Source: Thermoplasmata archaeon
Lineage (GTDB): Archaea > Thermoplasmatota > Thermoplasmata > Thermoplasmatales > GCA-001856825
Direction: 5' to 3'
NCBI GenBank assembly: GCA_021816725.1
Contig: JAKAXD010000001.1
Span: 186,001-250,000 of the forward strand
DNA: 64,000 nt
Positions 1-64,000 of this stretch are shown in pieces. Numbering within the stretch: position 1 is the stretch's first letter; the number at the start of each line of letters is the position of its first letter. Below the pieces are notes generated by a model that had not been told where the DNA came from, did no database searches, and saw only the letters and a list, made by a program, of their open reading frames with translations. The translations under genes were made by a program, and so were the position numbers.

Positions 1-573
1 TCGCATCTGGCTCTCGTATGCAAACTGGTCCATCACGTCCCTCTTAATGCCCTTTAGGGCAGCAAGCTTTTCAGCCGTCAACCCCATGTAAAATCCTGTC
101 TTCATGTCATATTTCATGTATTCAGGCCTGAGGAGCAGCTTGAGATTTGGGCTTACCATCGGGTTGTCGCCCAACGGCACATGTGTCATATGCTCCATTC
201 CGCCAGCCAGGACAATTTCAGAATTTCCAGTCATTATTTCCATCGTTCCTATCGTCACTGCGTTAAGAGAAGATGAACATGCCCTGTCTATTGCCATTGC
301 CGGCACCTCCACTGGGAATCCCGCAAGTAGAAGTGGCTGCCTGCCACCGTACATCCAGTTCTCCCCAACCTGCAGGGCGGAGCCAAGTATCACATCGTTT
401 ATCTCCTTGGGTTTCACGCCCGTCTCCTTCACAGAATCCTTCATTAATTCGGCAAGTGCTTCGTCCATCCTGATGTTGTTGAATACATCTTTTGACGGGT
501 CGTTTGGCCTTGACCGAGAGAAAGCTGTTCTCTTGTAATATACAATATAAACTTCGTTTTCCTTTTCGCGCAT
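1..573 (-). CDS. Acetyl-CoA acetyltransferase (thiolase), N-terminal part, runs off the window
   Basis: The reading frame is open from an ATG at 571-573 to the window edge, giving 191 N-terminal residues; the C-terminal half lies outside. Seen: the thiolase active-site segment DRACSSS with the nucleophilic cysteine at about residue 99, and the conserved GGMEHMTHVP segment about 25 residues later. Thiolases cleave 3-ketoacyl-CoA in beta-oxidation or condense two acetyl-CoA. The nearby ETF, hydroxyacyl-CoA dehydrogenase/hydratase and SCP2 genes favour a degradative role, but an acetoacetyl-CoA thiolase feeding isoprenoid synthesis cannot be excluded. A TATA-like TTAAATA lies at 601-607, about 30 nt upstream. 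Confidence 0.9.
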   Translation of the reverse strand, partial: MREKENEVYIVYYKRTAFSRSRPNDPSKDVFNNIRMDEALAELMKDSVKETGVKPKEINDVILGSALQVGENWMYGGRQPLLLAGFPVEVPAMAIDRACSSSLNAVTIGTMEIMTGNSEIVLAGGMEHMTHVPLGDNPMVSPNLKLLLRPEYMKYDMKTGFYMGLTAEKLAALKGIKRDVMDQFAYESQMR

Positions 574-636
574 CGGAACCAATCATTTATACAATTCTTC
601 TATTTAATTCGTGGCGCTACTGTGGATAAAAAATTT

Positions 637-1101
637 TTACGAGGCTAAAATATTGATTACAACAGAACCAGCGTAACCATGATTTGGCGTCTTGATCGTG
701 AGGGTGATAGTTTGCGTTGAGTGTGCCCCCATCTGGGCTGGAAGAGGGGCGCTTGTTCCCAAAAGGGTGAAGCCTCCTGTGGATATGGAAAATGATTCAA
801 TCATCCTGGTTGAGTTTGCAGAATTTGATATTGGGAGAGTGAAATGGAACGTCTCCCCTGCATTGAGCGTCTTTACGTTCCAAGTAAAATTCTGGTACAT
901 GTTTCCGAAGTATCCCTGCTGCGTTCCCGCATAGTCGATATGCACCTGAATTCCCATGACGTTCACGGTACCAACAGTGTTGAGCGAAAGACCCAAAAAG
1001 ACTGATACAGTAATGATGGAGACAACCACGCTGACTATGACGACTCTCCTCCTGTTCTTGTGCAACTCCTCAGTGACCGGAATCCTAACAGGTTCCATCA
1101 A
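637..1101 (-). CDS. Membrane-anchored extracytoplasmic protein, unknown function
   Basis: 154 residues. A charged cytoplasmic N-terminus (about 20 residues) is followed by one hydrophobic segment at about 20-42. The rest is a beta-rich, Ser/Thr/Asn-rich domain with N-x-S/T sequons, consistent with a glycosylated surface domain. The C-terminal part (THSTQTITLTIKTP style) resembles the Ig-like folds of archaeal surface proteins. Two adjacent ATGs open the frame and either could be used. It stands alone between the thiolase and the Fe-S oxidoreductase. I do not recognise a family. Confidence 0.65.
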   Translation of the reverse strand: MMEPVRIPVTEELHKNRRRVVIVSVVVSIITVSVFLGLSLNTVGTVNVMGIQVHIDYAGTQQGYFGNMYQNFTWNVKTLNAGETFHFTLPISNSANSTRMIESFSISTGGFTLLGTSAPLPAQMGAHSTQTITLTIKTPNHGYAGSVVINILAS

Positions 1102-1228
1102 GATTCAGCAGTTCAGTCTTTCTTCATTTAAAAATTGAGTGGTAGTTTGACTCGCCTTAGGAAGAAAGAACAGTTAAGGTACCGGAAAAGAGTTATAATA
1201 ATGAAGACATTTTTGAATTAGACCTATA

Positions 1229-3214
1229 ATGGCTGCTGGAATAGTTAGTCCAACCCTTGTTTTTATACCAGAATTAGAACTCATAATCCTCTACGTGACC
1301 TCGTTCTCTGCAGCCATTTTCGTGCTCTACTGGTGGTACAGGTCATACAGATGTCTTGGCATTAGCATCACTGCAATACTTGACTACATAAGAAAGAACT
1401 GGAAGGCGATGATATCTCAGGCCCTCAGCTATGGTGCATTCCACAAGAAGACAGCCAAGAATGCTTATGCTGGGGTCATGCACCTGCTCATTTTCTACGG
1501 CATGCTCATCCTCTTCATCAGCACTTCCCTCATTGCACTTTCGCACGACATATTGAAGCCACTCTTCCATTTCGGGATACTGACAGGAACTTTCTACCTG
1601 AATTTTGAGGTATGGGCAAATACAGGCGGGCTCATGCTCATTGCCGGTCTCTGCATGGCGCTATATCGGAGGCTAGCTAAGAAGATAAAGCTGGAATCCG
1701 TGTTTGATGACTACATCCTGATCTCTGGGCTGATCATACTGTCCATAGAAGGTTTCTTCCTTGGGGCACTGAAGATAGCGCTCTTCAGGAACGGGTTCGA
1801 CATATACAGGTACATAGAATGGTATCTTTCCTACATCTTTCCGGCAGGCATGAACGTCAATACTGCCATACAGGTCTACAGGGAGTTGTGGCTTGTGCAC
1901 ATCCTGACGGCATTCGCCCTTGTCATATACCTTCCATTCTCGAAATTCTCCCACATAGCACTTTCATGGACTAATGTGGCTATCAAGAAATTCCATCCAA
2001 GGGGGCAACTATCCACCCCTTTCCTCCTCTCTGAGGCCCTGGAAACAGGAAACATAGATTTCACTGTTGGGGCAAAGGAAGTTGCCAACCTTTCTACTCC
2101 AATGAAGATAGATTCGCTAGCATGCACAAACTGCGGTAGGTGCGAGAGGGCGTGCCCCGCGGTCCTTTCCGGTTCAGACCTGGACCCAAGGTTGGTCGTA
2201 CAGAATGTAAAGGCAGTTGTATACAACGGGAAGGTGGAAATGGTTCCTGGCATACTGAGCGAGAATGCTGCATGGGCATGCACCACCTGCCAGGCTTGCG
2301 TAGAGGAATGCCCTGTCCTCATTGACCCTCATTCCTTCGTGATTGAGGCAAGGAGAAATCTTGTCATGGAGAACAAGATTTCAAAGGAGGCGGGGCAATA
2401 CTTCAACAACCTGACAAACACGCAGAACCCATACGGAAATTCTCCATCAGACAGGGATGCCCTACTGAAATTCGGTCCGAAGTACGATTCCAGCAAGGAA
2501 GTACTCTACTGGGCAGGGTGCATGGGTGCCTTTGATCCCAGGGGGAAGAAGATAGCTGAAACGGTAATGGGACTGCTGACAAAAGCTGGCGTGAATTTTG
2601 GCATTCTAGGCTCTGAAGAGAAATGCAACGGAGAAACGGCAAGAAGGATGGGGGAAGAGGGGAGGTTCCAGGAACTCGTATTGCAGAACATCGATACTTT
2701 CAAGAAGTACAACGTGAAGAAGATCATCACCGCATGCCCTCACTGTTACAACACTTTCAAAAATGAGTACCCTAAGTTTGGCCTGCAGGTAGAGGTCGTT
2801 CACCATTCAGAATTTCTAGCTAAGCTAGTGGATGATGGCAAGCTGAAGGTGCGGAAGACGGACGAGACGGTCACACTCCACGACCCGTGCTATCTAGGAA
2901 GGGTTAACGGTGAATACGACAACACCAGATTCATTGTCAGTTCTTTCGGAAACCTCAAGGAGATGGAGAAATCAAGGCAGAACAGCATGTGCTGCGGTGC
3001 AGGTGGGGGGAATTACTGGTACAAGGTGAAGAGCCAGGACAGCATATCCCACCTCAGGATGCAGCAGGCGCTGGACACAAAGGCAACCAAGCTAGCAGTT
3101 GCATGTCCGTTCTGCAATGCAATGATGGACGACGCCTCCAGGAGCATGGACGCCCAGAACAAAATAGAGATAAAGGACATTTCTGAACTGATTTCAGACA
3201 ATTTGGAGAACTGA
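1229..3214 (+). CDS. Membrane Fe-S oxidoreductase (HdrD/GlpC-like), probable ETF:quinone oxidoreductase
   Basis: 661 residues. The N-terminus holds about five membrane segments (about 13-37, 82-104, 131-147, 162-182, 220-236) with histidines in or next to them (for example H85, H106, H224, H242), as in NarI-type cytochrome b domains. Next come two [4Fe-4S] ferredoxin motifs, C299-x2-C302-x2-C305-x3-C309-P and C351-x2-C354-x2-C357-x3-C361-P, and then two CCG-type domains, the second with C588-C589-G. This is the order of the membrane HdrD-like proteins encoded beside electron-transfer flavoproteins, called EMO in bacteria, which pass electrons from reduced ETF to the quinone pool. The ETF genes follow directly, so the same role is inferred here: re-oxidising ETF during acyl-CoA dehydrogenation. 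Confidence 0.85.
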   Translation: MAAGIVSPTLVFIPELELIILYVTSFSAAIFVLYWWYRSYRCLGISITAILDYIRKNWKAMISQALSYGAFHKKTAKNAYAGVMHLLIFYGMLILFISTSLIALSHDILKPLFHFGILTGTFYLNFEVWANTGGLMLIAGLCMALYRRLAKKIKLESVFDDYILISGLIILSIEGFFLGALKIALFRNGFDIYRYIEWYLSYIFPAGMNVNTAIQVYRELWLVHILTAFALVIYLPFSKFSHIALSWTNVAIKKFHPRGQLSTPFLLSEALETGNIDFTVGAKEVANLSTPMKIDSLACTNCGRCERACPAVLSGSDLDPRLVVQNVKAVVYNGKVEMVPGILSENAAWACTTCQACVEECPVLIDPHSFVIEARRNLVMENKISKEAGQYFNNLTNTQNPYGNSPSDRDALLKFGPKYDSSKEVLYWAGCMGAFDPRGKKIAETVMGLLTKAGVNFGILGSEEKCNGETARRMGEEGRFQELVLQNIDTFKKYNVKKIITACPHCYNTFKNEYPKFGLQVEVVHHSEFLAKLVDDGKLKVRKTDETVTLHDPCYLGRVNGEYDNTRFIVSSFGNLKEMEKSRQNSMCCGAGGGNYWYKVKSQDSISHLRMQQALDTKATKLAVACPFCNAMMDDASRSMDAQNKIEIKDISELISDNLEN

Positions 3215-3263
3215 GGCCCTAAAAGAAAAAATATAAGGTGAATGTGACATTAACTGACATCGG

Positions 3264-4019
3264 GTGATTTATCTGCCTTACAATATTATAGTTCTAATAA
3301 AACAGATTCTTGACATAGACCAGATGAAGACGAATCAGAGTACAGGCGAGCCAATTACTGAAGGCGTTCCAATGCGTATCGAGAATCTCAGCAAGAATGC
3401 AATAGAAGCAGCCGTCCGCATAAAGGAAAAATATGGGGGGAAATTGACGGGAATCATTTTTGGAGGAGAACAATCAAGCAGCGCGATGAAGGAAGCGTAT
3501 GCAATTGGGGTGGACGAGGGGATTGTAATCAAGGGATACAAGGGGAAGAATCCGTCAGTTACGGCAAGGGTTCTTTCTGAAAAGATCAAGACCCTTCCCT
3601 ACGACATGGTAATATTGGGTAACCAGTCTGCAGACACCTATACGGGGCTTCTGCCCGGTAAGCTGTCCAGTTTACTGAACGTACCTCTCCTCGGGAATGC
3701 AGTTTCAATAGAGCCAGGGGAGAAGGAAGTGAAGGTAACGAGGGTTCTGGAGGACCATAACGTGATTCTCAAGGGCAACTTCCCAGTCATCATATCCGTA
3801 TCGCAGGAAATAAATGAGCCCAGGCTTCCCGCAGTCCTTCAGATAATCAAGGCAGGCAAGAGGGAGATAAAGATGGAGACGGCATCAGTCCAGGATTCAT
3901 CATCAATAAAGATTCTTTCCGACAGGGCACCCAAGAGCGAAAGGAAGAAGGAGGTTTACGAGGAGCCTGAGAAGGCAATACCTGTTCTGACCAGGGTAAT
4001 AAAGGAGGCGATGTTGTGA
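3264..4019 (+). CDS. etfB: Electron transfer flavoprotein, beta subunit
   Basis: 251 residues, the usual size. Seen: the N-terminal IIVLIKQILD strand typical of ETF-beta and the family signature NEPRLPAVLQIIKA near residue 190. With the alpha subunit it forms the FAD/AMP heterodimer that accepts electrons from acyl-CoA dehydrogenases. The chosen start is GTG at 3264. It puts eight residues before the usual first beta strand and there is no ATG nearer, so the exact start is uncertain. The stop overlaps the alpha-subunit start by 4 nt (GTGA), implying translational coupling. Confidence 0.92.
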   Translation: MIYLPYNIIVLIKQILDIDQMKTNQSTGEPITEGVPMRIENLSKNAIEAAVRIKEKYGGKLTGIIFGGEQSSSAMKEAYAIGVDEGIVIKGYKGKNPSVTARVLSEKIKTLPYDMVILGNQSADTYTGLLPGKLSSLLNVPLLGNAVSIEPGEKEVKVTRVLEDHNVILKGNFPVIISVSQEINEPRLPAVLQIIKAGKREIKMETASVQDSSSIKILSDRAPKSERKKEVYEEPEKAIPVLTRVIKEAML

Positions 4020-4909
4020 GGGGAATCGTATTTTCTGACAAGGAAGACATCCTGTCACAGGCACTGACATTCTTCAGGCAGAAGATGGAAATAGACGCCG
4101 CAATTTATTCGGAGAACCCACAATCATCTGCGGAGTTCGGCGCAAAGAAACTTTTCTTCCTCCAGGGAACAGGATTTTCCGACAACGTTTCTGATGCCCT
4201 GCTCAGCATCATTCAGAAGGAGAATTACGATTTTATCTTCATCACTTCCACTGCACTAGGAAGGGAGGTAGCAGGAATAGTCTCGGACAAACTCGGGAAG
4301 GAAATCATAGCCGAGATATTCGATTTCAACATAGACAACTCAAAGGTCAAGACGAAGAGATTTGCCTGGGGAGGGAAGACTGTTGCGGAGGAAGAGTCGG
4401 ATTGCAGGATATTTACGGTGATGCCAGGCATAGTAGAAGCCTCAAAAGTCCCCGAAAAGTCAGAAGTATCACAGGTCAGGATGAACGATTCGAAGGTTTC
4501 CCTCGTACAGACAATACCGAAAAGTTCTTCCACCGTGGACCTCGAGCACGCTGGCATAATAGTCTCAATAGGGAGGGGAATAGGGAAGAAGGAGTCAATA
4601 GACCAGATAATGCCACTCGTTAAGGCTGTGAAGGGCGAACTTGCAGGATCAAGGCCTGTTTGCCTTGATTACCAATGGCTTAGCGAGGACAGGCAGGTAG
4701 GACTTTCAGGGAGGAAGGTGAAGCCAAAGCTCTACATCGCTCTCGGCGTTTCGGGCCAGATACAGCATATTGCAGGCATGAGGGGATCAAAGACAGTCAT
4801 CGCGATAAACAAGGACAAGATGGCCCCGATATTTGAAGAGGCAGATTACGGCGTAGTAGGAGACCTATTCCAGATAGTGCCGATGATCGTGAAGGCACTC
4901 CAACAGTGA
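4016..4909 (+). CDS. etfA: Electron transfer flavoprotein, alpha subunit
   Basis: 297 residues, slightly short for the family. The C-terminal FAD-binding domain is clear: SIGRGIGKKE, then RQVGLSGRKVKPKLYIALG, SGQIQHIAGM, INKDKMAPIFEEADYG and VGDLFQIVP, in the canonical order. It starts at a GTG overlapping the stop of the beta subunit. It forms the ETF heterodimer with EtfB and should deliver electrons to the membrane Fe-S oxidoreductase encoded just upstream. Its 3' end is convergent with the hydroxyacyl-CoA dehydrogenase fusion, 26 nt away. Confidence 0.95.
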   Translation: MRGIVFSDKEDILSQALTFFRQKMEIDAAIYSENPQSSAEFGAKKLFFLQGTGFSDNVSDALLSIIQKENYDFIFITSTALGREVAGIVSDKLGKEIIAEIFDFNIDNSKVKTKRFAWGGKTVAEEESDCRIFTVMPGIVEASKVPEKSEVSQVRMNDSKVSLVQTIPKSSSTVDLEHAGIIVSIGRGIGKKESIDQIMPLVKAVKGELAGSRPVCLDYQWLSEDRQVGLSGRKVKPKLYIALGVSGQIQHIAGMRGSKTVIAINKDKMAPIFEEADYGVVGDLFQIVPMIVKALQQ

Positions 4910-4935
4910 GGTCCTAGAAATTTAATTCTGCTGCA

Positions 4936-6927
4936 TTACTTCCCCTGGAAGTTCGGTTTCCTCTTCTGCAGCAGTGCAGTTATGCCTTCCTTCATATCTT
5001 CCGTTCCATAGAGTATGCCTGCCGCCATAGATTCCATCTCAAGCCCGGAGTCGTACGCAACGTCAGCCCCCCTGTTAATCAGTCTCTTGACCAGGCTCGC
5101 AGCTATAGGGGATGACCCTATCGCTATGGATTCTGCCAGTTCCATAGCACCTGAATCCACTTTTTCCTTTGGGTAGAGTTCAGAAACAATACCCATATCA
5201 AAAGCCTGCTGCCCCGTTATCCTCTTCCCAGTGAGTATCAGGTACATTGCCCTTGAGTTTCCCACCACTCTTGCCAGTCTCTGGCTCCCAGACCATGCCG
5301 GTAGCAGCCCAAGCGTCACTTCAGGGAGTCCCATCTGGGCATCTGGGGTGGAGACCCTTATGTCGCACGATAGTGAAAGTTCAAATCCACCGCCAAGCGC
5401 CAGTCCCTTGATTTCAGCAATAACTACCTTAGGTATCTCCTGGAGTTTCTTGTAAATCCTTTCTCCCTTCCTTGCATACTCCACAAAATCAAACAGTCCT
5501 GGTATGAACTGCGAAAGTTCAGCTCCAGCGGTGAAAGTATCCCCTGAACCTGTTATCAGGAGGACCCGTGTTTCCTTGTCCTCCCACACCTCATCTATAG
5601 CACTTTCAAGATCCTTAAGAAGTTCAGCATTGATGAAATTGTGCTTCGGTCTATTGAGCAATATCCTGGAAACGTGTTTTTGTCCCTTCTCCAGTATAAG
5701 GGTTGAATACTTCTTCTCTTCCCTTGTGCCAGATTGCATTGCCTGCTCAGCCTGTTTCTTCTTCTCCGTAGTTGCAAATGATTTCACCTGTATAATCTCC
5801 TTCAACTTTCCCTGTTTTATCGATTCAGCCGGTTCAAATGTCTTGAATCCATAAAAACTGCTGAGTTTCTCAAGTCTCTTCTTCACCTCTGCATTCGTAA
5901 GGCTCTTAGCAACAGTTATAGGTCCGAACGGCCTGTTCATACCCAGTTTAACTGCAATGTCAATCTCATCTGGGAGTGCAACCTGTTCCTCTATCAGCTT
6001 CACCGCTTCATTGATCTCAATTGCAAAAATGTCCATTATGGTGACCTTCTCTGATGGTTCCCCCTTAGGTATGGCAGCCTTGCCTGATGACCAGTCATAT
6101 ATCCCCTTACCACTTTTCTTTCCCAACCTGCCCTCCTTCACCAGGTCCCTGAATGCCCGGCAGCTGTTATATTCCTCGGACAGAGTGGCTGCATAGTAGT
6201 CCAGCGAGTGTGCGACGGTATCTATCCCAACGAAGTCCATCAGCTCATATGGTCCCATGGGAAGGCCCTGTCCCCTCGCATATAGGTCCATCTCTTCTGG
6301 TTTCTCAACATTCTTATCCAGTACACTGCAGAAGAACAACATATCCGGTGCATTGATCCTGTTTACCACAAATCCTGGAGAGTCCTTCAGGACCTTTACG
6401 GGTGTTTTCCCTATCTCCTGCCCGATCTTGAACGCCTTCTCAAAGTACTCATCGCCGGTGAATTCTGATCTTATTATCTCCACAAGCTTCATCCTATTAG
6501 CCGGGTTGAAGAAGTGCATTCCTAGCACCCTGTCCTTTACTGTCACATTCTTTGAAATATCAGCTATCTTGATGTTAGATGTGTTTGTTGCAAGAATTGC
6601 ATCCTTCCTGCAGATTTTGTCTAGTTTTGAGAATATTTCCTGCTTCAGTTCCACTATCTCCGGTACAGCTTCAACAACGAGATCTACATCGGTCACACTA
6701 TCTTCCATCGTACCAGAATACCTGATCCTCGATTGAATGGACTTGTCCTCCCCCTGTTTTATAATACCCTTTTCAACCATCTTTGAGAGATTGTCGGCAA
6801 TGTACTTCTTTGCCTTATCTAGTGCTTGAGGGAATGAGTCTTCAAGGACGACATCGTTGTCGTACTGCGCAAATACCAGTGCTATACCTCTGCCCATCTC
6901 ACCCGACCCTATGACAGCAACCTTCAC
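4936..6927 (-). CDS. Fused 3-hydroxyacyl-CoA dehydrogenase / enoyl-CoA hydratase
   Basis: 663 residues. The N-terminal half is a 3-hydroxyacyl-CoA dehydrogenase: dinucleotide-binding GSGEMGRG at about 7-14 and the catalytic histidine in HFFNP (H138). The C-terminal quarter is an enoyl-CoA hydratase with both catalytic glutamates present (E516 in GGGFELS and E536 in PEVTLG, 20 residues apart as in the family). The domain order, dehydrogenase then hydratase, is the archaeal one and the reverse of bacterial FadB. It performs hydration and oxidation of trans-2-enoyl-CoA to 3-ketoacyl-CoA. It follows the SCP2 gene by 4 nt, so the two are co-transcribed. Confidence 0.93.
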   Translation of the reverse strand: MKVAVIGSGEMGRGIALVFAQYDNDVVLEDSFPQALDKAKKYIADNLSKMVEKGIIKQGEDKSIQSRIRYSGTMEDSVTDVDLVVEAVPEIVELKQEIFSKLDKICRKDAILATNTSNIKIADISKNVTVKDRVLGMHFFNPANRMKLVEIIRSEFTGDEYFEKAFKIGQEIGKTPVKVLKDSPGFVVNRINAPDMLFFCSVLDKNVEKPEEMDLYARGQGLPMGPYELMDFVGIDTVAHSLDYYAATLSEEYNSCRAFRDLVKEGRLGKKSGKGIYDWSSGKAAIPKGEPSEKVTIMDIFAIEINEAVKLIEEQVALPDEIDIAVKLGMNRPFGPITVAKSLTNAEVKKRLEKLSSFYGFKTFEPAESIKQGKLKEIIQVKSFATTEKKKQAEQAMQSGTREEKKYSTLILEKGQKHVSRILLNRPKHNFINAELLKDLESAIDEVWEDKETRVLLITGSGDTFTAGAELSQFIPGLFDFVEYARKGERIYKKLQEIPKVVIAEIKGLALGGGFELSLSCDIRVSTPDAQMGLPEVTLGLLPAWSGSQRLARVVGNSRAMYLILTGKRITGQQAFDMGIVSELYPKEKVDSGAMELAESIAIGSSPIAASLVKRLINRGADVAYDSGLEMESMAAGILYGTEDMKEGITALLQKRKPNFQGK

Positions 6928-6931
6928 TCTC

Positions 6932-7267
6932 TCACTTCCTTGCCTTGAGAATGGTCGATGAAAGCTTCTGCACGGAAAAGATGTCTCCGCTGATCTTCAG
7001 CTTCCCCTGCATGAAGGCCTGAACTCCATCTAGCTTACCTGTGAACAAGTCTGTCAGTACCTGCTCTGAAGCTATGATAGTAGCAGCAGCTGGTTGTTTC
7101 GTTCCGTTTTCAACTGCTACCTGCCCGTCCCCGATGCTGACATAAAATGGTGTTCCGTCAGATACATTGAACTGGAACGTCTTATTTATTGCCATTACTT
7201 CCTTCTTCAGATCTGGTAGGCCATCAAGCGATTTCACAACATTTTTTAACAAATCAATAGAACTCAT
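6932..7267 (-). CDS. SCP2 sterol-carrier-domain protein
   Basis: About 111 residues, a stand-alone SCP2 lipid-binding domain. Recognisable parts are the FNVSDGTPFYVSIGDGQ strand pair and the C-terminal ASEQVLTDLFTGKLDGVQAFMQGKLKISGD, which is the family hallmark. Such proteins bind acyl-CoAs or lipids and may present substrates to beta-oxidation enzymes. A longer frame opens at 7285, but the ATG at 7265-7267 lies about 27 nt from a TATA-like TATTTT (7291-7296, minus strand), so a leaderless start there is preferred. First gene of an operon with the dehydrogenase/hydratase fusion. Confidence 0.88.
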   Translation of the reverse strand: MSSIDLLKNVVKSLDGLPDLKKEVMAINKTFQFNVSDGTPFYVSIGDGQVAVENGTKQPAAATIIASEQVLTDLFTGKLDGVQAFMQGKLKISGDIFSVQKLSSTILKARK

Positions 7268-7401
7268 CAGGGAATTATAAGGCATTCCCTAAAATAGTTT
7301 TGGCTGTAAAATTTAGGCTTGCTTCAATTTTCTTCCGTCATTGCCCTTTGATCTTCCCTAATCTACAGCTTTGTCACTTTCTTGTGTGTTCGCTTCACCC
7401 T

Positions 7402-10400
7402 CTACCTTTCGTGTCTTATGTTAGATGGCCACCAGTTGTATTTCTTCAAAACAAGCATCAGGGCAGGTATCAAGAATAGCCACGACAGAAGTGTATCTAC
7501 GAGCACTCCTGCAGTAACCGCGAAGCCTATTTCGCTTATGATTCCAATTGAGCTGAATATGAGCGATCCGAACACGCCAGCCAGTATGAATCCTAGAACG
7601 AGTATCACTCCTCCATTTTCCTCTATTGCCTCGGCTATTGCCTCTTCATCGCTCTCTCCCTTCATAACTGCTTCCCTTGCCTTTGTTACCAGGAATATGT
7701 CGTAGTCAAGTCCAACACCGAAGAGCGTGACTATGACGAACAGGGGCCCGAACACTATGAGCGGAAGCTTCATGAAGTAATGGAATACAAGGTAAAAGAG
7801 GGAAACCGCAAGAAGCGCTGACGTACCTACGTTGAATAGCAGTCTCAGGGGTGTGAGGATAGATGTGAGCTGGAAGGCTAGTACTGCGAATATCATGACA
7901 GACAGTATGGCTATGATGTCGTATGTGGAGGTATTGATGCTATCCGAGCTGTCGAGAAGAGACTGTGGTGTTCCTCCAACTGCGTACTTCACGGCGCTAG
8001 GAACAACATGTTTTAGGATGCTGTCAACTTTGGCCACTGCATCTATTCCCTGCTCGGTGTAGGAAACATACTTGGTCGTGAAATTAAGGAGGACTGTTGA
8101 CCCGTCCTTGCCTATGAAAGTCAGGGACTGATTAAGGGTTGTGTTGGCAGCTGTTGAGCTCCCTGATATATTTTGGAGGTTGACGTACTTCCCGAATGGA
8201 TACGTCAGAGTTGTCAGCCCTGAAATGCCCTCGTCCTTCACAAGGGCAGACGTTATGTTATTCATTATGCCGATATCAGTCACGTTGAAATGACCGCCCT
8301 GGTATACCTGGCCAGGGAAGGTAAGCACTATGTAGCTTGGTGAAAGCGTATCACCACCGAATGCAGATGTCATCTCGTAGTAGCCAATCTTGCCAGAGTT
8401 GTCCGGTATGAGCGAGAATAATGAGAATGAGGTGGGGGTAGCCTCATACACAACGAGGGTCGAAATGAATATTACTATTAGCACAGCCACCAGTGCCCTC
8501 TTGTGCTTCCTGCTTACCATTGCAACCTTCCTGAAATTGATCAGTGCCTTCTTCTGTCTGATCCTGTTCTTGAAAATGAGCATGAATGATGGCAGGAGGG
8601 TCAGTGCAACCCCCAGGGAAACTGCAATCCCAAGAGCATTAACGAAACCGCCTGAGCCTATTATGGGCACATTGAAAATCCCAAGTACTATGTAAGAGAG
8701 GATAACAGTCAGTCCTGAGGTGAAAACGGCGTGGCCAGCCCACTGCACAGTAGTTCCAAACTTATCTGCCGAGCCTTCCTTAGAATACCTGTTCAGCATG
8801 TAGACTGAGTAGTCGGTGCTGAGTCCGAGGATAAGCATCGCACTCAGTGTAGTGACTATGAAAGACAGCGTTGTCTTCATTATTATCCCAAATATCAACT
8901 CCGAAAGTCCGAGGATCACTATCATGCTCAATCCGAAGAACATCAGGGGTACGAACGCAAGGAATGCCGACCTGAAGTAAATTCCGACAATTATTACGGA
9001 TAAAATCATCCCTGCTACCAGGGAATAGATCAGCCCTGAATAAGCAGTGCTTTCAATCCCGTTGGCAATCTGGCTGTCGCTCGTGGAATAGATCTTCACG
9101 GGATCAAACTGGTTCTGCACAGCAGACAAGTATGTGTTCAATACACTCAGCTGAGAGTTGCTCAGACTTGAAGCGGTAAAATCAATTATGACCATATACC
9201 CCGAAAAATCCGGTGGAACCAGTGAGTGAAATAATGAAGAAGACAGGCTTATTCCAGCCTCAGAATAATTGCCGTCTACAAGCGACGATACATTCCCATT
9301 TGCATCCACTGATGAAGATACGAATTGTGCTGGATTTGAAATTGAAAAATATGGATAGCCCTTGAAGTGAAAAGTGAGAAAGGATTCAGTCAGATTCATC
9401 GCAGATTTTGATGATCCCAAAGAAAGGAACATTGATACGACTGAAGACGAATTCTTGTCGAGGGTAGACGCAAGTTCATTCAAACCGGATGCGGCTGAAT
9501 TTACAAAATATTGCTTGAATTGGGAAGTATCGTTAGATAAGATTCCAGAATAGAAAATACTCATTGGCATATTTACAGACCTGTAAAATTCGTTCATAGA
9601 GGTGCTAAGGAATGAACTGTTCATCTGTCCCTCGACAAATGAGTCGTTTACTTTGGGCGATGACTCGAATGACAATGCGAATGCTTCTGGCGTCTCCCCA
9701 AAGGTGCTGTTTGTGAATTCAGCAATAGCAGGGTTGCTTGAGGACAACAAAGTTCCTGTAATGTTTGCTGACAGGGAGATGAGGCTTCCATTTGAAATGA
9801 AATTTTCAAATGTGCTATTGAATATCTGCTTCTCCACAGCTGAGGAAGGCGACGATATGGACAGTGCAAGTTGATCTATTATGCCCAATCTTTCTGAATT
9901 ATTCTGATATGTGGTTACATTGAAGCTTGAGAGGACGGAATAAAAGAACTGCTGCTGTTGCCCGTTCATTCCTGCGCTGAAATTTGTAAATGCATTATCG
10001 ACCGCAGTTTCAAGGGTGTTACTATTAGGCAAAGAGGAGTTGTTCGTTATCAGTTTGCTCCATGAAGCGTAAAAATACATGAAGTACCCTAAGCTTGTCT
10101 GGTTGTTGCTAAAGTTGTTTGTATTTTTCAATAGGGTAGAATATGCGAAGTTATCTTTCTCTGAAATGTTGGTATAAGGTGAACTTAGGTATATTCCATA
10201 GAATTCCAAGGGTATGCCGTAAAGTAGACCGGAAGCTCCAGAAATGCTCTGAAAGAGGCCATTGTATCCTGCAACCGCTGTAGACACGTTATGATAAGTA
10301 GAATTGAAATAACCGTCTATCGTGACCAGGTTGGAGGCAAAGCTCTCAAACCCGTTTGTAGCGTTTTTGAATGTGCCGTATGCAGTTATCGTTCCATTTG

Positions 10401-10839
10401 AAGCTTTCATTATATTGCCATACAATGTGTATGTAGAGCTGCCAAGCGAATCTACCACGCTGTTTCCAATTTGATAGGGTGAAACTATCCCCGAAGCCCC
10501 TAAGCTTGATAGGTTCTTGGAATAAGTGGAGTTGAGTTTCTCCCAGACATTATATGAGGTGGATGAGTTGAAGGGGGAATCAACATAAAGTACTACGACG
10601 GTACCGTTAGAAGTGCCCTTTGATGTATTGAACTCAGTGTTCATAATGGATTGAGCCTTGGCGGAGAGGGTGTGATTGCTCCCTGCGAATTCCACATTCT
10701 CGATATTATAATTTATCAGGCTCGTTGACATCGCGGCAAAGGGCAGCAGAACAACGATGAGAACTACCCACACAATTATTATTGCCTTGTATCGTCTCTT
10801 AATGAAATTTCCAAGTGTTCTGAATCTGCCTTCGAGCAT
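7402..10839 (-). CDS. MMPL/RND-family membrane transporter, very large
   Basis: 1145 residues. One N-terminal membrane segment (about 18-38) is followed by an external loop of more than 500 residues rich in Ser, Asn and N-x-S/T sites. A cluster of about six membrane segments follows (about 610-780), including LGLSTDYSVYMLNRY, the acidic-residue TM motif of RND/MMPL proteins. A second loop and a second cluster follow (about 970-1130), with GVGLDYDIFLVTKAREA. Two such halves make an SSD/MMPL permease, driven by protons and exporting lipids, drugs or cell-envelope material; the substrate is unknown. The ATG at 10837-10839 lies about 25 nt from a TATA-like GATATAA (minus strand), supporting a leaderless start. 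Confidence 0.9.
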   Translation of the reverse strand: MLEGRFRTLGNFIKRRYKAIIIVWVVLIVVLLPFAAMSTSLINYNIENVEFAGSNHTLSAKAQSIMNTEFNTSKGTSNGTVVVLYVDSPFNSSTSYNVWEKLNSTYSKNLSSLGASGIVSPYQIGNSVVDSLGSSTYTLYGNIMKASNGTITAYGTFKNATNGFESFASNLVTIDGYFNSTYHNVSTAVAGYNGLFQSISGASGLLYGIPLEFYGIYLSSPYTNISEKDNFAYSTLLKNTNNFSNNQTSLGYFMYFYASWSKLITNNSSLPNSNTLETAVDNAFTNFSAGMNGQQQQFFYSVLSSFNVTTYQNNSERLGIIDQLALSISSPSSAVEKQIFNSTFENFISNGSLISLSANITGTLLSSSNPAIAEFTNSTFGETPEAFALSFESSPKVNDSFVEGQMNSSFLSTSMNEFYRSVNMPMSIFYSGILSNDTSQFKQYFVNSAASGLNELASTLDKNSSSVVSMFLSLGSSKSAMNLTESFLTFHFKGYPYFSISNPAQFVSSSVDANGNVSSLVDGNYSEAGISLSSSLFHSLVPPDFSGYMVIIDFTASSLSNSQLSVLNTYLSAVQNQFDPVKIYSTSDSQIANGIESTAYSGLIYSLVAGMILSVIIVGIYFRSAFLAFVPLMFFGLSMIVILGLSELIFGIIMKTTLSFIVTTLSAMLILGLSTDYSVYMLNRYSKEGSADKFGTTVQWAGHAVFTSGLTVILSYIVLGIFNVPIIGSGGFVNALGIAVSLGVALTLLPSFMLIFKNRIRQKKALINFRKVAMVSRKHKRALVAVLIVIFISTLVVYEATPTSFSLFSLIPDNSGKIGYYEMTSAFGGDTLSPSYIVLTFPGQVYQGGHFNVTDIGIMNNITSALVKDEGISGLTTLTYPFGKYVNLQNISGSSTAANTTLNQSLTFIGKDGSTVLLNFTTKYVSYTEQGIDAVAKVDSILKHVVPSAVKYAVGGTPQSLLDSSDSINTSTYDIIAILSVMIFAVLAFQLTSILTPLRLLFNVGTSALLAVSLFYLVFHYFMKLPLIVFGPLFVIVTLFGVGLDYDIFLVTKAREAVMKGESDEEAIAEAIEENGGVILVLGFILAGVFGSLIFSSIGIISEIGFAVTAGVLVDTLLSWLFLIPALMLVLKKYNWWPSNIRHER

Positions 10840-10983
10840 TCATCCGGTATGTCAAAATGTTATATCAATCTTGCAGATGCATTATCCACCCATCGATTGC
10901 TTTCCGGGTATGTCTGGGCATTGCATTTTTTCTCGGACGTCGAGCGGGGGATACATTTTTAAAACTATAACCAATAGATCCAT

Positions 10984-11781
10984 ATGGAAATATATGACAA
11001 TCACGTCCATCTAACCTCATCATCCATAGATTTCTTCCTGAATGTCTTTACGAAAGCAGGAGGAACTTCACTGAATTTGGTAAACCTGACAGAGGATTGT
11101 TTCCTGCTTGAAGATTTCGAAAGGAAATATGATCAAACAATCTCAATATCAAAAATATTGGAAGAGAAAGGCCTGCATGTTGTTGTAAGTATAGGCCCAT
11201 ATCCCGTGAATTACGTAGAGATGAGGGAGAAGATAGGGAAGGATAAGGCTTTGGAAATATACAGAAAAGCAGTGGACAGTGCTGTTAGGAGGGTTGAGGA
11301 GGGAATGGCAAACGCAATAGGTGAGGTGGGAAGGCCACATTTCCCCACTTCCCCGGAAATAGTGGAGGAGAGCAACGGCATTATGGAATACATTTTCCAG
11401 TCAACATCAGACAACGACATACCTGTCATCCTGCACACCGAATCCCTTGATTCAACCGGGATGTGTGATGTGATGAAGATGGCGAGGAACAGCGGGAAGG
11501 AATCATTGGTCGTGAAACATTTCAGCTCACCAATATTCTCCGGCAACTGTAATATAATCCCTTCCGTTCCAGCCGGACGGAAGAATGCCAGGTCTGCACC
11601 GTGGGGGGAGAAGGGGTTCTTCCTCGAAACTGACTTTGCGGGGGACGAAGGAAATCCGAATTTTGTTCTTCCTGCAGATTCCGTTCCTAAGAGGGTCGCG
11701 ATGCTCATTCAGGAGGGGGTAGATAGGGAAAGAATTGAGAAGTCAATGAACTTCTTCAAGGAATTTTATAAACTAGTTTGA
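10984..11781 (+). CDS. TatD-like TIM-barrel metal-dependent hydrolase (archaeal COG1099 type)
   Basis: 265 residues. Metal-binding motifs of the amidohydrolase/TatD superfamily are visible: DNHVHL near the N-terminus, GEVGRPHF (Glu ligand), HTES and KHFSS (His ligands), and a late Asp in LETDFAGD. The exact substrate of this archaeal branch is not established; relatives are nucleases or phosphoesterases. A TATA-like tract TTTTTAAAACTATA ends about 17 nt before the ATG, consistent with a leaderless transcript. It is convergent with the membrane protein that follows, 2 nt away. Confidence 0.85.
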   Translation: MEIYDNHVHLTSSSIDFFLNVFTKAGGTSLNLVNLTEDCFLLEDFERKYDQTISISKILEEKGLHVVVSIGPYPVNYVEMREKIGKDKALEIYRKAVDSAVRRVEEGMANAIGEVGRPHFPTSPEIVEESNGIMEYIFQSTSDNDIPVILHTESLDSTGMCDVMKMARNSGKESLVVKHFSSPIFSGNCNIIPSVPAGRKNARSAPWGEKGFFLETDFAGDEGNPNFVLPADSVPKRVAMLIQEGVDRERIEKSMNFFKEFYKLV

Positions 11782-11783
11782 CT

Positions 11784-12314
11784 TCATCCACTCCCGCTGA
11801 AACCAGTTGTTGCCTTCGTTTGCTCCAGTGCCTCTTCCTTGTCAGTTCTGAGGATGTGTATTGCCTCTCCGACTAGCATTCCTGTTATGAATGAGAGCAG
11901 CGCGTTGAAAACAATGATTGCCAGCAGCGAAGTAAATGAGAACAACTCAATTGATGTTCTTGCTACTAATGCAACTGCCCATAGAAGGAGTATTGTCGGC
12001 GATCTCTTGTAGTACAACATTCCATCCTTTGAGAAGAATTTCACATCCTTTCCAAACCTGACCCCTACCGGTATGCCAATAGGGAGCAATAGGATCATGA
12101 GCTGAGCATATATGTTTGGATGAGACGTAAGGAATACAGCAATCAACGTCAGAACCAGATATAATACAGGCGTCCTGAGAGCCCTCAATCTTGTATATCT
12201 CCTTCCCGATATTCCCCTAAAAATTCCAAATATTATGATGACCGCAATTATTAGTTCGAACTGGTAACCGCTGCCAATTGCGAAGGAGGGCCCTGTTCCA
12301 AGCGCCTGAGTCAT
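11784..12314 (-). CDS. Multi-spanning membrane protein, unknown function
   Basis: 176 residues with about five hydrophobic segments: near the N-terminus (FELIIAVIIIFGIFRG), two in the middle (VLYLVLTLIAVFLTS, AQLMILLLPIGIPVG) and two near the C-terminus. The last one precedes a short charged tail. No catalytic motif is evident and I do not recognise the family. It is divergent from the PadR-MFS operon, so a shared regulatory region between 12314 and 12438 is possible. Confidence 0.75.
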   Translation of the reverse strand: MTQALGTGPSFAIGSGYQFELIIAVIIIFGIFRGISGRRYTRLRALRTPVLYLVLTLIAVFLTSHPNIYAQLMILLLPIGIPVGVRFGKDVKFFSKDGMLYYKRSPTILLLWAVALVARTSIELFSFTSLLAIIVFNALLSFITGMLVGEAIHILRTDKEEALEQTKATTGFSGSG

Positions 12315-12404
12315 TTCCGCCAGAATTTGGGCAGATAGTTAACATTTTCGGGGAATCCTGTGCGACAGTTCATCGCAAAACCTATTTCCAGAGAACTGCA
12401 AGAG

Positions 12405-12411
12405 TTTTATA
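12405..12411 (+). promoter_or_regulatory. TATA-like box for the PadR-MFS-secreted protein operon
   Basis: TTTTATA centred about 30 nt before the ATG at 12438. This spacing fits a leaderless or near-leaderless archaeal transcript. It also implies that an in-frame upstream GTG at 12360 is not the true start. Confidence 0.5.
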
Positions 12412-12437
12412 TGATGTTCCATTGTCGATTTCGACAT

Positions 12438-12935
12438 ATGACATCGTCCAATCGTATAATGATACTCTTCACTCTTGCCAGAGGAAAGAAGAGCCTATAT
12501 GAACTGTCGAAGCTGCTTTCAAGCGATGGACGAAAGAAGTCAAGTGGTACCCTTTTACCAATCATGCGTAAGTTAGAAGAGGAAGGCTACGTCTCAAAGG
12601 AAAGTTCAGGGAGGGTCAGATATTACTCCCTCACTTTGAAGGGAAGAAAGCACGTGGAGAAACTGAAGAGGCTTAGCGGAGAAATAAGGAGAGGATTCCT
12701 CAGAGCTTTCATGAGGCAGGAATTCCTTGTTTCTGAAACGAAGAAACGGGAGCTCCTATTATCGCCGGACTTTGTTAAGAGACTGGAAATCACCTACGAG
12801 AAGCTTGGGGACGAATTGATTGAACTGATAACAGAAATCTTCAACATGGCGCTGGAAGAGGACTATGGAAGAATAGATAAGACGAAGGAGAAACTTAAAC
12901 TGCTAATAGGTGAGGTGAAGCATGGCGTTCAGTGA
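12438..12935 (+). CDS. PadR-family winged-helix transcriptional regulator
   Basis: About 165 residues from ATG 12438. The N-terminal winged helix is typical of PadR: ILFTLARGKKSLYEL, then SGTLLPIMRKLEEEGYV and a wing ending SGRVRYYSLTLKGRK. The remainder is helical, for dimerisation. It overlaps the following MFS transporter gene by 14 nt, so it most likely senses the compound exported by that transporter and autoregulates the operon. The frame is open back to a GTG at 12360, but promoter position and the usual PadR N-terminus favour 12438. Confidence 0.85.
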   Translation: MTSSNRIMILFTLARGKKSLYELSKLLSSDGRKKSSGTLLPIMRKLEEEGYVSKESSGRVRYYSLTLKGRKHVEKLKRLSGEIRRGFLRAFMRQEFLVSETKKRELLLSPDFVKRLEITYEKLGDELIELITEIFNMALEEDYGRIDKTKEKLKLLIGEVKHGVQ

Positions 12936-14367
12936 AAGGGCAAGGTCGACGATCATCATAATGGCGTTGATGGGTACACTAATCACATATGTTGAAACAA
13001 TGGTCGTTCCGGCACTTCCAGTCCTCTCTAGGTATTTCGACGCTTCCTACAGTTCGCTATCATGGGTGCTAACATCCTACCTGATATCTGGGACTGTTTC
13101 TGCGGCCATATTCGGCAAAATGGCTGATATTATAGGAAAGAAGAAGATTTTCGTCTCCCTCGCAGTCGTTTACTCTGTGGCAATCTCATTCGGAGGATTT
13201 GCAACCACGCTATCAGAATTCATTCTCATCAGAACTATTCAGGGACTGGGAATGGGCATGTTTCCCGTTGCATTCGCGTTGCTGAATGACGAGCTTCCGC
13301 CTAAGGAGCTGCCCCTTGCACAGGGCATAATATCTGCTACGTTCACGGTTGGAGCTTCTATAGGGCTGGTTATAGGAGCCTGGATAACACAGAATTTTGA
13401 CTGGGAATGGGCCTATCACTCCGCAATACCCGTAGCATTTGGGCTGCTGATCGCATCTGCACTGATCCTCAAGGAGAGTCCATTCAGGAAGAAGCAGAAG
13501 ATTGATGCTGGAGGAATATTCCTGCTCGTCGTGGGTATAATCTCCCTGCTTCTCCTGCTGTCACAGGGGGAGTACTGGGGATGGACTTCCTCTTTGAGCA
13601 TTTCAGTTGGGCTACTGTCACTTGTCTCATTCGTAATGTTCTATCTTTACGAAAGGGTGCTTGAAGACCCATTCATCAGTCTTAAACTACTGAGCGTGCG
13701 GAATATCTTCCTTGCCAATTTTGCTGGATTATTGGTTTCGGGAGGGATGTTCTATCTCTTCTATACCATCCCCACGATACTGGAAGATCCGATCCCGCTG
13801 GGTTTTGGTAAGGATGTATTCACCGCAGGCCTGACGGTAGTGCCCGGGGCAATTATGGGAGTTGCGCTTGCACCCCTTGGTGCGTTGGTGGTAAGGCGGA
13901 GGGGACCCAAACTGGCAATACTGATAGGCACCATCATAATGCTGATGGCCTTCCTGCTTCTCTACGTAAATAGGGGCACGCCCCTCGCAATAACCGAGGA
14001 CGCGGCGTTCATTGGAGGAGGGACTTCATTTGTCTTTGTAGGCATGATCAACATGATCATCATATCAACTCCTAAGGATTCCGCAGGCATGGCTACTGGA
14101 ATGAATACGGTGTTCAGGAACATAGGATCCAGTCTCTCGCCAGCAATATCCGGATCTATAGAAACCCAGTTCGTTGCACCAGCTCTTGTCTCGTATTTCC
14201 CTGTTTCGATGGGGGCTATCCCATTCACTCCGATTTTTTCCAATTTCCCCTCGCAGCAGGCATTCAACTGGATATACATTATAGGCTTCGTGACGCTTCT
14301 AATTTCACTAATCTTCACGCTGTCAATGAAGAAGGTGATAGTAAATGAATCAAATGAGGTGGTATAA
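12922..14367 (+). CDS. MFS drug-efflux-type transporter (DHA2-like)
   Basis: 481 residues, about 12-14 hydrophobic segments. Seen: MFS motif A-like GKMADIIGKKKIF between TM2 and TM3 and the motif C-like stretch TFTVGASIGLVIGAWIT in the fifth segment, which marks drug:proton antiporters. It is the middle gene of an operon with an upstream PadR regulator (14-nt overlap) and a downstream secreted protein that begins at the base after its stop. Export of a toxic organic compound is inferred; the substrate is unknown. Confidence 0.9.
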   Translation: MAFSERARSTIIIMALMGTLITYVETMVVPALPVLSRYFDASYSSLSWVLTSYLISGTVSAAIFGKMADIIGKKKIFVSLAVVYSVAISFGGFATTLSEFILIRTIQGLGMGMFPVAFALLNDELPPKELPLAQGIISATFTVGASIGLVIGAWITQNFDWEWAYHSAIPVAFGLLIASALILKESPFRKKQKIDAGGIFLLVVGIISLLLLLSQGEYWGWTSSLSISVGLLSLVSFVMFYLYERVLEDPFISLKLLSVRNIFLANFAGLLVSGGMFYLFYTIPTILEDPIPLGFGKDVFTAGLTVVPGAIMGVALAPLGALVVRRRGPKLAILIGTIIMLMAFLLLYVNRGTPLAITEDAAFIGGGTSFVFVGMINMIIISTPKDSAGMATGMNTVFRNIGSSLSPAISGSIETQFVAPALVSYFPVSMGAIPFTPIFSNFPSQQAFNWIYIIGFVTLLISLIFTLSMKKVIVNESNEVV

Positions 14368-16260
14368 ATGAAGAAACTGTTGATATTTTTGGGAATTGCA
14401 GTTCTGCTGATGTCTAGCATGCCTATGAGCTTTGGAACTAGTGCTCCGATAGCTGTAACAAGCATGAATTGGTACTCAACTAACAGTACCGACCTTGCAG
14501 CGCCAGGGTACTCTTACATTCCGCTGGTCGCGACTTTCGTGACGGAATCAGCGCTTGTAGATCTTAACGTATCGTTCAACTTCACTGCTTCAGGAAGTTA
14601 TTTCAGCTACAGCTACGTCCACGGTCCAAACAAGGATGTGAGGGATTACTTCACGTTCCCAATTACACAGGCTGGTAGCCAATACACAATTTACCAGCTT
14701 ACGAACATAAGTGCATCTGCTCCGAGCGGAATCTACCAAATAACCATTGACTACAGTTACATTTCAGGAAACAGGACAATCAGCGGAAATGTCACAGGGC
14801 AGGTGGGACTGCTCGGTACCATAAATATAATACCGCTTCAGGCGTATTTCGGTCTCCCTGGAAGTCCCATATCTGCAACGTCCTATGAATCCAATATACC
14901 AGTAACAGTTTATCTTGAAAATGACGGTAATTCTCCTGCCACAAACGTAACTGTGACATACGAGCCCCAGTCACCCATGAGCGGATCGTTGCAGCGGCTG
15001 GTTATACCTGCATTTCCTGCTTATGCGTCAATTCCAGTCACTTTCACAGTAAATACTGGACCTGCAACCCTTGTCACCATCCAGGATTTTAATGTAACTG
15101 TATTTGGCGTGACGCATAACGAACAATTCTCAGTCAAGCTTGCATCATTCCCTTACGTTGTAGGTGCTGCAGCTGCCTTTGACACAGGAACAGTCATTGC
15201 TGCACAGGGGATGAAGAACATACCGCTCCAATTCTACCTGGAGGAAGACTCACCAGTTCCAGTTACGAATGTTTCAGTATCCTATACACCCGCGTCTCCT
15301 TTGAGTGGCGTTAATCAGGGAACAATAATATCGGCCATTCCTGCGTTCGGATCGGTACCAGTGACATTCCTTGTGAGCATAACTGGAAATGAGAGTAGTT
15401 TCTACCAGAACCTTACCGTTAACTACAATGGAACTTCCCATAACATTGAATTCAAGGTGATGGTGCCTGGATATTCCAACATATCACTCGTGAACTATTA
15501 CACAACACCACCATTCATATACCAGGGTGAGCAGTTTGTCCTGTTGAAGGTTGCGTTGATAAACGGGGGGAATTCCATTTCGCCTCCACTGAACGTGAGC
15601 GCAACATCAAGTGCGTTCAGCGTGTCTACCACCCCTTATCATTTGCCGGGACTATATTCGGGGCAGCTTCTAAACCTTACATTCCTGCTCAATGCATCAA
15701 TGGAAACTGGCCCCGCCGACATTTACATCCACATTAACAGCAGGACGCTTACATTGACAGAGACTATCCTCAATAAGGGGTCCGTAGAGCTCACGTCCGG
15801 TCCGATATCTGTTAACTCAGGCACAAATGCAAACTTATTCGAGTTCACTGCCAAGAACAACGGCAACGTGACCCTTATGGACCTTAACTTCCACATACTG
15901 ACTCCGGACGTATTCTACATTGATGTCCCGTCTTCAAATCCGCTTGGGAGCCTTACAGCGAACAACATTACGTTTGCACAGCTCAAACCGGGGCAGGCAA
16001 TAACGGTCACGTTCGTCATTGATGTTGAATCTGCAGCTACTCCAGGTAACTACCCGTCACAGCTGGTTGTGACTTACATGCTTAACAATTCTTCAAACCA
16101 GTTCCTTGTAACACATAACTTCAACGTTTCAGTGACTGAGACACCTATTCAGCATCTCTCCTCGACTACAGGGCTGACGTACATAGTTACTGCAGTGGTG
16201 ATAGTGATAGTCGTTGTATTCGGTGTTTTGATAATGAGGAGGAAAAAGAAGAAAAATTGA
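14368..16260 (+). CDS. Secreted surface protein with Ig-like (NEW3/CARDB-type) repeats and C-terminal anchor
   Basis: 630 residues. A cleavable-looking signal peptide occupies about 1-24 (KKLLIFLGIAVLLMSSMPMS). Then come several beta-sandwich-like repeats with recurring phrases such as V(T)VYLENDGNSPATNVTVTY and FYLEEDSPVPVTNVSVSY, the pattern of NPCBM-associated NEW3/CARDB domains. A single C-terminal membrane segment (about 603-624) ends in a poly-Lys/Arg cytoplasmic stop. Many N-x-S/T sites. Its start codon abuts the stop of the MFS transporter, so it is co-transcribed and may be an extracellular partner of that exporter; this coupling is inference. Confidence 0.85.
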   Translation: MKKLLIFLGIAVLLMSSMPMSFGTSAPIAVTSMNWYSTNSTDLAAPGYSYIPLVATFVTESALVDLNVSFNFTASGSYFSYSYVHGPNKDVRDYFTFPITQAGSQYTIYQLTNISASAPSGIYQITIDYSYISGNRTISGNVTGQVGLLGTINIIPLQAYFGLPGSPISATSYESNIPVTVYLENDGNSPATNVTVTYEPQSPMSGSLQRLVIPAFPAYASIPVTFTVNTGPATLVTIQDFNVTVFGVTHNEQFSVKLASFPYVVGAAAAFDTGTVIAAQGMKNIPLQFYLEEDSPVPVTNVSVSYTPASPLSGVNQGTIISAIPAFGSVPVTFLVSITGNESSFYQNLTVNYNGTSHNIEFKVMVPGYSNISLVNYYTTPPFIYQGEQFVLLKVALINGGNSISPPLNVSATSSAFSVSTTPYHLPGLYSGQLLNLTFLLNASMETGPADIYIHINSRTLTLTETILNKGSVELTSGPISVNSGTNANLFEFTAKNNGNVTLMDLNFHILTPDVFYIDVPSSNPLGSLTANNITFAQLKPGQAITVTFVIDVESAATPGNYPSQLVVTYMLNNSSNQFLVTHNFNVSVTETPIQHLSSTTGLTYIVTAVVIVIVVVFGVLIMRRKKKKN

Positions 16261-16268
16261 TCCTCCAT

Positions 16269-18923
16269 TCACATTTTTTTCAGGGTGTAGTTCAATATAT
16301 TTCCTTTCCTGCAGTATTCTACCTCTGCCTCAGTGTCAAGCCTTAACTTTCCTTCGAGTGTCTGCACGTTCTCTCCCTTGATTTGGATCGTTACCGTCTG
16401 CCCTTCCTTGACGTTGCTGAGGTCTATCGACACGACCTCATTCCCCTTCAGGTTCAGGCTGGATGTGTTTGCCTCTATCGGTATCACACCCATGTTTGTA
16501 AGGTTAGAGCGATGGATTCTCTCAAAGCTTTCCGCAATCACTGCCCTGACGTTAAGCAGGTAAGTTGCCTTTGCCGCCCAGTCCCTGCTGCTCCCGGCTC
16601 CGTACATCTTCCCTGCAAATATCACCAGCGGTATGTTCTCCTTCTTGTAGCTTTCAGCAGCATCGAAGAACGACACCTTCTCCCCTCCTGGGAAATGGAT
16701 GGTGAATCCGCCGCTTATGTCCACCATCTTGTTCTTGATCTTCGGGTTGGAAAATCCTCCCCTCATCATCACTTCATGATTTCCCCTCCTTGCACCGAAT
16801 GAATTGAACTCATCTGGCGATACTCCGTTCTCCATAAGGTATTTCGCAGCAGGTGAATCTATTCTGCTCAATACACTCCTGTCACCATTCCTGAGTCCTT
16901 CCCATATTTCCCTGTATTTCTCGAGATCGGTAACTATCGCTCCTGCCGGGGAAATGTGGTCGGTCGTGACCCTGTCCCCAAGTACGGCCAGAATTCTTGC
17001 ATTCTCAATCGGTACCAGCGTGTTTGATACGTCGAACCATGGAGGTTCCCTAACGTAAGTGGACTTGGGATCGAATGTGTATTCATTACCAGACGGTATC
17101 TCCAAATTCTTCCATTCGTCCACACCCTCGAAAATCTTCTCCCTCCTCTCCCTGTAATGCTTCTTGCTCAGGAACTCTTCCTCATATCTTGCAATGAGTG
17201 CGTCCTCAGGCCAGATGTCCTTGAGGAATACAGGATTCCCATTAGGGTCCACGGCAAGCGGTTCCTTCTCAAAGTCTATGTCGATCCTGCCGGCAAGGGC
17301 ATAAGCTACTACGAGCATCGGTGATGCGAGGAACGCTCCCATCACAGACGGGTTTATCCTCCCCTCGAAGTTCCTGTTTCCGCTGAGGACTGCAGTGGTA
17401 TATATCTTGTCCTTCTTGATCGCCTCGTCCACCTCTGTTATCAGGGGACCAGAGTTACCTATGCATGTAGTGCATCCGAATCCTACGATGTGGAAGCCGA
17501 GCGCATCCAGATAGGGTTGCAGGTTCGCCTTCTCGAGGTATTCCTTCACTACAGGGCTCCCTGGTGCAAAGCTCGTTTTGACGTACGGTCTCCTCGTCAG
17601 TCCCCTCTCGACTGCATTCTTTGCTACAAGTCCCGCACCGATCAGAACGTCCGGGTTGGACGTGTTGGTACAACTGGTTATGGCAGCGATCACAACGCTC
17701 CCATCCTTTAGTTGTGCTTCCTTCCCCCCTATCTCAATTTCAAACGTCCTCTGCTGGCTCACGCCGAGGTTCTTCGTTAGACTATCCTCTATTATTTTCT
17801 TTATCCCGTGTGTGTTGGAAAGGGAAATCCTATCCTCTGGGTTAGCCGGGCCTGCGATGGACGGTACTACGCTTGCAAGGTCGAATTCCAAATACTGATC
17901 GTATGCCTTTTTCTTGCCATCGTAGTATAGTCCCTGTTCCTTCAGGTATTTCTCTACGACCTTGATGTGTTCCTCTGTCCTTCCTGTGAGGGAAAGGTAC
18001 CTTGATGTGTTCCTGGAGTATGGGAAATACCCGACAGTCGCCCCGTACTCAGGCGACATATTGGATATGGTTGTCTTATCCTGCGTCGTGAGATGGCTGA
18101 TACCATCGCCGTAAAATTCGACGAATTTTCCTACTACGTTTGATTTCCTGAGGAATTCAGTGATGGAGAGGACTATGTCCGTTGCAGTCACTCCTTCCTG
18201 CGGCTTCCCCTTCAGTTTGACACCAACAACTTCCGGAACTGTAATGTATGATGGTTCTCCCACCATGACAGCTTCGGCCTCTAGCCCCCCAACCCCCCAT
18301 CCAAGGACTGATATTCCGTTTACCATTGTGGTATGGGAGTCAGTTCCGATCAAAGTATCAGGCAGGAGCATTCCATCCCTCTCAGTCACCACTTCAGAGA
18401 GGAATTCAATGTTCACCTGGTGAACTATACCGTTCCCAGGTGGAACAATCTTGAGGTTCTTGAAGTTGTTCTGTGCCCATTTCAGGGCTGCGTATCTCTC
18501 CTTGTTCCTCTTGTATTCCAGGGACAGGTTCTGCATAATTGCATAGCTCGTCCCGAACTTGTCCACCTGGACGGAATGATCGGCAACCAGCTGGACGGGT
18601 ATCACCGGGTTAATCCTCTGAGGGTCCTTACCCATCTTCGACGCTGCATTTCTCATTGCTATAAGGTCAACGATGAGCGGGACTCCAGTGTAGTCCTGAA
18701 GTATGACCCTAGAAGGGAAAAAAGGTATCTCTTCCCTCTTTCTTTCAAGAATTTTGACGATGTGCTCCTCCTTGACGACCTTTCCGTCCATCTTTCTCAG
18801 CAGGTTCTCAAGGAGGATTTTAGTGGAATATGGCAGATTTGCAATGTTATATCCCTTCGACTCCAGCTCCCTCAGTGGGAAAAAATCGTATTCCTTTCCC
18901 TCTATATTGATCTTAGAACTCAT
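16269..18923 (-). CDS. acnA: Aconitate hydratase (AcnA/IRP type)
   Basis: 884 residues, the normal AcnA length. The three [4Fe-4S] cysteines are visible: C418 in TSCTNTSNP, and C484 and C487 in GCTTCIGNSGPL, with the spacing of bacterial AcnA. Swivel-domain motifs GRRGNHEVMMRG and AGKMYGAGSSRDWAAK are also present. It isomerises citrate and isocitrate in the oxidative citric acid cycle. It is a single gene, convergent with the secreted protein upstream and divergent from the acyl-CoA mutase genes. It is unrelated in role to the AcnX pair at 58-60 kb. Confidence 0.97.
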   Translation of the reverse strand: MSSKINIEGKEYDFFPLRELESKGYNIANLPYSTKILLENLLRKMDGKVVKEEHIVKILERKREEIPFFPSRVILQDYTGVPLIVDLIAMRNAASKMGKDPQRINPVIPVQLVADHSVQVDKFGTSYAIMQNLSLEYKRNKERYAALKWAQNNFKNLKIVPPGNGIVHQVNIEFLSEVVTERDGMLLPDTLIGTDSHTTMVNGISVLGWGVGGLEAEAVMVGEPSYITVPEVVGVKLKGKPQEGVTATDIVLSITEFLRKSNVVGKFVEFYGDGISHLTTQDKTTISNMSPEYGATVGYFPYSRNTSRYLSLTGRTEEHIKVVEKYLKEQGLYYDGKKKAYDQYLEFDLASVVPSIAGPANPEDRISLSNTHGIKKIIEDSLTKNLGVSQQRTFEIEIGGKEAQLKDGSVVIAAITSCTNTSNPDVLIGAGLVAKNAVERGLTRRPYVKTSFAPGSPVVKEYLEKANLQPYLDALGFHIVGFGCTTCIGNSGPLITEVDEAIKKDKIYTTAVLSGNRNFEGRINPSVMGAFLASPMLVVAYALAGRIDIDFEKEPLAVDPNGNPVFLKDIWPEDALIARYEEEFLSKKHYRERREKIFEGVDEWKNLEIPSGNEYTFDPKSTYVREPPWFDVSNTLVPIENARILAVLGDRVTTDHISPAGAIVTDLEKYREIWEGLRNGDRSVLSRIDSPAAKYLMENGVSPDEFNSFGARRGNHEVMMRGGFSNPKIKNKMVDISGGFTIHFPGGEKVSFFDAAESYKKENIPLVIFAGKMYGAGSSRDWAAKATYLLNVRAVIAESFERIHRSNLTNMGVIPIEANTSSLNLKGNEVVSIDLSNVKEGQTVTIQIKGENVQTLEGKLRLDTEAEVEYCRKGNILNYTLKKM

Positions 18924-19034
18924 ATACTTCTGATTAAAGGAGAATAATTAACTGTTATGGAAGCCAAACAATGTGCTTAAAATGAATTCCTTTTATAGGA
19001 AAGAATTTTTTATTGAATACTGATGTAGTAGGAG

Positions 19035-20672
19035 ATGCCGGATAATTACAGAGCAAAGAAGGCATACAAACAACAGATGGAAAGTGCTGGATCGGGGGAG
19101 AGAACAAACAGTTCTGGAATTAGATTGAAGGAATATTACACGCCACAGGACTTCAAGAAGAGTTATGAGGACGAGCTTGCTAATCCAGGTGAATACCCTT
19201 ATACGAGGGGGATTCACAAGGATATGTACAGGGGGAAGCTCTGGACAATGAGAATGTTCTCAGGTTTCGGCACTCCTGAGGATACAAACGGCAGGCTGAA
19301 ACTTCTGCTTTCCCACGGCGAGACCGGCCTGAGTGTTGCTTTCGACATGCCAACCCTCTACGGTCTGGACGCAACATCTGAAAGGGCACACGGTGAGGTC
19401 GGGAAATGCGGCGTTAACGTCTCCTCCCTAAAGGATATGGAGATAATATTCAAGGGCATACCTCTGGACAAGGTATCGACTTCAATGACAATCAACGCGC
19501 CCGCGAACATCCTGACTGCCATGTATGCAGTGGTGGGCGAAAAGGGCGGGGTAGCAAAGAGCAAGCTGGCGGGGACGGTACAGGCAGACATACTGAAGGA
19601 GTACATAGCGCAGAAGGAATGGATATACCCCCCGGAAGCGCACATGAGACTTATACGCGACATGATGGTCTACTGCACTAGGAACATGCCAAAATGGAAC
19701 TACATCTCAATTTCAGGTTATCACATAAGGGAAGCAGGCGCGTCTGCAGTGCAGGAACTTGCATTCACGCTTGCCGACGGGTTTGAGTACGTCAAAATGG
19801 GGATAGACAACGGGCTTGATGTTGACTCGTTTGCCCCAAGACTCAGCTTCTTCTTCAACAGTTCTATAAACTTCTTTGAGGAGATTGCAAAGTTCAGGGC
19901 AGCTAGAAGGATTTGGGCAAGGGAGATGAAGGAGACATACGGTGCGAAGAACGATAGATCGATGAAGCTGAGGTTCCACAGCCAGACATCTGGATATTCG
20001 CTCACCTGGCAGCAGCCCCTTAACAACATAGTAAGGACGTCAATCGAGGCCCTGGCTGCCGTTCTGGGCGGGACTCAGAGTCTTCACACGAATTCGTACG
20101 ACGAGGCGTGGGCACTCCCATCGGAACAGGCGGTGGAGGTGGCACTGAGGACGCAGCAGATACTTGCACATGAAACGGGTGTTGCAGACGTCATTGATCC
20201 CCTAGGTGGTTCATATTACATTGAAAGCCTCACGGACAAGATGGAGGAGGAAGCATACAAGTATTTCAAGACTATAGAGGGGATGGGAGGAGTTGTCAAT
20301 TCCATAAAGAACGGTTACCTGCAGAGGGAGATAGCTGCAACCGCTTATGCCCACCAGAAGAAGGTAGAAAGTGGAGAAATGAAGATTATTGGCGTGAATG
20401 CGTTCGTGAAAGAGGACGAGCAACCGATAAATGTTCTCAAGATCGACCTCAAGGCAGAAAGGATTCAGAGAAAGCGGCTGCAGGATGTCAGGCTGAAGAG
20501 GAACAACAGCAGGGTTCAGAGGAGCCTTGAGAGGCTAAGGGATGTTTACAGCGGAGATGAAAACTCCATGGAAGCAGTAATAGAAGCCGTAAAGAACTAT
20601 GCGACCCTGGAGGAGATTACAAATGTTGGGAGGGAGGTGTTCGGAGGATGGAAGGAACCAACGATAGTATGA
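19035..20672 (+). CDS. B12-dependent acyl-CoA mutase large subunit, isobutyryl-CoA mutase-like
   Basis: 545 residues, the TIM-barrel substrate-binding subunit without the B12 domain. Family landmarks are YPYTRGIHKDMYRGKLWTMR, GLSVAFDMPT, DKVSTSMTINAPA, WNYISISGYHIREAGA and VLGGTQSLHTNSYDEAW. At the substrate site the sequence has Phe at 75 (MRMFSGFG) and Gln at 193 (YIAQKEW), 118 residues apart. Methylmalonyl-CoA mutases carry Tyr and Arg at these places (Y89/R207 in Propionibacterium), isobutyryl-CoA mutases Phe and Gln (F80/Q198). An isobutyryl-CoA/n-butyryl-CoA mutase is therefore more likely than methylmalonyl-CoA mutase. The small subunit overlaps its 3' end by 25 nt. Confidence 0.9.
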   Translation: MPDNYRAKKAYKQQMESAGSGERTNSSGIRLKEYYTPQDFKKSYEDELANPGEYPYTRGIHKDMYRGKLWTMRMFSGFGTPEDTNGRLKLLLSHGETGLSVAFDMPTLYGLDATSERAHGEVGKCGVNVSSLKDMEIIFKGIPLDKVSTSMTINAPANILTAMYAVVGEKGGVAKSKLAGTVQADILKEYIAQKEWIYPPEAHMRLIRDMMVYCTRNMPKWNYISISGYHIREAGASAVQELAFTLADGFEYVKMGIDNGLDVDSFAPRLSFFFNSSINFFEEIAKFRAARRIWAREMKETYGAKNDRSMKLRFHSQTSGYSLTWQQPLNNIVRTSIEALAAVLGGTQSLHTNSYDEAWALPSEQAVEVALRTQQILAHETGVADVIDPLGGSYYIESLTDKMEEEAYKYFKTIEGMGGVVNSIKNGYLQREIAATAYAHQKKVESGEMKIIGVNAFVKEDEQPINVLKIDLKAERIQRKRLQDVRLKRNNSRVQRSLERLRDVYSGDENSMEAVIEAVKNYATLEEITNVGREVFGGWKEPTIV

Positions 20673-21082
20673 GGAGGAGGATCAGGATACTAGTTGCAAA
20701 ACCTGCCCTTGACGGTCATGACAGGGGCGTCCTGATACTGGCAAAGGCATTCAGGGACGCGGGGATGGAAGTCCTATATGCAGGACTACTGCCAACTCCT
20801 GAAACTGTTGCAAGGATTGCAGTGGATGAGGATGTTGACGTAGTAGCACTCAGCCTTCACAACAGTGCCCACCTAAGCGCATTTCCTGAAGTTAAGAGAT
20901 GGCTCAAGAAACTTGGAGCCAACGATATACAGGTTGTCGGAGGAGGGATCATACCTCCAGCGGACAGGAAGAAACTCGAAAAAATGGGTATAACAGGTAA
21001 CTTTGGGCCAGGTACGCCTCTTGAACAAGTGATAGATCACGTAAGAAAAGTGGCAAAGAAGAAGTGGAAGATGGATCAGTGA
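20648..21082 (+). CDS. Cobalamin-binding small subunit of the acyl-CoA mutase
   Basis: 144 residues. The B12-binding signature D-x-H-x2-G is present as ALDGHDRG, whose histidine ligates cobalt, followed by GLLPTPE and VGGGIIPPAD, which form the nucleotide-tail pocket. The frame begins inside the large-subunit gene. The ATG at 20648 has a Shine-Dalgarno-like GGAGGTG 8 nt upstream; a second candidate ATG at 20669 overlaps the upstream stop by 4 nt. No MeaB/IcmF-type GTPase chaperone is seen nearby. It is convergent with the UPF0147 gene, overlapping by 7 nt. Confidence 0.93.
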   Translation: MEGTNDSMRRRIRILVAKPALDGHDRGVLILAKAFRDAGMEVLYAGLLPTPETVARIAVDEDVDVVALSLHNSAHLSAFPEVKRWLKKLGANDIQVVGGGIIPPADRKKLEKMGITGNFGPGTPLEQVIDHVRKVAKKKWKMDQ

Positions 21083-21363
21083 AGCGTTGAAGCTTTCTTC
21101 TGCAGTATCTCCAGTTTCCCCATTATAGTGTAGATTAGTGTTCTTGCATGTCCCGGCGTGTTCGGGTCATTCACTATCTCGTCTAATGTGGATATGGAAG
21201 TTGCAGCCCTCACGTCTAGGCTTCCCTTATTTTGGGAAAGTTTAAGTTTTGCAGCCTGGATATTCTTTCTTATGTTTCTGGGCACGGAATAGTCTGAAAT
21301 CAGGTCGTCAAGCATCTTTGTTGTGTCAACCAAAATCTGTGTCATTTCGTCCATAATTATCAC
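21076..21363 (-). CDS. UPF0147 family protein
   Basis: 95 residues, all-helical, a small archaeal family of unknown function. Recognised from IRKNIQAAKLKLSQ, LDVRAATSISTLDEIVNDPNTPGHARTLIY, the strongly conserved second half of the family. The start is either a GTG directly after the stop of the upstream AsnC-like gene (21361-21363) or the ATG three codons further on. The abutting genes imply co-transcription. Confidence 0.85.
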   Translation of the reverse strand: MIIMDEMTQILVDTTKMLDDLISDYSVPRNIRKNIQAAKLKLSQNKGSLDVRAATSISTLDEIVNDPNTPGHARTLIYTIMGKLEILQKKASTLH

Positions 21364-21675
21364 TCACTGGAACTTAACCCCCCTATCTTTGAATATGTTG
21401 ATTACCATCGACGTGTAAGAATCTTTTATTCCATCAATCTTTCTCAGCTCCTTGACAAGGAAGTTTCTCATCTGATTCACGTCAGGGAATCTTACTTTCA
21501 GGATCATATCCCAGTTTCCTGTCACGAGGTATATGTCCTCTACAAAATTGAGTTCCGAAAGACTTGCGCTTATTGTTTCAATCTTCGCGGTATCCGCCTT
21601 AAGATGGACCATTGCAGTAACTACGGGGCCGGTCGCGTTTTCCACAATTCTCTCTTCGCTCACCATAACAATCAA
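21364..21675 (-). CDS. Stand-alone Lrp/AsnC ligand-binding (RAM) domain protein
   Basis: 103 residues with the beta-alpha-beta-beta-alpha-beta pattern of the Lrp/AsnC C-terminal domain: TAMVHLKADTAKIETISASL, VEDIYLVTGNWDMILKVRFPD and IDGIKDSYTSMVI. No helix-turn-helix is encoded. Such demi-Lrp proteins bind amino acids and can form hetero-oligomers with full-length Lrp proteins. Its position after a B12 mutase suggests, without proving, a link to branched-chain amino-acid metabolism. Operon with UPF0147. Confidence 0.85.
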   Translation of the reverse strand: MIVMVSEERIVENATGPVVTAMVHLKADTAKIETISASLSELNFVEDIYLVTGNWDMILKVRFPDVNQMRNFLVKELRKIDGIKDSYTSMVINIFKDRGVKFQ

Positions 21676-21749
21676 TCACCGTATAACCAGAGTCATGAAA
21701 TACTTTTGCCTTCAAAATAACTTAAAACTGTCGTCACGCAAATAATAAT

Positions 21750-22049
21750 TTATAGGGAAAGTCCGTAGCTTTTTTCCATCATCTTACTGAACTTTTTGTA
21801 CTGTTCTAGGAACTCCTTCCCCTTGTCTGTTAGTTCCAGTACAGTTTTGCTGCCATCAGGGGTTACCGACAGCATTCCCCTGTCTTTCAACTGCTGTATC
21901 AGCTCCTGGTACTTGTTGAAGGGGATGTTGACCTTTCTCAGCAGGGATGAGGTTTGTGAGTTTCCGTCATTTATCTCTAACATAAACTCGAAAATGATCT
22001 GGACTTCGTTCCTGTTTTTCCTCATCCTCTGAGGTTCCCCCCTACGCAT
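21750..22049 (-). CDS. Small archaeal winged-helix protein
   Basis: 99 residues; the likely start may be the internal ATG at residue 9 (MRKNRNEVQIIFEFML). The fold reads as an archaeal winged helix: TSSLLRKVNIPFNKYQELIQQL is helix-turn-helix, then DRGMLSVTPDGSKTVLELTDKGKEFLEQYKKF is the wing and dimer helix. It overlaps the upstream membrane-protein gene by 8 nt, so the two form a pair in which the membrane protein may signal to, or be controlled by, this regulator. Targets unknown. Confidence 0.75.
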   Translation of the reverse strand: MRRGEPQRMRKNRNEVQIIFEFMLEINDGNSQTSSLLRKVNIPFNKYQELIQQLKDRGMLSVTPDGSKTVLELTDKGKEFLEQYKKFSKMMEKSYGLSL

Positions 22050-22632
22050 TCTTCGAAAACACCCCCATGAGGAAAGGAAGCAGGAAAAGGATTATCGACA
22101 GGACGAAGAGAGATACTCCAATCTCCATGAAGGAGCTGTTGAATTTCAGAATGTAGAATGCTTCCAGGATGAGAGATGCATCCATAAGGATGAAAGAGCC
22201 CATCACTACCGTGCTTCCCTTGCTTTCTTGAGATTTGGCCTGGAGTATGGAGCCAGTTATGTAAAGGGAGAAGTAGATCGCCAGTATGACTACTATGTCT
22301 TCAAAGTAAGGTATGATCTTAGTCATGAACCCAGAGCTAGTTGTCAACGAAAAGAGCATTGCAGAGAGAAAATAAACATTGGACTTGAGGTAGCTGTAGA
22401 ATAGGGTTATCATGAGCAGGAATTCAGTTGTGACCAGGGGAAGGAAAAATATGCTTGAGTAACCAAGGAGAATCACAAATATCATCGAAATCAAGCTGAA
22501 CACGAAAAAAAGAGCTGATGCTTTAAGAAACTGTCTCCTCATTATGTTTGAGAAGTTAAGGGTAGAGAGAACAAATACAGCGAGGACATATAACGTTCCG
22601 ATGATTCCAAGAGCCACGAGCTCAATAATCAC
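22042..22632 (-). CDS. Multi-spanning membrane protein paired with a winged-helix regulator
   Basis: 196 residues with about six or seven hydrophobic segments spread over the whole length and very short loops. This resembles sensor-type seven-helix membrane domains more than a permease, but no family is recognised. It overlaps the downstream winged-helix gene by 8 nt. Membrane protein plus small winged-helix pairs recur in Thermoplasmatales and other Euryarchaeota near pilin-like genes, and a pilin-like gene lies just beyond (22786-23595). Confidence 0.7.
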   Translation of the reverse strand: MIIELVALGIIGTLYVLAVFVLSTLNFSNIMRRQFLKASALFFVFSLISMIFVILLGYSSIFFLPLVTTEFLLMITLFYSYLKSNVYFLSAMLFSLTTSSGFMTKIIPYFEDIVVILAIYFSLYITGSILQAKSQESKGSTVVMGSFILMDASLILEAFYILKFNSSFMEIGVSLFVLSIILFLLPFLMGVFSKNA

Positions 22633-22785
22633 TGTTTATAATTCTATCGAATTATATAGATGTTTGTCATTTGCCTAATTGCATTTGTATAGCATCTCTC
22701 AATCTATAATTATAACCATGGAAGAGAGTGCGGGATATTGCAATGCAATGAACATAATTTCACCTGAGCAAATTCATTTCCTGGA

Positions 22786-23595
22786 TCATGTAAGGATTAT
22801 TACGGAATGGACTAGCATACCGTTCGAGTCTACGGTTACGTACGCAGTGGAATTGTCAGGCAGGACATGCGGAGAATTACCGTAGAAATAGAAAGTCGCA
22901 AAGTTCCCAGACGTGCTGTATAAGTTCATCGACACGCTTAAATTATATCCATAAAGCGTTGTAAGATTCAGGTTGGCAGAAGTGCCATTCGGGTCAAACG
23001 TTTCAACCTCCAGGACGATCTCAAATGATGCATCTGGTTTCAGAGGATCTGGGGTGGCATAGAATGATGAAATAGATAACTCGCCTGTGGTGATATATTT
23101 TGATTGCCAAAGAACCTGGCTGGACGGTTTATAGAAGAGGAAAGAGGTGACGCTGCTATTTTCAGGAATATTGATGCCGATAGAAGAACTGTTCCACATT
23201 AAAACATCTCCAGGTTCCAGGTAAATGGACGAATTGCTATATGGGCTTTGGACTTTTAAATTTGTTGCAGGGGTTGAAAATTCTCTGTTGTTTATGACAA
23301 CAATGAGGTACGTATCGCTCCTTGGGAGAATGCTTCCCGCCTTCAGCGTGATATTCTCGTAGAGAATTCGTGAGTCCGGGTTGTAGGATATTTCAGGATA
23401 GACCGCTACCTGCTGTGTGGGGTTTGCCAGCGGGAATTGCTGAACATAGAAGAATATAGCGGCGAAAAGGACAACGGTAATTGCAAGTATGAGTATCGTC
23501 CCTACGACCTCTGATACCGCTTCCTCCCTTCTTATCTCTTTCAACAAAAATGAATATTTTTCTGCCTTAAGAATCTTTACGGAGGCAGTCTTCAT
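22786..23595 (-). CDS. Archaeal type IV pilin-like protein
   Basis: 269 residues. The N-terminus has a short basic leader, the prepilin-type junction REEAVSEVVGT and a long hydrophobic helix (LILAITVVLFAAIFFYV), as in the archaeal pilin N-domain family. The remainder is a beta-rich external domain with many N-x-S/T sites. It is larger than a simple pilin subunit, so it could be a minor pilin or a pilin-anchored surface protein. No secretion ATPase or prepilin peptidase is in the window; those must be supplied from elsewhere. Confidence 0.75.
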   Translation of the reverse strand: MKTASVKILKAEKYSFLLKEIRREEAVSEVVGTILILAITVVLFAAIFFYVQQFPLANPTQQVAVYPEISYNPDSRILYENITLKAGSILPRSDTYLIVVINNREFSTPATNLKVQSPYSNSSIYLEPGDVLMWNSSSIGINIPENSSVTSFLFYKPSSQVLWQSKYITTGELSISSFYATPDPLKPDASFEIVLEVETFDPNGTSANLNLTTLYGYNLSVSMNLYSTSGNFATFYFYGNSPHVLPDNSTAYVTVDSNGMLVHSVIILT

Positions 23596-23669
23596 TTAGT
23601 TGACATATTCGAGAGTTTTAGTACTTCAGAAAATTCGAAAAAGTCCCGCAACTTTGTCTTGGTTCGCGG

Positions 23670-23963
23670 TTAACCTTTCCAAAGACCTATTGCAAGTCCA
23701 ACTAGGAATAGAACTACTGTAAGGGAAACAGTGAGTGCTCCAATCTGAAAATCCTTTAGGTAGGCTGAGGCTAGAGCAAAGAATTTATTTATTTCATATG
23801 TCAACGAAATCTTTGGAATGAATGTAATGCCAACGTACCCTGCTATAATAAATCCAATGATCGCAAGAAGGAAAGCCATTGCACCTTTCTTTACTGCTAG
23901 ACCAAACAGCAGGCCCACAACGAAAGTGAGTACGAAGTCAAGTAGACTATTCCAGGCAATCAT
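23670..23963 (-). CDS. Small three-helix membrane protein, unknown function
   Basis: 97 residues with three hydrophobic segments: LDFVLTFVVGLLFGLAV, MAFLLAIIGFIIAGYVGITFI and a C-terminal TVSLTVVLFLVGLAIGLW. A short amphipathic stretch separates the last two. The pattern is like the FUN14 family, but I cannot confirm it. It lies between the pilin-like gene and the first A-B cassette, on the same strand as both. Confidence 0.65.
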   Translation of the reverse strand: MIAWNSLLDFVLTFVVGLLFGLAVKKGAMAFLLAIIGFIIAGYVGITFIPKISLTYEINKFFALASAYLKDFQIGALTVSLTVVLFLVGLAIGLWKG

Positions 23964-24096
23964 TCTGTCTTCACCTTATCATTGTTCACCATTGTAAATA
24001 GACTTCTAAAACATATACATTAACTATTTGGTACATTTTTGAAATGAATTTCAGGGCATTCTTATGTACTTGTTGGCTGGCGAATATGATGGGCTA

Positions 24097-25029
24097 TCAC
24101 CATGACACTACTATTGTTTCTCCTCTCACCAGTTTGTCGAACTCAACTTCAGTATATGATTCCCCTTCTTCCAGTGTTCCTCTCTTTACCACCTCGGGAT
24201 TGCTCTCTTTTATTCCGTCAAGCAACCTTCTCCTTACGTAGAACTCCCTCGTTTGGTTGTCAATAAAACTCATCTTGAATGAATCTATGTTAATTGGAAG
24301 TGAAAATTTAAATGAGTCATCATTTATATCAAAGTCCCCTTTCAAGAACACGAAGTTCTTTTCTATAGGTTTTAGAACCTTATTAAAACTGACAGATATC
24401 AATATCTGACCAGGATAGGTGTAGGTGCTATTGATTCTACTTTTATCTATGCTTCCATACTGGTCGTATGCGCTTAAATTAAGGTCCTCTATTGAATCCA
24501 ACTCCCAAGACGGCAGTGCAATAGGTATGGAAGTTAATGGTCTGTCAGTATCATTTCTTAGGTATAGAAAGAGGTTGATTGACGCCTTCCTTCCTGAAAG
24601 ATGCCAATTGAAAGACGTTTCGCTAATCTTTATCTCCTTTGTAACTTTGGAAGGATCCACCTTCCTGTAAAAAGTAATGTTCTTCTCAATACTCTTTTCA
24701 AGTAGATTCGATCTAATCGCCCTTTCCAGGTTGCGCGAAATCATGGAATTATTTACGACCGACCCAAACGCTGTCTCAAACAAAGACTTGATTTCCTTAA
24801 ACCTGTAATTTCTCCTAGACATTTTTGATTTTATCATCTGCTCGAATTTTTCCGATGTACTCGAATTCTGAACCTTGTTACCAGCCCTAAAGTAATGAAC
24901 TACGCCATTCCTATGTGTGTATTTCTCATAGAAATATGCTTTACTCCTAGAACCCTTGGAAGAGTATTTCTTGACAGATGCACGCTCTCCGCAAACTTTG
25001 CATTTGACTTCAGTAATATTCCCGGGCAT
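24097..25029 (-). CDS. Cassette protein B1: Cys2/His motif plus winged helix, unknown family
   Basis: 310 residues. The N-terminus has C10-x2-C13 and then H39 and H45 (YEKYTHRNGVVHYF), a probable small zinc-binding unit. Residues about 60-125 look like a winged helix (RFKEIKSLFETAFG ... MISRNLERAIRSNLLEKSI). The C-terminal half is beta-rich and ends with a strongly conserved stretch (FYVRRRLLDGIKESNP ... EVEFDKLVRGETIVVS). No membrane segment. Its closest relative in the window is B2 at 36993-37964, which has the same layout throughout. It lies 56 nt downstream of A1, so both are co-transcribed. I do not recognise the family; a DNA-binding regulator with a ligand-binding C-domain is inference. 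Confidence 0.8.
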   Translation of the reverse strand: MPGNITEVKCKVCGERASVKKYSSKGSRSKAYFYEKYTHRNGVVHYFRAGNKVQNSSTSEKFEQMIKSKMSRRNYRFKEIKSLFETAFGSVVNNSMISRNLERAIRSNLLEKSIEKNITFYRKVDPSKVTKEIKISETSFNWHLSGRKASINLFLYLRNDTDRPLTSIPIALPSWELDSIEDLNLSAYDQYGSIDKSRINSTYTYPGQILISVSFNKVLKPIEKNFVFLKGDFDINDDSFKFSLPINIDSFKMSFIDNQTREFYVRRRLLDGIKESNPEVVKRGTLEEGESYTEVEFDKLVRGETIVVSW

Positions 25030-25085
25030 CGCTTCCAGTATTTAGCAAGAAATATTCAATTTTACTCACGGCTCTTTTAATAATC

Positions 25086-26042
25086 TTAAAGGGATTTCCA
25101 CTTGAAGTGAATTACAGAAAATTCTTTTATGGACTTAATTCTGGCAGAATAAACGTACTTCCATTTTCTGCTGTCACTTAAGATAATTGAATCGGAGAGA
25201 TCTTTTATCTCACCGATTGTTGGATGTGTCTGGGTTCCTTGTATCTTAAGCGGCATATTTCCCATAAGTTTTAGTTCGAAGCTGTTCATGAATGTTGCGG
25301 CAGTGAAGAAAAATGTCTGTTTTGGTTCCCGCCAATGATAATCAAAGCGAATCTTAATACTTTCATTTGGGAATAATGGCCTATTCAACTTGAGTAGTAG
25401 CCTCTTCTCTCTTGGCTTGTCCTCTAATATTAGTGTCTTTAATGTTTCGTTAGACCCTACCTCGGAGGCCCTGAATTTGAGGTCCGCGTATTCGACATCC
25501 GAGTCACCAAATATCTTGTATGGTAGATAGTACAGCGGCCAGCTTTTGTCGTTTCTTATTATGGAGGTAGAGATGTGCGCCTTAAACATCCCGTCATCAT
25601 CCAGGTCTAACAGTGCAAAATTTATAGAGTCATCAATAAAGCTTAGTCTCTCCTTGTAAACGGAATTTAAAAAATATAGCATTCTTCCTTTCCTTACTGT
25701 CTCGAGCATCCCAGTTTCAACTAGTTTGTACAGACTGTCTCTAACTGAATCCAATGAAATGGAGGGGAACTTGTTTGACAGTGCCACTTTAGCCTCCTTT
25801 GTTTTGAACAGTCCATACTTGAAACTCTCAGAATTGATAGTTTCGATCAAGTGTCTTACCATTTCTCCTTTCTTGAAATTTCTTGAAATTGAACCCTTTT
25901 CATTTGAATAATGGACAAAACCATCATGATGGTAAATCAGATAGTTGTATCTTTTCCCGTACGAATTGAGTACCCACTTTTTACTAACTACGGCTTTGAC
26001 GTTGCATACTGGGCATACCCTCACTTCCTTCACATATACCAT
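25086..26042 (-). CDS. Cassette protein A1: Cys2/His motif plus winged helix, unknown family
   Basis: 318 residues, exactly as long as its paralogue A2 (35977-36933). Seen: C10-x2-C13, the block KWVLNSYGKRYNYLIYHHDG with H38/H39, and H44. A winged-helix-like region follows (about 75-130: VRDSLYKLVETGMLETVRKGRMLYFLNS), then a beta-rich C-domain sharing many positions with A2 (DKSWPLYYLPYK, REPKQTFFF, MNSFELKLMGN, SRKWKYVYS). The N-terminal motif also relates it to B1 and B2. First gene of the A1-B1 unit; a TTTTCTAAC operator and TATA box lie about 180-215 nt upstream. The function is unknown. Confidence 0.82.
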   Translation of the reverse strand: MVYVKEVRVCPVCNVKAVVSKKWVLNSYGKRYNYLIYHHDGFVHYSNEKGSISRNFKKGEMVRHLIETINSESFKYGLFKTKEAKVALSNKFPSISLDSVRDSLYKLVETGMLETVRKGRMLYFLNSVYKERLSFIDDSINFALLDLDDDGMFKAHISTSIIRNDKSWPLYYLPYKIFGDSDVEYADLKFRASEVGSNETLKTLILEDKPREKRLLLKLNRPLFPNESIKIRFDYHWREPKQTFFFTAATFMNSFELKLMGNMPLKIQGTQTHPTIGEIKDLSDSIILSDSRKWKYVYSARIKSIKEFSVIHFKWKSL

Positions 26043-26197
26043 TCGATTTCAACCCTAGGCGTTAGAAAATGCAGGTCAAAGTTGATAAACAGGCGATCCC
26101 CTTCCAACAATTTTGGCTCTTGCATAAAGTTCAATGGGAAATAATTCTGGAAAGAAAAGGATAGCCTTTTCATAGGTGCACTCAGGTCATTTATCAT
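26030..26197 (-). CDS. Possible 55-codon leader reading frame ahead of A1
   Basis: An ATG at 26195-26197 opens a frame that ends at 26030, overlapping the start of A1 by 13 nt. A TATA-like box (26222-26231, minus strand) lies about 30 nt upstream, so this would be the first, leaderless frame on the A1-B1 transcript. The product has no recognisable domain. It may be a real small protein, a translated leader controlling A1, or chance; locus 2 has no counterpart in front of A2. Confidence 0.3.
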   Translation of the reverse strand: MINDLSAPMKRLSFSFQNYFPLNFMQEPKLLEGDRLFINFDLHFLTPRVEIEWYM

Positions 26198-26221
26198 CTT
26201 TATGAGAATCAATTAATTGGT

Positions 26222-26231
26222 GTATATTTAA
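26222..26231 (-). promoter_or_regulatory. TATA box of the A1-B1 cassette
   Basis: On the minus strand this reads TTTAAATATA. It lies about 30 nt before the ATG at 26197 and about 185 nt before the A1 start, directly downstream of the TTTTCTAA palindrome. The same operator-TATA order is found at the A2-B2 cassette. Confidence 0.5.
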
Positions 26232-26243
26232 ACTAACGGGTAG

Positions 26244-26260
26244 TTAGAAAACTTTTCTAA
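26244..26260. promoter_or_regulatory. Palindromic operator upstream of the A1-B1 cassette
   Basis: Perfect inverted repeat TTAGAAAA, one C, TTTTCTAA. Read on the minus strand the flanking base extends one side to TTTTCTAACT, which also occurs directly upstream of the A2-B2 TATA box, and a related 25-bp palindrome sits at 35747-35771. Position next to the TATA box suggests a regulator-binding site. Confidence 0.55.
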
Positions 26261-26334
26261 TTCTCTGGAAGTATTAATCAATATTGGGCGTCTAATGAAT
26301 TGGAAAATAGAAAATGTGAGCTGGCTGAATTGTG

Positions 26335-26359
26335 TGTGTAGTCCTCTGCTTTCTACACA
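26335..26359. other. Hairpin, possible small RNA element
   Basis: TGTGTAG and CTACACA pair perfectly over 7 bp around an 11-nt loop. It precedes the stronger GC-rich hairpin at 26388 by about 30 nt. A TATA-like ATTAATA occurs near 26273-26279, so a short transcript from there through both hairpins is possible. Confidence 0.3.
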
Positions 26360-26387
26360 TTCACTTATCACGAGGAGGGGCCAAAAA

Positions 26388-26425
26388 GAGGGGAGCCATT
26401 ATCTGGCTTCCCCCTCCTTTTGTTT
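26388..26425 (+). terminator. GC-rich hairpin followed by T-rich tract
   Basis: GAGGGGAGCCA and TGGCTTCCCCCTC form an imperfect stem of about 11 bp (two small bulges) with a 5-nt loop, followed by CTTTTGTTT. This has the form of an intrinsic terminator on the plus strand. No annotated gene ends here, which is why a small RNA upstream is suspected. Confidence 0.4.
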
Positions 26426-26573
26426 AAAAGAACCGTTTGTAAAACTACTCCCCATTCTGCCATTTTACTAAAGGAATATGCCAATAACGTTACTGACATT
26501 TCTTCTCTATGTGAAGAAGGCCTCCCCTATACCTCCTAATATGGATTCGTAAGCAGCTAGGGGGAGGATAAAT

Positions 26574-26735
26574 GTGCTCCTTTTGGATGAAATGGAGCAG
26601 AAGAAGAGGAGCTTGTAGTTTAAAAACGATGTGCCAGAATCTACCATTGTTGATACCTATGAAGCAATCAGTATAGAGAAGATAGTTAGACCGAGTTATC
26701 TCGTTTCTAGAGAAATTTTGGCTTCATGGTATTAA
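26574..26735 (+). pseudogene. Small reading frame with one in-frame TAG
   Basis: A Shine-Dalgarno-like GGGGGAGG lies 6 nt before a GTG at 26574. The frame runs 14 codons, meets TAG at 26616-26618, and continues in the same frame for 38 more codons to TAA at 26733-26735. A perfect hairpin follows 1 nt later. The translated part after the TAG reads plausibly as protein (ESTIVDTYEAISIEKIV). I recognise no family. Most likely a decayed gene; stop readthrough or two small frames (GTG at 26631) are alternatives. Confidence 0.35.
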
Positions 26736-26736
26736 A

Positions 26737-26757
26737 GGCTGGACGCAAAATCCAGCC
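26737..26757 (+). terminator. Perfect 7-bp hairpin after the interrupted frame
   Basis: GGCTGGA, 7-nt loop CGCAAAA, TCCAGCC. The stem is perfect and lies 1 nt after the TAA at 26735. It lacks a T-run, so it could be a processing or stability structure, or one end of a decayed IS200/IS605-type element, rather than a terminator. Confidence 0.4.
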
Positions 26758-26780
26758 ACTTCACTATATCTACTGACCTC

Positions 26781-26790
26781 AAAATATATA
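26781..26790 (+). promoter_or_regulatory. TATA box of the second pilin-like gene
   Basis: AAAATATATA lies about 53 nt before the ATG at 26839, predicting a transcript start near 26810 and a leader of about 29 nt. The leader carries a Shine-Dalgarno-like AAAGGAG 6 nt before the ATG, unlike the mostly leaderless genes around it. Confidence 0.5.
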
Positions 26791-26838
26791 TCCATTTTAG
26801 GCATTTCTTTTTACTCTTGGACAACTAAAGGAGAAGAA

Positions 26839-27393
26839 ATGAAAGAAGTCATAAGGAGAACTCATAGAAAGATTTGGTCCCTTCACATTGAAAAGGACGA
26901 GGCGGTATCTCCTGTTATAGCTACGATTCTAATGGTTGCAGTAACTGTTGTACTTGCGGCAGCAGTATATCTGCTGGTGTCATACTATAGCCCTGGGCCA
27001 GGACCATTAGTAGGAAGCCTTACTGAGGAATCATCAAGCGCCAACTCTACTACGCTGTTATTAACGTTAGCTTCTCCGACCGTTCTTAAGAATCCCTCGA
27101 ATTTTCATCTCCAAATACTGAATGACAGTTCAACAGGTATAGGCTGGACAATAGTGAATGCGACAATAACCAATCCAGACGGATCAGTTCTTTACATGAA
27201 TACATTCACAAGCAGCGGGAATGTGTGGACTTCCAATGGAGCTATACCCGTCAATGGTGCCACATCAATTGAATCCGGGGCATTTATCTTTATAGTGTTC
27301 CACACGACTGGAAAACCAGTTAATCTCTCAGATTTCAAGGTAGTCATAAACTACAATGGCACGACAGGGTCAATCACTGCGGCACTTAGTTAA
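26839..27393 (+). CDS. Archaeal type IV pilin/archaellin-like protein
   Basis: 184 residues. A basic leader of about 20 residues precedes the prepilin-type junction KDEAVSPVIAT and a hydrophobic helix (ILMVAVTVVLAAAVYLLVSYY), the hallmark of the archaeal pilin N-domain. The mature part is a small beta-rich domain with several N-x-S/T sites. Size and layout suit a major pilin subunit or adhesin. It has its own promoter and ribosome-binding site. No assembly machinery is nearby. Confidence 0.85.
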   Translation: MKEVIRRTHRKIWSLHIEKDEAVSPVIATILMVAVTVVLAAAVYLLVSYYSPGPGPLVGSLTEESSSANSTTLLLTLASPTVLKNPSNFHLQILNDSSTGIGWTIVNATITNPDGSVLYMNTFTSSGNVWTSNGAIPVNGATSIESGAFIFIVFHTTGKPVNLSDFKVVINYNGTTGSITAALS

Positions 27394-27462
27394 CTGCGCG
27401 GATGGTCGAACTTAAGGGAAACATTGAAAAAGGTCTATAGCCATACCCATCTTTGAAAGGAG

Positions 27463-28368
27463 ATGTACTATATTACGGAAAGGGAAGTTTCAGATAATTT
27501 GGATATGAAAGCTGCAGTTGGACTGATAAGGGAAGCTTTTGAGGAGTATTATAAAGGAAATGCTGGAGCGGATCCACGTCAAAGAACGTATTCAGGCCCT
27601 GCAGTTCTAAGCACCATGCCTGCTTTTATGAATAAATACCAAATATCAGGCCTTAAATCATACATTGGGACAAAGAATGGTGCAAAGTTCGTAGTTTTGC
27701 TGTTCGATACGGAGTCAACCGATCTCCTAGCGGTGGTAGAAGCGGAAAAACTTGGACAGATCAGGACAGGGGCGGTAACTGCATTAGCAACATCAATACT
27801 CCATGACAAATGTTCTGTATTCACTTTAATCGGCTCAGGATTTCAAGCGGAGACGCAGCTCGAAGGAATTCTGAGTGTTTCTGACCCCATTGAAATAAGG
27901 GTGTATTCAAGGACAGCATCTCATAGCAAGAGTTTCGCTCAAAGAATGAGCAAGAAATTTGGCCGGGAAATTAAGGACTATAGTGACTTAGGCAAGGCAC
28001 TTTACAATGCAGATGTAATTACTTGCATTACTTCATCCTACGAGCCTATAATTAAGGACCTTTCATTCTCGGGAAGGTACCACCTTAACATTGCGGGTTC
28101 TAACATCCTCGCTAGAAGAGAGGTTTCTGAAGCAGTGATTAGGGATGCCAACCTTGTAGTAGTTGAGCACCTGGAACAGGCGCTTAGAGAGTCCTCAGAG
28201 ATTTCAGACTTCGTCAATGGAGGTGGTAAGCCAGTTGAGTTTAAGGAGGTAGTGGGTGAAAGTCAAAAATTCAGCCATTTAAGAAAGACAATTTTCAAGA
28301 CGATGGGAATAGGACTGGAGGACATTATCTGCGCTTGGTACGTGCTGGATAAAATGAATCTGGTATGA
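27463..28368 (+). CDS. Ornithine cyclodeaminase / mu-crystallin family reductase
   Basis: 301 residues. Family features: an N-terminal domain with STMPAF and KSYIGTKNGAKFVVLLFDTES, the segment EAEKLGQIRTGAVTALAT, and a Rossmann nucleotide site LIGSGFQAETQ followed by IEIRVYSRT. Members include ornithine cyclodeaminase, alanine dehydrogenase and delta-1-pyrroline-2-carboxylate reductase. The next gene is an FAD amino-acid oxidoreductase, which fits an imino-acid reductase working with an amino-acid dehydrogenase. A TATA-like GTCTATA about 25 nt upstream supports the ATG at 27463. Confidence 0.88.
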   Translation: MYYITEREVSDNLDMKAAVGLIREAFEEYYKGNAGADPRQRTYSGPAVLSTMPAFMNKYQISGLKSYIGTKNGAKFVVLLFDTESTDLLAVVEAEKLGQIRTGAVTALATSILHDKCSVFTLIGSGFQAETQLEGILSVSDPIEIRVYSRTASHSKSFAQRMSKKFGREIKDYSDLGKALYNADVITCITSSYEPIIKDLSFSGRYHLNIAGSNILARREVSEAVIRDANLVVVEHLEQALRESSEISDFVNGGGKPVEFKEVVGESQKFSHLRKTIFKTMGIGLEDIICAWYVLDKMNLV

Positions 28369-28438
28369 CTTAAGGGCACCCTATTCACTCAACCCCCTTA
28401 TTGATTCCTTAAATAACCGCAAGCAATCCGTGGTGCAC

Positions 28439-29701
28439 ATGCAAAAGTACGATCTGTTGATCGTTGGGGCTGGCGTGACTGGTCTATCGTCAGCTTATCA
28501 CATAAAGAAGGACAATCCCGACTTGAACATCTGTATCGTTGACAAATGGAGCACCTATGCCCAGGGGAATACTGCAAAGAGCGATGCAGCATTCAGAGAT
28601 GTTTTTACGTCTGATACTAACTACAAACTAGCCTCCTCGTCAATATCATTTTACAAATCTATCCAGGCAGGTGGATTCAACCTTGGGATGCATTTTAACG
28701 GTTACCTCTTTCTAATGAATCATAGGAATTTAAATTCTCCAGCAGTGCAGAGCCTCTTGAGGAAGGTGAAATCCAAGGTATTAAGCAGGGAAGAAATTTC
28801 TGAGTTAGGGATAAAAACTGACCCCGATCCAGAGGCAGCTAAAATAATGGGGTTAAGGAATATAGATGGTGGCTTTGTCGGGGAGAACTGTGGCATAATG
28901 GAGCCTGACTTGCTTGCTTCTTATTACGTTAAAGAGCTGGAGAGTATGGGAGTTGAATTCAGGTACAACACGCTTGCGACAAGATTAAACCTCTCCCCAA
29001 GTTCAAAGTTAAATTTCCCCGGTGAGCCATTCATTTGGCAGGACAAGATTATCGAGTCCGTTGAAACAAAATCCGGTGAATTATTTGCTGATCATTTCCT
29101 GCTTGCAACAGATGTATGGACCAGCGACCTTACCAGTCCTCTTGGAATAGATCCATTCATTCAGCCAAAGAAGGTCCAGGTATTCCAGGTGCAGGGTAAT
29201 GGCATCGTAGAAATGATCAGGAGAAAGGTAACGGGTGAAGAAGACATATTCCCTTTCACTATCCTTCCAGGTCCATCCATTGATCTCAGGCCAGACCCTA
29301 AATCCAGGACTTTCTGGGTATCATATAGCGAGGGAATAGGAAGAGGATTCTCCCTCGAGGAAAATCCGATGGCTGAATCGGACTATTATTCAAACAATCT
29401 ATACCCAGTGCTAAGGGAATACATTCCCGCAATTGAGGATTCGAGGATTATGTCTAGTTGGGCTGGGTACTACTCAATGAACAACATGGATGGCACATAT
29501 GTTCTTGAGAGGAATATGAATCTCTCAGTTGTCACTGGCAGCAGCGGAAGTGGTATTATGAAGGCAGATGCGGCAGGCAGACTCGCATCTTCCCTGTACT
29601 CTGGAAAGGAAAAGGCAAAATTATACGGCGGTACTGAAATCAGAGTTTCAAACTTGGGTATCTCAACCAGAAGGGTGGATCAGGAGACCCTCATAATCTG
29701 A
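28439..29701 (+). CDS. FAD-dependent amino-acid oxidoreductase (DAO family)
   Basis: About 420 residues. The FAD-binding site VGAGVTGLSSAYHI begins at about residue 8, with the ribose-binding acid in CIVDKW, and the C-terminal FAD contact is GSSGSGIMKADAAGRLAS. The layout matches sarcosine oxidase, glycine oxidase and D-amino-acid or proline dehydrogenases. Two GTG codons lie just upstream (28430), but a TTAAATA box at 28409-28415 places the ATG at 28439 at a leaderless distance. It lies downstream of the ornithine cyclodeaminase-like gene and 20 nt before the hydrolase gene. Confidence 0.87.
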   Translation: MQKYDLLIVGAGVTGLSSAYHIKKDNPDLNICIVDKWSTYAQGNTAKSDAAFRDVFTSDTNYKLASSSISFYKSIQAGGFNLGMHFNGYLFLMNHRNLNSPAVQSLLRKVKSKVLSREEISELGIKTDPDPEAAKIMGLRNIDGGFVGENCGIMEPDLLASYYVKELESMGVEFRYNTLATRLNLSPSSKLNFPGEPFIWQDKIIESVETKSGELFADHFLLATDVWTSDLTSPLGIDPFIQPKKVQVFQVQGNGIVEMIRRKVTGEEDIFPFTILPGPSIDLRPDPKSRTFWVSYSEGIGRGFSLEENPMAESDYYSNNLYPVLREYIPAIEDSRIMSSWAGYYSMNNMDGTYVLERNMNLSVVTGSSGSGIMKADAAGRLASSLYSGKEKAKLYGGTEIRVSNLGISTRRVDQETLII

Positions 29702-29721
29702 GAAAGAACCAGAAATTATAC

Positions 29722-30756
29722 TTGAAAATCTACATACCACAAAGGATATTCACACTACTACCATTCTACCTTATGCCACTATTGAATAGGAAGTTGCCTT
29801 TTGAAGTGGAGAGATTTACAATTAATGGCAGAAGTTTGAGGGGAAACCCCCTCAATGATCCAGTGGAAAGAGATGTCATCGTGCTGGAAAGGAACGTTAA
29901 TGACAAAACTCCAGCACTTATAGGATTAGCAGGATTCTTCGGAAGTTCAGTGAGTTTCCTTAATAGGTCCTATAGCAGTCATGATTTTTTTAGGGCACTT
30001 GAAAGGATTTCTGAAAGGAAGTCTAGCTCATTCCTTATATTTCTACCAGATACGATGACATCCTACTTCGGCAACCAGTATGTGAATTCAACTGCAGTAG
30101 GTAATTATGAGGACTTCATCGTTAAGGATGTACTAAATTTCATAAATAGTAAGTATGGTAGGAGAAAGGTGGGTCTCTTCGGGAAATCGTCAGGTGGCTT
30201 TGGCTCATACAACCTCGCCTCAAGACATCCCGATGTTTTTGACGGTTTCATAGATGTTTCTGGTGATTCAGGATTTGAGTATTGCTATCTTAAGGACTTT
30301 CCAGATACTATCTCTAAGCTGGAAGGTACGACAATCAAAAAGTTTATTAAACATTTCAATGAAAAACCACGCCCAGACAATTCTGAACTTGGTGCGATGA
30401 ATACGATTGCTATGGCAGCCTTCTACTCTCCAAACGGAATGACAGGAATAGGGTTCGACCTTCCATTCAGCACTAAGTACCATACATTTAGAGAAGATGT
30501 CTGGGAGAGGTGGTTGGAATTCGACCCGTTAAGGAACATTGAAGAAAGGATTGATAACATTAGGGAGCAGAAAGTGATACTACAGGTGGGGAAGAGGGAC
30601 GAATTTTCCATTAACATTGGCATGAAAGGGATGAGCAGTCTCTTGACAAAGAATAAGATTAAGCACGAATACAGGGAGTATGACGAAGGACATTTTGGAA
30701 TAGAGTACCTATACGAGGATTCTATTCCATCCTTATTGGGTGCACTCCAGGCCTGA
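29722..30756 (+). CDS. Alpha/beta-hydrolase-fold esterase-like protein
   Basis: 344 residues. Visible catalytic elements are a nucleophile elbow GKSSGG (Ser near residue 156), an acid in KRDEFS and the late histidine in DEGHFGIEY. This resembles the esterase D-like branch. The frame opens with TTG at 29722, 20 nt after the oxidoreductase stop; an internal ATG (MPLLNRK, residue 18) is an alternative start. It forms an apparent operon with the two upstream genes. The substrate is unknown; de-esterification or hydrolysis of an amino-acid derivative would fit the context. Confidence 0.78.
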   Translation: MKIYIPQRIFTLLPFYLMPLLNRKLPFEVERFTINGRSLRGNPLNDPVERDVIVLERNVNDKTPALIGLAGFFGSSVSFLNRSYSSHDFFRALERISERKSSSFLIFLPDTMTSYFGNQYVNSTAVGNYEDFIVKDVLNFINSKYGRRKVGLFGKSSGGFGSYNLASRHPDVFDGFIDVSGDSGFEYCYLKDFPDTISKLEGTTIKKFIKHFNEKPRPDNSELGAMNTIAMAAFYSPNGMTGIGFDLPFSTKYHTFREDVWERWLEFDPLRNIEERIDNIREQKVILQVGKRDEFSINIGMKGMSSLLTKNKIKHEYREYDEGHFGIEYLYEDSIPSLLGALQA

Positions 30757-30785
30757 TTCGGTGTGGGAAAGCATCCGGTCAGCAA

Positions 30786-31223
30786 TCACATATATTTGTC
30801 CATCAACTCATTGAGTTTCTTCAGCGTTTCCTTCAGTTCAGTAAGGTCTTCCTTAGTCATATTCCTGAATAAAGATTCGATGCTCCTGTTCTTCAGTTTT
30901 TCCATTTCTCTGCACTTTTCCATTCCCTTTGCAGTAAGCTTGACTACGTAGCTCCTCCTGTCTGGCCCCCTCTTCCTTTTTACCAGTTTAAGGTTCTCAA
31001 GACTATCTACAGAAGCCGTTATCAGAGCATTTGATAAACCTGTGGAGTCAGAAAGATCACTCATTGTCTGTTCCCCTGACTTCTCACAGATCTTGTTCAA
31101 CACGTAGAATTCACTCGAGTTTATGTCTTTCAGGTTAGTATTGATCTCGTCCAATATCTTTCTTCTAAGTTTTCTGAGTGATGTCAGTTGGTCAAGTAAC
31201 ATCGCATATTCGTTCTTCATCAC
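30786..31223 (-). CDS. MarR-family transcriptional regulator
   Basis: 145 residues with the MarR winged helix: INSSEFYVLNKICEKSGEQTMSDLSDSTGLSNALITASVDSLENLKLVKRKRGPDRRSYVVKLTAKG, including the DRR-containing wing. Flanking helices provide the dimer interface. Its start overlaps the stop of the upstream MFS exporter gene by 4 nt, so it is the second gene of that operon and very probably regulates it in response to an exported aromatic or toxic compound. Confidence 0.88.
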   Translation of the reverse strand: MMKNEYAMLLDQLTSLRKLRRKILDEINTNLKDINSSEFYVLNKICEKSGEQTMSDLSDSTGLSNALITASVDSLENLKLVKRKRGPDRRSYVVKLTAKGMEKCREMEKLKNRSIESLFRNMTKEDLTELKETLKKLNELMDKYM

Positions 31224-32962
31224 TTACTCCCATGACCGGGTGACGGATCACTGGTTGGAGTCTCGATGTTTTGCTTAACCTCGGTCTTACTTGCTTCCTT
31301 TACTTTAGTATACCCTTCACCATGGACATATCTTCCACCGCTAAGGGCGGAAAGAATTGCTCCTGCAACTGACATCGCTATGGCGACGTAAAGCGAATCC
31401 CTTAGACCAATTATGAATGATGGGCCTATGGAACTGGGGAAGAATGTAAGTGACATCAGGGATTTTAGTGCAGCGGGAGGTATCAGGTTCAGCATGGATG
31501 CAGGGAAACTTGCAGCGGGATTAATTCCTAGAAATGCAGCAAACAAGGCTCCGGATGGTGGAATCTGGGATATTGCTGAAGCTAATGCTCGAGGGAGACC
31601 TATAGATAAAGAGGTTTGATAAAGCGATGCAGGGAGTTTGTCTGAGAAAATTGTTATGGCTATTGAGAAGAACACCGCCATACTGATTGTCTGTCCTATG
31701 TTATTGAATGTAGTCCTCATACCGCTCCCTGCTCCTCTGCTCTCTTCGGGAAGTGAATTCATTACAGCGGTAGTATTGGGTGCAGCAAACAAGCCGCTTC
31801 CTATTCCATTCAGTAGCAGTATTAATTCAAACTGCCACAAATTGAAATTGTATGGAAGCCTAGTCAGGAGATATAGAGAAATGGCAACGATGATCATACC
31901 TGCGGTTGCAAAAGTACGAGCTCCGTATTTATCTGTCAGTATTCCACCTATTGGTCCTAGTGCAATGAACCCGGCCATCATGGGAACCATATATACCCCA
32001 GCCCAGAAAGGGGTCGAAGAATATGATATTCCGTGCAGGGGCAGGTAGATTCCCTGCAGCCAGATAATTACCAGAAACATTATTGCCCCCCTCCCAAGGG
32101 AGGACATGAAGTTCGCCATGTTCCCATAATTGAATGCTCTGATTCTGAACAGGCTAAGATTGAAAAGTGGATATTTTACTCTCATCTCGATAAAGATGAA
32201 AGCAATGAGAAGAATTATTCCTGCAATGAAAGATGCTATGACCCAAGGGTTGTACCATCCCATTGCAGATGTTTTGTACGGCACAAGCGCATAAGTAAAG
32301 CCCAAACTGATAAGGACCAGTCCTCCGCCAAGTCCTATGTTTCCCGCTATGTCCATAGGAACCTTTTCCCTCTTCTTTATCTGCTTGAGCTTGAAGACAG
32401 ACCATAAGGACCCAGCCACGGCAAACGGAATGTTTACTATGAATACAAGATGCCAGTTTGCAGAAGCAAGTAGTCCACCTGCAATAAGGCCTATCAGCGA
32501 TCCAGTAATGAAAGAAATCTGATTGATTCCAAGTGCTCTTCCCCTCTCATTTGGTCCAAAGGAATCAGTTATTAGCGCAGTGCTGTTTACCATAAGCAGT
32601 CCTCCGCCCACCGCCTGAACCATCCTGAATCCAATGAGCAACAATGCGCCAGTATTGCCGGAATTATCCGGTATTATCGATAACAGGATAGAGCCAGCGG
32701 TAAATATGAGAAAACCAAGGGTGTAAAGTTTTGTTCTTCCATATATGTCTGAAAGACGCCCAAATGTCACAAGGAGTGTTGCCAAGACAATACTGTAACC
32801 CATCATGACCCAGAGGAGCATAATGAATTCCCCTGACGCCGTAGGATCAATGTTCAATCCACGAAAGATTGTTGGGAGTGAAATCAGAACAATTGTCATG
32901 TTAATTGAGGCCATCAGGCCACCAAGAGTAGTATTAACTAGGACTGTCCACTTGTATTCCAT
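31220..32962 (-). CDS. MFS multidrug transporter, 14-TM DHA2 type
   Basis: 580 residues, about 14 hydrophobic segments. Motif A is seen as GRLSDIYGRTKLY after TM2 and motif C-like GSLIGLIAGGLL in TM5. The C-terminal cytoplasmic tail is acidic/basic and low complexity (KTEVKQNIETPTSDPSPG). Drug:proton antiport is the family role. First gene of an operon with the MarR regulator. Confidence 0.9.
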   Translation of the reverse strand: MEYKWTVLVNTTLGGLMASINMTIVLISLPTIFRGLNIDPTASGEFIMLLWVMMGYSIVLATLLVTFGRLSDIYGRTKLYTLGFLIFTAGSILLSIIPDNSGNTGALLLIGFRMVQAVGGGLLMVNSTALITDSFGPNERGRALGINQISFITGSLIGLIAGGLLASANWHLVFIVNIPFAVAGSLWSVFKLKQIKKREKVPMDIAGNIGLGGGLVLISLGFTYALVPYKTSAMGWYNPWVIASFIAGIILLIAFIFIEMRVKYPLFNLSLFRIRAFNYGNMANFMSSLGRGAIMFLVIIWLQGIYLPLHGISYSSTPFWAGVYMVPMMAGFIALGPIGGILTDKYGARTFATAGMIIVAISLYLLTRLPYNFNLWQFELILLLNGIGSGLFAAPNTTAVMNSLPEESRGAGSGMRTTFNNIGQTISMAVFFSIAITIFSDKLPASLYQTSLSIGLPRALASAISQIPPSGALFAAFLGINPAASFPASMLNLIPPAALKSLMSLTFFPSSIGPSFIIGLRDSLYVAIAMSVAGAILSALSGGRYVHGEGYTKVKEASKTEVKQNIETPTSDPSPGHGSK

Positions 32963-33105
32963 TTACACGAAAGTTATTTCAGTAATAAAAGTTTTAGTGT
33001 TGAAGTATTTAAGTGGCCTGAAAAAGCTATAGGTTAATATGAGGTGACTGGGAGTTACAGCTACAATTCAAAAAGATATTATTTCTTGGTGCGTAATATC
33101 TTGCC

Positions 33106-33921
33106 ATGGAAGAAGTCCAGAAGATAGTCTCCCAGCTTAGGCGTGATTACGTTCACGGTTCTTCGTGGTACTTTGAAAAGATCGCCAATTTGATTGCTGG
33201 GATTACCAAAGGGGACCTAAAATTACTAGTAGGTTCAATAGGTTCCATTCGCCCGGGAATGGCCAGCATTTCAAACATTGAGTTCGTTTTGAGGACAACT
33301 AGGATTGACTCAGATGATGATTTGAGGGGGATTGGTAAATCAATGCTAGACTATAAAAACAGGGCAACGGAACGTTTGATTTCTGAGGTCAGGAAGGTCA
33401 AAATTAAGAGTGCGATGAGTATAAGCTACAGTAGTGCAGTAAGAGCTTTTATCGAGGGTACTGAATTGGAGGAATTAGTGCTGCTCGAATCCAGACCTGG
33501 AAATGAGTACAAAGTCGCCAAGAAAGATTATGGAGCAATATGCAATGTTACGGTGATACCGGACAGTGCCGCATATGCTTACGCGAATTCTGTTGACGCT
33601 GTTGTCATGGGATTTGATGGTTTGTATTCAAACGGTTATCTGGTTAACAAAATAGGTTCAGTTCCTCTATGTTTATCGGCCAGAGAAGCCGGCATAGGCG
33701 TTTATGCTGTTGGAGAATCGTTCAAAGCCTCAAGGGATCCAGTCGGGAGGTTGAAGGAAGGTAAAATTGGAAGGAAGGCTCCCTCTAAAATACCAATATT
33801 TGATCAAGTTCGACTCTCTTTGATCGACAGATTGATCACCGACACGGGTACATTTAGCAGGCCAAATAGAGAGGTGGTCAGATCAATTCACGAATTCTTT
33901 GTTGAAGGAGTTTCTATATAG
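33106..33921 (+). CDS. eIF2B-like / ribose-1,5-bisphosphate isomerase-family protein
   Basis: 271 residues, shorter than the usual 310-330. Seen: the family's GMASISNIEFVLR, SRPGNEY, DSAAYAYANSVDAVVMGFDGLYSNGYLVNKIGSVPLCLSARE, which corresponds to the substrate-site GAD...NG...NKIGT block. Archaeal members are either ribose-1,5-bisphosphate isomerases of AMP salvage or regulatory eIF2B homologues. Length and motif favour the enzyme-like branch, but the catalytic cysteine cannot be assigned with certainty. TATA-like GATATTATTTC lies about 26 nt upstream of the ATG. Confidence 0.75.
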   Translation: MEEVQKIVSQLRRDYVHGSSWYFEKIANLIAGITKGDLKLLVGSIGSIRPGMASISNIEFVLRTTRIDSDDDLRGIGKSMLDYKNRATERLISEVRKVKIKSAMSISYSSAVRAFIEGTELEELVLLESRPGNEYKVAKKDYGAICNVTVIPDSAAYAYANSVDAVVMGFDGLYSNGYLVNKIGSVPLCLSAREAGIGVYAVGESFKASRDPVGRLKEGKIGRKAPSKIPIFDQVRLSLIDRLITDTGTFSRPNREVVRSIHEFFVEGVSI

Positions 33922-33977
33922 GAGGCAGAGGAATGCAAGAAGGAAACGGATAAGACTCGGTCTGTACTGCCATATCC

Positions 33978-34745
33978 ATGAAGGCATGCATCCTAACGAT
34001 CGGAAATGAGATACTAAAAGGAAAGACAGTAAATACAAATGCGGCAGAGATAGGTAGAATGCTTTACTTTTCTGGATATGAGGTTTATCGGGGACTTGTC
34101 GTCCCGGACGTAAAAAAGGAGATTGGCCAAGCTTTCAGGTCCCTTATAGGTATTTGTGATGTGATTGTGTCAACGGGAGGACTTGGACCAACTTTCGACG
34201 ATATGACTATGTCCTCATTTGCAGATGAGTTCAAAATCCCTTTGGAATTGAATGAGGATGTTTACAAGGAGATAAAGACCAGAACGGAAAGTAGGGGAAT
34301 GGAAATGACAAAGGAGCGTGAGAAAATGGCTCTTGTACCAAGGGGTTCAATAATACTAAAAAACGACGTAGGAACTGCACCTGGTATTGAGTACAAAATG
34401 GGGCAAACACGAATTTTTCTTACGCCAGGAGTCCCATCTGAAATGCGGTCTATGCTGAGCTTGATTCAAAAAGAAATTAAGCTAAAGGACAGTTTCTATT
34501 TTGAAGGCTCAGTAGTTATATTGGGGATTTATGAGGCCTCGCTGGCTCCATATGTGACGAAGCTTATGGAGCAGTACGGTGGCAAAGTGTACATAAAGTC
34601 ACACCCTAGTATTAAAAATGGAAAGGAATCATCCCTAGAGGTAGAGGTGTCTGCAAAGTCTGATACCTTGGAGAACTCAAGGAGGATTGTTGGAGAAGTG
34701 CTGGATAAGATAAGATCAATAGAACGAGAAATAAAGTCACATTGA
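33978..34745 (+). CDS. CinA N-terminal-type (molybdopterin-binding-fold) protein
   Basis: 255 residues. The MoCF-biosynthesis/CinA fold is clear from ILTIGNEILKGKTVNTNAAEIGRMLYFSGYEV, VSTGGLGPTFDDMT and FLTPGVPSEM. The C-terminal nicotinamide-mononucleotide amidase domain of bacterial CinA is absent. Bacterial relatives hydrolyse ADP-ribose, so a nucleotide-damage role is possible; a molybdopterin role is less likely in this length class. It lies 56 nt downstream of the eIF2B-like gene on the same strand. Confidence 0.85.
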   Translation: MKACILTIGNEILKGKTVNTNAAEIGRMLYFSGYEVYRGLVVPDVKKEIGQAFRSLIGICDVIVSTGGLGPTFDDMTMSSFADEFKIPLELNEDVYKEIKTRTESRGMEMTKEREKMALVPRGSIILKNDVGTAPGIEYKMGQTRIFLTPGVPSEMRSMLSLIQKEIKLKDSFYFEGSVVILGIYEASLAPYVTKLMEQYGGKVYIKSHPSIKNGKESSLEVEVSAKSDTLENSRRIVGEVLDKIRSIEREIKSH

Positions 34746-34841
34746 GTATACCCTTTTCCCTCAGGTCCCTAGACATCAACTTTTCAAAAAGGCGATTAAT
34801 TTATTGAAGTGTATATGTAATAATAGGCTTTGAAAGATAGC

Positions 34842-35276
34842 TCACCGATCTTCTGGGACATCGTAGTTGCAATATACGTCATTACCATTATTGTTTTCAA
34901 GAAGAGATATTGCCCTATCAATCAATATCAACTTTCTTCCTGTCACTACTGAATCCAGGGTCTCCTCACTTTCGGAAATTGCACTTGCAAGTATGGAATA
35001 TCTTTTTTTCTCTAATTCACTTATTAGCACAGACTTGGCTCTGTCTTTTGCTGTTTCAAAGTCATTGCCTGCAGTTACCTTCTTTATATACAAGAGGTAT
35101 AGAAGGTTAGAGAAGAAAATGTCACTGGCTACTTCGAAGTATCCATTAGTCTTCTTCGAGAACTCTATATTATGCAGCGATATTAGCAGCCTCGAATCTT
35201 CATCGCCCGGATAGGCGTCCTTTCTATATTCCTTCATTAATCTCTCTTTTGAAGCTAATTCCTGAGACGTTGTCAT
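34842..35276 (-). CDS. Small helical protein, unknown function
   Basis: 144 residues, predicted mostly helical and charged (for example KDRAKSVLISELEKKRYSILASAISESEETL). The frame is open further upstream to 35321, but the ATG at 35274-35276 lies one base after the stop of the upstream gene, so that start is preferred. I recognise no family. It forms a two-gene unit with 35278-35715, divergent from cassette A2-B2. Confidence 0.55.
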   Translation of the reverse strand: MTTSQELASKERLMKEYRKDAYPGDEDSRLLISLHNIEFSKKTNGYFEVASDIFFSNLLYLLYIKKVTAGNDFETAKDRAKSVLISELEKKRYSILASAISESEETLDSVVTGRKLILIDRAISLLENNNGNDVYCNYDVPEDR

Positions 35277-35277
35277 T

Positions 35278-35715
35278 TCAAATTGCCCCTCCTTTACATT
35301 TGCTTGCAAGAAACTCAACATAAGAATTATTACTTATACCAAATTCTGAAATGGAATTATGACCTGGTCCTTTATTATACGGTATTCTAAATTCCAGTTT
35401 AGATTTTAAATATAATTTATCGGCTAAACTGAGAAAATCATACCCTTCACTACTAACGTCGCAGTTCCAGGTCTTGTTTACTGACCCGCCGATATGGGGT
35501 ATGCACTGAGAAGTGAGGCTATTGCAGAGGGTAGACCCATCATCTGAAGAGGGGGATATATTCTTCAGAGGGAATCCTTTCCTCCGCCATAGCTCATTTT
35601 CTCCCGTATCCAATACATTATTCTCATTCACCGATATCACGAAGTACTGTGGTGGGTTACTTCGCATCGCCCTCACAGGACTTGTATATTCAGTTTTCAT
35701 TTCCTTTTCAACCAA
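35278..35715 (-). CDS. Cysteine-containing small protein, unknown function
   Basis: 145 residues, no membrane segment, with four cysteines in the middle and end. I recognise no family. The frame opens with TTG at 35713-35715; an ATG at 35698-35700 is an alternative. A TATA-like TTTATCATA (35741-35749, minus strand) is overlapped by the 25-bp palindrome at 35747-35771, so this gene is the one most directly placed to be controlled by that operator. The next gene starts one base after its stop. Confidence 0.5.
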   Translation of the reverse strand: MVEKEMKTEYTSPVRAMRSNPPQYFVISVNENNVLDTGENELWRRKGFPLKNISPSSDDGSTLCNSLTSQCIPHIGGSVNKTWNCDVSSEGYDFLSLADKLYLKSKLEFRIPYNKGPGHNSISEFGISNNSYVEFLASKCKGGAI

Positions 35716-35746
35716 GTAGTCAGTGGGAGGTATTCAATAGTATGAT

Positions 35747-35771
35747 AAAGTTAGAAAGATTTTCTAACTTT
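35747..35771. promoter_or_regulatory. 25-bp perfect palindrome with the TTTCTAAC motif
   Basis: Arms AAAGTTAGAAA and TTTCTAACTTT are perfectly complementary over 11 bp around GAT. It overlaps the TATA region of the divergent minus-strand pair (35278-35715). The core GTTAGAAA/TTTCTAAC is shared with the operators next to both cassette promoters. Confidence 0.65.
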
Positions 35772-35819
35772 ACAGTAGTATCGAAATACCAGAAGTTTAT
35801 AGAAGTTCGGGGGATTAGA

Positions 35820-35915
35820 ATGTTTGACATAATCGCAATGATGCTTTCCCTAAGTGCATTCACTTTCTTCGCAATTGTGAAGTCACTTGGTGGAGCCTTT
35901 ATGGGAAGTGGATAG
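35820..35915 (+). CDS. Possible 31-residue single-span membrane peptide
   Basis: ATG at 35820 to TAG at 35913-35915 encodes a peptide with one hydrophobic span (IIAMMLSLSAFTFFAIV) and a Gly-rich end. A longer frame is open from 35649 but has no promoter support. It lies between the 25-bp palindrome and the A2 promoter. It may be a genuine small membrane protein or chance; the 21-base Gly-rich end argues weakly for neither. Confidence 0.2.
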   Translation: MFDIIAMMLSLSAFTFFAIVKSLGGAFMGSG

Positions 35916-35937
35916 GGGTATATTTGCCCTCTAAGGT

Positions 35938-35950
35938 CTTTTCTAACTTT
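35938..35950 (+). promoter_or_regulatory. Operator half-site next to the A2-B2 promoter
   Basis: CTTTTCTAACTTT directly abuts the TATA box at 35951-35959. The same TTTTCTAACT stands upstream of the A1-B1 TATA box, suggesting one regulator, possibly a cassette protein, acts on both. Confidence 0.5.
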
Positions 35951-35959
35951 TTTATACTT
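35951..35959 (+). promoter_or_regulatory. TATA box of the A2-B2 cassette
   Basis: TTTATACTT, centred about 23 nt before the ATG of A2 at 35977. The distance predicts a leaderless transcript. Confidence 0.55.
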
Positions 35960-35976
35960 TATATTATTCCTAACTA

Positions 35977-36933
35977 ATGGTTTTTGGTCAAAAAGAAGGC
36001 GTCTGCCCTGTTTGCGGAGAGAAGGCAAAAGTCACTAACAAATGGGTTTTAAACCAATATGGAAAGCGCTATGACTATTTTCTGTACCATCATGAAGGAT
36101 TTGTTCATTACTCAAACCAAAACTTTAGAAATTCAAAAGATTTCCGTAAGGGCCAATTGGAAAAGATACTTATTGAAACTATAAACTCTCAAGATTTCAA
36201 ATTGGGCTCCTTCAGAATAAATGATATCAAAAAAATACTCGTCAAAGATTACCCAGAAGTTGGGTTCAGCTCTATTAAGGTTAGTTTAAATAGACTTTCC
36301 CAGGTTGGCATTATAGAGAAGCAGAAGAAGGGAAGAAGTCTGTTCTACGTTAACACGGTTTCCAAAGAAAGACTTAGCTACATCATTGATAGCATCAATG
36401 TGTCACTAGAAGATGAAAATGATGATAATATGTTTACGAAGCATTTATTCTACTACAAAATTAGAAATGACCACTCTTGGCCATTATTCTATATCCCATT
36501 TAGGGCGGTAGGCGATGTAGAAGCCACATTTGAAAATTTGTCAATGAAAGCAAGAGACCCTAATATAACTAAGGACATAAGATTGATGACAATAGAAGAT
36601 ACTGCAACTGATAAGCGGGTTTTGTTAAGGTTACCCAATCCATTACTTCCAAATGAAAATAGGAATATCGTTATAGAATACCACTGGCCAGAGCCAAAAC
36701 AGTTGTTTGTATATTCATCGGCGACTAAAATGAATAATTTCAATTTCTCAATCTCAGGTAATAGTCCAATAAAGCTTAGCGTTTCCTTAACTAGTGCATC
36801 TAGGAACGAGACCCTCGATCTAACAAAGGAAGTTAGAGAAAGTTCTTCAGAGAAATGGAAATATATTTGTAGTATTATACTAAGAGAAGTAGAGCCATTT
36901 TCAGTACTACAGTTAAGGTGGAAACAAAATTGA
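35977..36933 (+). CDS. Cassette protein A2: Cys2/His motif plus winged helix, unknown family
   Basis: 318 residues, paralogue of A1. C10-x2-C13, H38/H39 and H44 stand at the same positions as in A1, within the block KWVLNQYGKRYDYFLYHHEG. A winged-helix-like segment (about 75-130: IKVSLNRLSQVGIIEKQKKGRSLFYVNT) and a beta-rich C-domain follow (DHSWPLFYIPFR, PEPKQLFVY, MNNFNFSISGN, SEKWKYICS). It is leaderless from its own promoter. The gene pair A2-B2 has the same order, near-identical spacing and same lengths as A1-B1 but the opposite orientation. Base composition is visibly AT-richer than the metabolic genes, which suggests separate ancestry. Confidence 0.82.
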   Translation: MVFGQKEGVCPVCGEKAKVTNKWVLNQYGKRYDYFLYHHEGFVHYSNQNFRNSKDFRKGQLEKILIETINSQDFKLGSFRINDIKKILVKDYPEVGFSSIKVSLNRLSQVGIIEKQKKGRSLFYVNTVSKERLSYIIDSINVSLEDENDDNMFTKHLFYYKIRNDHSWPLFYIPFRAVGDVEATFENLSMKARDPNITKDIRLMTIEDTATDKRVLLRLPNPLLPNENRNIVIEYHWPEPKQLFVYSSATKMNNFNFSISGNSPIKLSVSLTSASRNETLDLTKEVRESSSEKWKYICSIILREVEPFSVLQLRWKQN

Positions 36934-36992
36934 GATCGTGCTTTGCAGAACATACAGAAATTTGAATATCTAAGTATACAATTGCAGTTTTG

Positions 36993-37964
36993 ATGGGAAG
37001 GAAATCGGTTTTAGAAGTTTGCAAAGTATGCGGGGGGCAGGCCAAGAAGATAAATTACGTGTCAAGAGCAAAGGGGAAGACCTATCGATATTACAAGTTC
37101 ATTCACCAGAACGGAGTAACGCACTACTTTAGGATCGATGATAGTTTAATTTTGCAAAGTGGATACATTATAAAACCTAAGGCATCCTTCCTTGGCATAC
37201 TTGAGGACATATTGGATAAGAATGTGCACGGAGAAGGACTAACGTTCTCAGAAATTAAATCATCGCTCGATAAGAGTTATGGGAGATTGGTTAGCACTGC
37301 CACGGTTTACAGGAATATTAACAAAATGCTGAAACTTGACTTGATAATAAAGCATGAGGAAGGAAATAAGGTATTTTATAGCAAGAATACCCAGACAAAA
37401 TCTGCCGAAGGTTCTATAATTGCCAGTATGTCAATAGGCTTTGATTTTACAGAGAGAACAGTATTTGTGACTCAATTTATTCATATAAAAAATCTAGGAC
37501 TTCAGTTAATTAATAATTTTCCTGTATCTCTACCAGTAGGGGTGATCGATTCTCCAGATCAAATCAGCTTGATTGCATTTGATGGAATTAGAAAAATCCC
37601 TCTGAAAAAGGAATGCATTACTTATTCCTATGCTGACCAAACGGGGATTTTAATTGGCCTAAATAAGGCTTTACGAAAATCTGAAGCAGAGACAATTTTT
37701 CTATATTATAGCCTAACATTAGATGAAAAGCCTATCAACATTTTCATGCCTTCTGATTTTAAATCTATAAAGGTAAACTGCGAATTGGAGAAAGGCAAGG
37801 ATATTTTGATAAAGAAAAAATTGGCAGATGGACTTAAAGAAATAGAACCAGTACTTGCCAGAAGAACTGGAACAGACTTAGAGCACGCTATTGTGGAGGC
37901 AGAGTTTGAAAATACCTTTAGGGGAGACACCCTAGTCATATCACTTGGCAAATCTATGCAGTAA
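36993..37964 (+). CDS. Cassette protein B2: Cys2/His motif plus winged helix, unknown family
   Basis: About 323 residues from the ATG at 36993 (a TTG directly before is in frame). C10-x2-C13, H38 and H44 lie in CKVCGGQ and YKFIHQNGVTHYFR. The winged helix is clearer than in B1: TFSEIKSSLDKSYGRLVSTATVYRNINKMLKLDLIIKHEEGNKVFYS. The C-terminal half ends with ILIKKKLADGLKEIEP and EAEFENTFRGDTLVIS, matching B1. It lies about 59 nt after A2. A TATA-like AAGTATACA at 36972-36980 in the gap might give a second promoter. The next feature is tRNA-Arg(GCG) on the other strand. Confidence 0.82.
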   Translation: MGRKSVLEVCKVCGGQAKKINYVSRAKGKTYRYYKFIHQNGVTHYFRIDDSLILQSGYIIKPKASFLGILEDILDKNVHGEGLTFSEIKSSLDKSYGRLVSTATVYRNINKMLKLDLIIKHEEGNKVFYSKNTQTKSAEGSIIASMSIGFDFTERTVFVTQFIHIKNLGLQLINNFPVSLPVGVIDSPDQISLIAFDGIRKIPLKKECITYSYADQTGILIGLNKALRKSEAETIFLYYSLTLDEKPINIFMPSDFKSIKVNCELEKGKDILIKKKLADGLKEIEPVLARRTGTDLEHAIVEAEFENTFRGDTLVISLGKSMQ

Positions 37965-37990
37965 CTAAAATCTATGACCATAATTATAAG

Positions 37991-38065
37991 CGCCCGAGCT
38001 GGGATTCGAACCCAGGTCTGAGGCTCCGCAGGCCTCTAGGATAATCCAAACTACCCCACTCGGGC
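37991..38065 (-). tRNA. tRNA-Arg (anticodon GCG)
   Basis: Cloverleaf on the minus strand: acceptor GCCCGAG with CTCGGGC, anticodon stem GAGGC/GCCTC around loop CTGCGGA with anticodon GCG, and T-arm CTGGG-TTCGAAT-CCCAG. The 3' CCA is not encoded. No intron. It separates the A2-B2 cassette from the core genes beyond. I looked for a duplicated 3' fragment that would mark integration and did not find one. Confidence 0.93.
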
Positions 38066-38267
38066 TTAAAGGCTTTCAGAAACTCTCTCTAGAAAGACAA
38101 TGGATTCAAGAAATTCATTTATAGTCTTTCTGACATCGTTTGCGTTGCCATTTACTGAACACACAAACCCATTACTCGTCTTTCTGCAACTTATGTACTT
38201 TCTGTGGTCCGCTTTTATGGCCCTTATTATATTGTCAGATCCTGCGCCACTAATCTTTAATTTTGCC

Positions 38268-39185
38268 TCAATTTCCAGGTTTCCCAGCTCCTATCACCCT
38301 CGGGCTTGAATTCAGCGAAGTTATGGAGAATATTTCATCAATGACGGGTACTTTCTTGTCCACGTCTATCAAGTATTTACCTTCCGAAATGTCTGATATT
38401 TCTGCATTTATATTATTGAAAAGGAAATTCAGTTGTATCTTTTCTCCTACAGCTGGTGTGACCTTTACAGTCTGGTTTGTTCGTACGTTTAGCTGAATGC
38501 TTTCAGCAAATTCTATCCCTTCCTGTGAATAGAGAATTGTTCCTTTGGGAACGTCATCAACTTCTGCACTCCTGTAAGCCAGTCCAACCCGGGAAAATGG
38601 GCTAGCAGAATCCATATCTACATCCATTATCTGGATGCTCTTTATATCGACGCTCTTTCCCGAAGGGTAAGCCTTCATTACCATGTGCTTCTTTATCTGG
38701 CCTCCAATAACAAATCCTAGACTTACAGTCCCAACTCCCTTTACCTGGAAACTCTGGTCCAGAACAATCATATTATCGTTTTTAGCAGCTCCAGCTGGGA
38801 GCCGTGCAAACTTTTCCAAATCCTCATACTTTGGATTTAGGGGATAGACTGAAATTCCCATCCCGCTCGTTATTTTCTTTATCTGTGCTACCACGGCCTG
38901 GTCAGCAACAACTCCTAGTGTTGTTATCCTGTGGTAATCAAGTGCTAGCAGAAATTCTCCTATGCTTTTGTCAAGTTCTCCTACAGTCAGAATAGCCTTA
39001 TTTGCAACAGATGCAGCATTAAGCAAGGTTTGGATTCTTTCAGGAAATTTGAATGGGTAAAGAAAGGTTATTTCATCCCCAGAAATCTTCGTGTTGTAAT
39101 ACCTGATATCTGTCTCGGACCCCTTTTTTGCCAGGTCCTTCAGTATTTCTTCATCTCCGAAGAACAGAATTGTCTGGTTCACCAT
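38268..39185 (-). CDS. SelB/EF-Tu-like protein with degenerate GTPase domain
   Basis: About 305 residues from the ATG at 39183-39185. The middle part is an EF-Tu domain 2: DQSFQVKGVGTVSLGFVIGGQIKKHMVMKAYPSGKSVDIKSIQIMD, with a domain-3-like end. The N-terminal domain keeps KKGSETDIRYYNTK and a Rossmann-like pattern but has no P-loop (GHVDHGKS) and no NKxD, so it should not hydrolyse GTP. This matches the archaeal paralogue of selenocysteine-specific elongation factor found in species without selenocysteine; its role is unknown. The frame is open to 39248, but a TATA-like TTTATAAAA (39200-39208, minus strand) puts a leaderless start at 39185. Confidence 0.75.
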   Translation of the reverse strand: MVNQTILFFGDEEILKDLAKKGSETDIRYYNTKISGDEITFLYPFKFPERIQTLLNAASVANKAILTVGELDKSIGEFLLALDYHRITTLGVVADQAVVAQIKKITSGMGISVYPLNPKYEDLEKFARLPAGAAKNDNMIVLDQSFQVKGVGTVSLGFVIGGQIKKHMVMKAYPSGKSVDIKSIQIMDVDMDSASPFSRVGLAYRSAEVDDVPKGTILYSQEGIEFAESIQLNVRTNQTVKVTPAVGEKIQLNFLFNNINAEISDISEGKYLIDVDKKVPVIDEIFSITSLNSSPRVIGAGKPGN

Positions 39186-39199
39186 CAATGATTGACTGC

Positions 39200-39208
39200 T
39201 TTTATAAA
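39200..39208 (-). promoter_or_regulatory. TATA box of the SelB-like gene
   Basis: Reads TTTTATAAA on the minus strand, about 20-23 nt before the ATG at 39185. It lies inside the 21-codon N-terminal extension that an upstream start at 39248 would add, which argues against that start. Confidence 0.5.
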
Positions 39209-39244
39209 AAGTGTTTTGATTCTGCGGGTGCACTGATTTGAATT

Positions 39245-39628
39245 TCATATGGACTTGTTCGTGACGTGCTCCTCCCTCTCTTTGTCTGATAGAGAGTGGA
39301 CAAACCGTATTATTTCTCCTATGGAGTCCATGGCAGACTCCAGCGTTCTTGATTGGTTTACCAGGTATTTTCTTCCATCGTTGCTTATCTCGTAGTACTT
39401 TCTTTTGCCATCCTTCTCTTGGCCATTCTTTTTATGAACAAGTCCCCTAATCTCGAGGTTTCTCAGAATCGAATAAATTTCACCATTAGAGAGCTTTTGA
39501 CCGAGGCATCTGTTCACTTCTTTCTCTAGGACATAGCCATAGTTAGGCTCATTCCAGAGGTTGCGCAATATCACAAGGGAAATTATTCCCTTGAATGTCC
39601 TGCCTCTCCTCTCCACTTTCGTATGCAC
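39245..39628 (-). CDS. PadR-family transcriptional regulator
   Basis: 127 residues. PadR winged helix: VILRNLWNEPNYGYVLEKEVNRCLGQKLSNGEIYSILRNLEIRGLVHKKNGQEKDGKRKYYEISNDGRKYL, then a dimerisation helix. It follows the ABC exporter genes on the same strand (51 nt after the permease stop), so it most likely controls that exporter. Confidence 0.88.
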   Translation of the reverse strand: MHTKVERRGRTFKGIISLVILRNLWNEPNYGYVLEKEVNRCLGQKLSNGEIYSILRNLEIRGLVHKKNGQEKDGKRKYYEISNDGRKYLVNQSRTLESAMDSIGEIIRFVHSLSDKEREEHVTNKSI

Positions 39629-39679
39629 TAAGAACTCAATTATCTGTTGTATATAAGCTTGAATTCTTCAAGTGCATAA

Positions 39680-40441
39680 CTATATCTCCCGCCATCTTGA
39701 CCTCTTCAGGGCCAGGTATGTCAGTACAGCTGTGATAGCTATGAGCACTAACCAGGCAGTTGCAAATCCCGAGGCACTCAAGGCGTAGTAACCTGTCTGG
39801 CTCTGAGCAATCTCCGATGCGTAAGTAGTTGGAGACAGGTATGCAAGATACCTGAAAGGATAGGGGATGTAATTGATTGGGTAATATACAGGCGGAATGG
39901 TTGTAAGCAATGGTGATAGTATGCCAGAAAACCCCCACGACTGGATTATATCTGACGTGAAAGTGGAAAGGAAGAAGCCGAGGGAAATAGAGAATGTGAA
40001 AATAGTTGCCATGTCGAGGAAAAGAATGAAAGCTCCCAGAAATGTGATCTTGACGAAAATGATGTTCAGTATTATGAGGAATGCCAATGTGGGTATTGAA
40101 TAGACAATCTCGGAAATCGCCATTCCTATTATGTATATGAAGGAAGACGTTGGTGAGCTCACTATCATGTCCTGGAGCCTCATATCATTCTTGAGATGAG
40201 AGAGATCCTGCTGAAGTGATGTGCCGCTCGATACCATGTTCATTATGAGCGCTCCTACAGCAGCTACGGGAAGCAGCGTTCCCTTGCTTGCAAATGTCAC
40301 TACTGCAAGGATTGCAAGAGGTGCCAGGAGGGTATTGATGAGTACCACAGGGTAGTTTATCATGGCATAAATGGAATTTACCAGGATGGAGGCCATTATC
40401 TGGCTACCGATCTTCCTCTTCATTTTCATCATCCTCCCCAC
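39680..40441 (-). CDS. ABC-2 type exporter permease
   Basis: 253 residues, about six hydrophobic segments arranged as in ABC-2 permeases, with the conserved fifth-segment pattern GILSPLLTTIPPVYYPINYIPYPFRYLAYLSPTTYASE. It works with the ATPase encoded just upstream; the start used overlaps the ATPase gene by 38 nt and internal methionines at residues 4, 5 and 7 are alternatives. A drug, antibiotic or lipid exporter is inferred. Confidence 0.88.
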   Translation of the reverse strand: MGRMMKMKRKIGSQIMASILVNSIYAMINYPVVLINTLLAPLAILAVVTFASKGTLLPVAAVGALIMNMVSSGTSLQQDLSHLKNDMRLQDMIVSSPTSSFIYIIGMAISEIVYSIPTLAFLIILNIIFVKITFLGAFILFLDMATIFTFSISLGFFLSTFTSDIIQSWGFSGILSPLLTTIPPVYYPINYIPYPFRYLAYLSPTTYASEIAQSQTGYYALSASGFATAWLVLIAITAVLTYLALKRSRWREI

Positions 40442-41327
40442 TTCCTAGGTACTGCTCGAATATGTTGCTAAGGGATGCCTCCTCAACCGTAAATTTCATC
40501 TTGTTGGTGACCAAATAGGGGATCAGTCCATAGATCTTGGACGCAGACCCATAAACAAACGTCTCCTTTTCTGAAACAGGATGGATCTGGACTTCATCGT
40601 CTTCCAGTTTGAAATTTTCAGCATTGACCTTGAGCACGTATGGCAGTTTGACCTTGTTCCTCAGGTTGTCTATAGTCCCTAGGTCAACGAGCTTCCCGTG
40701 ATCGAGAATCATTATCTGGTCCCCTAATATCTCTGCCTCTTCCAAATAATGAGTTGTGAGAATTATGAGGCGATCCTTCTTCATCCTAGATAGAAGCTGC
40801 CATAGCTCCTTCCTTGAAAGGTAATCCAACCCTGTCGTAGGCTCATCCAGGAAAACTATGTGGGCTTCACTAGATATGACGGTCGCGGCCATAAGTTTCC
40901 GTTTCTGCCCGCCCGAAAGTTTTCTGCTCTTTTCGTTTTCCTTGCCTTCCAGGCCAAGTTCCCTCAGAGCATCCTTTCCCTTCTCGTTTGCCTCCCTGTA
41001 GGAATATCCCCTCCACATCAGGTAAGAGCTTACGGTCTGTAAGGGCGTTAACCAGGGAAGGGGCCTTGCCTCCTGCGGTACAACTGCAATATCCTGCCTG
41101 ACTGCATCCGCTTGGTCTACCACGTCCATCTCGTTTATGTATCCTCTCCCGGAAGTTGGCAGTAATTCTGTGGACATAATCCGGACGAATGTTGTCTTCC
41201 CGGCGCCATTCCTCCCTATAACCGAAAATATCCCGTTCATGTTTATGTCTATTGACAGACTGTCCAGCGCCCTATGCTTCCTATCGTATGTTTTCGAGAG
41301 TTCTTCAGCCCGAATTCTCATGCTCAA
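40404..41327 (-). CDS. ABC transporter ATPase subunit
   Basis: 307 residues. Walker A GRNGAGKTTF, Q-loop VVPQEA, signature KLSGGQKRKLM, Walker B IVFLDEPTTGLD and H-loop LTTHYLEEAE are all present. The C-terminal 80 residues form the accessory domain of DrrA/CcmA-type exporters. It is encoded upstream of its permease partner and 26 nt downstream of the Mrp gene, on the same strand. Confidence 0.93.
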   Translation of the reverse strand: MSMRIRAEELSKTYDRKHRALDSLSIDINMNGIFSVIGRNGAGKTTFVRIMSTELLPTSGRGYINEMDVVDQADAVRQDIAVVPQEARPLPWLTPLQTVSSYLMWRGYSYREANEKGKDALRELGLEGKENEKSRKLSGGQKRKLMAATVISSEAHIVFLDEPTTGLDYLSRKELWQLLSRMKKDRLIILTTHYLEEAEILGDQIMILDHGKLVDLGTIDNLRNKVKLPYVLKVNAENFKLEDDEVQIHPVSEKETFVYGSASKIYGLIPYLVTNKMKFTVEEASLSNIFEQYLGSGEDDENEEEDR

Positions 41328-41353
41328 TTTCTTTTGCCTTCTATGATCTACTA

Positions 41354-42217
41354 CTAACCCTGCTTCTTTACGACCCCTGGGAATGCCAGTATCCCATCGA
41401 CTATGCTTCTAAAATTCTTTGAACTGTTGCTCTCAGGATGGGATACAACCATAGGGGTCCCATCGTCCCCATCCTCAACTACTGTTGATTCCATTGGGAT
41501 CGATCCCAGGAAATTAATCCCGAATTCCTTTGATATCTTTTCTCCTGTTCCGCTTTTGAAGATGTATGTCGTCTTACCGCAATAAGGGCAGACGAAGCCA
41601 CTCATGTTTTCAATCAGCCCAATGATTGGAGCATTCAGTTGCTTCGCGAAATTTATAGCCTTCTTCACATCCAGCATTGCCACCTCCTGTGGTGTTCCAA
41701 CCACAACAAATCCAGTTATCTTCGGAATGATCTGAATTATGGAAAGTGGCTCATCGCCAGTTCCTGGAGGTAGGTCGAAAATCAGAAAATCAAGTGCCCC
41801 CCAGGCTATATCCTTTATGAACTGCTCAATCATCTTGTGCTTGAGTGCGCCCCTCCAGATGACGGGGGTATCCCTTGATGGAAGGAAATACTCGATAGAG
41901 ATTACCTTGAGGTTATTGCTGTATCTCACTGGGACTATCTTCTTGTTTTCGTCCATAACAGGCTTGTCGTCAACTAGCCCAAGCATTTGGGGTATGTCAG
42001 GGCCGTGCATGTCTGCATCAACCAGGCCAACTTGGAATCCTCTTTGAGAAAGTTCAACTGCCAGGTTAGCTGAAACCGTTGACTTTCCGACGCCTCCCTT
42101 GCCGCTCATCACAACTACGACATTGCTGATGTTCTTGATCGTCTCATTCTCAGGACTTAACTTGAAATCAACTGGAGGCTTTGGGGGAGGCTGGTTAACT
42201 TTTATGTTTCCAGGCAT
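41354..42217 (-). CDS. Mrp/NBP35-type Fe-S cluster carrier ATPase
   Basis: 287 residues. A proline-rich N-terminal tail precedes the deviant P-loop MSGKGGVGKST, then LVDADMHGPDIPQML, and the cluster-binding C-x2-C in FVCPYCGKTTYIFKSGTGEKI. The family binds and transfers [4Fe-4S] clusters to apoproteins in the cytoplasm. There is no N-terminal MIP18 domain. Such a carrier would serve the Fe-S proteins of the window (aconitase, the Hdr-like protein, AcnX). It heads the ABC exporter gene run but need not be functionally linked. Confidence 0.93.
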   Translation of the reverse strand: MPGNIKVNQPPPKPPVDFKLSPENETIKNISNVVVVMSGKGGVGKSTVSANLAVELSQRGFQVGLVDADMHGPDIPQMLGLVDDKPVMDENKKIVPVRYSNNLKVISIEYFLPSRDTPVIWRGALKHKMIEQFIKDIAWGALDFLIFDLPPGTGDEPLSIIQIIPKITGFVVVGTPQEVAMLDVKKAINFAKQLNAPIIGLIENMSGFVCPYCGKTTYIFKSGTGEKISKEFGINFLGSIPMESTVVEDGDDGTPMVVSHPESNSSKNFRSIVDGILAFPGVVKKQG

Positions 42218-42320
42218 GATGTCACCTCCACCTTTATCCGTGCAATGAATAATAACCCTTCTTAGACTGATTCGAATTTTGTATCAAACACCTTTAATAT
42301 GGAAGCTTAATCCAAAACAT

Positions 42321-43802
42321 ATGAAGTACCTGGCCATTGCCGTATTGTTAACGATAGCGGTAATGGTCTCTAGCATGCCCTTTGCTGGCGCTGCACAGGG
42401 GAACCAGGATTCAGGATATGGAGTCTACAACATCAATCAAAACGGCATTTCAAATTTCACGGTCCATGTGGGCAATCAATTTATCGAGGTATTCAGATTC
42501 TTCAACGTATCCGGTCCAACACAGTTCCTGAATATGCCGAATATCAACGAAAATACGATGGTGCCTATTTCCTGGCACGGATTCGGCAATGTTTCTATAG
42601 TTCCGGCAATTCCATTCTCGGGTGTCGGGTCATTTAATTATTCTGCATTTCAGGTGGAGTATGTCTATCTCCATTTCTCCAATTATCTTGGTATGATCCT
42701 AACTACGGGTACGATCTCAGAATCGGGAGGAGTTATTTTAATAAAGGCCATTAATCCCCTCGTAGAAAATTCCGTAGAGCTCGTTAATTCCCCTTTGTCA
42801 AATTATAACTATACACAGGAAAGTTACAAGCTAACTGGGCATTCTTATCTGGGAAACTATTCCAGTTTTTCATTCTTCGGAAGCTTAAATGACTACGCCC
42901 TTGTCAACAGGAATTCATCAGTCCAGGTGATGTCTAGCATATCCAGCTCTAATGGTCTTTACTTCACGATGAACTCTGCGGGTTTATCTACGCCACATGG
43001 AAACACTATTTTCGCATCCGATGGCCTGTTTCCAATGATTTACGCGAATGGATTTGATACGTCAATAAATGTGACTCTTGCGAACGGATTCCAATTCGGA
43101 ACTTCTGGTGACAGAGCGCAGAACGGTGGCGATGGGAACGGCAACAGCGCACCTAGTGAAGATCATTCTGGCATCGGTTCAATACGAATGCCAGAGGAGC
43201 ACATATTCAAGATAATGAACGGTCACAAGACTGTGGGTTACATCGATGTTTATGGCAGTACCACGATCAACAACATCACTCTTACAGTCAATTCCCCTCT
43301 GAGTTTTGTCATTGTAAGGTTCCTGCCGTCATTCCAGGCTGCTGGAGTCGCAAACCACAGCAACGATGACCTGGAGAACGCTACCACCGAGATATACGTC
43401 GACAATGAGGCATACTTTGTTCCCTTTTCCCCTAACGTGACTTCCCAGAACCTATCATTCAGCCAGAACACCCTGAGCTTTGATTTCATTCAGAATGGAA
43501 CACAGAATTTCGTGATTGTGATTCAGGGCAACTTCAACGTTTCAACGTTCTCCTTCCATGGCCCTGGGCAGAACAATTCTCATTACTCAATTGCCAAAAC
43601 ATCAAATCAAACGATAATTTCATTCACTACAAATGGCAGCGGGCAGGGCTCGCTAGCTCTCTCAGTGACGCCCGTGCTCGTCCAGTCAAGTAATCTTCCC
43701 CTCATTGTGTTGGTAATATCTGCAACAATGATCGTCGTTGTTTCCAGTTCCCTTATTATTTACTCCAGGAAGAGATGGATAAAGGAGCTTGAAAAAGAAT
43801 AA
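42321..43802 (+). CDS. Secreted, C-terminally anchored surface protein, unknown function
   Basis: About 493 residues from ATG 42321. Signal peptide KYLAIAVLLTIAVMVSSMPFAGAA with a plausible cleavage after AGAA. The bulk is Asn/Ser-rich and beta-rich with many N-x-S/T sites, and a single C-terminal membrane segment (LPLIVLVISATMIVVVSSSLIIY) ends in RKRWIKELEKE. The frame is open to 42279, but a TATA-like TTTAATAT at 42293-42300 puts the ATG at 42321 at leaderless distance and exactly before the signal peptide. No family recognised. Confidence 0.8.
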   Translation: MKYLAIAVLLTIAVMVSSMPFAGAAQGNQDSGYGVYNINQNGISNFTVHVGNQFIEVFRFFNVSGPTQFLNMPNINENTMVPISWHGFGNVSIVPAIPFSGVGSFNYSAFQVEYVYLHFSNYLGMILTTGTISESGGVILIKAINPLVENSVELVNSPLSNYNYTQESYKLTGHSYLGNYSSFSFFGSLNDYALVNRNSSVQVMSSISSSNGLYFTMNSAGLSTPHGNTIFASDGLFPMIYANGFDTSINVTLANGFQFGTSGDRAQNGGDGNGNSAPSEDHSGIGSIRMPEEHIFKIMNGHKTVGYIDVYGSTTINNITLTVNSPLSFVIVRFLPSFQAAGVANHSNDDLENATTEIYVDNEAYFVPFSPNVTSQNLSFSQNTLSFDFIQNGTQNFVIVIQGNFNVSTFSFHGPGQNNSHYSIAKTSNQTIISFTTNGSGQGSLALSVTPVLVQSSNLPLIVLVISATMIVVVSSSLIIYSRKRWIKELEKE

Positions 43803-43825
43803 TTAGGTATTATTCCTGAGGTATT

Positions 43826-44113
43826 ATGGACGTTTACAAGATACCTGTAGCCAAGAAAGTTGATATGGAGAAGATACTGTCAATGGACCAGGTGTTTAGG
43901 CTATCCATAACAATCAAGGATTCTTCAATACTTGGCGAGGATGGATATCAGTACCTTATACTGGAAGGAACGGAAGATAGATTGAAGGTTGCAAGGTCGG
44001 AACTATCAAAAATTTCTGAAAAATTGGATCCAGATAAAGTGAAGAAGGTACAGGAAATAATTGAGAAGGAAAGACAGAACGTTAACGACAGCTTCGGTTC
44101 CATTTTTGGTTAG
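43826..44113 (+). CDS. Small conserved-looking protein upstream of Nep1
   Basis: 95 residues. The first 60 form an alpha/beta-like unit, the last 35 a charged helix (KLDPDKVKKVQEIIEKERQNV). I do not recognise the family. Its TAG stop is followed immediately by the ATG of Nep1, so the two are translated from one message; a role near ribosome biogenesis is inferred only from this. It starts 23 nt after the secreted-protein gene. Confidence 0.65.
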   Translation: MDVYKIPVAKKVDMEKILSMDQVFRLSITIKDSSILGEDGYQYLILEGTEDRLKVARSELSKISEKLDPDKVKKVQEIIEKERQNVNDSFGSIFG

Positions 44114-44719
44114 ATGTTCATCATCCTTGCAGATGCGGAACTTGAACTTGTGCCTGAAGAGATGATAGAGGAAGAGGAGATAAGGTCAATCCTGAAGGCC
44201 AATGGGAAGGAAAACACGCTCCTAGATAATGGCAAGATGAAGCCATTAATTGCGAAACACTTTCCTAAGTGCGCCAACAGGATGGGCTTCCCTAACATAG
44301 CATACCTTTTCACGAGGCTAAATGACGAGTCAATCCTTAATGAGACAACCAAGTTGAATTACGCGATTCACACGAAACATGACGTGATCATAGAGAGAGA
44401 TGACCTTGCCGGTATTGGCCCCGGTTACGCTGAATTCGCCGAAAGGGTGGAAGTGTTACTCCAGAAGAAAACAACGAAAAGGAAACTTGTGGAATACGTG
44501 GACGACATCGGTACTCCCGGGAACACGGTTGTGCTCCACCCAAATGGAAATTCCGGATTGGTTGCGAGTGATCAATTAAATTACATCATAGGTGGATTTC
44601 CAGAAGGGGACTTCAGGTCCGATCTTGGGTCACTGAGGAAATTTGCAATTCACGACAAGGAAGTTACCGTACCTGGTATACTGGAGCTGTTGCATTTTAA
44701 GCTTTTTGCGACATTATAA
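44114..44719 (+). CDS. Ribosomal RNA small-subunit methyltransferase Nep1 (SPOUT)
   Basis: 201 residues. Recognised from IILADAELELVPEEM at the N-terminus, LNYAIHTKHDVIIERDDLAG, and the knot region LNYIIGGFPEGDF ... KFAIHDKEVTVPGILELLHFKL, which lines up with archaeal Nep1 proteins. Nep1 dimers methylate N1 of a pseudouridine in helix 35 of 16S rRNA and help 30S assembly. The usual RPDI motif is less clear here. Its 3' end overlaps the convergent purD by 23 nt. Confidence 0.85.
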   Translation: MFIILADAELELVPEEMIEEEEIRSILKANGKENTLLDNGKMKPLIAKHFPKCANRMGFPNIAYLFTRLNDESILNETTKLNYAIHTKHDVIIERDDLAGIGPGYAEFAERVEVLLQKKTTKRKLVEYVDDIGTPGNTVVLHPNGNSGLVASDQLNYIIGGFPEGDFRSDLGSLRKFAIHDKEVTVPGILELLHFKLFATL

Positions 44720-46010
44720 GCTTCATTGCCCTCTTTTTCCTTTCAATTGTTTTCGCTGTTCCAATATCGTTTCTCATTTCATATTCCCCCTTTATCATGG
44801 ATGAAATGCCCGAGAATCTGCTGTTAATTTCTTCAATATCGGTGCCCTCAGACATCAATGCTACTGACCTTGAGCTTGTCTGTTTTATTCTATCTCCATC
44901 CAGATTAACAGATGCGTAGAAGATCCTCAATCCCTTTATCATTATCTTTTCCTCATCTATTTCTAGGGTCGATGGGGTGGGCTTCGTTCCATACCCCCTT
45001 GGAACAACATACTTTATGACATTTATCCTGTCCCTGAACTCCAGCCTTGTTTGCTGTCCATGAAGCATTCTTGCTGCAACGTCCATTATAGAAGTTTCCA
45101 TTAACGATAGGACATTCATCGCCTCTGGATCCCCCAATCTCGCGTTTATCTCAAGCAGTTTTGGCCCATCATGAGTGGCTACAAATCCTCCATAAATTGG
45201 GCCAACATAGCTAGTGACTTTTCTATTAAACTTCCTTACAAGGTCCTCAAGTATCTCCTTAGCCTTATCTACTGTTCCATTGTCAATAAATGGTAGCCCC
45301 ATTTCTGAGAAGCATATTGATCCCATGCCACCGGTGTTCGGGCCCCTGTCACCCTCGAATGCCCTCTTGTAATCCTGGACGATTGGCAGGAATGAAATCT
45401 TGGGCCCCTTAACAAAGCCCTGAAGGCTAAACTCCTCACCTATCACTTTCTTCTCTACCAGCAATTTGGCGGTCCCAGACACAAGGTATTCTCTTACAAT
45501 CCTGATGCCGTCTTCCCTTGATTTGAAGTGTACACCCTGGACGACCACCCCTTTGCCCCCGGTCAGCCCGTCTGGCTTAATGACAAAGTCATAGTCTATA
45601 TTTTTTATAAATCGCTCTGCCTTATCAGGTTCCGAGAAGGGGGTGCTTTCTATATTCCCCTTAACTTGATTTTCAGACATGAACTTCCTGCAGAATGCCT
45701 TTGAAGTCTCAAGTTTTGCTGCTTCCGAAGATGGGGCAAACACATTGAAGCCATTCTCGACCAGAATATCTGAAACGCCATGCGCAACAGGCGATTCAGG
45801 CCCTATGAACACATAATCCGGCTTCAGTTTATCTGCGTTGCGTAGTACAAATCTTCCATTGTTTTCGTCACCAATGATCACTTTTCTTGCAATCCTCATC
45901 AGTCCAGGGTTCTTGTTTGGTGAAATGACTGCAAGCTCAGTTCCTGATTTGACTATAGAGAGCCCTATCGCATGTTCCCTTCCCCCACCGCCTATGAGCA
46001 GTGCTCTCAA
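44697..46010 (-). CDS. purD: Phosphoribosylamine-glycine ligase (GARS)
   Basis: 437 residues, standard length. ATP-grasp landmarks: LLIGGGGREHAIG at the N-terminus, VIKPDGLTGGKGVVV, GEEFSLQGFVKGPKI, DRGPNTGGMGS and LLEINARLGDPEAMN. It ligates glycine to phosphoribosylamine in purine biosynthesis. Its start overlaps the upstream ScpB stop by 4 nt, indicating co-transcription. Confidence 0.96.
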   Translation of the reverse strand: MRALLIGGGGREHAIGLSIVKSGTELAVISPNKNPGLMRIARKVIIGDENNGRFVLRNADKLKPDYVFIGPESPVAHGVSDILVENGFNVFAPSSEAAKLETSKAFCRKFMSENQVKGNIESTPFSEPDKAERFIKNIDYDFVIKPDGLTGGKGVVVQGVHFKSREDGIRIVREYLVSGTAKLLVEKKVIGEEFSLQGFVKGPKISFLPIVQDYKRAFEGDRGPNTGGMGSICFSEMGLPFIDNGTVDKAKEILEDLVRKFNRKVTSYVGPIYGGFVATHDGPKLLEINARLGDPEAMNVLSLMETSIMDVAARMLHGQQTRLEFRDRINVIKYVVPRGYGTKPTPSTLEIDEEKIMIKGLRIFYASVNLDGDRIKQTSSRSVALMSEGTDIEEINSRFSGISSMIKGEYEMRNDIGTAKTIERKKRAMKLIMSQKA

Positions 46011-46492
46011 TCGGTCACCTGCTCTTCCTGTTTTACCCTTTCCTTGAGTTCCTTTCCATACTTCGTGAAAAAATTTCTCGTGAGCTTCACGATTCTTCTC
46101 CTTCCTCTCGGTATTATCTCTACAAGATTTAGCTTGCTCAGATGTTCAAGTTCTTCCTCAGCTCTCTTTCCCCTGAGTCTCTCGATATGGGAAATGTAAG
46201 TCTTTCCCTTCCTGAAGAGAAGGCCGATGATTTCCAGTTCTCCCTTGTTCATCTCGCTTTCTGAATACTTGAACGCAACCTCACTGTATTTGTCTCTGAC
46301 ACCAATCTTATACTTTCTTCCTATCATCTTCAGTTCTAGGGCAGTATTTTCGTATCTTTTCTTAAGTAGTCGCAGTGATCTTGCGACATCCTTTTGGTCA
46401 ATGGCAAGTGCAGCAGAAATTTCGTTCTTGGCCAACGGGTTAACTGTGGCGATCAGGAGTGCCTCAGTTCTATTAGGGACTTCGTCTTCCAT
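46007..46492 (-). CDS. scpB: Segregation and condensation protein B (ScpB)
   Basis: 161 residues with two winged-helix domains: EALLIATVNPLAKNEISAALAIDQKDVARSLRLLKKRYE, then LEIIGLLFRKGKTYISHIERLRGKRAEEELEHLSKLNLVEIIPRGRRRIVKLTRNFFTKYG, the second having the ScpB-specific IERLRG and GRR segments. ScpB pairs with ScpA and SMC in chromosome condensation. It shares a message with purD (4-nt overlap), an unusual partner. Confidence 0.85.
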   Translation of the reverse strand: MEDEVPNRTEALLIATVNPLAKNEISAALAIDQKDVARSLRLLKKRYENTALELKMIGRKYKIGVRDKYSEVAFKYSESEMNKGELEIIGLLFRKGKTYISHIERLRGKRAEEELEHLSKLNLVEIIPRGRRRIVKLTRNFFTKYGKELKERVKQEEQVTD

Positions 46493-46566
46493 TGCACAAT
46501 TATGTTAAGAGAAATAATAAAACTATCGTAGATAACTCGGAATCCAGTCTGTTGTAATTAAAGTTG

Positions 46567-46862
46567 GGTTGTCCCGAGTAAGCCTCCTTCTGTTAGCCCT
46601 TTCGGGTTGATGGCATTTGACTAGTGCGCTCTACCCGTTCCTTTGATAGCTGTCATAGGAACCGCTTGAGTTTGCTCCTATCCCTCCTCCTCTGTCTCAT
46701 CATATTTTCGGGAACGTCCCCTTCGGAAGGTTCACCCTTCACCGAAACTGTGTCATTTCTTTTGAGGAGAAGCAGGTCTCTCGACCAGGGTTTTATCCAG
46801 ATTGCTACCCGGAGGGAGGACTTTCCTCACCATTTCTGGCGATGGCCATCCTGGGACTACCC
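46567..46862 (-). ncRNA. rnpB: RNase P RNA
   Basis: About 296 nt on the minus strand. The universally conserved GAGGAAAGTCC (CR-I) is present, as is ACAGAAGGAGGCTTA (CR-V) near the 3' end. The ends pair as P1: GGGTAGTCCC with GGGACAACCC, nine of ten positions complementary. A TATA-like CATAAATA (46882-46889) lies about 24 nt upstream of the 5' end. It is the catalytic RNA that removes 5' leaders from pre-tRNAs. Frames on either strand across it are spurious. Confidence 0.93.
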
Positions 46863-46917
46863 TTTCTCAATCTGTTCTCAGTATTTATGATTCACTAACT
46901 TTTCTGCCCTCTAAGCA

Positions 46918-47508
46918 CTAAATAATAACTATGTCCCTCACGACTTCAGGACCATCTTCTGAAAACTTCACTATGAAATTTGAACAGTTGGTGAACCTAA
47001 TGCCGTCAGATTTTCCAACATACAACTCGTAGAAGGACCTGATGAATGCCCCGTGAGTTATCACGATTAATCTCTTGCCATTGAAAGCATCTGTTGCAGT
47101 GTTCACAAAATCTCTCACTCTCATCATCACGGAGCTTACCGTTTCAGTTGATCCAAGATCATCTATTTCCCGTGAAAGGGACTTCATCTCTACTCCATAT
47201 TTCTCCCGTATCTGTTCGGTCGTGAGTCCCTCCAGTTCCCCGTACTCCCTATCTCTAAGAGTTGAATGATGCCCTAATACAGGTATGTTCAGGGTCTTAG
47301 AAACAGTCATTGCAGTCTCCATTGCTCGTCTCTTGTCGCTTGATAATATAAAATCAAATTTGAAATCTGAAAGAGACTGGGCCAACTCAACCGCCTGTTT
47401 TCTGCCTGTGTCGTTGAGAGGATCATCACCGCTTCCAACCCAGAGACCCCTGATATTTGAATCGGTCTGGCCATGACGTGCAACTGCTATCATCAGCTCG
47501 GGTGCCAT
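46918..47508 (-). CDS. Histidine phosphatase (phosphoglycerate mutase-like) family protein
   Basis: About 196 residues from ATG 47508. Catalytic RHGQTDSN near the N-terminus, LSSDKRRAMETA, the proton donor in DREYGELEG, and the second histidine in ITHGAFI are all present. It could be a cofactor-dependent phosphoglycerate mutase, an alpha-ribazole phosphatase or a broad phosphatase; the sequence alone does not decide. The frame opens at 47526, but a TATA-like TTTTTAAAG (about 25 nt before 47508, minus strand) favours the internal start. Confidence 0.85.
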   Translation of the reverse strand: MAPELMIAVARHGQTDSNIRGLWVGSGDDPLNDTGRKQAVELAQSLSDFKFDFILSSDKRRAMETAMTVSKTLNIPVLGHHSTLRDREYGELEGLTTEQIREKYGVEMKSLSREIDDLGSTETVSSVMMRVRDFVNTATDAFNGKRLIVITHGAFIRSFYELYVGKSDGIRFTNCSNFIVKFSEDGPEVVRDIVII

Positions 47509-47633
47509 CAGTCCGGTATGCGTCAAACTTTAAAAAGGAAGCTATCGAAAGATGAATGGTAAAGAACTCCTAAGGCCTAAGAAAATTGAGAAAAAATAAT
47601 AACGGCCTAGTGATTGCCATTGGAATCTGTCTT

Positions 47634-47708
47634 GGGCCCGTGGCCTAGTCTGGATAAGGCATTGGCCTTCTAAGCCAATGATCCGGGGTTCAAATCCCCG
47701 CGGGCCCG
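47634..47708 (+). tRNA. tRNA-Arg (anticodon TCT)
   Basis: Acceptor GGGCCCG with CGGGCCC, anticodon stem TTGGC/GCCAA around CTTCTAA with anticodon TCT, T-arm CGGGG-TTCAAAT-CCCCG. No encoded CCA and no intron. It reads AGA, one of the two dominant arginine codons of this window. A run AAAAAATAATAAC about 30 nt upstream could be its TATA box. Confidence 0.94.
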
Positions 47709-47912
47709 TAGAAACATTCATTTCATTACGGAACTTTTGTTAAATTCCAAATTACCATGCATGATGACAAAAGTCGGAGAGTATGGATGTCTTATGAAGG
47801 ACTGGAAATTTAAAGGGGCAGCCTGGATTGCGAAAGATACATCTTCCTCATTTCCTGGCTTCCCAAACAAAAGTGGTCCCGTCAATTCACCCCATTCCGC
47901 AAAACAATAGCT

Positions 47913-48536
47913 TCATTCTCTAAGCCTGATCCTTCTACCGATATAAGTTCCACGAGATAGACCTTCAATGATCATCGTGTTCCTTATGTGAAGCATCCCA
48001 AGGATTACGATCAATATGGCATCGATGATGTAGGAGTATGAGGCAAAGAACAATGTCACTCCGAAGTTGGCAGATGAAGATGCAACCAGCGCAAGAGCGT
48101 AATATATAAACGGGAGGGAGCAGCAGCCTCCCGTGGTAGTTATCAATGAAAGTATAGACCCGCCCAGTGTAAGGCCGTTGGCCCTCGCAATTTTCCCATT
48201 CCTCTTCATCTTTATGATGTCGCCAACAACCAGGGGGACCATGACGGCAAGAAAGACTGAAAGCATGGCCTGAAGAACTGGCAGCGTGATTCCAACGTGG
48301 TCGGTCGGGAACCAGTAGATTCCACTATATTGCAGGAAATAGTGAACGTTGCCATAAAGGAGGAAGGTGATCCTGTGTCCTACTCCTTTGCTGAGAACAC
48401 CTGAGAGTGAGTGACCGTAGTATTCGATCATGCCTGAAGAAGTAGCAAATAGGAACCAGTACAGTGCACCCAGAGAAATAAGCCCAAGGCTCTCCTTACT
48501 CAGAATCCGCCGTCTACTGTTCAGCGAGATAGGCAT
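47913..48536 (-). CDS. Multi-spanning membrane protein with a Gly-Gly-Cys-Cys motif
   Basis: 207 residues, about five hydrophobic segments. A positively charged cytoplasmic loop (DIIKMKRNGKIARANG) precedes a striking TTTGGCCSLPFIYYALAL, placing two adjacent cysteines at the start of a membrane segment. The arrangement is like small thiol- or metal-handling membrane proteins, but no family is recognised. It is followed upstream by a small zinc-finger gene on the same strand, 64 nt away, which may be related in function. Confidence 0.72.
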   Translation of the reverse strand: MPISLNSRRRILSKESLGLISLGALYWFLFATSSGMIEYYGHSLSGVLSKGVGHRITFLLYGNVHYFLQYSGIYWFPTDHVGITLPVLQAMLSVFLAVMVPLVVGDIIKMKRNGKIARANGLTLGGSILSLITTTGGCCSLPFIYYALALVASSSANFGVTLFFASYSYIIDAILIVILGMLHIRNTMIIEGLSRGTYIGRRIRLRE

Positions 48537-48600
48537 TTTACCCTCTGATTCATTGCTGTTACCTCAAAATGGTTGAATAAAAAGGAGGACAGATGATCGC

Positions 48601-48726
48601 CTAGCGAGCAATCCTGTTAATCGCACAATCATCCTTCATGGCTTTAGAATGCATTGCTTTCTCGTGAGAGTGAAATTCCGATTCCGTTTCAAATGAGGCA
48701 CCGCAGTCACATTTATGATTTCTCAC
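48601..48726 (-). CDS. Small Cys2His-type zinc-finger protein
   Basis: 41 residues, below normal gene-finding size. The product carries C-x-C and then H-x-H-x5-H (HKCDCGASF ... EFHSHEKAMH), the form of a classical C2H2-like finger with altered spacing. A Shine-Dalgarno-like GGAGGTG ends about 8 nt before the GTG at 48724-48726; another GTG at 48733-48735 is an alternative. A TATA-like TATTTATAAG (48760-48769, minus strand) lies upstream. Small C2H2 proteins of this kind are common in archaea and their targets are mostly unknown. Confidence 0.6.
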   Translation of the reverse strand: MRNHKCDCGASFETESEFHSHEKAMHSKAMKDDCAINRIAR

Positions 48727-49027
48727 ATCCTTCACCTCCTCTATTGTGAATGATGGAACTTATAAATACCACTAAGTAAAGAAAATTTTACTTTAGCGCA
48801 TTGATGTGGCTTTACAATTTAGTGCCTTGTGCGAGAAGGACTATGGGGCATAAGTGACTAATACCCATCTTTCTTTATGATTAGGAAGGCCATCGTCCCA
48901 AGAAACTATTTAGGAGAGCGAACTTTGGACCAGATCCGAATTTTGTGACTGCCATCTCCATGTATGCCTTAATGTTCCTCACTGTGATTTGGTTCCCTTC
49001 CTTTATCTGGACCTTGCGCACAAACGT

Positions 49028-49261
49028 ATGTATTCACAGTATATATTATGCATTCGTGATGAAGATCACCAAGAAGATATAGGGGATTTAAGTGATTCAA
49101 TTGAAGGCCTCAAATCCCACTACAGGGACGAATTCTCCTTACATGTGATAACCGACTGGACGAATTATGAATTCTTCTATAGTAAGAGCGTGAATGGAAT
49201 GTCTCTGGAACTGAGGGCCATGATGGACGATTCTCATCCTTTAGTTGTAGGTGAGTTTTGA
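49028..49261 (+). CDS. Small acidic protein, unknown function
   Basis: 77 residues from ATG 49028, with an acidic stretch (IRDEDHQEDIGDLSDSIEG) and a possible alpha/beta character. The frame is open upstream to a TTG at 48989, but a TATA-like CTTTATC (about 49000-49006) puts the ATG at 49028 at leaderless distance. No family recognised. The 300 nt before it (48727-49027) hold only the zinc-finger promoter and no other frame I can support. Confidence 0.5.
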   Translation: MYSQYILCIRDEDHQEDIGDLSDSIEGLKSHYRDEFSLHVITDWTNYEFFYSKSVNGMSLELRAMMDDSHPLVVGEF

Positions 49262-49440
49262 AGACCATTTCTTCTAAATGCAAAGGAGATCTCCCGCAAT
49301 TGAGTGGTCTTCCGCGAGTGATTCGAGGCCCATATTGTCGCGATCTAATTATTTCCGAGACTCTCCATCGATGACTCGTCTCGAAGTTCAGTACCGCTAT
49401 TTTTTGTAAAAATCCTTATCTTTTGTTTTCCTTCTCGATT

Positions 49441-50823
49441 ATGAGAAGAGGGGCTCTAATCTTAGTGACAACTTCTCTTGCTGCTTTCCTCACCCCATTC
49501 ATTTCAAGCTCTATTTCATTTGTCGTTCCTAAGATAGGGCAGGAATTAAACCTAACATTTTACCAAGCTGCACTACTCCCTTTGGTGATACTCATACCTT
49601 TAGCCTCCTTCATCTTGCTATTTGGTAGACTGTCAGATCAGCTTGGAAGAATATTGCTATTCAGGATAGGGCTGGTGATATTTTCATTAGGATCTATTAT
49701 TGCACTATTTTCTCCGAATTTTCAGGTACTTGTCGGATCGTTATTCACCCTGGGTATTGGGGCATCTATTATGAGTGCCAATTCAACTGCAATTGTCAGC
49801 ACTATTTTCAAGAAAGGGAGGGGTTTTGCTCTTGGAATTAATGCAATGTCAGTATATCTTGGCCTAACTACTGCGCCATTCATAAGTGGCTTAGTAGTAG
49901 AATTCTCCAGCTGGCGGTTACTTTTCCTTGTTATTCTTCCAATTGCACTAGCAGGTTTCTTGCTGTCGCTTTTTACGCTTAGAACTGAGTTGAAGGGAGG
50001 AACAGGAATGAAGTTATACGGGTCATTACTCTTCGGGATACTTCTAATTTCAATCTCCTTATACTTGTCTCTAGGTTACGTATATGGATTCGTGAATTTA
50101 TTACCACTCCTGCTTCTCTTCTTTGTTTCAACTATTCTCTTCGTACGAGAAGAGAGGAGATCCACAAATCCACTTATCTCTATAAAAATGATGGAGATGA
50201 GAAGGACGTTCGTTGCCTCTAATGTGGCAGCCTTGCTCAATTATCTAGGAACGTTCTCAATTGTCTTCGTATTCTCCATATACCTTCAGGTCACACTTCA
50301 CATATCTCCTTTTCTTTCAGGTCTCTACATACTCCCTGAGCCTGTTCTAATGGTTCTCATGTCCCCCATTGCAGGGAGACTCTCTGACAGGATAGGTTCG
50401 AGGAAGATAGCATCAGCGGGAATGGTCATAATCGGCCTATCGTTTCTCATATTCTTCGTACTGGGCCAACCATCCGTCAGAGATATCTTACTAATCCTTG
50501 CTTTTCTAGGGGCAGGGTTTGGCCTCTTCTCTGCTCCAAATACCAATTCAGTAATGGGCTCCATTAAAATGGAATATTCTGGATTTGCTTCTGGTTTTCT
50601 TGGGACTATGAGATTCATTGGGCAACTTGCCAGCATCATAGTTGCCACCTACCTCTTCTCTCTCGAAATTCCAAGGAACGTGATGGTGGGTATTTTTTCT
50701 GGATTGTACGTTTCAATAGGACAGCTTTATTTCTACGACTTTGTGACCGGGTTTAAGCAAGTGATGCTTCTCTCTTCGATCATTAGCTTTGCAGGAGCAG
50801 TTTCATCCATGATGAGAGATTGA
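49441..50823 (+). CDS. MFS transporter (drug-efflux type)
   Basis: About 460 residues from ATG 49441, 12-14 hydrophobic segments. Motif A GRLSDQLGRILLF follows TM2, and a second copy-like GRLSDRIGSRKIA lies between the halves. Family members exchange protons for drugs or metabolites. The frame opens at a TTG at 49423, but the first residues added would break the positively charged N-terminus. It lies 38 nt before the aldo/keto reductase gene on the same strand. No dedicated regulator is adjacent, unlike the other two MFS genes here. Confidence 0.87.
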   Translation: MRRGALILVTTSLAAFLTPFISSSISFVVPKIGQELNLTFYQAALLPLVILIPLASFILLFGRLSDQLGRILLFRIGLVIFSLGSIIALFSPNFQVLVGSLFTLGIGASIMSANSTAIVSTIFKKGRGFALGINAMSVYLGLTTAPFISGLVVEFSSWRLLFLVILPIALAGFLLSLFTLRTELKGGTGMKLYGSLLFGILLISISLYLSLGYVYGFVNLLPLLLLFFVSTILFVREERRSTNPLISIKMMEMRRTFVASNVAALLNYLGTFSIVFVFSIYLQVTLHISPFLSGLYILPEPVLMVLMSPIAGRLSDRIGSRKIASAGMVIIGLSFLIFFVLGQPSVRDILLILAFLGAGFGLFSAPNTNSVMGSIKMEYSGFASGFLGTMRFIGQLASIIVATYLFSLEIPRNVMVGIFSGLYVSIGQLYFYDFVTGFKQVMLLSSIISFAGAVSSMMRD

Positions 50824-50861
50824 GCAAGAAATGTTCTTATCCATTCTTTTCATAAAACTCC

Positions 50862-51872
50862 ATGAAATACAAGAAACTCGGATGGTCGGGACTTCTAGTC
50901 AGTGAACTCTGTCTTGGGACTATGACATTCGGATGGCACGCGGATGAGGAGAGTAGCCATAAGATGATGAATAAATTCGAGGAATATGGAGGAAACTTTA
51001 TTGACACTGCAAATGTCTATTCGGACGGAAAGTCAGAGGAGATTGTTGGGAAATGGATGAAGGGAAGAACTAGAGATGATTTTATTGTAGCAACTAAGGT
51101 CAGGTTCAGGACAGGAAAAGGCATCAATTCTGTCGGTCTCTCGAGAAAACATATTATTCATTCAGTCAAAGAGAGTTTGAGGAGACTTAACCTGGATTAC
51201 CTAGATATCCTGCAGCTTCACGCATGGGATCCGCTGACCCAACTGGAAGAGACAATGGGCACAATGAATTACCTTGTTGAAGAGGGGCTGATACGATATG
51301 TAGGCATAAGTAATTTCAGGGGATGGCAAATTCAAAGGGGGATAGACATATGTGAGAAAAACGGTTGGGAAAAGCCAGTGACCATACAGTCACAGTACAA
51401 CCTAATAGCAAGGGGAACAGAATTCGAAATCCTGCCCGTCGCTTTATACAATAATCTTGGCGTTCTGCCGTGGAGTCCGCTTGCTGGTGGATTCCTTACG
51501 GGTAAATATGAATCAGGTATTGCATCAGCACCAAAGGGAACCAGAATAGGCGAATCACAGAATAAAGAATACTATGAGAAACTGGAGAACGAAAGGGTAA
51601 GGCGCATCTCTGAAGCGCTTAAGGAAGTGGCAAAAGAAACAGGGAGACTAAATAGTGAGATAGCTCTTAATTGGCTTCTCAATAATAAGACGGTAACGTC
51701 ACCAATAATAGGAGCAAGGAATGAGAAGCAGCTTGTAGAGAATATTGGGGCTACTGAGTGGAAGTTGACGAGTGAACAGATAGAGCTTCTAAACAATGCA
51801 AGCCAGCTGGAGGTAACTTATCCATACGACCAAAGAGCAGAAGATCAGCAGAAGAGGGATAGGGTACTTTAA
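50862..51872 (+). CDS. Aldo/keto reductase
   Basis: 336 residues. Catalytic tetrad members are visible: Asp and Tyr in DTANVYSDGKSEEIVG, Lys in ATKVR and His in QLHAWDP. The late NADPH-site segment reads SPIIGARNEKQLVENIGA. The enzyme reduces aldehydes or ketones, including sugars, in the cytoplasm. It lies 38 nt downstream of the MFS transporter gene on the same strand. The substrate is not predictable from sequence. Confidence 0.92.
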   Translation: MKYKKLGWSGLLVSELCLGTMTFGWHADEESSHKMMNKFEEYGGNFIDTANVYSDGKSEEIVGKWMKGRTRDDFIVATKVRFRTGKGINSVGLSRKHIIHSVKESLRRLNLDYLDILQLHAWDPLTQLEETMGTMNYLVEEGLIRYVGISNFRGWQIQRGIDICEKNGWEKPVTIQSQYNLIARGTEFEILPVALYNNLGVLPWSPLAGGFLTGKYESGIASAPKGTRIGESQNKEYYEKLENERVRRISEALKEVAKETGRLNSEIALNWLLNNKTVTSPIIGARNEKQLVENIGATEWKLTSEQIELLNNASQLEVTYPYDQRAEDQQKRDRVL

Positions 51873-52081
51873 GGCTCATTTTTCAGGACAGCTCAAATAA
51901 AGGTTTCAAAGAAGGGGAGGCAACATTTAAGAATTTTTTTAATTTAAATTTCAAATTGGAGGCTATATATAAAATATTTAGGTTACGACTCAAATAATTC
52001 AAGCTAGATTGTGTTGATTGGGGACATCGCAACCGTCCTCTTTGTCAGTAAGAATAAGGGGAAAGAAATAAGCTAAAGGGT
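51873..52081. other. AT-rich convergent intergenic region
   Basis: The 209 nt between the aldo/keto reductase and the M13 peptidase genes hold long A/T runs that could terminate both, and a TATA-like CTATATATAAAATA at 51963-51976 with no gene behind it. A small transcript of up to about 90 nt could start near 51990; nothing else supports one. Confidence 0.3.
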
Positions 52082-54088
52082 TCACCAAATGGTGATAACT
52101 TCCTTACCCTTCCCATTCTTAGTAATTGGACTGCCGAAGTGTTCGTGGAATTTTAAGTGTACTACTGCGGGTATCTCCCCCCTGAAACAGTCTGGAGAAT
52201 GTGGATCGTTAGAGACTTGCCATGTTATGGCTTCTTCCCTAACGTTTGCTCTCCAGCTTTGAGACCAACTGATATAGAATCTCTGTTCAGGAGTTAGGCC
52301 ATCTAAATTCTTCCTTAAAGCAGGATTTCTTGTAAGTTTTTTCTGGAGCGCCTCATATGCAATGCTAACTCCCCCCATATCCGCTATGTTTTCTCCTAAA
52401 GTAAGCTCTCCATTTACGTGAAGTCCAGGAAGTGCTTCAAGCTGCTCGTACAGATTGACAACGCTTTTTGCCCTCTTCTCAAATTCATCAGCGTCAACCT
52501 TCGACCACCAATCTTTAAGATTGCCATCCTTATCGTATTTTCTGCCTTCGTCATCAAAGCCATGTGTCATTTCATGCGCGATTATCCCCCCAGTTGCACC
52601 ATAATTGACTGCATCGTCCATTGCAGGATCAAAGAAGGGCGGTTGCAGTATCCCTGCTGGGAAAACTATTTCATTTTTTGTAGGGGAGAAATATGCGTTA
52701 ACAGTAGGTGGAGACATTTCCCAGAGCTCCCTGTCCACTGGAGTATTGACCCTCTTAATCTTCCTCATAATTTCAAATTTGTTTGTTCTCAAAATATTAC
52801 CAAAGAAGTCGCTTGGAGATATGTCTATTGAAGAATAGTCTATGAACTTCTTAGGAAAGCCTATTTTTGCATTGAACTTTAAGAATTTTTCAAGAGCTAT
52901 CTTTTTAGTCTTCTCAGACATCCAATCCAATTTTTCGAGCTTCTCCTTGAACGCTTCTTTTAGATCAGACACCATTTCTCCCATCTTGCGCTTAGAATCA
53001 TCTGTGAATTCTCTTTGTACGTACAGCTTGCCGAGCGCTTCCCCCATCTGTCCATCTATCAATTGCACTACTTGCTTCCATCTCTTTTCAGGCTTTTTCC
53101 GGCCAAGCAGTTTCCTTTCATAAAAATCAAAGTACTCCTTTCTTACTTCTTCATGGAGAAACGGGGAGGCGAAGTGAAGCAGCTTCCAAGTAAGATACGT
53201 TTTCCATTCTGATAGTGAAATCGAATCAAGCATGTTGCCGAGATTTTTGAAGAATTCTGGCTGTCTTATGACAATGTGCTTTACTTCGGGTAGGCCAATC
53301 TCCAAAAGGTATCTCGTGATGCCAATTGAAGGTACAATACTATCAAGCTCATCGTACAAGAACTTGTTATAATTTCTTTCTGGGTCCCTTAGTTCAACGG
53401 GCGTCCTGCTTGATTTTGCCAGTAGGGCCTCAATCTTGAAGACTGTTTCAGCAGATTGCTCGGCATCCCGGGCAGACTGGCCGTAGAGGGAAAATAAATT
53501 TGCAACGTGCTTTTTGTACTGCCCCCTTATACTTTCAAATGAATCAATTAAATAATAGTCCCTGTTCGGAAGTGAAAGCCCGCCCTGTTCCAGATAACAT
53601 GCATAAATGGCGCTGTTCTTCTCGTCTGAGTCAGAGGAAAATGAGAACATTGCGTCCAGACCGTATCTATGGAATTCTGAGATCAAAGAAACCATTTCAT
53701 CCTTTTCCTCTATATCCTCAATTCTTTTTGCCCATTCTTTAATTGGTTCAAATTTCAATTCATCTATCTTCTCCGTGTCCATGGCTGATAGATAGAAAGA
53801 ACCTAGCTGTTGAATTGTCTTATCATCCCATCGTTCACTAAATGCACATTCTTCAAGGATTTTACCCAGGACGTACCTATTTCTTTCTGCAATTTCCATA
53901 AATGCCCCCCAACGTATCTTGTCTTCCGGTATAGGATGAGTCGCAATCCAGTTGCCGTTGCAGTATTGATAGAAATTTGACGTCGGGTCCTCATTTGGTG
54001 CCATGTAGCTTACTGAAAACTTAGGATTTTCAGGTTTTTCCATTTCACTTATTCTTTCGATTCTTTCCTTCATTTCATCTATCTGCAT
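52082..54088 (-). CDS. M13-family zinc metallopeptidase (neprilysin/PepO-like)
   Basis: 668 residues. Zinc motif HEMTHGFDDEG with the downstream glutamate in ENIADMGG, and an N-terminal domain beginning DPTSNFYQYCNGNW, all canonical for M13. No signal peptide or membrane segment, so it should be cytoplasmic and trim oligopeptides. This fits a peptide-degrading acidophile. A perfect 7-bp inverted repeat overlaps its promoter region (54099-54114). Confidence 0.95.
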   Translation of the reverse strand: MQIDEMKERIERISEMEKPENPKFSVSYMAPNEDPTSNFYQYCNGNWIATHPIPEDKIRWGAFMEIAERNRYVLGKILEECAFSERWDDKTIQQLGSFYLSAMDTEKIDELKFEPIKEWAKRIEDIEEKDEMVSLISEFHRYGLDAMFSFSSDSDEKNSAIYACYLEQGGLSLPNRDYYLIDSFESIRGQYKKHVANLFSLYGQSARDAEQSAETVFKIEALLAKSSRTPVELRDPERNYNKFLYDELDSIVPSIGITRYLLEIGLPEVKHIVIRQPEFFKNLGNMLDSISLSEWKTYLTWKLLHFASPFLHEEVRKEYFDFYERKLLGRKKPEKRWKQVVQLIDGQMGEALGKLYVQREFTDDSKRKMGEMVSDLKEAFKEKLEKLDWMSEKTKKIALEKFLKFNAKIGFPKKFIDYSSIDISPSDFFGNILRTNKFEIMRKIKRVNTPVDRELWEMSPPTVNAYFSPTKNEIVFPAGILQPPFFDPAMDDAVNYGATGGIIAHEMTHGFDDEGRKYDKDGNLKDWWSKVDADEFEKRAKSVVNLYEQLEALPGLHVNGELTLGENIADMGGVSIAYEALQKKLTRNPALRKNLDGLTPEQRFYISWSQSWRANVREEAITWQVSNDPHSPDCFRGEIPAVVHLKFHEHFGSPITKNGKGKEVITIW

Positions 54089-54098
54089 ATTTTATCAA

Positions 54099-54114
54099 TA
54101 ATCTAACTAGATTA
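54099..54114. promoter_or_regulatory. Inverted repeat at the M13 peptidase promoter
   Basis: TAATCTA, AC, TAGATTA: perfect 7-bp arms starting 11 bp upstream of the ATG at 54088 on the minus strand, where the core promoter of a leaderless gene should be. A repressor or activator site is likely. Confidence 0.4.
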
Positions 54115-54295
54115 AGTCATTTTCCATATGGCAGCATGACTGCACCACTAAAGGAGAAATCTTAAGAAGGCCTCCAAGCTTTGATATAATAACATTGCGA
54201 TAGGAGTAGTCGCTTGTTATTTTAAGCTCTCTACGATAGTCATTTGGATAATAATTAGAAAATAACAACTTGTTTCCATTTTTCAGATACTCACT

Positions 54296-55306
54296 TTAAA
54301 TCAGACCTAATTTATCTCCTAACTTGTAGTACCAGTATATTGCAGCAATTGGAGGCCCTTGAGACCACGGGCTAAATGAATCGTTTTTGATGGACTTATA
54401 ATAAGAATGGTCACCGGAAAGAGTGTCTTCGCTAACTCCCTTATAAAAGCCATCTTTTGAAAGTGATTTCAAAATTGCACTCATTGCCGCAGATATGTTT
54501 TCTGCAATATCACTCTTTAAAAGCCCTAGAGCAATAGCTTGGGTTCCTACTATGACAAAGAAGGGAGCTATTGACATTTCTATGGGAGAACTATCGTCAT
54601 CAATTATAGTGTTCCAGTTTCCGTCTTTATTCTGAAATCTAGAAACTGCAATAACGCATTCGCTAAACCTAGACACTAAACCTTGCCTAAGGTGGTCATT
54701 CTGAGGTAATAGTTTAATAGTTTCCAAAAGACCAGCCAAAGCCCACCCTTGACCTCTGCCCCAGTGAATATTGTTTGATGCTTCTTCAGTGATGTCGTAA
54801 GTGTGTGAAAATAATCCGCTTTCGTCTTGAAGCAACTCAACATAGCTCATTGTGAGTCGTGAAGCAATTTCATAGTATTCTTGCTTGTAAACACCCAACC
54901 CGGCAATCATAGGAGGATGAATACTAATTGTATCCACCCAGATAAGATTAGGATAATCATCGTCCGTCAAGTAAACTCCTTTAAATTTATTGTGTCCAGT
55001 TATCCAGTTAACATGTTCCTCAAGCGAACCATGTAAGTCCTTATCTGCATGTCTGGTTGCAAGCCTAATTGCCTCAATTCCAGGCAATGTTTGGTCATAT
55101 TTTACTCTAGGGTTCCTTCTTGCGCTCCACCCTTTCAGTAGTCCGTAGGCATAATTACCGTACTCCATCGTGTTTAGCAAATAATCTGCTGATTCTAGAC
55201 CCATGAAACCAGCATTGTCGCCGAAGTACCAAACTCTCCAATTAATTCTGAGAAGGAGATTAGATGCTCGTAAAATCAATTCTTTTGATGGTCTTGTCAT
55301 TGTCAC
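54296..55306 (-). CDS. Glycoside hydrolase family 88/105-like unsaturated uronyl hydrolase
   Basis: 336 residues of (alpha/alpha)6-barrel type. Seen: WVDTISIHPPMIAGLG, with the catalytic-region Asp, and HWGRGQGWALAGLLE, both typical of GH88/GH105, plus a matching middle DGNWNTIIDD. These enzymes remove 4,5-unsaturated uronic acid from oligosaccharides after polysaccharide-lyase action. No signal peptide, so it acts on imported oligosaccharides. No lyase or sugar transporter is adjacent. Probably transferred from bacteria, as such enzymes are rare in this order; that is inference. Confidence 0.85.
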   Translation of the reverse strand: MTMTRPSKELILRASNLLLRINWRVWYFGDNAGFMGLESADYLLNTMEYGNYAYGLLKGWSARRNPRVKYDQTLPGIEAIRLATRHADKDLHGSLEEHVNWITGHNKFKGVYLTDDDYPNLIWVDTISIHPPMIAGLGVYKQEYYEIASRLTMSYVELLQDESGLFSHTYDITEEASNNIHWGRGQGWALAGLLETIKLLPQNDHLRQGLVSRFSECVIAVSRFQNKDGNWNTIIDDDSSPIEMSIAPFFVIVGTQAIALGLLKSDIAENISAAMSAILKSLSKDGFYKGVSEDTLSGDHSYYKSIKNDSFSPWSQGPPIAAIYWYYKLGDKLGLI

Positions 55307-55422
55307 AATTTTGTAATCTTAAAGGGCAATTTAACTGTTAATATCATGGAAGGTCGGCTTTATGAGTAGTGCACCCCGTTCAAAAACTAATAATTCTATA
55401 ATTACATTATTACTTGATTATT

Positions 55423-57075
55423 ATGGCTACTGAGATTCATGCACCTACCGGAAAAAAATTGAATACTAAAGGATGGCAACAAGAAGCGGCTTTAAGGTTG
55501 CTTATGAACAATCTTGACCCCATGGTTGCAAAGGACCCTGCAAATCTTATCGTTTATGGTGGGAAAGGGAAAGCCGCTAGAAACTGGGAAGCTTTTCATA
55601 AGATAGTGGATGCCCTGAAGAATTTGGAAAAAGACGAAACTCTTCTGATCCAGTCCGGTAAACCGGTTGGTATTTTCAAGACTTTTGAAAATTCTCCTAG
55701 GGTCCTTATAGTAAACGCACAGATCGTGCCTAGATGGGCAACTGATGACATATTCTGGGACCTAGAAGCTAGAGGACTGACTATGTTCGGCCAGATGACA
55801 GCAGGGTCCTGGATATATATAGGTACCCAGGGCGTTCTTCAGGGAACTTATGAAACACTTTCCGCCTTGTCTAGGAAGGAATACAACACAGATTCCCTAA
55901 AGGGAAAGTGGGTTCTTTCGTCGGGGCTTGGTGAAATGGGAGGTGCACAGCCTCTCGCAATAAAAATGAATGGAGGGGTTGCCATTGTTGTAGAGGTAGA
56001 CAAGGATAAGATAAACAGGAGACTCAGGGACAAGTACCTAGATAGGTGGACCGATTCACTAGATGAAGCTTTGAAGTGGAAAGATGAATCAATTGCAGCA
56101 GGAACAAATGAATCTATAGGTGTCCTAGGAAATGCAGCGACCGTATATGGCGAACTTGTGGAAAGAAATATAGTTCCAGACATTGTGACAGATCAGACCG
56201 CAGCCCACGATCTCAATGTTGGATACATACCTGAAGGATATTCAGTAAGGTCTGCCGATGAGTTCAGGAAGAAAAACCCCGAAGAATATAAGGAGAAGGT
56301 TTATGAGAGCATAGTCAAGGAAGTCAGGGCGATAGTCTGGTTCAAGGACAATGGTGCAAAGACATTTGATTACGGAAATAACCTAAGAACCAGGGCGAAG
56401 GAACACGGCTACGATAGGGCATTCGAAATACCAGGTTACGTGCCGGCTTATCTCAGAGACCTATTCGCTATAGGCTCAGGTCCATTTCGGTGGGTTGCAC
56501 TTTCTGGCGACCCTGAAGATATATTTGCAATAGACGATGCAATAATCTCTAAATTCAAGAACGATGAGCACCTCGTAAAGTGGATTAAACTCGCGAAGAA
56601 CGAGGTTCATTTCCAGGGCCTTCCAGCAAGAATATGTTACGCAAAATACGGTCAGAGGGAAGAGATAGGGCTCCTAATAAACGACATGGTTAGGGAAGGC
56701 AGGCTGGGAGCCCCTGTAGCAATCGGGCGAGATCACCACGACACGGGTTCAGTTGCTTCCCCTTTCAGGGAAACTGAGAGGATGAAGGATGGTAGCGATG
56801 CAATAGCCGACTGGCCGATTCTTAACGCACTATTGAATGCAGTTTCTGGCGCATCTTGGGTGAGTGTCCATCATGGAGGCGGTGTTGGAATAGGTAATAG
56901 TATTCATTCAGGCTTGGTAATAGTAGCAGATGGGACAAACGATGCAGAGGAGAGAATTAAAAGGGTACTGAATGCTGACCCCGGTTCTGGCGTCATCAGA
57001 CACGCAGATGCTGGATATGAAGATTCCATTAATCTTATAAAGAAAGGAGTCAAATTCAAGACTCCATATTTTTGA
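55423..57075 (+). CDS. hutU: Urocanate hydratase
   Basis: About 550 residues. Canonical segments: [73 protein letters not shown] and [23 protein letters not shown]. It uses tightly bound NAD to hydrate urocanate to imidazolonepropionate in histidine catabolism. The frame opens at TTG 55414, but a TATA-like TCTATAATTA centred about 25 nt before ATG 55423 favours that start. The arginase-family gene follows 18 nt later; histidase and imidazolonepropionase are not in the window. Confidence 0.96.
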
Positions 57076-57093
57076 GATTTATCATGAGGGAAT

Positions 57094-58062
57094 TTGCACA
57101 TGTTGGAACATGAGGATGACTGGGAATTCGAGAGGTGTAAATACACAGATAAATTCCGGGACCCTAACTCCACGTATACATCCGAAATGGTCAACAGTAG
57201 GTTTAAAAGAACAGACGTATCAATGATTGGAGTTCCTTATGACGGGGGAATACTGTCCCACAGGAGAGGAGCAAAACTGGCCCCGGATTTTATTAGGAAA
57301 TCGTTCTATAATTTTACCAATTATTGCTCCACTCACGAGACGGAATTATCAGGACTCAGTATCAGGGACTTTGGTGATCTTGCCTTAAGAAACAATGATA
57401 CAAATGTTTACGACCAAATACAAAGAGGTGTAACAAAATTTTCCAGATCTAGCAAAACGACTATAATTTTGGGCGGAGATCACTCCATTACCCTCCCCTC
57501 ATTTAATGGCATAAGAGCTCAGGAAAGAGATGCAAATGGTATCAATCTCTTGGTGATTGATCAGCACTATGACGTAAGGGATTACAATTTCGTAAATTCC
57601 GGATCCTGGTTAAGGCATTTACTATTGGACAAGAAGGCCAAACCAGATTCCACTGTGATTTTAGGATCACACGGATTCAGGTATCCAGAAAGTTACGCAA
57701 AATTTCTAAGAGACAACGGTGTCAAAACAATAAGTGGATATTACATTCACACTTATGGAATTAAAGAAGTCGTCAAGGAAGTAGTAAATACTATTGGAGG
57801 TAAAGGTCATGCATACCTTAGTGTTGATATCGATGCCGTAGATCAGGCATTTGCTCCTGCCTGCAGCGGAAGTTCACCAGGAGGGTTAATGTCATATGAG
57901 CTCCTTGAACTAGTAAGGGAATTGACCCAAAAGATAAGTTTGGATGGCATAGACATAACAGAATATTCTCCTCCATTTGACATAGGAGACATCACACAGA
58001 AGCTAGCAGCCTCGGTAATCATGGAGGTCTTATGCGGTGTCAGGTCCAAAACTAGAGTTTGA
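57094..58062 (+). CDS. hutG: Arginase/agmatinase-family hydrolase, probable formimidoylglutamase
   Basis: 322 residues. Mn2+-binding motifs are present: GGDHSITLP, DQHYDVRD (D-x-H-x-D) and SVDIDAVDQAFAPACSGSSPGG, the family signature. The family includes arginase, agmatinase and formimidoylglutamase. Immediately following urocanase (18 nt) argues for formimidoylglutamase, which makes glutamate from N-formimidoylglutamate, but the sequence cannot by itself exclude agmatinase. Convergent with the AcnX small subunit. Confidence 0.85.
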   Translation: MHMLEHEDDWEFERCKYTDKFRDPNSTYTSEMVNSRFKRTDVSMIGVPYDGGILSHRRGAKLAPDFIRKSFYNFTNYCSTHETELSGLSIRDFGDLALRNNDTNVYDQIQRGVTKFSRSSKTTIILGGDHSITLPSFNGIRAQERDANGINLLVIDQHYDVRDYNFVNSGSWLRHLLLDKKAKPDSTVILGSHGFRYPESYAKFLRDNGVKTISGYYIHTYGIKEVVKEVVNTIGGKGHAYLSVDIDAVDQAFAPACSGSSPGGLMSYELLELVRELTQKISLDGIDITEYSPPFDIGDITQKLAASVIMEVLCGVRSKTRV

Positions 58063-58080
58063 GAGAAGGTGCCGATTTCG

Positions 58081-58515
58081 TTACTTGCTTTCTTCTACTG
58101 ATTCTACGAAGGTCAATTCTCTCCTTTGGCAGTCCAGTCTCAGTGAACCACCTTTCTTGGCCATAGACATAAATTCATCGTTTACGCCTGTCACTATAGG
58201 TACATCGCATATAATGGCAGCAGAAACGATGACAGGATCCGGATCCTTTACGACTATCATTGATGGTTGATTGTTACGTGTTAACAGTTGGTAAAGTCCA
58301 TCTAGTTGTACGACTGAGCTACCTTTTCCTGAGGGAATCACAAGAGCCTTTCCCTTGACTTTAATGCCCTTCAGTGGATGGTCGTCCTCTAGAATTTCCG
58401 AAGTAACAGGGTCGACTAAATAAAAATTAACCGACCTGTTCGAGAAAAGAACTTCTCCCTCAGTGTTTCCATTGCAAGCAGATTTTACCTTCTGTACGTA
58501 AGATTTTGCACTCAT
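58081..58515 (-). CDS. AcnX small subunit (DUF126)
   Basis: 144 residues. Swivel-domain fold of the aconitase X family: DPVTSEILEDDHPLKGIKVKGKALVIPSGKGSSV with the Gly/Ser-rich loop, then PSMIVVKDPDPVIVSAAIICDVPIVTG. It pairs with the large subunit encoded directly upstream (4-nt overlap). In archaea the AcnX heterodimer is known as phosphomevalonate dehydratase, in bacteria as cis-3-hydroxy-L-proline dehydratase. Confidence 0.9.
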   Translation of the reverse strand: MSAKSYVQKVKSACNGNTEGEVLFSNRSVNFYLVDPVTSEILEDDHPLKGIKVKGKALVIPSGKGSSVVQLDGLYQLLTRNNQPSMIVVKDPDPVIVSAAIICDVPIVTGVNDEFMSMAKKGGSLRLDCQRRELTFVESVEESK

Positions 58516-59720
58516 ATGTAACCCCTCACAGCAGCTTCTACAAGATTTTCAATAGTTGTAACCACAAATTCCTGATTTCTCCTCTTTCGATAATATGCAG
58601 CCTTGAGGGAATTCGTAGCTCCAAGGCCTCCTTCAGTAAACTTAAAGACCGGTTCATCAACACAGCTGTCCTGCATGACATAAACTCCTTTCGATGCAAG
58701 TTTCTTCACATTTTCTCCAAGAATCTTGAGGTTTGTTGCAGAAGTGAAGATAAGAAATTTAACATCGTCATTTACCTTCCTTCCATCAAGTAAGCGATTT
58801 ACTTTCATTATTTCCGGTATTGTGGAATGTGGGCAGCCTATGTATACCGAATTTATCTTTCCTCCCCTCTCCGTAAATTTTTTTCTGACTCTTTCCACGT
58901 CTTCAGACGTTACAGTTATTTTTTCTCTGCTTGTTACCCATAGAGAGGTATCTGAAATTCTCTTTACTTCCGGAGTGACACCTTCCAGGTGAAACAGGGA
59001 AACCGCACCAGATGTATTAATCATTGCACCGAAATCTCTGAGTCCTTCTTCCGTCATTTCGCTGCTGAGTCCTCTTATCAAGGGAACATCATCAGGTTTC
59101 AGAATTTCCCCAAGATACCATCCCAGCAAACCCATATCAAAATCATCTTTTATTTGGGCAGAAACATCAACTGTTATGTTTGGAACTCTATTCTTGTCTA
59201 AATGAAGACCGTAGTTTGGAGTCTTACCGATAACGCCAGCAGCAAGTGCGCTCGATGAACTTTCCCTGTTGGTCCTAGCCCCATATACCGAATTAATGTA
59301 AGGCGTGGCACTAGACTCAGAAAAGGCAGTATGTTCGCCGAATGAAGGAACGTCCTTATAGAGATAAGGAGTACAGTTAAAGCTCTTTATGACTCCGAGT
59401 TTATCTGATACTTCAATAGTCCTGTCCAAAAGGGACCTTTCATAGTCATCTATATCCACGTGAAATAGGTCTGAGAGGGACGAGTCCCATGCAGGATTTG
59501 TCGTAGTAACCACAGATACCCTGGCACCCGAATTTGCCAACTTTTCAGCAAAAAACAGGTCCCCTTCCTGACCACTGACGGCCCAATGAGCCCTTTTAAT
59601 CGGGATGAGCCTGTCGGCATCAAACATTTCCCCGAGCGAAACCAGCAATTTCATCGCATTAGATTTACCTATTCCAAAATTTCCGTTCAGAACATTCTCT
59701 TCCTCTGTGGTCAGCAACAT
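58512..59720 (-). CDS. AcnX large subunit (DUF521), dehydratase with Fe-S cluster
   Basis: About 402 residues from ATG 59720. Family features: LTTEEENVLNGNFG near the start, DADRLIPIKRAHWA, GKTPNYGLHLDKNRVPNITVDV, and a late YIGCPHSTIPE and MQDSCVDEP that carry cluster cysteines. The frame opens at 59738, but a TATA-like AAAAAATAAAG (59742-59752, minus strand) sets a leaderless start at 59720. The neighbouring amino-acid catabolic genes favour a hydroxy-amino-acid (hydroxyproline-type) dehydratase; phosphomevalonate dehydratase is the alternative, though members of this order are known for the mevalonate-3-kinase route instead. Confidence 0.88.
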   Translation of the reverse strand: MLLTTEEENVLNGNFGIGKSNAMKLLVSLGEMFDADRLIPIKRAHWAVSGQEGDLFFAEKLANSGARVSVVTTTNPAWDSSLSDLFHVDIDDYERSLLDRTIEVSDKLGVIKSFNCTPYLYKDVPSFGEHTAFSESSATPYINSVYGARTNRESSSSALAAGVIGKTPNYGLHLDKNRVPNITVDVSAQIKDDFDMGLLGWYLGEILKPDDVPLIRGLSSEMTEEGLRDFGAMINTSGAVSLFHLEGVTPEVKRISDTSLWVTSREKITVTSEDVERVRKKFTERGGKINSVYIGCPHSTIPEIMKVNRLLDGRKVNDDVKFLIFTSATNLKILGENVKKLASKGVYVMQDSCVDEPVFKFTEGGLGATNSLKAAYYRKRRNQEFVVTTIENLVEAAVRGYI

Positions 59721-59899
59721 AAACAACGATACAAACATGGTTCTTTATTTTTTAGTCACTGATTGCTTTGATCGTTTAGGTCTTTGTTTCACAGGATTAG
59801 GTGCAGAGGTAGCTCGGAATCTATATCTAATTTGAATTTGATTATATCAACAAAAATTCTCCTTCCCATACTTAACTCGGGAAATCAATCTTAATCTTA

Positions 59900-60892
59900 T
59901 TAACAGTTCACACAACCTTCTGGTTTTCTATCAGTCAACATGCTGATTAGATTATTTGTTGCAAGATTCTTCAAATCTCTCATTGATTTATCTGAGATGT
60001 ATATGGAATGTGGGGTAACGAATACTCTATCCATGTTAATTAAAGGGTTGTTAACGTCAAGGGGTTCTGATAAGAAAACATCTAAAGCTGCGCCCCTTAA
60101 CTTCCCATCTTTCAAGGCGTCTATCAAAGCATTTTCATCAATGATTTTGCCCCGGGCGGCATTTATTATGTATGCAGTTTTCTTAACATAAGGGATATTT
60201 TTTGAATTTAATAGGGAAATTGATGAATCGTTTAATGAAGCTGTAATCGCTATAAAATCGGCACGTTTGAGGCCTTCTTCGAGGGTAACTCTCTCTTCGT
60301 TATTACTCGTAGCAGGAATGTTCGGGTCATAATATAAAACTCTCATGCCAAGGGCGGTACCCTTTTGTCCCACTAATTTTCCAATCTTTCCATATCCAAT
60401 TATGAAAAGTGTCGACCCATGGACTCGCTGTGGCAGTATGTCCATCTCCTCTACAGACCATTCATCTACTGGAATACTTGATATCGCCTTTGCTCCCCAA
60501 AAACCCTGCTTAGCACGTTTATTCAAGTATGTGAGCTTCTTTGAGAAGTTCAATATCATAGCTATTACATATTCCGCTACTTCGTGGTTACAGTAGTTAG
60601 GTGATCTTGAAACTTTTATTCCTAGAGCAGTGGCTGCATTTACATCAATATTATTATAACCCCCACCATAGACAGATATAGCCCTCAGAGTTTGAAACTG
60701 CTCCATGAATTTTTTATCAACTTGGAAATCGATTTGAACCAAAATCCCGACAACTCCTTCCCGGTGCTTAATGATTTCTTCCATTGAATAATCTAGCTCG
60801 ATTATCTTGATATCCTTCAGTTCACGCTCTAAAATTTCTTTCTCAATTTTGTGTTGATTAAATTCTTCATCGATTATTAGAATCTTCCTCAT
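59900..60892 (-). CDS. D-isomer-specific 2-hydroxyacid dehydrogenase
   Basis: 330 residues. Rossmann motif IGYGKIGKLVGQKG, catalytic Arg in NAARGKIID, Glu in the AALDVFLSEPL segment, and His in VTPHSIYISDKS. The family includes phosphoglycerate, glyoxylate and D-lactate dehydrogenases; no C-terminal ACT domain is present, so a serine-pathway PGDH of the regulated kind is unlikely. It stands among catabolic genes and probably reduces or oxidises a 2-keto/2-hydroxy acid from amino-acid breakdown. Confidence 0.9.
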   Translation of the reverse strand: MRKILIIDEEFNQHKIEKEILERELKDIKIIELDYSMEEIIKHREGVVGILVQIDFQVDKKFMEQFQTLRAISVYGGGYNNIDVNAATALGIKVSRSPNYCNHEVAEYVIAMILNFSKKLTYLNKRAKQGFWGAKAISSIPVDEWSVEEMDILPQRVHGSTLFIIGYGKIGKLVGQKGTALGMRVLYYDPNIPATSNNEERVTLEEGLKRADFIAITASLNDSSISLLNSKNIPYVKKTAYIINAARGKIIDENALIDALKDGKLRGAALDVFLSEPLDVNNPLINMDRVFVTPHSIYISDKSMRDLKNLATNNLISMLTDRKPEGCVNC

Positions 60893-61048
60893 GAATTTAT
60901 CACACCTTACACCGTCATTAGCGGGAAAATGTATAAGAAAGTTTACCTAAGAATGGAAAAGTCTTTTGATAGCCTGGCCAATGCCTAATGAATTAAAAGA
61001 TGAAAATATATTAGAATCAAAAATAACAATAATAAAAATTAAAATAAT

Positions 61049-62479
61049 TTAGAGAGTGAAGTCACCGATCTTCTTGAGTTTTTCTGGGTTTTTACTCTTG
61101 TAGTAGAAGTATGTGACTATCACAAATAATGCATATAATCCAGCAATCCATGCAGAATATTTAAGTGGGGCTGGAGGGGCTGGATAGACCACGTAGATTA
61201 TTGCAATGAAAATCATAATGGCAGTGACCCATGGTATGACTACGTGCCTAAATACCTTAAGGGTCTTATTCCTGTGGTGATAGACAGACAGTTCTAATCC
61301 TGCAAGTGCATGGTTGAAAAAGCTAAAGACCGAGTTGCTCAAAATTAGGAATATGCTTGCAATGAAAGGTCCCATTAGTATTCCTGCCACGATGGCTATG
61401 ATCAGAGAAAATACTCCCGTAAAAATAACAACATTCCCTGGAACCTTGTGCTTGTTTATTTTAGTGAACGACTTAGGGAAAAAGACTCCATCTCTTGCAT
61501 ATCCGTAAACAGTTCTAATAGTACTTGTTTCGAATGATACTCCTGAAGTGTTGAAGCTATTTATTACGAAAATTATAAGGAGTACACCACCAGCTAGCCC
61601 TAGATATTTAAGGTAAAGACTTACTCCCGGATCAGGCAAGGTAGCATAATTGAACATATTGTTGATTCCGAATAGAATAGTTTGGGAGTATGAATTCAAA
61701 AGTAAAGTAAATCCCACTATTGAAGCTAAAGTGACTAGGGCTATGGGTATATTCTTCTTGGGATTCTTAGTTTCCTCAGCAACAGGCACTATACTATTTA
61801 TTCCTCCAAAAGTTGCAATACCTAGCATCATAGCAACGAATATTAATGTAAAGTTATTTCCGACCGGAAGTGCAGTGAATACAACTCCAGTGTTCTTCCC
61901 TCCTCCAAGTATTATCATTATGATCGACGTAATCACTAGAAATATTACTTCTGCCATCCCCGTATAGAGTATATACCTCATTGAGATTTTAATTCCAAAA
62001 TAGGCAAGCGCAGTTGTCTCTGCAATGACTATAGTAATTATTGGAATCCATAGCCACGGATATTGAGAAGTTACAGAGGGAAAGAGAACATATAGGAATG
62101 AAGAAAGGCCTAGCATTGCAAATCCTGTGTATCCTAGCAGATAATAGTACCAGTAGGTCAATCCACCAAAGTAAGAGAAGAAACCTCCCAGTCGTTTGAA
62201 TCCCCTTTTGTGAAAGGCTGCCCAGGAGTACGCTGATGCGACTTCTTTAGACCATTCATAGGTTATAAGGGTCATTCCTGCATAAATCAAGAAGGCTAAA
62301 ATGAGAACGAATGGAAGACTTGCACCAACCAGTCCAGCGATGCTTACAAAAAATAGTGCGGTAACCGCAGCAGGACCATTAGTTCCAAGACCTTGTGCAA
62401 AAGCTTCCCACATGCTCAAGGTTCCAACAGCTAATCCAGATTTTTTAGGTTCGTCTACTTTTTCATTACCGTCAGCCAT
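61049..62479 (-). CDS. APC-superfamily amino-acid permease
   Basis: 476 residues with 12 hydrophobic segments. The N-terminal TM1 region SMWEAFAQGLGTNGPAAVTALF and the TM6-linked IATFGGINSIVPVAEETKNPKKNIP are typical of APC transporters. Its import substrate is probably an amino acid used by the surrounding catabolic genes. A TATA-like ACTTATATATG about 26 nt upstream of the ATG predicts a leaderless transcript. The 269 nt upstream (62480-62748) are AT-rich and hold only this promoter as far as I can see. Confidence 0.92.
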   Translation of the reverse strand: MADGNEKVDEPKKSGLAVGTLSMWEAFAQGLGTNGPAAVTALFFVSIAGLVGASLPFVLILAFLIYAGMTLITYEWSKEVASAYSWAAFHKRGFKRLGGFFSYFGGLTYWYYYLLGYTGFAMLGLSSFLYVLFPSVTSQYPWLWIPIITIVIAETTALAYFGIKISMRYILYTGMAEVIFLVITSIIMIILGGGKNTGVVFTALPVGNNFTLIFVAMMLGIATFGGINSIVPVAEETKNPKKNIPIALVTLASIVGFTLLLNSYSQTILFGINNMFNYATLPDPGVSLYLKYLGLAGGVLLIIFVINSFNTSGVSFETSTIRTVYGYARDGVFFPKSFTKINKHKVPGNVVIFTGVFSLIIAIVAGILMGPFIASIFLILSNSVFSFFNHALAGLELSVYHHRNKTLKVFRHVVIPWVTAIMIFIAIIYVVYPAPPAPLKYSAWIAGLYALFVIVTYFYYKSKNPEKLKKIGDFTL

Positions 62480-62748
62480 AAAAAAGATATGATGCTCAGC
62501 ATATATAAGTATTACTTACTGAAATCACAGCAAAATCAATGCCCAGTAGGAGTTTAATCTGTCTCAAATATTTTTATTTTAATAATATGCAATAAGTTGC
62601 CTCGGATTTTTTTGAAACGCAATGGCTTATAACTTAAAGATGGCCTACGGAATAAAGTAAGAATTGACCTCTCTATCTCACTCAACATTTACACCTTAGT
62701 TTTGTTTTTGTTCTTAATTCCTTATTTTGTAAATATTAGAACATCAGG

Positions 62749-64000
62749 TTATTTGGTTGAGATCCACTTAGTAGCTCTTAGGAATTGCTCTACTTCAGCC
62801 AATGAATTATAATGTAGGAAAGTCACCCTAAGCATTGATGGGTTAGAATAATAGTCATGTGAGAGATTCCAGTGACTTCCACCTACGGTAGTAATTCCAA
62901 ATTTTTTCCAATATATCTCTTCTGCTTTCTTATCTGTCACATTCTTGAAATTGAATGAGAAAGTTGTGCCCCTTTCACTTAGTCGTTTAGAATCTGAGAT
63001 GCCGTAAAGGATGACATTCTTCATTGATGCCAGTCCTTCAGTCTCTTCTGTTCCATCCAGGATGAGTCGGCTCAGCTCTTTATGGTAGTTCTCAATTCTT
63101 TCCATCCCTTTCCTCACACCGTTTCTTCTATTCTTTGGTAATTTCCTTTTCTTGAATCGTGTAAGGTCCAAGGAAAGAGAGGAAATGTAATCTACAACTG
63201 AACTCATTGCTGAAAATATGCCCTGGTCTCTTGTTCCAATTTCGAAATATGAGCTGGCTCCTGGCATAGCCTCTCTATCCACATAGAATGGTCTCATACT
63301 GTCCAGAGCCCTATCGCTTATGTACGTGAAACTACCACGGGGGCCAAATATCTTGTAGGCTGAGAACACAAAGAAGTCACATCCCATGCTTTTAATGTCA
63401 GAGTACCCCTGTGGAGCAAAATGCACTCCATCAACTAGCAACAGGCTGTCATTTTCTACCGCGACCTTTGACAATTCGGGAATATTGACTTTGTTCCCCA
63501 GAAGATTACTCTCTGCTGTAATTGCGATTACCTTCGTTCTCCTGTTGACCAGGGATGCAAGATGATCCAAGTCCACAGTACCATCCTCTCTGTTCAGTTT
63601 AGCCAGCCTTAGCTCAGAAATCTTATTGCTCCTTTTCATTTCCAAATAAGGAGAAACGTTTGCGAAATGTTCTGCATACGATGAAACTACATTGCTATCC
63701 CGGTCGAAAATTCCTCTCAATGCATATGAAATTCTGAAGAAGAGATCTGATGCAGACTCTCCCTGATAGATGTTCAGCTCACTTGGAGCATCAAGGAGAT
63801 CAGCTACTGCTCTTCTTCCCTTCAGCAAGATGTTTTCATTTGCCTTTGACTCGTTATAGAGCGCATCCGTGTTAGCACTGTAATCTATTCGGCTTTTGCT
63901 CTCCGTCTTTGCTGCATCACCAAGAACCAGGCTCCCTGCCCCATTGTCTACAAAAATTCTCTTTCTGCCTGTGAAGTCTTTCTCAATCCTGGGAAATCTC
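62749..64000 (-). CDS. Class V (cysteine desulfurase-like) PLP aminotransferase, N-terminus outside window
   Basis: 417 residues are visible; the frame continues past the window edge, so the TTG-initiated shorter frame ending at 63828 is not the real start. Family features: FPRIEKDFTGRKRIFVDNGAG near the visible start, LLVDGVHFAPQGYSDIKSMGCDFFVFSAYKIFGPRG with the PLP-binding lysine in SAYK, and a C-terminal RVTFLHYNSLAEVEQFL. It resembles the SufS/CsdA-like branch, but the catalytic cysteine loop of desulfurases is not evident, so an aminotransferase, lyase or selenocysteine-lyase-like role is possible. Confidence 0.87.
   Translation of the reverse strand, partial: RFPRIEKDFTGRKRIFVDNGAGSLVLGDAAKTESKSRIDYSANTDALYNESKANENILLKGRRAVADLLDAPSELNIYQGESASDLFFRISYALRGIFDRDSNVVSSYAEHFANVSPYLEMKRSNKISELRLAKLNREDGTVDLDHLASLVNRRTKVIAITAESNLLGNKVNIPELSKVAVENDSLLLVDGVHFAPQGYSDIKSMGCDFFVFSAYKIFGPRGSFTYISDRALDSMRPFYVDREAMPGASSYFEIGTRDQGIFSAMSSVVDYISSLSLDLTRFKKRKLPKNRRNGVRKGMERIENYHKELSRLILDGTEETEGLASMKNVILYGISDSKRLSERGTTFSFNFKNVTDKKAEEIYWKKFGITTVGGSHWNLSHDYYSNPSMLRVTFLHYNSLAEVEQFLRATKWISTK

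Follow-up and report, generated by a model that had tools for sequence, protein, structure and literature searches.

The two adjoining AcnX genes of the window (the whole 64,000-nucleotide stretch of Thermoplasmata DNA analysed here) probably encode a heterodimeric, [4Fe-4S]-type AcnX enzyme that belongs to a clade of its own and removes water from a 2-hydroxy acid; judged from sequence and gene context, the substrate is most likely imidazolelactate, which would be converted to urocanate. A broader proposal, which we also consider probable, with somewhat less confidence, is that an aminotransferase, a 2-hydroxyacid dehydrogenase (2HADH) and AcnX together give Archaea and anaerobic Bacteria an entry into histidine degradation that is independent of histidine ammonia-lyase (HutH), runs via imidazolelactate and uses neither CoA nor radicals, and that repeated exchanges between this module and HutH have taken place. 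The clade would be a functionally new branch of a known family, and the reading yields a strong, testable prediction. The genes concerned are as follows.

27463-28368, plus strand: ornithine-cyclodeaminase-like gene
55414-57075, plus strand: urocanase HutU (TIGR01228, 953.7 bits, cut-off 375)
57094-58062, plus strand: HutG-like formimidoylglutamase of the arginase family (PF00491 above cut-off; TIGR01227 157.6 bits, below the cut-off of 229.15)
58081-58515, minus strand: AcnX small (swivel) subunit, 144 aa (PF01989, AcnX_swivel, 80.3 bits, cut-off 27)
58512-59720, minus strand: AcnX large (catalytic) subunit, 402 aa (PF04412, 400.6 bits, cut-off 31.5)
59900-60892, minus strand: D-2-hydroxyacid dehydrogenase, 2HADH (PF02826 and PF00389)
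61049-62479, minus strand: amino-acid permease (PF00324 and PF13520; the I-plasma copy is 98% identical)
62749-63999, minus strand: class-V PLP enzyme (PF00266; nearest model TIGR01976, under its cut-off), running past the window end

Membership of the AcnX family is indicated by the catalytic and swivel domains, both of which score above their curated Pfam cut-offs. The two genes overlap by 4 bp in an ATGA shared by the large-subunit stop and the small-subunit start, and the conserved start of the large subunit is the ATG at 59720, in a frame that is open from 59738. Among solved structures, the large subunit matches TkAcnX (7CNR) with an E value of 2.6e-71, AtAcnX being the next match; NCBIfam model NF051439 is a distant match (206 bits against a cut-off of 700). 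HutU and the HutG-like gene are convergent with the AcnX pair, and 2HADH, the permease and the class-V PLP enzyme lie upstream of AcnX on its own strand; profile matches account for every neighbour named in an earlier, sequence-only reading (histidine genes, permease, 2-hydroxyacid dehydrogenase and PLP enzyme). By profile score the window HutU is a clear hutU, and a second copy, 82% identical to it, lies elsewhere in the same genome (L085). We propose that the 2HADH at 59900-60892 serves as an imidazolepyruvate reductase and that the permease at 61049-62479 takes up histidine or a related compound; the class-V PLP enzyme could be the aminotransferase of the pathway or a racemase.

The block is syntenic in Thermoplasmatales archaeon I-plasma (G006), a member of the same genus, with 93% identity for the large AcnX subunit, 83% for the small subunit and 86% for 2HADH. 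The 2HADH gene adjoins AcnX in the window, in I-plasma and in G002, and as a partial ORF in G015. The I-plasma HutU next to AcnX is split into two overlapping frames (L039 10101-11060 and 10936-11754), reflecting a frameshift or an assembly error; the window copy reads through. No match turned up when E. coli genomes were searched at the nucleotide level.

We placed the enzyme in a maximum-likelihood tree of 61 AcnX large subunits, in which long branches are flagged for several rows; alignments shorter than 250 residues were dropped, and row set A3 omits L052, which is almost a duplicate of L051, as well as the additional AcnX found in L054. The window sequence falls in a clade of 21 rows with support of 100/99, made up of Thermoplasmata, Synergistota, one Tepidanaerobacteraceae, two Bathyarchaeota and one Nitrososphaerales MAG. 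Phosphomevalonate dehydratase (PMDh) forms a separate clade of 29 rows, also supported at 100/99, and five type I rows join two plasmid-borne two-gene rows, which we took as type IIa, in a third group (100/100). Four further plasmid-borne bacterial rows branch beside the window clade. Tree placement, the check that the sequence-only reading had put forward, therefore groups the window AcnX neither with PMDh nor with type I or its two-gene relatives. PMC8184944, a paper from 2021, describes AcnX types IIc to IIf as lacking the landmark residues of both known activities and awaiting characterisation; the window clade may equal one of these. Synergistota also hold a second AcnX subclade (L054 3257-4315, L161, L162), at times in one run with the first; having both copies might allow two enantiomers, or a sulfur analogue, to be handled.

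Residue positions given for TkAcnX and AtAcnX in PMC8184944 were mapped by alignment onto the window clade. Cys122, Cys302 and Cys359 of the window large subunit align with Tk Cys110, Cys283 and Cys342 and are, by alignment, the cluster ligands; Cys122 and Cys302 are present in 21/21 rows and Cys359 in 20/21, the remaining row being truncated at this position. Glu141 is likewise found in all 21 rows, Lys379 and Tyr383 in 20 (the remaining row is again truncated there), and Asn81, Ser142 and Ser143 are also kept. In the small subunit, Ser66 (the general base by alignment), Ser67 and Tyr32 each occur in all 36 clade sequences, Tyr32 occupying the position of type I Trp35 and PMDh Leu27. The phosphate-binding loop of PMDh (Tk Gly48, Val49, Ser50, Asn53) is missing; its place is taken by a shortened loop with Ser55, Gly56 and Gln57, part of a motif R-A-H-x-A-x-S-G-Q-E-G-D in which Arg49, His51, Ala53, Ser55, Gln57 and Asp60 are invariant (21/21 rows). 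Given that the cysteines and catalytic residues are kept and the loop is replaced, we conclude that the Fe-S dehydration machinery is retained and the pocket altered.

These residues bear directly on the two activities already described for the family. A PMDh paralogue would be expected to look like the window enzyme in its cluster cysteines and carboxylate-binding residues, which are as in TkAcnX, and in its 40% identity to the PMDh of the same genome. Its position outside the PMDh clade, the loss of the phosphate-loop residues, the bacterial (Synergistota) members of its clade and the canonical PMDh elsewhere in the genome all argue the other way. We conclude that the window AcnX is probably not PMDh, as the sequence-only reading had suspected; tree, pocket residues and separate PMDh rule out the paralogue, to which we give next to no weight. 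The same reading had favoured a cis-3-hydroxy-L-proline or other hydroxy-amino-acid dehydratase. This suggestion fits the rank of AtAcnX as the next solved match after TkAcnX, the distant match to NF051439 and the amino-acid permease nearby, but it founders on the landmark residues, Asp203, Thr72 and Trp35 of AtAcnX being replaced by Ala53, Val68 and Tyr32, on the placement of type I in another clade, and on gene partners that are 2-hydroxyacid enzymes. Landmark residues and gene context rule it out, and we regard it as very unlikely.

The second AcnX of the window's genome lies on another contig (L001) and groups with the Thermococcus enzyme in the PMDh clade; the genome also encodes a mevalonate kinase above the TIGR00549 cut-off and a UbiD-family decarboxylase above the TIGR00148 cut-off. 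Given these three genes, the other AcnX copy appears to serve the archaeal modified mevalonate pathway in this lineage, which lends no support to the premise of the sequence-only reading that the lineage relies on mevalonate 3-kinase. Among 61 genomes compared, four (G000, G002, G006 and G015) have an AcnX at least 49% identical to that of the window. The other full-length AcnX proteins of the set are 34-41% identical to it; the tree includes 26 of these, all of which fall in the PMDh clade, as does the second copy of the window's genome.

In the window's genome (C12; L001 707-1492), a C-terminal NUDIX domain (PF00293 above cut-off) is fused to the small subunit of the PMDh-type AcnX, and the same fusion occurs in G015 (L043 908-1693). 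Since NUDIX is the fold of type-1 IPP isomerase as well, the fusion may matter for isoprenoid synthesis. In G015, a Thermoplasmata MAG, three contigs (L042, L043 and L044), two of them short and one of 12 kb, carry AcnX matches, which are of at least two kinds; contamination is possible there.

Gene partners were sought with labelled proteins by tblastn around 36 window-clade loci and 40 PMDh control loci; the tree includes 27 of the latter, and the remaining 13 (L136-L148) were assigned to PMDh by score alone. A 2-hydroxyacid enzyme lies within 1.5 kb of AcnX, the full extent of the PMDh-locus flanks, in 28/36 clade loci versus 0/40 PMDh loci. Within 6 kb, such an enzyme accompanies AcnX at 35 of the 36 clade loci (34 without a partial 2HADH match in L066), the sole exception being L061. 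The tallies within this distance overlap, several loci holding more than one 2-hydroxyacid enzyme: 2HADH is found at 16 loci (L066 partial), a LarA-type racemase at 18, GlcD at three, LDH/MDH at two and LhgO at one, alongside aminotransferases at 11, TRAP genes at 19 and Hut genes at eight. G431 and the Nitrososphaerales locus have a dehydrogenase of LDH/MDH type, not D-type. Partner labels come from our own reference set. On model checks, HutI scored above cut-off in 5/5 loci tested (L054, L071, L161, L181, L185), HutH in L054, L161 and L086, and FTCD in the one tested; the L049 protein labelled LhgO is closest to L-2-hydroxyglutarate oxidase but reaches only 224 of the 299 bits required, and a fragment in L051 labelled ETF-beta had no match. 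A LarA homologue beside AcnX at L062 (9694-10920) scores 510 bits, against a cut-off of 400, with the NCBIfam model for group 22 nickel-pincer isomerases; the model name gives no substrate, and imidazolelactate is a candidate.

The link to amino-acid catabolism drawn in the sequence-only reading holds, and specifically for histidine genes. Its further idea, that the imino-acid reductase-like gene at 27.5 kb might act on the AcnX product, found no support: this ornithine-cyclodeaminase-like gene lies about 30 kb away, no tie to AcnX was found within the window's own genome, and the recurrent partners are 2-hydroxyacid enzymes. Overall, that reading was right to doubt PMDh and to look to amino-acid catabolism; it fails on the hydroxyproline substrate, given the landmark residues and the gene context, and on the mevalonate premise, given the canonical PMDh.

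In a Tepidanaerobacteraceae MAG (G063; L053), one strand carries a run made up of 2HADH, the large and small AcnX subunits, a sodium:solute symporter, HutU, a regulator of AraC type, another HutU, FTCD, HutI and a cyclodeaminase of FTCD_C type; a search of this genome for PF00221, the HutH family, gave no match. Two Synergistota genomes (G089 and G090) have HutH, a second-subclade AcnX, HutU, 2HADH, HutI, a cyclodeaminase, FTCD, a window-type AcnX and TRAP genes in one run. The urocanases beside second-subclade AcnX at L054 and L161 score almost equally with the models for hutU (above cut-off) and S-methyl thiourocanate hydratase (below cut-off), so a sulfur-bearing analogue is a possible substrate at these two loci. 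A class-I aminotransferase flanks the 2HADH-AcnX unit in five of the seven Bathyarchaeia genomes with window-type AcnX, and a single example that was analysed has the aromatic aminotransferase 1DJU as its nearest match in sequence. The window has no class-I aminotransferase beside AcnX, and there the class-V PLP enzyme may play this part.

The distribution of AcnX and HutH was compared across 201 Bathyarchaeia genomes, 55 of which have HutU above cut-off (two sub-cut-off urocanase matches, in G290 and G374, were left out, so that 55 of 57 were kept). Window-type AcnX, classed by a bit score of at least 600 (the next best score is 389), occurs in seven of the genomes, six of them with HutU. Among the HutU-bearing genomes, PF00221 is found in none of the six with this AcnX versus 48 of the 49 without it (Fisher p = 2.4e-7; the test ignores kinship, and the genomes are of unstated completeness). 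G428 counts among the 48 by a PF00221 fragment, and G433 is the one genome of the 49 that has no PF00221. The seventh AcnX-bearing genome, G447, has no HutU, and its PF00221 match is also a fragment, with an internal stop. Ten PF00221 genes from HutU-bearing genomes without this AcnX (from 12 fetched) score as HutH, eight above TIGR01225 and two shorter frames above NF006871 only. The unstated completeness weakens the comparison, yet in G431, for example, HutU and AcnX lie on contigs as long as 634 kb and 608 kb, respectively. A HutU tree of 15 of the 55 genomes requires four changes by parsimony to account for the AcnX bearers, at least two of which are forced by supported branches, indicating that the AcnX distribution does not go back to one ancestral event.

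Across 185 Synergistota genomes, HutU is found in 112 and PF00221 in 116. AcnX copies were classed here by bit score as window-type (at least 640) or second-subclade (391-552), lower scores being left out. HutU is present in 29/30 genomes with window-type AcnX versus 83/155 without it (p = 2.3e-6, again regardless of kinship and with completeness unstated), and it lies within 20 kb of 6/30 window-type and 9/22 second-subclade copies, the others being farther away or on another contig. Seven HutU-bearing Synergistota genomes have no PF00221; given that clade AcnX is present in only three of these, we conclude that there is no AcnX-HutH complementarity in this phylum. A HutH match is present in the window's genome and in those of I-plasma and G002, so AcnX does not replace HutH there, and the notion that AcnX always substitutes for a missing HutH is ruled out. 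We keep it for Bathyarchaeia and G063 only and, more weakly, for G015, G065, G080 and G222. HutU also occurs with neither HutH nor this AcnX in G433, G086, G094, G172 and G216, and, in the window's genus, with neither PF00221 nor this AcnX in G004 (76% complete) and G005 (87% complete). Clade AcnX occurs without HutU in G070, G104, G227 and G447.

The main competitor to imidazolelactate is some other amino-acid-derived 2-hydroxy acid, such as a malate-like compound, 2-hydroxyglutarate, or phenyllactate or another aryllactate, with the Hut genes mere neighbours because the organisms ferment amino acids, including histidine. Many Synergistota AcnX loci have LarA-type racemases and TRAP transporters and no Hut gene nearby, so another 2-hydroxy acid is possible there; these partners suit the uptake and use of an external 2-hydroxy acid, without naming it. 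In addition, the best-scoring model for the L054 LarA, though below its cut-off, is one for malate racemase, and GlcD-like and ETF-alpha genes adjoin AcnX in L051 and L052. However, the HutH complementarity in Bathyarchaeia puts AcnX upstream of HutU, HutU accompanies nearly every window-type AcnX in Synergistota, and in the Tepidanaerobacteraceae MAG the two genes for AcnX and that for 2HADH accompany a Hut set complete except for HutH. On this evidence we judge another substrate unlikely, although it carries more weight than any other alternative to imidazolelactate dehydration.

The same genomes inform the direction of the reaction. Aconitase-type reactions are reversible, and PMDh was assayed as a hydration according to PMC10040528, so the enzyme might instead hydrate urocanate to imidazolelactate, to be oxidised and transaminated towards histidine, or excreted. 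This would sit poorly with the six Bathyarchaeia genomes that have HutU and AcnX and no HutH match, in three of which (L072, L185 and L186) HutU has HutI and FTCD nearby and needs a supply of urocanate. We consider the reverse direction very unlikely compared with dehydration of imidazolelactate.

From these features we infer a substrate, stereochemistry, direction and chemistry for the preferred reading. The aminotransferase would convert histidine to imidazolepyruvate, the 2-hydroxyacid dehydrogenase would reduce this to imidazolelactate, and AcnX would dehydrate imidazolelactate to urocanate, which would enter the Hut pathway from HutU onward without an ammonia-lyase. Within AcnX, Ser66 of the small subunit may deprotonate the CH2 adjacent to the imidazole, the imidazolium acting as electron sink, while the open iron would take the 2-hydroxyl with the assistance of Lys379 and Glu141. 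The imidazolium would then have to do what the carboxylate does in both AcnX reactions known so far; alternatively, the substrate might bind like isocitrate in aconitase. In the window's genome, where HutH is kept, AcnX could provide a parallel route or salvage imidazolelactate. The route would use NADH and retain the amino group in glutamate, perhaps an advantage for anaerobes that live by fermentation.

An AcnX clade for which we found no described function thus gains a concrete and easily tested substrate candidate. Among the titles and abstract openings listed from the literature, none ties AcnX to imidazolelactate or urocanate, and some AcnX and LarA texts gave no match for 'urocan'. If the proposal is true, it adds a third activity to the AcnX family and explains histidine use by urocanase-bearing archaea that have no histidine ammonia-lyase; if the chemistry holds, an alpha-hydroxy acid is dehydrated without CoA or radicals. 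For annotation, the modified mevalonate pathway should not be assigned to an archaeon on the strength of an AcnX gene alone. The Synergistota members of the clade include Fretibacterium fastidiosum, an oral species.

Compared with PMDh (AcnX IIb; TkAcnX, 7CNR/7CNS, and the Aeropyrum pernix enzyme), the window AcnX has the same two-gene architecture and cysteine triad; the general base Ser62 of TkAcnX corresponds to Ser66, and Glu129, Ser130, Lys361 and Tyr365 also have window equivalents. It differs in its separate clade, its shortened and replaced phosphate loop, its Tyr32 in place of Leu27 and the partnering of its clade with 2-hydroxyacid and Hut genes. With type I (AtAcnX) it has in common the fold, the general-base Ser, the first cluster cysteine, the active-site Glu, Lys and Tyr, and a catabolic gene context, but its cluster cysteines follow the PMDh pattern, it has no equivalents of Asp203, Thr72 and Trp35, it belongs to another clade, and it is encoded by two genes, whereas type I is encoded by one. 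Known AcnX enzymes take the proton from a carboxylate-bearing carbon, whereas imidazolelactate would require its removal from the imidazole-bearing carbon, a point that counts against the proposal.

HutH acts on histidine itself with an MIO group. HutH (PF00221) and AcnX have no homology; in the proposal they would have in common the product, urocanate feeding HutU, which the AcnX route would reach in three steps of transamination, reduction and dehydration. In the clostridial reductive pathway for aromatic amino acids, an aryllactate is converted to an arylacrylate, with FldH and FldBC as the enzymes. The logic is the same, combining an aminotransferase, a 2-hydroxyacid dehydrogenase and a dehydratase; however, the clostridial dehydratase is a CoA-dependent radical enzyme, whereas here, if the proposal holds, an aconitase-type Fe-S enzyme would act on the free acid.
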